Part shown: piece by piece, positions 1 through 34,684 of the stretch
Layout of the letters: the number at the start of each line of letters is the position of its first letter
Position numbering within the stretch: position 1 is the stretch's first letter
Origin: Oscillospiraceae bacterium
GTDB lineage: Bacteria > Bacillota > Clostridia > UMGS1810
Length of the DNA: 34,684 bases
Direction: 5' to 3'
NCBI GenBank assembly: GCA_022769845.1
Contig: JALEIO010000182.1
Coordinates: forward strand, 1-34,684
Translations under genes and position numbers: made by a program
Notes under the pieces: model-generated
Seen by the model: the letters and a program-made list of their open reading frames with translations, nothing else
What the model was told of the DNA's origin: nothing
Databases searched by the model: none

Positions 1-398
<398 letters not shown>

Positions 399-405
399 TC
401 ACCTC

Positions 406-3400
406 TTATATATCGTCATCGTCAAAAGTGCTGTTCAGAATATCTTCCGCGTCGGAATCGTCTATTTCGTCGGCATTCATAAGCTCTTTCAAGCTGATAT
501 CGTCGTCGTCATAATCCTCATCGTCGAAATCTTTCTTTGCCATATCCATAAATTCGCTTCCGTCTCCGAGTATGTCGTTAAGATCGTAATCGTCCTTAGC
601 GAGCGAGCTTCCTCCGAGAATATCGTTATAATCTGCCATTCCGCCCAATCCGAGCGCGTCGTCGTCATCGTAAAGTTTATCTTTTGCGAGTTCGTCCTTC
701 GCTCCTTCAATATCCGCTTTATCAAATCCGAGATCAACTTCCTGAACTTCTTCTTTGACTGCGCGCATAGGTCTCGTAATTTCTCTGTCGTCATCGTATG
801 ATTCCGTGAGTTTTATTTCTTCATGATCGTCCGTATAAAGTTTTACGTCAAGACCTAAAGCCTGAATTTCTTTCTTCAATACTTTGAAAGCTTCCGGAAT
901 TCCGGGTTCGGTAGTAACGTTTGCTTTTATAATACTGTCAAATACTTTTTGTCTTCCGACGATATCGTCCGATTTGACCGTAAGTATTTCCTGAAGGATA
1001 TGACTTGCTCCATACGCTTCCAATGCCCAAACTTCCATTTCTCCGAAACGCTGACCGCCGAATTGCGCTTTTCCTCCGAGAGGTTGTTGCGTAACGAGGC
1101 TGTACGGTCCGGTGCTTCTTGCGTGAATCTTGTCGTCTACAAGGTGGTTAAGTTTCAGCATATACATATAACCGACGGTTACTTCGTTTTCAAAAGGTTC
1201 GCCCGTTCTGCCGTCATAAAGCTGGAATTTACCGTCAACGTATTTGTTTCCGTTAGCGTCCGTCTTTTCAAATCCGTTCTGCTTAAACAGTTCTTTGATA
1301 TCGTTTTCCGTTGCTCCGTCGAAAACGGGAGTAGCCACTTTGTAACCGAGCATTTTCGCTATCATTCCGAGGTGAACTTCGAGAACCTGTCCTATATTCA
1401 TACGCGAAGGAACGCCCAAAGGATTCAATACGATCTGCAACGGAGTGCCGTCTTCCATAAAAGGCATATCTTCTTTGGGAAGTACTCTTGAGATAACGCC
1501 CTTATTTCCGTGACGCCCAGCCATCTTATCGCCGACAGAAATTTTTCTCTTCTGAGCTATATAAACTCTGATAAGTTTGTTTACGCCCGGATCGAGTTCG
1601 TCTTTATTTTCGCGCGTAAGAATTTTAACTCCGACTACTATACCGCCGCCACCGTGCGGAACTTTTAACGATACGTCGCGGACTTCACGCGCTTTCTCTC
1701 CGAATATTGCGCGTAACAGTCTTTCTTCGGGAGTAAGTTCGGTTTCTCCTTTCGGCGTAACTTTTCCGACAAGATAATCTCCGCTCTTAACTTCGGAACC
1801 GATCATTACTATTCCTTCTTCGTCGAGATTTTTAAGTAAATCGTCGCTTACGTTCGGAATATCTCTCGTAATTATTTCTTCTCCGAGTTTCGTATCGCGA
1901 GCTTCTATTTCGTGTTCTTCTATATGAATTGTAGTAAATACGTCTTTCTTAACGAGTTCTTCGCTTATAAGTATAGCGTCCTCGTAATTGTAACCTTCCC
2001 ACGTCATAAATCCGATGAGAATGTTTTTGCCGAGTGCAATTTCGCCCTGTGATGTTGAAGGACCGTCGGCGATAATATCACCCTTTTGCACAATTTCGCC
2101 CTTTTTAACAATAGGCTTTTGATTTATGCAGGTTCCCTGGTTTGAACGCAGAAATTTAATAAGTTTGTAGTTTCTTAAATTTCCGTCTTTCTCTTTTATA
2201 ACAATTGTATCCGCCGAAACAAAATCAACAACGCCGTCCTCTTTTGCAAGAACAACAACGCCCGAATCCTTTGCCGCCTTATATTCCATACCGGTACCCA
2301 CAATCGGAGAGTCGGGATTAAGAAGCGGAACAGCCTGACGCTGCATATTGGAACCCATCAGAGCACGAACCGCGTCGTCGTTTTCAAGAAACGGAATCAT
2401 AGCCGTAGCGACTGAAACAAGCTGCTTCGGCGAAACATCCATATAGTCAACCTTGTTATTTTCTATTTCAACAAATTCATCCTGATAGCGAACGATAATT
2501 TTCTTTTTTGCAAACTTATTGTCCTCGGTAAGAACTTCGTTTGCCTGCGCGATTTTGTAGTTATCCTCAATATCCGCAGTCATATATTCGATTTCGTCTG
2601 TAACAATACCGGTTTCCTTGTCAACCTTGCGGTACGGTGCTTCAATAAAGCCGAATTCGTTAATTCTTGCATAGCACGAAAGCGAGTTGATAAGACCAAT
2701 GTTAGGACCTTCAGGCGTTTCGATAGGACACATTCTGCCATAGTGAGAATGGTGAACGTCACGAACCTCAAAGCCCGCTCTCTCTCTGCTTAAGCCGCCC
2801 GGACCAAGAGCCGAAAGACGTCTTTTATGAGTAAGCTCCGCAAGAGGATTTGTCTGATCCATAAACTGTGAAAGCTGGCTGCTTCCGAAAAATTCTTTTA
2901 TAGCCGACACAACGGGTCGCGAATTTATAAGAAGCTGCGGAGTTACCGAATCCAAATCCTGGGTGGTCATTCTTTCTTTTACAACTCTTTCCAGACGCGC
3001 AAAACCTATACGGAACTGATTCTGCAAAAGCTCGCCCACCGCTCTTATTCTTCTGTTGCCGAGGTGGTCGATATCATCTGTTGTGCCCATACCGTATGCA
3101 AGATTGTTATGGTAGTTGATTGACGCAAAAATATCGTCAAGAATGATATGTTTCGGAATAAGCTCATCAATTCTTGCCTTGATTTCTTCTTTAATTTCTT
3201 CTTCGGTTTCCTTTTGCTCCAAAATTTCCAAAAGCACGCTGTAACGCACCTTTTCGGTAATTCCAAGGTCGGACACGTCAAAATCAACGTGGTCCGAAAG
3301 GTTAACCATACCGTTTGAGAACACCTTGATTTCTTTGCCCTCAAACATAAGATAAACAACATTCACGCCTGATTTTTCAATCTCTTTTGACGCGTCAATG

Positions 3401-4332
3401 CCGATAATTTCACCCTTTTTAACATAAACCTCGCCCGTTTCAGGGTCAACAATATCTCTTGCAGCCTCAAAGTTTCGTATTCTCTTTGAAAGCGCAAGCT
3501 TTTTGTTGAATTTAAAACGACCTACTTTAGACAAATCATAACGCTTGTCATCATAGAAAAGCGCGTTAAGAAGGCTTGTGGCGCTCTCCACCGTGGGAGG
3601 CTCGCCGGGACGCAGCTTTTTGTAAATTTCAATAAGCGCTTCTTCGGTTGTCTTTGTCGGGTCTTTTTCAAGCGTGGTGATAAGCTTTTCGTCCTCGCCG
3701 AAAAGCTCTAAAATCTGCGCATTTGTTCCAACGCCGAGCGCTCTTATAAGAACGGTAACGGGAAGCTTTCTCGTTCTGTCAATTCTAACAGAAAATACGT
3801 CATTTGAATCGGTTTCGTATTCAAGCCAAGCGCCGCGGTTGGGTATAACCGTAGCAAAATAAAGCTTTTTACCGATTTTGTCAAACTGCATATCATAATA
3901 TATACCGGGCGATCTAACAACCTGGCTGACGATAACACGCTCTGCACCGTTGATTATGAAAGTACCTTGGTCGGTCATAAGCGGAAATTCACCCATAAAA
4001 ATTTCCTGCTCTTTAACTTCGCCTGTTTCTTTATTGATAAGCCTTACCTTCATTTTAAGCGGTTTCGAGTATGTAGCATCTCGTTCTTTACATTCCTCAA
4101 CCGAATATTTGGGGTTGTCCTCCAAATAATAATCATTAAATTCCAGCAAAAGATTGCCCGAAAAGTCGGTAATAGGCGAAACATCGTGCAAAACCTCTTT
4201 CAATCCCTTTTCGATAAACCAGTTGTAGGAATTAATTTGAACTTCGATTAAGTTTGGCATTTTGGACTGATCCTCGTTGATACGGGAAAAGCTCATACGT
4301 TCATTCTTGCCAAGCTTTATAGGATGTACCAT
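406..4332 (-). CDS. rpoB: DNA-directed RNA polymerase subunit beta; start placed at [15 protein letters not shown] after GAGGTGA rather than the track start 4377
   Basis: Conserved RpoB motifs ([73 protein letters not shown]). Confidence 0.98.
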
Positions 4333-4544
4333 AGAACAAATCACCTCATTTAAAATTTTGGGACACTTAAAAAGCACTTTTGGGCATAGGAATCCCTATG
4401 CCTTTTTTCTGTTCTTTCCCAATAAAGAACAGGTTTATATATTACAAAATCATTTATTATCCTGTTATTTTTACCAAAAAATCAAATTTTAAACATAAAA
4501 TCTAAAAAATGGCGCAATACAAGAGAATACGATTGCAATTTATA

Positions 4545-4573
4545 ATAATATCATATAAAGTAAAATATGTCAA
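4545..4573 (-). promoter_or_regulatory. Candidate sigma-A promoter for rpoBC: TTGACA-17 bp-TATTAT with upstream TGA (extended -10)
   Basis: Read directly on the minus strand; about 210 nt upstream of the rpoB start. Confidence 0.75.
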
Positions 4574-4702
4574 CCTTTTTTTAAAAAAATTTTACGCAAA
4601 TTTTAAACCTCATCAAACAATGCTGTTTTTTAGTGCCTACAATACTTTTTTGCAAATTCAATAAAATGCAGCCGCACATTTTTTGCGCAGCCGCATTTAA
4701 AA

Positions 4703-5650
4703 CTATTTTTTCAGCGATATTGATTTTTTCGCCGCTTGTGCAATATCCTTTGCGGTGAGGTGATATTCTTCAAGCAAGAGTTTAGGAACTCCCGACTTTC
4801 CAAACACGTCCTGCGTGCCTACTCTTACAAGCGGTGCCGGATAATTTTCGCACAAAACTTCAGCAACCGCGCTGCCGAGCCCGCCGATAACATTGTGTTC
4901 CTCGCACGAAACAAGCGCGCCGGTTTCTTTTGCAGCTTTAATGATAATATCCTTGTCAATCGGCTTAATTGTATGTATGTTAACAACTCTTGCCGAAATA
5001 TTCTCCTCTGCCAACATCTTTTGAGCCTCAAGCGCCTCGCCTACCATAAGACCGGTTGCAAAAATTGTAACGTCCTTGCCGTCTTTAAGCATAATGCCCT
5101 TGCCGAGTTCAAATTTGTAGGTTTCCTCATCGTTAATCTGCTCAACCGCAAGACGTCCCAGACGAACATAAAACGGGCCGTAATTGTCAATTGCCGCTTT
5201 GATTGCCGCTTTTGTTTCAACCGCGTCGCAGGGCGAAATAACCGTCATATTCGGAAGAGCACGCATAATTGCTATATCTTCTAACGCCTGGTGCGTTGCA
5301 CCGTCCTCGCCTACCGATACGCCTGCGTGGGTTGCGCAAATCTTAACATTCAAATTAGGATAGCATATTGAATTTCTCACTTGTTCAAACGCTCTGCCCG
5401 CTGCAAACATTGCAAAGCTTGAGGCAAAAACGATTTTTCCGCAGCTTGCAAGTCCTGCGGCGGTAGACATCATATTAGCCTCGGCAATGCCCATATTTAT
5501 AAATCTTTCAGGATACTTTTTCTTAAAATTTTCTGTTTTTGTGGATTTCGACAAATCGGCGTCCAAAACCAAAATTTTCTCGTTGCCGCCGAATTCTGCA
5601 AGCGCATTTCCGTAAGCCTCACGGGTTGCAATCTTCTTTTTATCCGCCAT
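4703..5650 (-). CDS. Transketolase C-terminal subunit
   Basis: Split transketolase family: MADKKKIATREAYGNALAEFGGNEKILVLDADLSKSTKT..., FINMGIAEANMMSTAAGLA. Confidence 0.95.
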   Translation of the reverse strand: MADKKKIATREAYGNALAEFGGNEKILVLDADLSKSTKTENFKKKYPERFINMGIAEANMMSTAAGLASCGKIVFASSFAMFAAGRAFEQVRNSICYPNLNVKICATHAGVSVGEDGATHQALEDIAIMRALPNMTVISPCDAVETKAAIKAAIDNYGPFYVRLGRLAVEQINDEETYKFELGKGIMLKDGKDVTIFATGLMVGEALEAQKMLAEENISARVVNIHTIKPIDKDIIIKAAKETGALVSCEEHNVIGGLGSAVAEVLCENYPAPLVRVGTQDVFGKSGVPKLLLEEYHLTAKDIAQAAKKSISLKK

Positions 5651-5651
5651 T

Positions 5652-6488
5652 TTATCTTGCCTCCAATTCTTTCAAATGAACATTAAGCTCGCTTATCGCC
5701 TGATTGTACTGTTCTTCGTTTGGTGCAGCTCCGTGCCACGAAGCCTCGTTTTCCATAAACGAAACACCTTTGCCCTTTATGCTCTTTGCAATAACAGCTG
5801 TCGGCTTGCTTTTGGTGTTTTTCGCAGTTTTTATTGCATTTTTTATTTCATCATAGTTGTGAGCGTCAATCACAATAACATTCCAGCCGAACGCCTTAAA
5901 TTTTTCGTCAATCGGAAGCGGCGACATAACCTTTGAAATATCGCCGTCAATCTGAAGACCGTTAAAATCAATAAAAATAGTTATATTGTCAAGCTTATAA
6001 TGCGGAGCAAACATAGCCGCCTCCCAAACCTGACCTTCTTCAAGCTCGCCGTCTCCCAAAATTGCATAAACGCGGTAATCTTTTTTGTCAAGCTTTCCTG
6101 CAAGCGCCATACCGTTTGCCGCACAAACTCCCTGACCGAGCGAACCGGTAGACATATCAACACCCGGAACCCCTTTCATATCGGGATGTCCCTGAAGATA
6201 ACTGTCTATTCGTCTGAAGGTTTTTACGTCATCAACCGGAAAAAATCCTCTTTCGGCAAGCGCACCGTAAAGAGCAGGCGCACAGTGCCCCTTTGAAAGC
6301 ACAAATCTGTCGCGGTTTTCGTCCTTGGGATTTTTCGGATCTATCCTCATTTCGTCAAAATAGAGCACTGATAAAATATCAGCTATTGAAAGCGAACCGC
6401 CCGGATGACCCGAAGAAGCGCTGTAAACCGCTTCCAATGCGTGTTTTCTTATTTTGTAAGCGGTTTTTTCAAGTGATAAGTTGTCCAT
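5652..6488 (-). CDS. Transketolase N-terminal (TPP-binding) subunit
   Basis: SSGHPGGSLSIADILSVLYF, GDGELEEGQVWEAAMFA (TPP motif); 1 nt from the C-terminal subunit gene. Confidence 0.95.
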   Translation of the reverse strand: MDNLSLEKTAYKIRKHALEAVYSASSGHPGGSLSIADILSVLYFDEMRIDPKNPKDENRDRFVLSKGHCAPALYGALAERGFFPVDDVKTFRRIDSYLQGHPDMKGVPGVDMSTGSLGQGVCAANGMALAGKLDKKDYRVYAILGDGELEEGQVWEAAMFAPHYKLDNITIFIDFNGLQIDGDISKVMSPLPIDEKFKAFGWNVIVIDAHNYDEIKNAIKTAKNTKSKPTAVIAKSIKGKGVSFMENEASWHGAAPNEEQYNQAISELNVHLKELEAR

Positions 6489-6506
6489 TTTTACCTCCCA
6501 AATAAT

Positions 6507-7343
6507 TTAAAAATTTTCTTTAAATCCCTCTCCCAATGTCTGCGAAACATCGGAGATTATAATAAAAGCATTTTTATCTGCATTTTTAACAATATTTTTT
6601 AGCTTTGCAACCTCTCGCGGCTTTACAACGCACATCAGCATAACGCCGCTGCTGTCAGAATACATACCCTTTGACAAAATTCCGGTAACGCCCCTATTCA
6701 TAAGGCTTAAAATACGCTTGCTTATTTCGGTATGCTTGTCCGAAATAATGAAAACCGACTTGGAATAATCCATACCGTCAACAATATAATCGGTAACCTT
6801 TACGCTTACAAAAAGTGCGAGCGTGCAGTATAAAACAAGCGAAAAATCCGAAAACGCAACCGCCGTTGCAAAAATAACCACAAGGTCGGCAATCAAAATT
6901 ACATTTCCAATGCTTATATGCGGAAATTTTTTGTTTATCATAAGCGCAAGAAGGTCTGTTCCGCCTGTCGCAGCGCCGTTTGCAACAACAATTCCTATTC
7001 CGCAGCCCATTGCCGCACCGCCGAAAAGCGCATTAAGCACCCTGTCGCTGCCCATTTGCGGAATGTTTTCGCACATATACAAAAACACCGAAAGCAAAAA
7101 CGCTGAAAGCATTGAATTTAAAAGGTCTTTTCGGTCAAGATACTTAAACCCCACCGCAAACATAACGGCATTTAGCAAAAGTACGGTAAAAAATACCGGA
7201 ATACCAAACATAAAATACAAAAGTGTACCTATTCCGCTTACGCCGCCAACCGACATTTTAAACGGAATTAAAAACATATCAAGTCCCAAAGCAGTCAGAA
7301 AAGAGCCTAAAACAATCATAAAATATTTAATTGTATTTTTCAT
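6507..7343 (-). CDS. YitT family membrane protein (DUF2179 C-terminal domain)
   Basis: Multi-TM plus GGTDLLALMINKKFPHISIGNVILIAD and the C-terminal small domain typical of YitT. Confidence 0.9.
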   Translation of the reverse strand: MKNTIKYFMIVLGSFLTALGLDMFLIPFKMSVGGVSGIGTLLYFMFGIPVFFTVLLLNAVMFAVGFKYLDRKDLLNSMLSAFLLSVFLYMCENIPQMGSDRVLNALFGGAAMGCGIGIVVANGAATGGTDLLALMINKKFPHISIGNVILIADLVVIFATAVAFSDFSLVLYCTLALFVSVKVTDYIVDGMDYSKSVFIISDKHTEISKRILSLMNRGVTGILSKGMYSDSSGVMLMCVVKPREVAKLKNIVKNADKNAFIIISDVSQTLGEGFKENF

Positions 7344-7366
7344 TTTCGCTTTGAAAATCCTAAAAT

Positions 7367-7762
7367 TTAACTGTGCATTTCATAGGATAATTTCAAAATT
7401 TCCTCCAATCGTGCAAAATCTTTTTTAAAGTAAAGATAGCCTAAAAGCGTTTCAAAACCTGTTGCACGTCGGTAGTCTATGATGTCGGCATTTTTTGCCG
7501 CCGTCGGTGATTTGGCATTTCTGCCGCGTTTGTAAATTTTAATTTCGTCATCGCTTAAACTCTGCTCAATTGCCGCAACCGCCATAGACTGCGCATTTGC
7601 GCTTACATAGGTAGTTGCCGCTCTGTGCAGCTTTGATGCGGGAAGATTTTTGTCCTTTGCAAGCATTGTGCGAATATAAAGCTCGTGCACCGCATCGCCG
7701 ACATATGCAAAGGTAAGCGGCGAAATTGTTTCAAGCGGTGCATTCACCTCAAAATTAAACAT
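7367..7762 (-). CDS. mrnC: Mini-ribonuclease 3
   Basis: [20 protein letters not shown]...; overlaps cysS by 8 nt, a common gene neighbour. Confidence 0.92.
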
Positions 7763-9143
7763 CTCTTCTCCATTTAACGCCCTGACGGGTGTCCTCCAAA
7801 ATAATTCCCTTCGCCTTCAAATCGTCGCGGATTTTGTCTGCAAGCGCAAAATCCTTGTTCTTTCGGGCGTTGTTTCTGTCCTCAATAAGCTTTTCAATTT
7901 CTTCGTCAATAATTTCGTCCTTTTTGTTCTGCAATATTCCCAGAACGCCGCCCAGCTCGCGGATAAGCGAAATTGCCTTGTCAATTGTTTCAACCGTAGT
8001 TTTTTCGTTAATTTCAGTGTTTGCAAACTTAACCAAATCAAAAATTGCCGAAATTGCGTCCGCCGTATTAATATCGTCGTCCATTGCGGCTATAAACTCA
8101 TTCTTAAAGCTGTCAAGCTTATCAAACGCCGAATTATCATTTTTCTCGCCGCCGGAATTTTTCAAAAATTCAAGATTATCTATGCAGGTGTAAATTCTGT
8201 TTAAGCCTGCTTGTGCCTGCAAAAGCAGGTCGTGACTGAAGTTTATGGGATTTCGGTAATGCGCCGAAAGCATAAAAAATCTTATAACCTCATAGTCAAA
8301 CTCCTTTGCAACGTCGCGCACGGTGAAAAAGTTGTTCAAGGATTTTGACATTTTTCGGTTGTCAACATTAATATAGCCGTTGTGCAGCCAATAATGCGCA
8401 AACTGACATCCGTTGGCAGCCTCGCTTTGCGCAACCTCGTTTTCGTGGTGCGGAAAAACCAAATCCATACCGCCCGAGTGAATATCTATTGTGCTTCCAA
8501 GATATTTGTTCGCCATAGCGCTGCACTCAATATGCCAGCCCGGTCTTCCTTCGCCCCAAGGGCTTTCCCAGTAAGGCTCTCCTTCTTTTTTAGCCTTCCA
8601 AACAGCAAAATCCATAGGATTTTTCTTTTTATCTCCAACCTCAATTCTCGCGCCCGCTTCAAGATTTTCAAGCGGCTGATGCGAAAGCTTGCCGTATTCG
8701 TCAAACTTTTTAACATCAAAATAAACATCGCCGTCAACAGTATAGGTAAAACCCTTTTCCTCAAGGCTTTGTATAAGCTTTATAATTGCGTCAATGTTCT
8801 GTGTTGCCCTCGGATGATAGGTAGCCTCGTGTATGCCGAGCGCCTTGGAGTCTTTAAAGTATTCCGCAATAAACCTGTCGGCAAGCTCTGAAACGGTTGT
8901 ATGCTCCTCGTTTGCACGTCTTATCATTTTATCGTCTATGTCGGTAAAATTTTGAACGAATGTAACCTCATAGCCGCGGTATTCAAAATATCTTCTCAAA
9001 ACGTCAAACACAATAAACGGACGCGCGTTTCCGATATGAAAATAATTGTAAACCGTAGGCCCACAGGAATACATTTTTACCTTGTTTTCTTCAATAGGAA
9101 CAAATTCTTCTTTTTTTTGCGTAAGCGTATTATAAAGCTGCAT
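7755..9143 (-). CDS. cysS: Cysteinyl-tRNA synthetase
   Basis: [34 protein letters not shown] (KMSKS). Confidence 0.98.
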
Positions 9144-9173
9144 AAAGCATTCTTCCTTTCTTGCCTTTGTAAT

Positions 9174-9869
9174 CTATTCTTTATCCTTTTTATTAAGCTT
9201 TTCAAGCTCATAAATTCGTTTATAAATTTTGCAAAGTTCTTGAGAGACAGGGTCGGGAATATGTATCTGGTCAAGATCACAGTCGTTTCTCACCTTTTCA
9301 CCGTTAAGACGCGTAACCCTTGCCGGAACGCCCACACAGGTGGAATTTGCAGGAACCTCGCTTAAAACAACCGCATTTGCGGCAATTTTAGAATTGTCTC
9401 CCACCTTGAACGGCCCCAAAACCTTTGCGCCTGCGCCAATCATAACGTTATTTCCGATTGTGGGGTGGCGCTTTCCTTTATCCTTGCCCGTTCCGCCGAG
9501 AGTAACTCCCTGATATATAGTACAGTTGTCGCCTATAATTGTGGTTTCGCCCACAACAACTCCCATCCCGTGGTCAATAAAAAGTCCCTTTCCGATTTTT
9601 GCACCCGGGTGAATTTCAATGCCCGTAAAAAATCTTGTGGTCTGCGAAATAAAACGCGCGATAAAATAAAGATGAAGTTTATAGAAAAAGTGAGCATATC
9701 TGTATCGCACCACCGCGTGAACGCCCGAATAAAGCAAAAGAATTTCAAAATAATTTCGTGCCGCAGGGTCACGCTCTTTAATACATTTAATCTCTCTTGC
9801 CGCCAGCGAAACAAAAATTATCAAATCAATTATTGCAAGCAGCAAAAGCGCAAATAAAAATATTTTCAA
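9174..9869 (-). CDS. cysE: Serine O-acetyltransferase; start probably TTG at 9869 after GGAGG rather than 9911
   Basis: Hexapeptide-repeat sequence [56 protein letters not shown]. Confidence 0.95.
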
Positions 9870-9938
9870 GAGAATCCTCCGTTCAAAATAAATCCATATT
9901 AGATTATACATTTAATTAATGCAAATTACAACCCCAAA

Positions 9939-10745
9939 TTACGATTTTTCCTCTTTGCTACAATTTTTCTTCTTTAATTTGTAAATAATTGCGCAAATTG
10001 ACAGTATAACAAGCACCGCCGCCAAAAGCTGTGAAACCCTTATGCTCCCCAAGTAAAGGCTGTCGGTACGCATACCCTCAATCCACACTCTGCCGAGCGA
10101 ATACAGCCCAAGATAGCTTAAAAACACTTCCCCGTCAAAGCGCCTGTTTTTCATAATTTTTCTTAAAACAAAAAACACACCGATGTTCCAAACGCTTTCA
10201 TAAAGAAAAGTCGGGTGAACAAAAATTTCTTTTCCGTTTTCAATAAGTCCCATTCTTAAAATAAAATCCGTTTCGCCGCCGTGTGCCTCTCCGTTTATAA
10301 AATTGCCCCATCTTCCGATAATCTGACCGATTAAAACACCCATAATACACACATCGAAAACCTTTGCAACATTAAGCTTTTTAACCCTGCAATAAATATA
10401 TGCCGAAATCACCGCGCCGATAACCGCGCCGTAAATGGCAATGCCGCCGTTCCATATTTTGAAAATGTCCCAAAGATTGTCCTTATAATCGGAAAAACTG
10501 AAAATCACATAATAAAGCCGCGCGCAGATTATTCCGGACGGCGCGCCGAAAATTGCAATATCAAGAATATTGTCGCTCGAAAGATTTCCGTAATCCTTGA
10601 TTTTTACGCAATACAAAATTGCAAGAAAAAATCCGAGTGCAATAATAATTCCGTACCAGTGAATTTTAAGACCAAACACCGAAAACGCAATCGGGTTAAT
10701 CTCAAACCAGTCGATATTAAGGCCCGGAAAGCTGATTTTTGTCAT
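9939..10745 (-). CDS. lgt: Prolipoprotein diacylglyceryl transferase
   Basis: IHWYGIIIALGFF, GRWGNFINGEAHG signature; C-terminal VSQ...AAV. Confidence 0.96.
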   Translation of the reverse strand: MTKISFPGLNIDWFEINPIAFSVFGLKIHWYGIIIALGFFLAILYCVKIKDYGNLSSDNILDIAIFGAPSGIICARLYYVIFSFSDYKDNLWDIFKIWNGGIAIYGAVIGAVISAYIYCRVKKLNVAKVFDVCIMGVLIGQIIGRWGNFINGEAHGGETDFILRMGLIENGKEIFVHPTFLYESVWNIGVFFVLRKIMKNRRFDGEVFLSYLGLYSLGRVWIEGMRTDSLYLGSIRVSQLLAAVLVILSICAIIYKLKKKNCSKEEKS

Positions 10746-10762
10746 AATAAAGTCACCTCATT

Positions 10763-12043
10763 TTAAGCAGGATAAACAATTGAAAGCGCCTGTTTTTCGT
10801 CATCGCAAAAAAGCTTTGTATATTTTTCGTTTACAAATGAAAGCGTTACCGAATCGAAAATACTTGAAAAATCAAACCAGTTAACGCCCTTTAATACGTT
10901 TCGAACCATTGAGGAGCAAATTCCCTCAACGTCGTTAAAGGTGCGAAGATAAGCGCCCCAGATGGACTTTTTCGCTCTGTCAAATTCGTCTGCGTCAATT
11001 CGTCCTTTTTCCTTAAAGTATTTTATAACCTCATTATAAACCGTTTCCGGCTCCTTGCTCTCGCCACCGATAATTGCGCACGCATATTCTTCTTCATACA
11101 TATAATCATACGAAAATTCGTCGTTTATAAGTCCGTCATTATACAGCCTTTCATACAAATCACTGCTTTTTGACGCAACCGACGAAAGAATAATTTTAAC
11201 CGCAATTTCGTTTTTCAAAATATCGTTGCCGCTCATTTTATCGGTGTCCTTGAAGCCAATGTCGAAAAGCGGCGCCGAAACGGATAATTTCTGCTCGATT
11301 TTCTTTTTGAACACACTTTCCTGTTCGCTCGGATAAACCGATTTCGCCTTGCTTCCGGTAATTTTATCGCCCATAATTTTATCGGTGATTTTCAAAACCT
11401 TTTCTTCGTCAACATCGCCCGCAACGCACAAAACCATATTTGACGGGTCATAAAACGTATTGTAGCATTTGTATAATACATCAGGCTGAATGTGCGAAAT
11501 GCTCTCTATTGTGCCGGCAATGTCGATTCGCACAGGAAAATCCTTGTAAAGCGCGCTCAAAAGATTAAACATAACCCTCCACTCGCCGTCGTCGTCATAC
11601 ATTCTTATTTCCTGACCGATAATACCCTTTTCCTTCTCCACATTTGCATCGGTAAAATACGGCGATTTAACGTAGTTTAAAAGATGCTCAAAGCTTTCGT
11701 AAAAATTGTCGGTACACGAAAAAAGATAGCAGGTGTTTGTAAACGAAGTAAAAGCATTTGCATTGGCGCCGTATTTGGAAAATTTTGCAAAAGCGTCACT
11801 GCCGTCGCTCATTTCAAACATTTTATGCTCCAAAAAATGCGCAATTCCGTCCGGGACGGTGATTAAATCATTTTCGCCGTTGGGAATAAACGTATTGTCA
11901 ATCGAGCCTATTTTCGCGCCGATTATGGCATATTTTTTGCTGAAATCCTTCTTTGGAACAACAAAAATTCCGAGTCCGCTCTCGTGCGTGCCGAAATAAA
12001 GCGTTTCGCCGATTGATTTGTTTTCTATTTTGTTAAATTTCAT
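10763..12043 (-). CDS. M16 family peptidase, YfmH-like (EF-P modification-associated family)
   Basis: HFLEHKMFE zinc-binding HxxEH motif; start at MKFNKIENK likelier than 12094. Confidence 0.88.
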   Translation of the reverse strand: MKFNKIENKSIGETLYFGTHESGLGIFVVPKKDFSKKYAIIGAKIGSIDNTFIPNGENDLITVPDGIAHFLEHKMFEMSDGSDAFAKFSKYGANANAFTSFTNTCYLFSCTDNFYESFEHLLNYVKSPYFTDANVEKEKGIIGQEIRMYDDDGEWRVMFNLLSALYKDFPVRIDIAGTIESISHIQPDVLYKCYNTFYDPSNMVLCVAGDVDEEKVLKITDKIMGDKITGSKAKSVYPSEQESVFKKKIEQKLSVSAPLFDIGFKDTDKMSGNDILKNEIAVKIILSSVASKSSDLYERLYNDGLINDEFSYDYMYEEEYACAIIGGESKEPETVYNEVIKYFKEKGRIDADEFDRAKKSIWGAYLRTFNDVEGICSSMVRNVLKGVNWFDFSSIFDSVTLSFVNEKYTKLFCDDEKQALSIVYPA

Positions 12044-12045
12044 TT

Positions 12046-13311
12046 TTATTCCCTCCCCTTCAAGAAATAAACCGTGTCGGTGCTGATTTTGCAAAAGGCA
12101 TAAATAATATCTTCGGTTGTAACTTCCTCAACCTTTTTAATTGCCTCGTCAACAGAAACGTCATACCCGAGCAGTATATTGCCGAAATAATAATCCTTTA
12201 AAAGTGCAGGAGAATCGGAATACGATTTATATCTGTTTATAATAAACTGCTTTGCCACAAAAAGGTCGTTTTCGGTAAAATCGCCTTTTTTAACCGATTC
12301 AAGCTGAAAGAAAATCTCCTTTTTCGCTTTTTTAAAGTTTTCAAATTCAATGCCCGAGCCTATAAGCATTATAGAATTGTAACGGCTTATTCTTGAATAC
12401 GCATAATATGCAAGACTCAATTTTTCACGCACATTGTTAAAAAGCTTTGAATGTGCGCCCGAGCCGAAAACCGAGTTGCCAACAACAAGCGCCCAATAGT
12501 CCTTGTCAAGCGGCGAAATACCGGTTCTTAAGCCGATTGACAGCTTACCCTGCGTAACGTCAAGGCTTTCGTCAACATATTTTATTTCTCCTGCGTTTTT
12601 TTTGTCAATTTCAATTTTAACCGGCGAAATATCAAGCTTCACACCATCAAACGCGTTTTTCAAATATGCAACAGTTTCGTCAATGTCAACATCGCCCACA
12701 ACAAAAATATCAATCGGGCTGGACGTGATAATTTTTTTGTAATGCTCGTAAAGATTTTTTTCGTTAATTTCTTCCAAATCCTCAATATAACCTATTTCGC
12801 GTATCGCGGCACTTTCGCCCGCACACATTTCTTCGACGCAGCGAAAATCCGCATACTCGCGCTTGTCGTTTATAAGCGCCCTTATGTCGGTTTCAAGGTT
12901 TGCCTTTTCGGTATCGACATATTTTTTCAAAAATCCGCCGTTTTCGGTAAGCGGATTAAAAATAAATTCAAACATCATATCAAAGCATTTTTTAATAATT
13001 CCCTTTTCGGAATATTTTTCGTTAAGCGACGAAAATTCAAACGCTATCGACTGAACGTCTCCTTTTTTTTGAACCGAAACCGAATATGCCGCGCCGTAGA
13101 GGCTTTTTAAGTAACGGTCAATGTCCTTTGCAGTGGGAAGATTTTGCGTTCCCTGCGCAAGAACACTGGATAAAAGTGAGTTTTTTGTAACCTCGCTTCT
13201 TGAAAGCTTTCTGCTCAAAAACATCGAAACAGACACAGTTTTGTATTTCTTGTCATCTATAAAATTAAGGCTCACGCCTTCTGCTATGTGAATTTTTTTT
13301 ACTCCTGACAT
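12046..13311 (-). CDS. M16-like peptidase, YfmF-like (inactive partner; no HxxEH seen)
   Basis: M16 fold sequence, adjacent to the YfmH-like gene; AAGGAG before ATG at 13311. Confidence 0.85.
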   Translation of the reverse strand: MSGVKKIHIAEGVSLNFIDDKKYKTVSVSMFLSRKLSRSEVTKNSLLSSVLAQGTQNLPTAKDIDRYLKSLYGAAYSVSVQKKGDVQSIAFEFSSLNEKYSEKGIIKKCFDMMFEFIFNPLTENGGFLKKYVDTEKANLETDIRALINDKREYADFRCVEEMCAGESAAIREIGYIEDLEEINEKNLYEHYKKIITSSPIDIFVVGDVDIDETVAYLKNAFDGVKLDISPVKIEIDKKNAGEIKYVDESLDVTQGKLSIGLRTGISPLDKDYWALVVGNSVFGSGAHSKLFNNVREKLSLAYYAYSRISRYNSIMLIGSGIEFENFKKAKKEIFFQLESVKKGDFTENDLFVAKQFIINRYKSYSDSPALLKDYYFGNILLGYDVSVDEAIKKVEEVTTEDIIYAFCKISTDTVYFLKGRE

Positions 13312-13389
13312 AACTTTCTCCTTACATTTATACATTATCTTTTATATTTTACCACATTTTTCATAAAAAAGCCACATATTTTTGAAATT

Positions 13390-13435
13390 TTTTGAAAATA
13401 AAAAGACTGCTTCGCTTTGTAAAGTGAAACAGTCT
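13390..13435 (-). terminator. Rho-independent terminator downstream of rny
   Basis: Hairpin AGACTGTTTCACTTT-ACA-AAAGCGAAGCAGTCT followed by TTTTTATTTTC on the minus strand (stem 13404-13435). Confidence 0.85.
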
Positions 13436-13447
13436 GTATTTTTTCGT

Positions 13448-14989
13448 TTATTTTGCGTATTCAATCGCTCTTGTTTCTCTGATAACGTTAACCTTAATCT
13501 GACCCGGATATTCAAGCTCCGACTCAATTCGTTTAACAATATCGCGCGCAACCAAAATTGTTTCGTCCTCTTTGACATTTTCAGGCTTAACAATAATTCT
13601 GATTTCACGTCCGGCCTGAATTGCAAATGATTTTTCAACGCCGTCAAATGAATTTGCAATCTCCTCAAGCGCTTCGAGACGCTTAATGTAGGTTTCAAGA
13701 TTTTCTCTTCTTGCGCCCGGACGAGCTGCCGAAATAGCATCGCACGCCTGAACAATGCAAGCCACAATGCTTGTCGGCTCGGCATCGCCGTGATGCGATG
13801 CAATAGCGTTTATAACCTCTGCACACTCTTTGTGCTTTTTGGCAATATCAACGCCGATTTCAATATGCGAACCCTCAATTTCGTGGTCCATAGCCTTGCC
13901 TAGATCGTGAAGAAGACCTGCTCTTTTTGCCATTTTAATATCTGCGCCGAGCTCGCCTGCCATAACACCGGCAAGATTTGCCACCTCAATAGAATGTTTA
14001 AGCACATTCTGACCATAGCTTGTGCGGTATTTAAGCTTTCCGAGAAGTCTTATAATTTCAGGATGCAAGCCGTGAACGCCCGTATCGAACGTTGCCTGTT
14101 CGCCCTCCTGTTTTATAATTGCCTCAACCTCTTTGCGCGCCTTTTCAACCATTTCTTCAATACGCGCAGGGTGAATTCTTCCGTCAACAATAAGCTTTTC
14201 AAGCGCAACACGCGCAATTTCACGTCTTATCGGGTCAAATCCCGAAAGAACAACTGCCTCGGGCGTATCGTCGATAATAAGGTCGATACCGGTAAGCGTT
14301 TCAAGCGTTCTGATGTTTCTGCCTTCACGTCCGATAATTCTTCCCTTCATTTCATCATTAGGAAGCGCAACAACCGTAACGGTTGCCTCTGCAACGTGGT
14401 CGGCGGCACATTTCTGAATAGCGGTGCTGATAATGTTTTTTGCCTTTTTATCAGCCTCCTCCTTGGCTTCATCAAGGATATTCTTAATCATAATAGCCGA
14501 TTCGTGTCTTACCTCGTCCTCGACATTTTTAAGAAGATAATCCTTCGCCTCATCAACCGACAAGCCCGAAATTTTCTCAAGCATTTCAAGCTGCTGCTGT
14601 TTGGTTTTTTTGGTTTCTTCTGTTAAAACATCCAATTCTTTGATTTTTTGATTTAATTTTTCATCTTTTTTGTCTAATGCGTCATTTTTTTTATCCAGGT
14701 TTGCCTCTTTTTGCTCAATTCGTCTTTCCTGACGACTAATCTCAAATCTTCGATCCTTCATTTCCTTGTCAAACTCGGTGCGATTTTTATGAATTTCTTC
14801 TTTTGCGGATAAAAGCGTTTCTTTTTTCTTGGTTTCAGCCTCTTTTTTAGCTGCCGCAATAATATCCGCCGCTTGCCTTTCCGCATCGCCCAATTTTGCT
14901 TCGGCAATTTTCTTTCTATATGCAACACCGCCGAAAAAAGCGGCAATACACAGTGCTGCTGCGATAACGCAGATTATTGCATAAATCAA
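13448..14989 (-). CDS. rny: Ribonuclease Y (TTG start)
   Basis: N-terminal TM plus coiled coil, KH domain [17 protein letters not shown] domain [12 protein letters not shown]. Confidence 0.97.
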
Positions 14990-15376
14990 AGATTATCAAC
15001 CCCCTTTTCTAAAATTTCCTTAAAAATAAGGATTTTTCAAGCGCCGTTCGGGTTGCTATCTTTTTTAAGGTATTAAATTTTAACGTACCCAAAGGCACTT
15101 TTTGCGTGTTCGTAAATTAAAAATGAACACTGTTAATTTCAAATTAAATTCGGCATAAACACGCCGTACACAAGGCAAAACCAAACCCTTGTGCAAAAAA
15201 ATGCAAAAATCAAAAAAAATTTAATAAATCAAAATACACTACTATTTTATACTATTTTTAACAATATGTCAATATGATTTTTAGTAAAATTGTACTATTT
15301 TTTCTGATTTTTTGACATTTTTCTTGTATTTTGCATATTTTGACATTGAAATTACATTTTGAAAGAGGTGAAAATC

Positions 15377-15559
15377 GTGACTCAAAACATTCCGCTTATG
15401 CCAAAAAATCCAATGTTTTCCTATGCATATATCGCCTATCAGCCGTTTGACAATCTTTATAACGCAAACGAGGCTTTATACCACGGAACAATTTTTAAAG
15501 ACCTTGATATTCCGTTCTCATCGTATAGGAATAACCCGATAATGAACCCGTTCAAATAA
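15377..15559 (+). CDS. cotJA: Spore coat-associated protein CotJA (GTG start after AGAGGTG)
   Basis: Small protein MFSYAYIAYQPFDNLYNANEALYHGTIFKDLDIPF plus adjacency to CotJB/CotJC. Confidence 0.9.
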   Translation: MTQNIPLMPKNPMFSYAYIAYQPFDNLYNANEALYHGTIFKDLDIPFSSYRNNPIMNPFK

Positions 15560-15587
15560 TTTTAAAATTTTAGAAAGGAGTAAAGAA

Positions 15588-15956
15588 ATGAAAATTTCGG
15601 TAGATGAAGTTTTAAACTGCGGCTGCAGAAATGTGGCAAAAGAAAATAAATGCAGAGAAAATCAAAGTATGCCCGACGGCGGTAATTGGAGCGATTTAAG
15701 CAAATGCGAGCTTTTGCAGCGAATTAACGAGCTCGGATTTGCCGCATACGATTTGCAGCTGTTTTTGGATACACACCGCGACTGCAAGGAGGCGCTTGAG
15801 CTTTACAAAAGCCTTTCGTTTACCTACCGCGCGGCAAAAAATGAGTATGAAGCAAGATTTGCGCCGCTAAACGCTATGAGTTCATCGGATAAAACGCCGT
15901 TTGAATGGGTTTCAGATAATCTTGCGTGGCCGTGGCAGAAGGAAGGAGAGGTTTAA
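15588..15956 (+). CDS. cotJB: Spore coat protein CotJB
   Basis: LLQRINELGFAAYDLQLFLDTHRDCKEAL...YGPL-type family; between cotJA and cotJC. Confidence 0.9.
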   Translation: MKISVDEVLNCGCRNVAKENKCRENQSMPDGGNWSDLSKCELLQRINELGFAAYDLQLFLDTHRDCKEALELYKSLSFTYRAAKNEYEARFAPLNAMSSSDKTPFEWVSDNLAWPWQKEGEV

Positions 15957-15959
15957 TAT

Positions 15960-16529
15960 ATGTGGAATTATGACAGACGTCTTATGTACCCGGTAAAAAT
16001 TAAGAACAAAAACCCGGAATTAGCAAAATTTGTAATCGCACAGTACGGTGGTCCCGACGGCGAATTAGGTGCATCGCTTCGCTACCTTTCGCAAAGATAC
16101 ACAATGCCTACCGCCGAAACAAAGGGTATTTTGAATGATATAGGTACGGAAGAACTTGCACACCTTGAAATGGTAGGTGCCATTGTATATCAGCTGACGA
16201 GAGATTTAGACTCGAAAATTGTTAAAGAATCCGGCTTTGGCGATTACTTTATAAATCATACAACGGGAGTGTACCCTGCAAACAGCAACGGTTCGCCGTT
16301 TACTGCCGCATACATTGCCGTTACAGGTGACCCTATCGCTGACCTTAACGAAGATTTGGCAGCAGAACAAAAGGCACGAGCGACATATGACAACATTCTT
16401 CGCCTATCTGATGACCCCGACGTTAATGATGCAATAAGATTTCTTCGTGAACGAGAGGTTGTGCATTATCAGAGATTCGGTGAAGCAAACCATACTAATT
16501 TAAGGAGATTTTGCCCATATAAAAGGTAG
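15960..16529 (+). CDS. cotJC: CotJC, manganese catalase-like spore coat protein
   Basis: AQYGGPDGELGASLRYLSQRYTMP, DIGTEELAHLEMVGAIVYQL, AAEQKARATYDNILRLSDDPDVNDAIRFLREREVVHYQRFGEA. Confidence 0.95.
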   Translation: MWNYDRRLMYPVKIKNKNPELAKFVIAQYGGPDGELGASLRYLSQRYTMPTAETKGILNDIGTEELAHLEMVGAIVYQLTRDLDSKIVKESGFGDYFINHTTGVYPANSNGSPFTAAYIAVTGDPIADLNEDLAAEQKARATYDNILRLSDDPDVNDAIRFLREREVVHYQRFGEANHTNLRRFCPYKR

Positions 16530-16553
16530 TGCGTTAACTCGCCAGTTTTTACG

Positions 16554-17050
16554 CTAAACATATATTTTTTCACATTTTGCTTCCAATTCGCCCAATGCGG
16601 TAAGCGCACCTTCCTCTGTAGGCGCCTTGCATACCGGCTTTAAATCTGACGTAAATTGCTTAATATCTTCGTATGATACATATCGGCAGTATGAACGGAT
16701 TTGATGGATAATACAGCGCTGTACCTCGGTTTTTGGGAACGCAGTATTAATTGCCTCTACAAATTCTGAAAGACCGTCAACAGATGCAATTAAATATATC
16801 AGATACTCCACGGTTTTTCAAGACGTTTAATACTGAAAGCCAATATTTTGCAGATTCGTTTGCACCAATCCAAATACCAAGAACTCTTTTCACCCTTCTA
16901 AATCTGTTCCTATCACCACATACTCTGCTTTTTTGTAACAATGCCATTATCTCTGACATTGTAATGTATGGCATCTAAAATGACCTTTGCATATACGCTT
17001 TCCAGCGGCCTTTCCTGCCACTCTTTTATAATCGGCAGTATTTTGTATGT
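16554..17050 (-). pseudogene. Degraded IS256 (mutator) family transposase fragment
   Basis: Minus-strand pieces in different frames: WQERPLESVYAKVILDAIHY, VLGIWIGANESAKYWLSVLNVLKNRGVSDI, DGLSEFVEAINTAFPKTEVQRCIIHQIRSYCRYVSYEDIKQFTSDLKPVCKAPTEEGALTALGELEAKCEKIY. Confidence 0.9.
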
Positions 17051-17400
17051 GGTTTTAGCGCGGCTTACCCTTAAATCCTGGATCAAGCGCGCAGACTTTC
17101 AACCCGACGCAACCGACAGGCAAAATCGCAGTGACAAGCGTCAGCGTGAACTTGAAGCCGAAATTCGCTTACTTCGCAAGCAGCTTGCCGAGAAAGACGA
17201 GGTCATTGATGTCCTAAAAAATCCGTCGGCTATGCCTTTTCGAGCAGCATTGATACTAACCTCACGGTTTTGCTCTGGAAATGGCTGTAAACCGCCAAAA
17301 GCCGCAAAACAACTTGATTTTTCATAGTGACCGAGGTGTGCAGTACGCTTCTTTAGGATACTGGCTCATCACATTCAAGCAGAACAGCTCTTGTATAAAG
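17050..17400 (+). pseudogene. Degraded IS3-family remnant (OrfA C-terminus fused to OrfB C-terminal fragment)
   Basis: RQRELEAEIRLLRKQLAEKDEVIDVLKN (OrfA coiled coil) then, across frames, VGYAFSSSIDTNLT ... LALEMAVNRQKPQNNLIFHSDRGVQYASLGYW (OrfB DDE region). Confidence 0.85.
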
Positions 17401-17412
17401 TTTAACATAAAT

Positions 17413-17913
17413 TTACATATCCATTTTTCGTTCTTTAATAAACGAAATAATTATTGAGGCTTGCGTCAAAATCTCATTTATAACTGTCGGAACGGAAAAA
17501 TAATGAACTCCGTAAATAAGCATACATATTGATGACAAAAATGCAAAAAAGCGAATAAGATTTACTCTGTCGCTTCCAAACGCCAAAGTCGCCAAAACAG
17601 ACGCTATTGCCGGAAAAATACTAAAATTGTCTTTCCAAGTAAGCATAGCAACAGTAACGAAAAGCAACGAAAATAAAAACAAAATTATTCCGTTATATGT
17701 ATTCTTCTTTTTAGGCAGAAATACCAGTTCGCGCAACGCTGAAATTCCCGTTGTTGCCGCTGCGGTATAACTAAATATTAAAAAATGATGCGCAACCCAC
17801 AAAACATCCGTTACAAGCTTTAGAAGCACCATTTTGTATCTGCTTGTCTGAATGTATATTAAAAAGGAAACACCTATTGCGATTATTCCTACCAGTTGTC
17901 CAATGTAATTCAT
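17413..17913 (-). CDS. YgjV-like inner membrane protein
   Basis: MNYIGQLVGIIAIGVSFLIYIQTSRYKMVLLKLVTDVLWVAHHFLIFSYTAAATTGISALRELVF; multiple TM helices. Confidence 0.75.
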   Translation of the reverse strand: MNYIGQLVGIIAIGVSFLIYIQTSRYKMVLLKLVTDVLWVAHHFLIFSYTAAATTGISALRELVFLPKKKNTYNGIILFLFSLLFVTVAMLTWKDNFSIFPAIASVLATLAFGSDRVNLIRFFAFLSSICMLIYGVHYFSVPTVINEILTQASIIISFIKERKMDM

Positions 17914-18305
17914 TTTAATAATCCTTTTCCTCAACACTGTATAAAAGCATTACAATACCTCAATCACCGTTATATCACCTAAATTATTTATTCTAACAAA
18001 GTTCTCTTCCACTGATACATCGGTACTGCCCCACAAAACCTTAGTATTCTATATTTTGGTAAAATGTGAACTTGTGCATCATAAGCTCTATAGAACGAGA
18101 GCTGATATGATAGGCTTGTACCGAGGCGAATTTCACCAATGGCTGTTTTGTTCCTTCGCTCTTCAATCATATTGGCAGCGGTCGCCTGCAAGCAAATCGC
18201 GGAATAAATGCAACCACTTCTACAGAAACAAAAGAATTATTACGATTCATTCCGTTTTTTGCAGCTTTTTACTGTCTATTTTTTCTGGGAGGATACAGTA
18301 TGATT

Positions 18306-19637
18306 TTAAATGATTTTAAAGCTTCCAAAATTATCACATTGCAGATTGCTAATCTCAACATTTTTTGAACCGTCCAAGTCTCTTATAAGAACATCACCGT
18401 CAAAGTTATTGATTTTAACATTATCAACAACAACCTTACCGTGTTTTCCCATATGTAAAAACGGAATTTTCTCAAAGCCTTTTCCCAAGGAATAGTTTAT
18501 GTTTTTCATGCAAAGTTCAAGCGGCACAGCGTCATTTCCATATAGAATGCTTGTATTGCTTGCACCTATAAAATCAATATTTTCAAAAGTAATATCTTTT
18601 GGAGGAATTCCCTTTTGCCAAATCTCACTGCCCGATAAGTTTAGATTGAACATTGTTTCTACTCCGCTGACTTTGCAATTTCGCACAACAATATTACCAG
18701 GCTGATGCCTTATATTTCTCGTAGTATCTACAAAATATTTAAAAAACACCGGTGTATTTTTGTGCTCCGATACGCTTTTATATGCACGTTTCTTCTTTTC
18801 CTCCTCCGTAAAGAAGTATCTGAAAGGATACTCGCACGGTCCCTCTGAAATGCATCTGTCCACAAGCACATTGGTACCTCCGATTCTAAACACATTGCGT
18901 GCACTGCTTAAGTAGCAGTCTGTTACGGAAAAATCAGTATTATCAAAGCCGGCTATGCCGTCGTCACCGACTTTGATTACACATTTTTTTACGGTTACAT
19001 CATCGCAGCCGCGAAAATGAATACCGTCATGACCGCCAAGTACGGTAACATTTTCTACGCTGATGTTTTTGCTTGAAAATATACAGTGTGCCCAGTTCCC
19101 GGTATGCTGAATAGTGTAACCTGAAAAATGAAGACTTTCCGACTTATGCACATTTATACCGTGTGGTCCTCTGTAACGCTGCTCACCTTTTTCATCATAA
19201 CAATTTCTGCCGTCTATAACAGAACCTTTTTCGCCTATAACAGAAACATTTTCGGCAAACAAAATCCTTATTATTCCATAATGCCAGCGGCTGCCGGCAC
19301 AGCCTAACAGCTCTTTCCCCTCCTGCTCCGTTCTCTCATAAGGCGATTTCCACAGAATATCTGTCATTTCATCAGCTGGGAGAGGTTCAAACTTATCATT
19401 AAATATGTTTAAATAGTCCTCGGGGTTGATACTGCCGAGCAAATGTGCATTCTCCATAAGGTGTAGTGTAATGTTGCTTCTTAACCTTATATCGCCAATT
19501 ATATACCGGCCTTCGGGAACTATAACCTCACCGCCGCCGCTTTCAAAACAGTAATCTATCGCATCCTGAAACTTTTTTGTTTGAATATCGTCCGTATCGG
19601 GAACTGCACCAAAATCTGATATGTTTACTCTTTTCAT
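18306..19637 (-). CDS. Right-handed parallel beta-helix protein, GH28/pectate-lyase-like, no obvious signal peptide
   Basis: NISDFGAVPDTDDIQTKKFQDAIDYCFESGGGEVIVPEGRYIIGDIRLRSNITLHL; repeated beta-helix rungs. Confidence 0.85.
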   Translation of the reverse strand: MKRVNISDFGAVPDTDDIQTKKFQDAIDYCFESGGGEVIVPEGRYIIGDIRLRSNITLHLMENAHLLGSINPEDYLNIFNDKFEPLPADEMTDILWKSPYERTEQEGKELLGCAGSRWHYGIIRILFAENVSVIGEKGSVIDGRNCYDEKGEQRYRGPHGINVHKSESLHFSGYTIQHTGNWAHCIFSSKNISVENVTVLGGHDGIHFRGCDDVTVKKCVIKVGDDGIAGFDNTDFSVTDCYLSSARNVFRIGGTNVLVDRCISEGPCEYPFRYFFTEEEKKKRAYKSVSEHKNTPVFFKYFVDTTRNIRHQPGNIVVRNCKVSGVETMFNLNLSGSEIWQKGIPPKDITFENIDFIGASNTSILYGNDAVPLELCMKNINYSLGKGFEKIPFLHMGKHGKVVVDNVKINNFDGDVLIRDLDGSKNVEISNLQCDNFGSFKII

Positions 19638-19651
19638 TATCTTTCCTCTTT

Positions 19652-21391
19652 TTAAACTAATTTGCTTACTGTATAATCACCAAAATTATAATCAACTGTA
19701 ATTATTGTACCGTCGGAATATGTAACTCTGTAAACACCGTCTCTCAGTTTTTCATGATTTTCCATAAATTCATACTGTAAATATTTAAGCTTTTCATATT
19801 CTTCTTCCGCAACCTTTATTGCACCAACGCCGATTTTAATGCCTTCGTCGGAATCAGAATACAAATCTTCCTTTCCCATCCAGTCTCTGCCGCAGAATTT
19901 ACTGTTAAAATACATTGTAGGACGGCTGCCGAACTCAATCATTTTTAAATGAGATGCTTTGTCCTTAATCGGATAGTTTATAGTGTCTGATGTTGCATTT
20001 GACATGACTATTCCGTGATACACCAGTGCATAAAATGGAATTAATTCATCAAACAGACCGCACTGTTCGTGATTAACGGCAGATACTGTAGATGTATATA
20101 GAACATAATCAATATCCGAATTTATGAAATCAAACCATGCCTCTGTCTGAAATCCGCCAAACAACTCTTTTGAAAGCTTTGCAATTTTTCTGTAATATTC
20201 AAGCGCCTTCTTTCTTGATACCGGATGCACTTTGTCGCAGCATTTAATGGGTGCACAAGCTGAAATTTCATCAACATAATGCATTCCCTCAAATCCATAA
20301 TCACGTATAACCGGGTACATTTCTACCGCATAATGCTCATACGCCGGTTTTGCGCATACATGCCACGGATCGCCGCCCTGCAGACCGTCCTTTGCATAAT
20401 CGGCTCTTAACCACGGCTTTATTTCACCGTTTTCATCTTTATACATTGAAAGGAGGCTCTTATCCCAGTTTTCGGCAATTTCGTAAGCACCCTTACAGTT
20501 GGAATGGCATACCACAAGGTAGCCGTAGCTTTGCGCCTTTTTAATAAATGCTCTTAAAGCCTCATCTCCACCAAAACGCTCATCGCATGGATAGTGCTGC
20601 GGAAATCTTCCGTCATGTCCGCCGGGTCCCCAGCCTACAAGGCAAATTTCTGCACTTTTAACGCCTTTTTCTTTCATTCTGTCAATAATTTTGTTAAGCG
20701 TGTCAATATCGCAAGCAATGTGCATTGGGGGTTCATTTTCCAAGGTCTGTCTGCGAACGGGAGTCGGTTGAGGTTTCCAGCCCATTCTTATTCTCAATTC
20801 AAGGCACTCTGCAGCAGCCTTTAAATCATCATTTCCTTTGATGCGCTCCTTAAGCGGAACGCAACCCTTTACCTCCATCTGATACTTTCTGTAAAAACGT
20901 GCCATGTCCGAATATGTTGCATAAGGCATTTTAGTATATACAATAAGAAAATCTTCATCAGGGTCATCACCTTCAAGCAAGAATTCCGGTGTGATTGTAT
21001 ATGTACCGGCTTTACACTCAACTATAAAATGCACATCACTGTCCATACTCTGAACATGAACAAAAAGCGAATCCTTATTTTCGCAAATACCGCAGACAGG
21101 CATTGCTGAAACTTCCGAACTGAAACTCGCGTTTTCTCTTTTGGTAAATTCACATTTTACCACACCGTAATCAAAGTTTGTCGGGAAGAACATATATCCG
21201 TCCGCTGTATCGGGAATGGTTGTCAATGAAGATTCAACCCTTAATTTGTCATATTTAAGACCCGTAATTTTATCTTTCGGAATAAAGAGCCTTATTTCAT
21301 TAGCATTTTCCGTTACCTCCGGATTAATAGGTGTTACATTTCCCTCAATGTCTGTGCACAGAACCTTAAAAAATGCTTTACTGCTACTCAT
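19652..21391 (-). CDS. Putative TIM-barrel glycosidase-like protein of uncharacterised family
   Basis: Barrel-like segments VKSAEICLVGWGPGGHDGRFPQHYPCDERFGG, YGYLVVCHSNCKGAY, YGFEGMHYVDEISACAP, FQTEAWFDFINSDIDYVLY; small beta-sandwich-like ends. Confidence 0.6.
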   Translation of the reverse strand: MSSSKAFFKVLCTDIEGNVTPINPEVTENANEIRLFIPKDKITGLKYDKLRVESSLTTIPDTADGYMFFPTNFDYGVVKCEFTKRENASFSSEVSAMPVCGICENKDSLFVHVQSMDSDVHFIVECKAGTYTITPEFLLEGDDPDEDFLIVYTKMPYATYSDMARFYRKYQMEVKGCVPLKERIKGNDDLKAAAECLELRIRMGWKPQPTPVRRQTLENEPPMHIACDIDTLNKIIDRMKEKGVKSAEICLVGWGPGGHDGRFPQHYPCDERFGGDEALRAFIKKAQSYGYLVVCHSNCKGAYEIAENWDKSLLSMYKDENGEIKPWLRADYAKDGLQGGDPWHVCAKPAYEHYAVEMYPVIRDYGFEGMHYVDEISACAPIKCCDKVHPVSRKKALEYYRKIAKLSKELFGGFQTEAWFDFINSDIDYVLYTSTVSAVNHEQCGLFDELIPFYALVYHGIVMSNATSDTINYPIKDKASHLKMIEFGSRPTMYFNSKFCGRDWMGKEDLYSDSDEGIKIGVGAIKVAEEEYEKLKYLQYEFMENHEKLRDGVYRVTYSDGTIITVDYNFGDYTVSKLV

Positions 21392-21425
21392 GTGTTTTCC
21401 TCTTTTCCATATTTTTTGTTTTTAA

Positions 21426-22685
21426 CTATTTGTTAGCATCTTGGAAACCGTCATTCATTAGTTTTTGTTGTAACTCATTTATATTAACATTCTCAACCTC
21501 AACCCCGGATTTGACCGCAATCGCAACAGCCGTTCCCAACGCTTGGCCTAAAATCGAACATGTCGCCATAACTCTTGACGAACTCAGTGCAGCGTGTGTA
21601 ACACTTATGTTTCTACCTGCAAATACAAGATTTTTTATATTCTTTGAAATCATACATCTGAGCGGCAACCCCCACGGTTGCGGTGCAGGATGAAATATCG
21701 TTGGGTATCCATCTTTGTAATAAAACCCCTCAGGAAAATGATCATCCATAGACCATCCGGCATAAGCAACAATATCATCAAAACGACCTTCGTTTTCGAC
21801 ATCATTTTGAGTGACTATGTGTTTGCCTACATATCGACGACTTTCCCTTTTTCCCGGCAAAAATCCAATCCATTCAAGTTCCCAATTATCAGCACCATGA
21901 TCTCCGTAATTCTTCATATGATCCCATACACCATAACAAATTTTTAGAAGTTCATCTCTGCATTTATCCGTGTCATGTATACAATCCCATTCTCCGCCAA
22001 GTTCTATCCACCAGAAATTATTATCTATTTCATGATCCTTATACGGCAGATCATCATCCGATTTAAATTTGTAAGCCCATTCTGGCGGAACAAAATCAAC
22101 CTTATGAGTGGTTTCTCTTACCTGAAATAAGCAACTCATACCCATTGTTTTTTTGTCGGACTTATCAGGTGGTATAGTCTCTCCAAAATCCTGTTTTGCT
22201 TCTCTACCGTACATATATTCAGCACCAGATAATGGTGCAAGAATAGAATCTCCCGAACAGTCGGCAAAATATTTTGATTCTATTACATGAAAAGTTTCTG
22301 CATTTGATTGCCATGCTTTTATACTTTTTATCATATTATTATCCATTTCAGCATCCATACAACTTGCATTTAGAATCAATGTAAGATTATCTTCCGCCTT
22401 CGCCTTTTCGTATAACACACTACTCCAAATCGGAAATTTCAACCCTTTGTTCTGATAAAAATTTTCTAGTATTATTTCTTCAATTATTCCTGTTTCTCGA
22501 TTATCCTTACCATGAGCACCGCAAACCCACATTCTTATTTCTTCTGATGAGTTTCCACCCAGTACATGTCTGTCCTGAACTAGAACAGTTTTAATCCCAT
22601 TACGAGAAGCAGCAATTGCACAACATAGTCCAGATAACCCTCCGCCTATCACGCACAAATCAGTTTTATAGAGTATTGTTTTCAT
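21426..22685 (-). CDS. FAD-dependent oxidoreductase (FAD_oxidored type); start at MKTILYKTD
   Basis: DLCVIGGGLSGLCCAIAASRNGIKTVLVQD (GxGxxG), C-terminal LVFAGRNISVTHAALSSSRVMATC; GGAGGAG before ATG 22685. Confidence 0.9.
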   Translation of the reverse strand: MKTILYKTDLCVIGGGLSGLCCAIAASRNGIKTVLVQDRHVLGGNSSEEIRMWVCGAHGKDNRETGIIEEIILENFYQNKGLKFPIWSSVLYEKAKAEDNLTLILNASCMDAEMDNNMIKSIKAWQSNAETFHVIESKYFADCSGDSILAPLSGAEYMYGREAKQDFGETIPPDKSDKKTMGMSCLFQVRETTHKVDFVPPEWAYKFKSDDDLPYKDHEIDNNFWWIELGGEWDCIHDTDKCRDELLKICYGVWDHMKNYGDHGADNWELEWIGFLPGKRESRRYVGKHIVTQNDVENEGRFDDIVAYAGWSMDDHFPEGFYYKDGYPTIFHPAPQPWGLPLRCMISKNIKNLVFAGRNISVTHAALSSSRVMATCSILGQALGTAVAIAVKSGVEVENVNINELQQKLMNDGFQDANK

Positions 22686-23736
22686 TTTGTTCTCCTCCAA
22701 TGTATTCCGCTATTGTTCGTGCATAGCACCTTCCAAGTTCTATCAGTCTTTCAGGAGAAATCTTATTCTCTTCTGTTCCAAAATATGTGTTTTCAAAAGA
22801 ATGTGCAATTTCACATTCCGGACGATGATTCATAGTGAAACCAAAGCTAGAACTAGGTTGATTCCACCCTGTCATAGGCGGATAGTCGTTTTCTGATGCA
22901 TATTTCATTGATTTAGGAGTAATTTGTTTTTCTAAAATTTTAGAAAATCGTTCTACTCTATCCTGTTTTTCTATACTATTTCTCACAATAAAAATATTGT
23001 CATTTTCACCACCTTTATGCCATGGTGAGTGAAAATCAAATCCATAATGACATCCAACCTCATTTACATACGCTTTAATAGCTGCTGTTTCAGGATATAT
23101 CGATTTATCAGGCGAATAATCCCTATTATGGTCATGTGGTTTTCTTGCTTTACCTTGATCGCCATCCACAACTCCGTCATAATCAACAAACGGCACACAA
23201 AACACCCTCGTATCGCAAATAGGATTTCGAGAAAACTCTCTTAATACACCCTCCAAAACATATGAACCAGTTGATTCGCACGCATGATGTCTTGCTGTCA
23301 TAATTATATTTTTATTACCATTTCCTATAACACATGCCGGCACCGACCTTCCCTTACGGCTTTTACAAAGCTCAATTATATCAAGTGATACTTCTTTAGC
23401 TAATTCAAAGAATCGTTCTGGATGATACAGCATGTTGTGAGCAAAATATACCTTATTTTCATTTTGTGCAAATTTATACCTAAATGAATCACCATCAACA
23501 CTATCAAGCCAGTGCCATGTTTTCAGATCATAACTCACAGCAGGCCCCCAATATCCTAGTCGATTCGGTTGCATATGAAACCATACTTCCTTATTTTCAG
23601 CCCCCTCTACGCAAAAAGCCCAGTAAAACCAATCTTCGCTAGAATCTCTGATTTCGTTTTCAAGATATACATCCGTTTCAGAGATACTCAAAATCTTAAT
23701 ATTTCCCCCAACAAAATTACAATGAATATTCATCAT
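22666..23736 (-). CDS. M14 family zinc carboxypeptidase-like protein with N-terminal beta domain
   Basis: N-terminal WFYWAFCVEGAENKEVWFHM..., then NIIMTARHHACESTGSYVLEG (HxxE), FDFHSPWHKG; 20-nt overlap with the downstream FAD gene. Confidence 0.82.
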   Translation of the reverse strand: MMNIHCNFVGGNIKILSISETDVYLENEIRDSSEDWFYWAFCVEGAENKEVWFHMQPNRLGYWGPAVSYDLKTWHWLDSVDGDSFRYKFAQNENKVYFAHNMLYHPERFFELAKEVSLDIIELCKSRKGRSVPACVIGNGNKNIIMTARHHACESTGSYVLEGVLREFSRNPICDTRVFCVPFVDYDGVVDGDQGKARKPHDHNRDYSPDKSIYPETAAIKAYVNEVGCHYGFDFHSPWHKGGENDNIFIVRNSIEKQDRVERFSKILEKQITPKSMKYASENDYPPMTGWNQPSSSFGFTMNHRPECEIAHSFENTYFGTEENKISPERLIELGRCYARTIAEYIGGEQNENNTL

Positions 23737-24850
23737 ATTTCATACCTTTCTTGTACTTCTTTATATCTTTCTTCACCAACAAAAAGATTTGCATATCGAA
23801 GAATATCTAACCTCAAATGACTTTCTGGCTTTATGCTATATACATCTGCAGCATTAACGACTACAGGCATACCTCTTTCATCAGTCATCGTGGTATATAT
23901 ACTAAAGCTTTGTTTACTTGTAACTCTACCCTGTTCATCTTTGATCAACGAAAGGTGAAAAACAACATCATATAACGGTTTATCAAAGTAACAATCTTCT
24001 CCAACTATACGATTATCATAAAAGAAATTCCCTAAGCAATAAATCTTTGTATAATCATCGCTTATATCACTTTTTTGAATTATATGCTGGTGATGTCCAA
24101 CAATTATATCTGCACCAAATTCTTTTATTTTTTCTGCAATATAAATACTATACGGATCGACCGGTTCAACATATTGTCCCCCATTATGTGCGATAACGAT
24201 AACATAATCAGCACTTTCCTTTGCATTCTTTATATCCTTTTCAAGTTGTTCAAGGTATGGTTTCACCAAATCATATTCTTCTGACTTATCATAGTAAATC
24301 CGTTTTAAATCGTCAGCTATCTGCTTATAATCATTAAGAAGATGAATGGAGCCAAGCTTGGTTTCCTCTGGTTGAAAAAGATTCACCATATATGGATGTT
24401 CTAAAAATCTATGATGAGAAAAAGCATTTGTTCCATATGTGTAATTTATAAATGCAATCTTTATACCATTTAGCTCTTTTATGAAGGCTTTATTTCTATC
24501 TTTTTCGGTTTTATAAATACCAATTGTATCAAACCCATACCTTTTACAATTGTCAACTGTGTTGAGAATTCCTTGCTCCCCTCTATCCATACAATGATTA
24601 TTAGCTAGCGTTAGCATATTAAATCCACTTTTTTGAGAGCATCAAGCAAACCTTCAGGCGTATTAAAACAGTATCTTTCATTGGTATACCCAAGTTCCTC
24701 ACCTGCAATTGGGGTTTCGAGATTTCCTACTAAATAATCACAATTTGAAAGTTTGTTGGCCTTGCTGAAGCAAAAAGAATAATCCCCATTTGCGATCTTA
24801 TTTATTCTTTCGCTTGGGAGAATATCACCCGTAAAACTTATATTAACCAT
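23733..24850 (-). pseudogene. CapA family (poly-gamma-glutamate synthesis/metallophosphatase-like) protein, frameshifted into two ORFs
   Basis: N-part MVNISFTGDILPSERI...NLETPI (24611-24850) and C-part MLTLANNHCMDRGEQGILNT...VIAHNGGQYVEPVDPYSIYIAEKIKEFGADIIVGHHQH (23733-24617), in different frames joined at an AAAAAA run. Confidence 0.85.
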
Positions 24851-26124
24851 CAGTTTAATCCTCCTATCACTTCTTGTATATCTTTAGCATCTATTTCTCT
24901 AACTTTTTTATGATTCTTTATTGAAAGTGCAGCAGCAACCCCTGTAGCTTCCCCCATCCCCATACATATAGGCATTGCTCTATAATTAGAATGCGCCATA
25001 TGAGTTCCGGATATATTTCTTCCCGCCAAAAGAATACCATCTATCTTCTTTGGGACAAAACAGCCATACGGGATTGTATACCCCTTTGTCTGCACAAATT
25101 CATGCTGACAACCAGTTTCATCTAAACCCGAACCAGTAATGTTATGAACATCAAAGTTAAAGTATGCATCGTACACCACATAATCATCATGTTGCACCGC
25201 CTGTGCTATATCATCCTCGGTGATTTTCTTCATTCCTTCGAAATGACGTGTTTCACGGATTCCTATCAAAGAGGCACTTCCCACAACATAACAATTCTCA
25301 TAGCCTGGAGCATATTCTCGCAGAAAGTTAACTATTGCAGGGATTTGCTTACGGCATGAAACTTCTGCTTTTGTAAGACTTTCAGCATTTGTACCGTCAA
25401 TTTCTGTTATATTCGTCATATTACAAGTTACTATTCCTGGAATTGTTGACCAATATAATAAAACATGTCCAGCCGGATACGGCAGCTTTTCTCTTGCCAA
25501 AGATTGAAGTTCACCCTTCTCTGTATGCACAAGAGTTTCAAATGAAGTTGCAAAAACTGCCCTTTCCATATCCACTCCCCCAACTTTAAACATAAGCGTT
25601 GCAGGTTGCATTTTCCCATCGGACTCTCTCCCTAACACATATGGAATACCACATTTATATGCAACATCCCCATCGCCTGTTGCATCTATTACTACTTTTG
25701 AATACAAGGCAGTAAATCCGTCCTTATTATAGCATACAATTCCCTTTAATACATCATTCTCCATCAAAACATCACAAACGGTTGTATATAGTAAAATATC
25801 AACTCCCGCCTCTTCAAGCATCTCTATGTATGTGAGAGTAAGCATTTCAGGATCAATAAATTCTGTCTTTTTCCCTGGTTCAAAATAATTTTTTTGAGAA
25901 GCTCTTTCCAAAACCTCATGATAAAACTTATTACCAACATTACCCGTAAAATGGCTCATCATTCCGGATGTTGAGATACCTCCCAAACGCCCAAGACTTT
26001 CTACTATCAATGTTTTTACACCTTGTCTTGCTGCCATTATTGCTGCCGCCATTCCAGCAGGACCAGAACCAGCAACTATTACATCATATTCTCTTATTTT
26101 TGAAATCTTTGTACAAAACTCCAT
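24850..26124 (-). CDS. FAD-dependent oxidoreductase (FAD_oxidored type)
   Basis: YDVIVAGSGPAGMAAAIMAARQGVKTLIVESLGRLGG; C-terminal LLAGRNISGTHMAHSNYRAMPICMGMGEATGVAAAL; AAAGGAGGTG before ATG. Confidence 0.92.
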   Translation of the reverse strand: MEFCTKISKIREYDVIVAGSGPAGMAAAIMAARQGVKTLIVESLGRLGGISTSGMMSHFTGNVGNKFYHEVLERASQKNYFEPGKKTEFIDPEMLTLTYIEMLEEAGVDILLYTTVCDVLMENDVLKGIVCYNKDGFTALYSKVVIDATGDGDVAYKCGIPYVLGRESDGKMQPATLMFKVGGVDMERAVFATSFETLVHTEKGELQSLAREKLPYPAGHVLLYWSTIPGIVTCNMTNITEIDGTNAESLTKAEVSCRKQIPAIVNFLREYAPGYENCYVVGSASLIGIRETRHFEGMKKITEDDIAQAVQHDDYVVYDAYFNFDVHNITGSGLDETGCQHEFVQTKGYTIPYGCFVPKKIDGILLAGRNISGTHMAHSNYRAMPICMGMGEATGVAAALSIKNHKKVREIDAKDIQEVIGGLN

Positions 26125-26125
26125 A

Positions 26126-26154
26126 TTGACACCTCCTTTATTATATATTATAAT
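26126..26154 (+). promoter_or_regulatory. Candidate sigma-A promoter TTGACA-17 bp-TATAAT for the PocR/AraC regulator
   Basis: Direct read; perfect consensus hexamers with 17-bp spacing. Confidence 0.7.
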
Positions 26155-26216
26155 AACACTATAATATATAAAATTCCTTTGTATATTTGCAAATATTCTA
26201 TAAAAAGGTGCATTTT

Positions 26217-27065
26217 ATGAACAACAGTATACTCGAAATCAAAAATTACATACTTTTTTTAAAAAAAGATTGCAACTTAGAAATTACACTCCATCCATAT
26301 GAAAATGAACATCTCATTTCTAATAGTGAGCTAATTTCCTTCAATATTCATGAAAATCCCTATTGTATATACGTTAAAACATTTGCCGAAGCACAGGAAC
26401 ATTGTGTTGCTCGCCAAAAAAAAGTTCTACATAAAAGTGCATCAGGTTCCTTCTGCGGATCCTGTTATGCAGGAGTAAAAGAATTCATTTATCCAATCTA
26501 CGACAATACATCATTAGTGGGATTTATTTCAATAAGCGGATATAGAGAACAAAACTACGAATCATACATAAACAAGTGTTCGAATAAATTTAACATATCA
26601 CAAAAGAATTTAGAAAAAACAATTCTATCCCTGAAAAGCAAAATCCCAAATAAATCTTATGTTGACACTCTTATTATTCCACTAATTCGAATGTTAGAAC
26701 TTGCCTACATCAAACTTGGCAACATAAGTAATGATTCCAGTACTATAGAAGAAATCAAAAAGTATGTGAATCGTCATTATGCTGAGGATATAACAATAGA
26801 ACAACTATGCAAAATTTTTTCATGTAGTCGATCGTATATTTGCCACACCTTTAAAGTCAAAACAGGACATACATTTCACGAGCATCTAACAGCAATAAGG
26901 CTTCGTTCTGCAAAATCATTACTTCTTCATTCTAATTTAAGCGTGTCCGAAATAGCTTATTCTGTTGGATTTAATGATTCAAATTATTTTTCAAGTACAT
27001 TTAAATCACATGTGGGGTTATCCCCTATGGCATACCGAAAAAAACAAATGATTGTTTCGCAGTGA
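26217..27065 (+). CDS. AraC family transcriptional regulator with N-terminal PocR-type sensory domain
   Basis: PocR-like CARQKKVLHKSASGSFCGSCYAGVKEFIYPIYDNTSLVGFISISGYRE; C-terminal double HTH ITIEQLCKIFSCSRSYICHTFKVKTGHTFHEHLTAIRL...VSEIAYSVGFNDSNYFSSTFKSHVGLSPMAYRK. Confidence 0.93.
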   Translation: MNNSILEIKNYILFLKKDCNLEITLHPYENEHLISNSELISFNIHENPYCIYVKTFAEAQEHCVARQKKVLHKSASGSFCGSCYAGVKEFIYPIYDNTSLVGFISISGYREQNYESYINKCSNKFNISQKNLEKTILSLKSKIPNKSYVDTLIIPLIRMLELAYIKLGNISNDSSTIEEIKKYVNRHYAEDITIEQLCKIFSCSRSYICHTFKVKTGHTFHEHLTAIRLRSAKSLLLHSNLSVSEIAYSVGFNDSNYFSSTFKSHVGLSPMAYRKKQMIVSQ

Positions 27066-27149
27066 TTAAAACAAAGCTCGCGAAGTAACCTTTTTAACAG
27101 ATCCTTTTTACTTTATAACTTCTATTTTAATTACATCTCCCACCAATAT

Positions 27150-27187
27150 TCCCACAGGAAAAATATCTGTGGGACATATTTTCTTTT
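27150..27187 (+). terminator. Rho-independent terminator after the AraC-type gene
   Basis: TCCCACAG-gaaaaatat-CTGTGGGA followed by a T-rich tract. Confidence 0.75.
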
Positions 27188-27245
27188 TATATACCGAAAA
27201 CCACGCGATAGTCGCGTGGTTCAAAAGAGGTTAACCGATGAACAA

Positions 27246-27311
27246 AAATCCTCCAATATGTTACGATAAGTTTGACCTGCCAGTCGAAAATAAAAACATA
27301 TTGGAGGATTT
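27246..27311 (+). promoter_or_regulatory. Long stem-loop sequestering the tnpA ribosome-binding site
   Basis: AAATCCTCCAATATGTT (27246-27262) is the exact reverse complement of AACATATTGGAGGATTT (27295-27311); GGAGG at 27303-27307, 8 nt before ATG 27316. Confidence 0.85.
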
Positions 27312-27315
27312 GTCT

Positions 27316-27786
27316 ATGAAAAAGATAAGTATAAACAATAATAGTTTAGCACATACGAGTTGGAATTGCAAGTATCATATAGTATTTGCACCGAAATACA
27401 GACGAAAAGTATTTTTTGAGGAAAAAAGATTGTAAATCAGGGAAATATTGAGACAATTATGCCAGTGGAAAGGTGTAGAAATAATTGAGGGAGAAGTATG
27501 TCCGGATCACATACATATTCTGTTTGGTATCCCGCCCAAAATGAGCGTTTCGGGATTTATGGGATACCTCAATGGAAAAAGTGCATTATTAATATTCCAG
27601 AAATTTGGAAATATGAAGTTTGCATACCGAAACCGAGAATTTTGGTGCAAGGGATATTACGTTGATACCCTGGGTAAGAACGCCAAAGCAATAAAAGAAT
27701 ATATTTCAGATCAGTTGAAAAGGGATCGAAAAAGTGACCAGTTAGCAATGTTCGACCCACGGGACCCATTTATGGGTAGTAAGTAA
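27316..27786 (+). pseudogene. tnpA: IS200-type Y1 HUH transposase interrupted by one in-frame TAA at 27433-27435
   Basis: LAHTSWNCKYHIVFAPKYRRKVFFEEKRL*IREILRQLCQWKGVEIIEGEVCPDHIHILFGIPPKMSVSGFMGYLNGKSALLIF...FWCKGYYVDTLGKNAKAIKEYISDQ; HIH and catalytic-Tyr region intact. Confidence 0.9.
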
Positions 27787-28016
27787 CAAATGCATGGCTG
27801 GCAGGCCAAGAAAAAGACGCACTTGTGCGTAGCCAGTGGAGATTAGGGCTTTGCCCGAAACTGAAATACCCCCCCGTTTTACGGGGGAATTTTTATTGTG
27901 CCGTTAGGGTATAGTCTAATGGCACAGTTGAAAAGTGTCCCGTTTAAGTTTTTATTTGATTTATGGAACGGTTCAAAATAAAAACACACCCTATTGGGAA
28001 AGGAGTGAAATCAAAA

Positions 28017-28562
28017 ATGAAAATAGGATATATCAGATGCAGTTCTGAACAACAAAACACGGCAAGACAAGAAGTGCTGATGCAGGAGCTTGGAGTTGAT
28101 GAAGTTTTTATAGATAAATTGTCGGGCAAAAACACAGACAGACCACAACTGAAAAAGATGTTATCTTATGTCCGTAAGGGTGATACTGTTATCGTATCTG
28201 AAATCAGTAGGTTTGCAAGAAATACAAAAGACCTGTTAGAGTTGATTGAAATTCTTGCTCAAAAAGAGGTTGAGTTTATTAGCCAAAAAGAAGCAATTGA
28301 CACATCAACTCCTACCGGGAAATTTATGCTCACAGTTTTCGGCGCGGTAAGCGAATTGGAGCGGTCATATATTTTGTCACGGCAAGCTGAAGGTATTACC
28401 ATTGCAAAATCTCTCGGAAAATACACCGGCAGGAAGCCCAAAGAACTTCCTGCCGGTGCAGACTCTGTTATCGATAAATGGAAAGATGGGAAGATAACCG
28501 CCGCCGAAGCAATCCGAAAGCTCGGCATCAGCAAAAGCACATTTTACAGAAAATTTGGATAA
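28017..28562 (+). CDS. Small serine recombinase (resolvase/invertase family)
   Basis: MKIGYIRCSSEQQNTARQEVLMQELGVDEVFIDKLSGKNTDRPQLKKMLSYVRKGDTVIVSEISRFARNTKDL...C-terminal HTH ITAAEAIRKLGISKSTFYRK; AAAGGAG upstream. Confidence 0.95.
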   Translation: MKIGYIRCSSEQQNTARQEVLMQELGVDEVFIDKLSGKNTDRPQLKKMLSYVRKGDTVIVSEISRFARNTKDLLELIEILAQKEVEFISQKEAIDTSTPTGKFMLTVFGAVSELERSYILSRQAEGITIAKSLGKYTGRKPKELPAGADSVIDKWKDGKITAAEAIRKLGISKSTFYRKFG

Positions 28563-28655
28563 TTGATGACGGGTTGACAGGTTTTTGCAAGATTTTAGAA
28601 CTATAATAGCTATATAATTTTTCGTAGTTTTGCAATAACCCTGCAACCCGACACC

Positions 28656-29948
28656 TTATATGGTAGGTTTTATCCAACTTACCACTTTGGCATAATCAAC
28701 ATTGTTTGTTTCTAAATTTTCAAATACAGGAATTGTTTCAGCTATTGTTGCAGTATATCCGCCTCTATCAATCCAATCTATGATTTTACATACTATGCTT
28801 GTTTTTAAATCTATGTCATCCTTTTTAAAATAATATGTTTCAAAAGATTTTGCAGAATGTGTAATGGTGAAATCGAGTATTTCGTAATCCTTTGGGGTGA
28901 GATTACTTATTATGCAATTAGGATTGTTATATACAGAACTCAAATTCAATGATGTATCAGTTTCTTTTTGAAGTCCGGTGTTATTGTCCAAAATCATTTT
29001 ACTTATATGTTGTTTAGTGATTATTCCGTCTATCGCGTATGGCATAAAATCAACATTATCCTTTAAAATGTCTAGGTCATATAGACAGGAATTTTTGTTT
29101 ATATGATACATATTTAATAGCATTATAAACGGGTGTGAAGTATCATTTAGAAGTTGATGACATTCCCGGTACGCATCAATCAAAGCATTTCTGCTATTAT
29201 CTGCTCTTTTCCCCGAATAGAAGGCAGTTAATTTTAAGATAGATGTTAGCAATTTGTTTTCGATTTTTCTGCCTTTATATAAATGATTATAATATCTTGC
29301 AAAGAAAATAATACTTGTTTTGAATTTTTCAACAAGTTCGGTTCGAGTTTCTTTTTCTGCCTTAAATTCAAGGTCAAGATTTGCCAATATGTTATCGACG
29401 CTGTCAGATGGAATTAAATTTGCCTTGTAGCTTTTCATTGCTTCAATGTGTCTCATTGAGCAGTTTTCTGTTGCTATCAGCAGTGCATCATAAACTATGG
29501 TTAAACACATAAATTCAATTTGTCTGTAAATCTGCTTGAAATTTTCTTCTATGTAAGAACTTTTAAATTTTATTTCTTTCCCTTTTTCTTTTTCGATTAT
29601 ATCAAAATCAAAAATTCTTGGGTAAAACATTTTGTATAGATACAATTTCATAATATCCGGGAACAAAAGCCTATAAGCCATAAACTGCCTTGCATCATCC
29701 TTTAGATGTATTATGCTGTTGGTAGTTTCTGCGAAATCCAAGAATAGAAACAATAGCTCGGATTTTGACATATTGCTCAAATTCAATTTATTATTGTTTT
29801 CAAAGTCAGAAATCAAGCGCAAAAATTTTTTTCGTGCTTGTGCATCATCTATGCTCAAAGGATTACGGGTTATGGTTAAATTTTTATTGCTGTCTCTAAA
29901 ATATTGCGAAAAGAATTTTTTTTGTGTGCTTCTCTTTTTGAGTTTCAT
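28656..29948 (-). CDS. Hypothetical protein (430 aa), no family recognised
   Basis: Long uninterrupted ORF inside the putative mobile element, opposite orientation to its neighbours. Confidence 0.75.
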   Translation of the reverse strand: MKLKKRSTQKKFFSQYFRDSNKNLTITRNPLSIDDAQARKKFLRLISDFENNNKLNLSNMSKSELLFLFLDFAETTNSIIHLKDDARQFMAYRLLFPDIMKLYLYKMFYPRIFDFDIIEKEKGKEIKFKSSYIEENFKQIYRQIEFMCLTIVYDALLIATENCSMRHIEAMKSYKANLIPSDSVDNILANLDLEFKAEKETRTELVEKFKTSIIFFARYYNHLYKGRKIENKLLTSILKLTAFYSGKRADNSRNALIDAYRECHQLLNDTSHPFIMLLNMYHINKNSCLYDLDILKDNVDFMPYAIDGIITKQHISKMILDNNTGLQKETDTSLNLSSVYNNPNCIISNLTPKDYEILDFTITHSAKSFETYYFKKDDIDLKTSIVCKIIDWIDRGGYTATIAETIPVFENLETNNVDYAKVVSWIKPTI

Positions 29949-30305
29949 AATGAAGCACTCTATCGGACATAAATTTAGTATTGTTTATACATTTGTTGGT
30001 TGTATCTGTGTAAGCGGATTTTGAGCTTGTTCTGGTTTTTCCTTTTCCCATATAAATCCTAGCTCCTTAAAAAAGTCAATTTTTTTCATTTTAATTTCCC
30101 ACCAAATCAAAACGACAAATAAGGCTTCCAATGATAAAATGTTATTGTAGTTGACAAAAGCATAAGCGTGTGAATGCCAAAATAACACATATGTTATTAA
30201 GGCTTGTATATGCAATTATTATATATTATATCACAATATATTGCTATTTTCAATATATGAGCGGTTTCTGTTGACTGCACAAAATATTTTATATTAGAGG
30301 AGGAC

Positions 30306-31850
30306 ATGCAAATGTCAAACAACGAATTGAAAAAAATATTTTCTGATGCAACCTTAAAGGTTAAGGAAATTCAGGAAACACCAGTGAGAAACTTTAGTAA
30401 AAACGAAAGCAAAAACTTAGTTCACGGCAGTAATGTAACTGCTTATCTGAACGAGCTTTCACCGACGTTTATCCAGAGGCTGAAAGAGAGAAAAAAGTCC
30501 ATAAAATCAAAGGTGTTGTTTTACTCAACAGATGATGCCGGAAACATAGATTGTTTCTTGGATATGTTTGGTGATTATGTCATATACAACAGCGATAAGG
30601 GTAAATATTATTACTGGACAGGTAGGCTATGGCGGGAGGACATTGACAATAAGATTCAGCTTTGGGTTCAGACTTCTATGAGAACACGCAGAGATTATAC
30701 ACTAAAGCAGTTAAAAAAGAACTCTGGTGTGAAAAATTATGATGAACTACTTTCTCATGTTAATAGGTGTTGCAATCAGCACAGTATCAAGGCTGTTATT
30801 GAAGGTGCAAAAGCTACGTTATCTTTTAACGATGTTATTTTCGATAAGCATCCGCATCTCTTAAATGTGCTGAATGGAACGATAAACCTAAAAGATGGGG
30901 TTATCAGACCTCACGACAGAAGGAATTTCATAACGAAGCTCATACCAATTATGTATGATGCTTCTAACAAATCACCTCAATTCAAGAGTTTTTTGAAGGA
31001 TACTTTTGAAGATGATGAGCTGATAAAATATGTTCAGAGGTTGCTCGGTTACTGTGTTACAGGAGAAACAAAGGAGCAGGTCGTTCACTTCTTTATTGGA
31101 AATGGCGCAAACGGAAAGAGTACACTGCTTTCGCTCGTGCAATACATTATGTGCGACTATTCCGCTGTGATACCATCAAAGGTACTTATCAGTGTTGAAC
31201 GAGCGGGAGCAGCTTCATCCGAAATTGCACAACTTCCACACAAGCGCCTTGTTTGTTGCAGTGAGTTAAACTGCACCGATGTGTTAAACGAAGGAAAGAT
31301 AAAAATTATGTCGAGCGGTGAAACACTTGCAGCAAGGCAGCTTTATTCACAAGCCTTCACCTTTGAACCTGAGTTCAAGTGTATTGTTGATACAAACTAT
31401 CTTCCGCAAATTATGGGTACTGATAATGGCATCTGGAGAAGGGTAAGGGTTGTTCCTTTTGAATATACAGTTTCAAAGGACAAGCTCAATAAAAACTTGT
31501 TAAATGAGCTTAAACAAGCGAAAAAAGCTGTTCTCGCTTGGCTTGTAAAGGGAGCTATTAAATACTATGAAGAAGGCTTGGGGACATGTGAAGCGGTAAT
31601 AAAGGCTACGAAAAAGTATCGCAAATCCCAAGACACATTGGGAGGCTTTATAGATGCCTGCATCAAGTATGAAGATGGTTCAGAAGTCAGAGCCAGGGCG
31701 TTATATGAGGCTTATATAAGCTACTGCAACGATAACTTTTTAAATCCTATGAGCGAAACAAAGTTCGGAAAGGATTTTGCTGCTCTTGGGTTTAAAAGGG
31801 GAAAAGATAAAGTGTCACGAAAGTATCTTGGCATCAAATTAAAAATTTAA
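30306..31850 (+). CDS. Phage/plasmid primase-helicase, P4 family (D5 N-terminal plus SF3 helicase-like)
   Basis: LNVLNGTINLKDGVIRPHDRRNFITKLIPIMYD...; Walker A FIGNGANGKSTLLSLVQYIMCDY; IVDTNYLPQIMGTDNGIWRRVRVVPFEYT. Confidence 0.93.
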   Translation: MQMSNNELKKIFSDATLKVKEIQETPVRNFSKNESKNLVHGSNVTAYLNELSPTFIQRLKERKKSIKSKVLFYSTDDAGNIDCFLDMFGDYVIYNSDKGKYYYWTGRLWREDIDNKIQLWVQTSMRTRRDYTLKQLKKNSGVKNYDELLSHVNRCCNQHSIKAVIEGAKATLSFNDVIFDKHPHLLNVLNGTINLKDGVIRPHDRRNFITKLIPIMYDASNKSPQFKSFLKDTFEDDELIKYVQRLLGYCVTGETKEQVVHFFIGNGANGKSTLLSLVQYIMCDYSAVIPSKVLISVERAGAASSEIAQLPHKRLVCCSELNCTDVLNEGKIKIMSSGETLAARQLYSQAFTFEPEFKCIVDTNYLPQIMGTDNGIWRRVRVVPFEYTVSKDKLNKNLLNELKQAKKAVLAWLVKGAIKYYEEGLGTCEAVIKATKKYRKSQDTLGGFIDACIKYEDGSEVRARALYEAYISYCNDNFLNPMSETKFGKDFAALGFKRGKDKVSRKYLGIKLKI

Positions 31851-31907
31851 ACCTTTTGCTGTGGCAGCTGTTATCTGCTGTCGCCCGCAAACAAGGAGGG
31901 ATGTGAT

Positions 31908-32588
31908 ATGAAGAAGAAACAGTTAATGCTGCACAGGACACATAGCGGGAATTACCGTTCTGTTATAAAGACAAAGCACGGCAGACTTATTTATTTAGAA
32001 GTATTCAAGGACAATAACAGCGTGTATGTTAAAAAGTGTTATTATCTTGACCGTGTGAGATGCGGAGAGTATTATGCTTCTCCACAGAGGCTTGTAACAA
32101 AAAAATTCAGTTATATAAAAATGCTTGATGTTATAGCTTCCGAACTCGACCGACAGTATTTCGGTATAGAGATTATTGATAAATTCACAGACTTAAAAAC
32201 GGATGAATTTATCACAGCACAACTTAAAGCTATGCAGAGAAAATATAATTTTCTCATATTTATCGGAGATGGCGAGTTTATAGACGGCATACCATCAGTT
32301 ATTAAAAGTCGGTTTAAAAACCGAATCCACAGAAGTATTTATTTAGAGATGAATTACAATGGTAACGGAAAAGGTGTAATATCCGATTGCCATTACTATG
32401 ATAGAAAATACAAAGAGCGGAGTGTGGTTATTCCTGAAACGCTCTCAACCGTATTTTTTGATTATAACAGACAGGCCATACTGAATATAATCAATAATGA
32501 GCTGAATACGGCATTTACAAATGTTATATTCGTTACTGACGGCAGTCTTGATATTGATAAGAAAGTCGCTCTATGCGGCAATATATAA
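31908..32588 (+). CDS. Hypothetical protein (226 aa) with apparent internal duplication
   Basis: AAGGAGG before the start region; same strand as primase and recombinase. Confidence 0.75.
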   Translation: MKKKQLMLHRTHSGNYRSVIKTKHGRLIYLEVFKDNNSVYVKKCYYLDRVRCGEYYASPQRLVTKKFSYIKMLDVIASELDRQYFGIEIIDKFTDLKTDEFITAQLKAMQRKYNFLIFIGDGEFIDGIPSVIKSRFKNRIHRSIYLEMNYNGNGKGVISDCHYYDRKYKERSVVIPETLSTVFFDYNRQAILNIINNELNTAFTNVIFVTDGSLDIDKKVALCGNI

Positions 32589-32674
32589 GCGGAACTTCGT
32601 GTGTCCGCAACAAATAATATAGCTTCACTCGTGAGCATATTATTAGACTAAACAAAAAATCGGAGGTCGATATT

Positions 32675-32848
32675 ATGCTGCAAAACATTGAAACCATCAG
32701 CACAGGATACCATACAAACTATACAGATATATCGAATAACATAAAAGAAGTTAAGCATAGCGTTGTTTTTAACGCTGAACAGAGAAAGGAACTTGAAGAA
32801 CAAATCGTAGAGGAACTCTACAGGATTTTCACGCATAAGGCAGGCTGA
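32675..32848 (+). CDS. Small hypothetical protein (57 aa), absent from the ORF track
   Basis: MLQNIETISTGYHTNYTDISNNIKEVKHSVVFNAEQRKELEEQIVEELYRIFTHKAG; CGGAGGTCG upstream of ATG; 50 nt before the recombinase gene. Confidence 0.7.
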   Translation: MLQNIETISTGYHTNYTDISNNIKEVKHSVVFNAEQRKELEEQIVEELYRIFTHKAG

Positions 32849-32900
32849 TTAAGGGAGCGGAGCGGAAACATCCGCTCCGCTTATAGAAAGGGGTGTAGTT

Positions 32901-34427
32901 ATGGCTATTGCCCTTTATGCACGAAAGTCAATCGAGCGGGAAAATTCAATCTCCTGCGAAACTCAGCTTGAATACTGTAAAGCAATGATAAAGCCTGATG
33001 AACGAGATGAAAAAATACTTACATTTGTTGACAATGGCTTTTCAGGCGGTAATACAGACCGTGATGGTTTTCAAAGTATGATGCGAAAAATCGAGCAAGG
33101 AAAGATTACCAAAGTGCTCACCTACAGATTGGACCGTATATCCAGAAGCTTATCGGACTTTGTAAACATACTTGCTGTTTTCAAAAAATATGGAGTTGAG
33201 TTTGTTTCTACACAAGAGGCATTTGACACAGGAAGTCCCTATGGCGAGCTTATCGTCAAGATTTTAGCGGTTTTTGCAGAGTTTGAAAGGCAGTCAATAA
33301 TACAGCGTGTTACACAGGCTTACGAACACAGGAGCGAAATGGGCTTCTATATGGGTGGCAGAAAACCCTATGGCTTTGACCTTGAGCCTACGGTTATAAA
33401 TAATATTAAAACGAAGCGTCTGAAACCTATTCCTGACGAAATCAAGCAAGTCAAATACATATATGATACTTATGCAGTTGAGCAAGTATCTTTAGGTAGG
33501 CTCTTAAAGAACCTTGTAGAGAATGACATCAAAACCTTATCAGGTGGCGGATGGACTACAGCCAAGCTCTCAACAATCATTAAGAACCCTATTTATGTAA
33601 GAGCTGATAACCGAGTTTATGAATATTTCCAAATGCACAATGCACAAATTATAAGTCCCCCATCTGCTTTTAATGGTATTAACGGCATACAGATTTATGG
33701 CAAAACAAAGCACGAAGCAGACAATAGTGATTGGTCAGACATCAAGGTAGTGGTAATGACACACGAGGGAGTTATAGACAGCGACACTTGGCTTAAATGT
33801 CAGCAGAAGCTATCGAAAAACAAGCAGATACGAAACGCAGTTTCAAATAAGACGAGCTGGCTCGGTGGTAAAATCATCTGTGGCAGATGTGGCAGAACTA
33901 TGACCACTATCAAGGGTAAGACAGGAAGCGGAGAAATCCGCAGGTATTTTACTTGCACAGGCAAAACTCATTTCAAAGACTGCAAAGGAACTAAAGGCAC
34001 AATTTATGCAGAGAGCCTTGAAGATATGGTCTATACCGAAATTGCCAAAAAGCTTGAAACTTTGAAGAACATCAGGACAAGCGAGAGAAAGAATGTGCAT
34101 CCTGAAATCAACAAACTGCGAAACAAGGTAAAATCCATTGAGTTATCTCAAAATAAAATCGCAGATATGCTGCTTGAGCCGGAAGCAAATGCTGATTTGC
34201 TTGAAATAATGAGTCAAAGAGCGACAAAACTTAAAGCAGAGAGAACGGAGCTTATGTTAAAGATTGAAGAACTTGAAAACACAGAAATTGATGTTAAACA
34301 AGCTATCAATCTCTCAAAAAAATGGAAAACCGCTTTCTTTGAGGAAAAGCGTGGTGTATGCGGTATCATTATAAACCGCATCATTATAGACGAGGATGGA
34401 AATGCTGAAATCGTCTGGAACATATAA
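32901..34427 (+). CDS. Large serine recombinase / site-specific integrase
   Basis: MAIALYARKSIERENSISCETQLEYCK (catalytic Ser region), YRLDRISRSLSDF, recombinase domain, zinc ribbon ICGRCGRTM...CTGKTHFKDCKG, coiled-coil tail. Confidence 0.96.
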   Translation: MAIALYARKSIERENSISCETQLEYCKAMIKPDERDEKILTFVDNGFSGGNTDRDGFQSMMRKIEQGKITKVLTYRLDRISRSLSDFVNILAVFKKYGVEFVSTQEAFDTGSPYGELIVKILAVFAEFERQSIIQRVTQAYEHRSEMGFYMGGRKPYGFDLEPTVINNIKTKRLKPIPDEIKQVKYIYDTYAVEQVSLGRLLKNLVENDIKTLSGGGWTTAKLSTIIKNPIYVRADNRVYEYFQMHNAQIISPPSAFNGINGIQIYGKTKHEADNSDWSDIKVVVMTHEGVIDSDTWLKCQQKLSKNKQIRNAVSNKTSWLGGKIICGRCGRTMTTIKGKTGSGEIRRYFTCTGKTHFKDCKGTKGTIYAESLEDMVYTEIAKKLETLKNIRTSERKNVHPEINKLRNKVKSIELSQNKIADMLLEPEANADLLEIMSQRATKLKAERTELMLKIEELENTEIDVKQAINLSKKWKTAFFEEKRGVCGIIINRIIIDEDGNAEIVWNI

Positions 34428-34431
34428 AACG

Positions 34432-34472
34432 CACCGAGACTTTATAGTCTCGGTGTAATTCTTTATTTTTTT
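34432..34472 (+). terminator. Rho-independent terminator after the large serine recombinase
   Basis: CACCGAGACT-ttat-AGTCTCGGTG followed by taattctttattttttta. Confidence 0.9.
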
Positions 34473-34558
34473 ATGTTTTTACACAAACTCTGAAACATGG
34501 CTCAATTTATTTTTTAACATTTTAATTATGTCAAAATTAACAGAATGACAAAATTGAC

Positions 34559-34587
34559 TTGACAAATACAAAATTACATACTATAAT
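34559..34587 (+). promoter_or_regulatory. Consensus sigma-A promoter TTGACA-17 bp-TATAAT
   Basis: Direct read; about 50 nt upstream of the ATG at 34636. Confidence 0.8.
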
Positions 34588-34635
34588 ATAATTGTGTCAT
34601 AATATGAGTAAATGACTAAATTAAAAGGTGATATT

Positions 34636-34684
34636 ATGAGAATATATAACTATAAAAATAAATGGGAGCAATTTTTAACACCTG
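34636..34684 (+). CDS. Start of a CDS truncated by the window end; possibly Fic-type N-terminus (MRIYNYKNKWEQFLTP)
   Basis: AAAGGTG RBS, ATG, open to the window end; only 16 residues visible. Confidence 0.4.
   Translation, partial: MRIYNYKNKWEQFLTP

Follow-up and report, generated by a model that had tools for sequence, protein, structure and literature searches.

The pocR/pdu locus of Salmonella is a catabolic operon under the control of a PocR/AraC regulator. Redox enzymes that act on glycoconjugates, namely DgpA/Gfo-Idh enzymes and GMC glycoside 3-oxidases, are described in gut and soil bacteria (PMC10628242, PMC11239390, PMC10646112), and in the lasso-peptide epimerase MslH the GD, NLE, and NNHxMD motifs hold residues D11, E44, and N87/H88/D91 (PMC10406935). 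Here, we analyzed a window of 34,684 nucleotides, the whole stretch of DNA under study, taken from an Oscillospiraceae genome. An initial annotation had proposed that it carries an undescribed cytoplasmic locus regulated by a PocR-AraC protein; this was supported, as the core of the locus co-occurs far beyond its own genome. No literature on function was found for DUF5696, FAD_oxidored, PF12831, or the combination of PGA_cap, M14, and FAD proteins. Our best explanation, to which we give an even chance, is that the core is an intracellular cassette with which gut Clostridia break down an imported glycoconjugate, that it is induced by its substrate and can be transferred horizontally, and that in this window it has been joined to an unrelated pair of GH129-like and GH28-like genes.

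The window contains six minus-strand genes and a divergent PocR-AraC gene, as initially annotated. The reported spacing of 0–35 nt holds if CapA is counted as a single gene, but not otherwise: the GH28-like and DUF5696 genes are separated by 14 nt, DUF5696 and FAD2 by 34 nt, and the remaining genes overlap or nearly do so. A hydropathy scan revealed no evident signal peptide or membrane helix in any cassette protein, in agreement with the earlier reading, and the proteins look cytosolic. Rfam and tRNA scans gave no match.

At least 77 loci with an M14 gene were detected in 84,980 scanned genomes, mostly from gut or faecal Clostridia; because the scan relied on two short peptide patterns, this number is a lower bound. 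FAD genes occupied 31 of the 244 gene positions no more than two genes from M14 (12.7%) and 3 of the 355 positions at least five genes away (0.8%; p = 3.8e-10), and all 31 nearby copies lay on the M14 strand. CapA was likewise concentrated near M14 (10/244 vs 0/355 positions; p = 1.1e-4) and is absent from most M14/FAD loci. The full PocR/AraC-FAD1-CapA-M14-FAD2 arrangement was kept in order in L035 and L041, FAD1-CapA-M14-FAD2 in L037, FAD1-M14-FAD2 in L043 and L044, and AraC-FAD1-CapA-M14 in L032, with a partial module in about 20 other loci. Of the six families and regulator expected to travel together, PocR-AraC, FAD1, CapA, M14, and FAD2 therefore co-occur more than by chance, but DUF5696 and GH28 do not. 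What is conserved is a PocR-AraC gene divergent from FAD1-(CapA)-M14-FAD2; the six genes are not a single conserved unit. On the M14 tree the FAD1 association is scattered (14 parsimony changes). Some two thirds of the loci in that tree lack FAD genes, which counts against our best explanation in that M14 also works in other settings.

Two genes of the window copy lie outside the module. The DUF5696 protein (19652–21391, minus strand; PF18952, 139 bits) is predicted to be a GH129-like TIM-barrel glycosidase. Its profile matches 5wzn (GH129) over positions 142–560 (5.8e-31), and D374 and E417, invariant in 11 homologues, align with D435 and E478 of NagBb, which we take to be the nucleophile and the acid/base, respectively. 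DUF5696 can thus be given a specific prediction, namely a glycosidase of GH129-like type in which the two catalytic residues are present, and we would place the protein no closer to GH129 than that. The GH28-like beta-helix protein (18306–19637, minus strand) matches PF00295 with 39.9 bits and has 5olp as its nearest solved structure. With the best curated models it falls well short of the cut-off (80 of 800 bits), and inspection by eye located GDDG but not NTD, GHG, or RIK at the expected places, so it was not assigned as a GH28 polygalacturonase.

The initial annotation had read all six genes as one operon-wide pathway in which the substrate is oxidised and then cleaved, a reading that draws on their tight same-strand packing in the window. 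However, GH28 and DUF5696 were never found beside M14 in the other M14 loci, DUF5696 elsewhere usually adjoins an AraC gene of its own, and the third-position GC content (GC3) of the pair is 0.36–0.37 vs 0.22–0.29 in the rest. Moreover, the pair abuts FAD2 at its cut-off end. An oxidise-then-cleave scheme with the beta-helix protein as the cleaving enzyme therefore has no comparative support, and we consider a six-gene pathway very unlikely.

Both FAD_oxidored paralogs noted initially belong to PF12831, with full-length matches and a GxGxxG dinucleotide motif. FAD1 (24850–26124, minus strand; 424 aa) scores 360.8 bits (1.6e-107); its orthologues beside M14, across 20 loci, share 57–78% identity, and its predicted model has a flavoprotein fold (pLDDT 81). 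FAD2 (21426–22685, minus strand) scores 284.4 bits (2.5e-84) and is truncated at its C-terminus: the window protein has 424 aa vs 560–606 aa in nine full-length or near-full-length orthologues, from which it differs by the loss of a beta-rich domain of about 140 aa. This domain was not found elsewhere in the genome (assembly 93% complete; search run without a positive control), which makes a simple chimera of two contigs less likely. The structure prediction for FAD2 is of poor quality (pLDDT 70). Candidate assignments as Gfo/Idh or GMC glycoside oxidases were rejected, as the oxidoreductases gave only PF12831 and generic Rossmann/FAD matches, and Foldseek searches with both models returned only generic flavoproteins at high rmsd. 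The literature searched describes almost no chemistry for PF12831, a large family of flavoproteins; this scarcity and the generic structural matches were counted against our best explanation.

The M14 zinc hydrolase (22666–23736, minus strand) carries a cytosolic-carboxypeptidase-type N-terminal domain (PF18027, 6.1e-5, just above cut-off), while PF00246 falls below cut-off. In nine aligned sequences H151, E154, and H236, the zinc ligands of the carboxypeptidase HxxE...H pattern, are invariant together with N204 and R205. A catalytic Glu near the C-terminus, in a (T/S)(L/F/I)E motif before YFG, is present in every sequence that reaches this region; the N204-R205 pair is conserved, and the position of carboxypeptidase R127 is not. 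The invariant ligands, like the FAD1 identities, point to catalytic competence. The nearest solved structures are 4b6z and 3k2k.

CapA was confirmed as a PGA_cap protein (PF09587, 1.4e-41, 143 bits), but the gene called initially (23733–24617, minus strand) is only its C-terminal part. A one-base frameshift separates it from an N-terminal fragment in another frame (24611–24852, minus strand; MVNISFTGD...NLETP...) that matches the N-termini of the intact CapA proteins of L032, L035, L037, and L041. Comparison with these orthologues places the likely frame break at or near an A6 tract (24629–24634, minus strand). Contigs of metagenome-assembled genomes (MAGs) may carry assembly errors, the CapA frameshift included.

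The sole solved relative of CapA is MslH (8gq9), and the cassette proteins retain its GD, NLE, and NNHxMD motifs. Membership of the MslH epimerase subgroup was judged by the curated NCBIfam score and residues D11, E44, N87, H88, D91, H259, H261, and H295. The C-terminal part scored 33 of 700 bits, and H261, the second metal-side His, corresponds to Gly in most cassette CapA proteins; this suggests an ordinary PGA_cap protein outside the subgroup. The same replacement bears on the idea that the locus tailors or degrades peptides or RiPPs, with CapA acting like the lasso-peptide epimerase MslH, M14 trimming off a C-terminal residue, and side chains being oxidised by the FAD enzymes. The retained motifs and the kinship of M14 with cytosolic carboxypeptidases fit this idea, but relatives encode sugar importers, glycosidases, and aldolases, and precursor, leader-peptidase, and cyclase genes were not seen around the cassette loci examined; we regard it as improbable. 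The pairing of PGA_cap with an M14 cytosolic carboxypeptidase N-domain also resembles poly-gamma-glutamate or polyglutamyl turnover, in which polyglutamate would be recycled by CapA and a deglutamylase-like M14, and the amino acid set free would be the substrate of the FAD enzymes. Against this stand the many M14/FAD loci without CapA, the lack of a CapB/CapC-type synthase among the families tallied around M14, the cytosolic appearance of the proteins, and the more frequent glycan neighbours, which together make such turnover highly improbable.

The regulator gene (26217–27065, plus strand) is divergent from FAD1. Its coordinates are given from the first ATG, at 26217; the initial annotation had used a TTG start at 26187. 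Its PocR domain passes the PF10114 cut-off (27.6 vs 23.9 bits), as do 7 of 10 regulators at the equivalent place in relatives, and its AraC HTH_18 domain (PF12833) scores 81.5 bits. Within the intergenic region (26125–26216) are a TGCAC half-site and, ahead of FAD1, a TTTTTGTGCTATnATTATA-like element. Comparison with six other cassette loci identified a shared element in the divergent promoter; the window copy of the second, TTTTTGTGCTATnATTATA-like element has diverged. A perfect TTGACA-17-TATAAT site lies at 26126–26154; it was given little weight because it overlaps the ribosome-binding region of FAD1 and because promoter-like sites were no more numerous than in shuffled sequences.

No close FAD1 was found in the 15 other genomes of the order, the cassette genes are low in GC3, and recombinase genes lie nearby (27963–34427); these features suggest that the cassette was moved horizontally. 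The window copy is probably impaired by the CapA frameshift and the FAD2 truncation. Together with the recombinases, these lesions could mean that it is a decaying remnant without present function, retained by chance beside a mobile element. However, FAD1, M14, and the regulator remain intact, no further stops occur in the damaged genes, whose dN is low (0.16–0.37) vs mostly saturated dS, and the frameshift may be an error of the MAG consensus. We consider decay somewhat unlikely.

The initial statement that no transporter is encoded holds for the window but not for relatives: ABC permease and substrate-binding protein (SBP) genes lie between FAD1 and M14 in L076, an SBP-like gene is present in L080, and importer permease genes lie upstream of M14 in L105. 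These genes support an imported solute and weaken the case for a very small one. An HpcH/HpaI aldolase occurs in L059 with a homologue in L105, a DHDPS-family protein in L044, and a short glycyl radical enzyme adjoining M14 in L042, L044, and L079, accompanied by an activase in L042/L044. Other neighbours include GH88, GH10, GH78, PL8, glucuronoyl-esterase-like, and DUF4838 proteins, in a tally that counts families only and was built on mechanical alignments of unrelated proteins. Two observations weigh against our best explanation. The flanking glycosidases are diverse and occur among spore and housekeeping genes, so the uronate theme is no more than suggestive, and in L035, L041, and L043 the cassette stands alone, in an operon that has no aldolase, glycosidase, or transporter gene.

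In the working that we infer for the cassette, from import and substrate class to the order of reactions and every enzymatic step, an ABC importer, adjoining the cassette in some relatives and encoded elsewhere in others, would bring in a glycoconjugate, possibly of uronate type. PocR-AraC would sense this compound or an early intermediate and fire the divergent promoter. M14 may then cleave an amide or ester bond adjacent to a carboxylate, the sugar-acid part set free may be oxidised or reduced by FAD1 and FAD2, and CapA may catalyse an additional metal-dependent reaction, either hydrolysis of a phosphoester or ester or an epimerisation. The product may reach central metabolism in relatives through glycyl-radical enzymes and 2-keto-3-deoxy-acid-type aldolases. 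A bolder version, which we consider unlikely, is a new anaerobic route by which Clostridia of the herbivore gut break down sugar acids capped with an amino acid or an acyl group (uronamides or the like), with M14 as a glycoconjugate amidase, PF12831 flavoenzymes for the redox steps, and the short, previously undescribed glycyl-radical enzyme as a downstream dehydratase. As the cassette is compact, recurs, and has a PocR regulator of its own, inducer screens could lead directly to a substrate and so assign PF12831, a sugar-linked M14 clade, and a cytosolic CapA clade at once.

Compared with pocR/pdu, the locus shares a PocR sensory domain with an AraC HTH and a regulator gene divergent from catabolic genes, but its PocR domain scores weakly, and its enzymes are FAD, M14, and CapA proteins, with no diol dehydratase or microcompartment genes. 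Its likeness to the oxidative glycoside-cleaving pathways is a redox enzyme acting on glycoconjugates, a role only proposed here; the cassette flavoproteins are neither Gfo/Idh/MocA nor GMC enzymes and have no known lyase partner. The DUF5696 protein aligns with the GH129 alpha-N-acetylgalactosaminidase NagBb over 419 positions, but is remote in sequence, lacks a signal peptide, and lies outside the cassette. Cassette CapA shares the calcineurin-like family and the GD/NLE/NNHxMD motifs of MslH, but is soluble, has the second metal-side His replaced, and occurs among sugar genes. Finally, M14 resembles cytosolic carboxypeptidases (4b6z, 3k2k, 4a37) in its N-terminal beta domain, zinc ligands, and carboxylate-binding NR pair, whereas a GKxR loop with invariant K196 and R198 replaces the Arg at the position of carboxypeptidase R127, which suggests a different leaving group.

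Inspection of open reading frames and Pfam matches bore out the coordinates assigned in the initial annotation to six minus-strand genes and a divergent regulator on contig C56, part of a 2.06 Mb genome in 244 contigs. Outward from the PocR-AraC regulator (26217..27065, plus strand), the genes encode FAD1 (PF12831; 24850..26124), CapA (PF09587; C-terminal part, 23733..24617), M14 (PF18027/PF00246; 22666..23736), FAD2 (PF12831; 21426..22685), DUF5696 (PF18952; 19652..21391) and a GH28-like beta-helix protein (18306..19637). None of the six minus-strand products showed an evident signal peptide, as had been stated, or an evident membrane helix.

Searching 84,980 species genomes with the M14 alignment yielded 77 loci, mostly from gut or faecal Clostridia (L numbers here and below label individual loci). 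The regulator divergent from FAD1-CapA-M14-FAD2 recurred across these neighbourhoods, complete in L035 and L041 and partial in L031, L032, L037, L038, L043, L044, L053, L063, L064 and others. Of the 244 gene positions at most two genes away from M14, 31 were FAD genes, all on its strand, vs 3 of the 355 positions lying five or more genes away (p = 3.8e-10), and CapA occupied 10/244 vs 0/355, p-values that serve only as a guide because the loci are related to one another. FAD1 linkage was dispersed over the M14 tree (at least 14 changes, 63 rows) and is therefore not a single inherited block. Neither DUF5696 nor GH28 adjoined M14 in the other M14 loci whose neighbourhoods were compared, and DUF5696 relatives elsewhere are usually paired with their own AraC gene. 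Third-position GC was 0.22–0.29 in the core genes vs 0.36–0.37 in DUF5696 and GH28, in agreement with the six genes not forming one unit; reference genes (rpoB, cysS, RNase Y and an M16 peptidase) gave 0.38–0.46. Thus, the proposed six-gene locus did not hold as a single unit, and the initial observation is confirmed in part: the conserved object is real and recurs beyond the source genome but is smaller than proposed, the interpretation being partly supported, and the glycosidase pair DUF5696/GH28 is a local addition.

No close FAD1 was found in 15 other genomes of the same order, and M14 relatives within the same family were only about 43% identical. The right side of the core faces mobile-element genes at 27963-34427, including a resolvase (27963-28562), a 430-aa protein without a Pfam match (28656-29948, minus strand), a D5-type primase/helicase and, at the contig end, a large serine recombinase (32901-34427). 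The simplest reading is that the core was gained by horizontal transfer; DUF5696/GH28 appear to have been joined to a cut FAD2 by later local rearrangement. Separately, in a sister genome (G052:C36:148239-164248; L170, L171), cotJC is split by an insert of ~15.5 kb, one end of which carries a large serine recombinase; the insert resembles a skin-type element that would need excision during sporulation. The window's own cotJC (15960-16529) is uninterrupted.

The window copy of the cassette is probably impaired. The CapA frame as called covers the C-terminal part alone; the GD and NLE metal motifs belong to the N-terminal part, which lies in a different frame at 24611-24852, the break falling at or near an A6 tract (24629-24634), whereas the frame is uninterrupted in the intact orthologues L032, L035, L037 and L041. 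FAD2 has 424 aa vs 560–606 aa in full-length orthologues (identity up to 79%), which carry an additional, mostly beta C-terminal domain of ~140 residues that a search of the source genome did not find elsewhere; FAD2 is cut off 34 nt away from where DUF5696 starts. L041 is the better copy for study.

The PocR domain exceeded the Pfam cut-off in 7/10 regulators at the equivalent position in relatives. Two sequences recur in the divergent region of several loci, a TGCAC half-site and, ahead of FAD1, a TTTTTGTGCTATnATTATA element, the latter having diverged in the window. Two further divergent PocR-AraC/FAD_oxidored pairs occur in the source genome, on contigs C101 and C71 (FAD1 paralogues of 33–34% identity), and the two genes therefore form a repeated theme there; the C71 regulator (L028, G000:C71:6047-6907) is broken by an in-frame stop.

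Among relatives, ABC importer genes lie within or beside the cassette in L076, L080 and L105. L059 carries an HpcH/HpaI aldolase, of which L105 has a homologue, and L044 encodes a DHDPS-family protein. Short glycyl radical enzymes (661–666 aa), scoring far below all curated family cut-offs, lie near M14 in L042 (11109-13956), L044 (12808-15640), L079 (11085-13070) and L056 (5150-7876), with a RIGGFSEYF loop in the first three (subfamily form RxGG[FY]SEYF); an activase gene adjoins in L042, L044 and L056; none was identified in L079. Further neighbours are GH88, GH10, GH78, GH36, GH94, GH130, PL8, glucuronoyl-esterase-like and DUF4838 proteins, interspersed with unrelated housekeeping and spore genes. 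Together, the importers, aldolases, glycyl radical enzymes and glycosidase-type neighbours favour an imported, sugar-containing, possibly uronate-type substrate, which M14 would open after uptake and the FAD pair would then process. As the L035, L041 and L043 operons contain no aldolase or transporter, the cassette alone may suffice for a short conversion.

Structure searches with the FAD1 and FAD2 models returned generic flavoprotein matches only. A 936-aa protein of L018 (4890-7700), encoded upstream of GH88 and M14 genes, contains multiple FAD_oxidored stretches and may represent two fused flavoprotein modules. The DUF5696 profile aligned with the GH129 enzyme 5wzn over 419 positions; D374 and E417, invariant in 11 homologues (alignment A9), align with the nucleophile and acid/base of NagBb, and these alignments predict a GH129-like family in which the two catalytic residues are conserved. 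In the beta-helix protein, GDDG is present, but the remaining GH28 motifs were not seen. The closest solved structure to CapA is the epimerase MslH, the majority of whose catalytic motifs (PMC10406935) are present; however, CapA lacks the second metal-side His, and MslH-type chemistry should therefore not be assumed. Related M14 domains occur behind Golvesin_C domains in fused proteins of 1214–1392 aa (L025:8784-12962, L026:6370-10014). In the cassette M14, the zinc ligands H151, E154 and H236 and the N204-R205 pair are kept in 9/9 aligned sequences, and the closest solved structures are cytosolic-carboxypeptidase-type M14 proteins; in contrast to these, an invariant K196/R198 loop sits where the R127-position arginine would be, which hints at a different leaving group.
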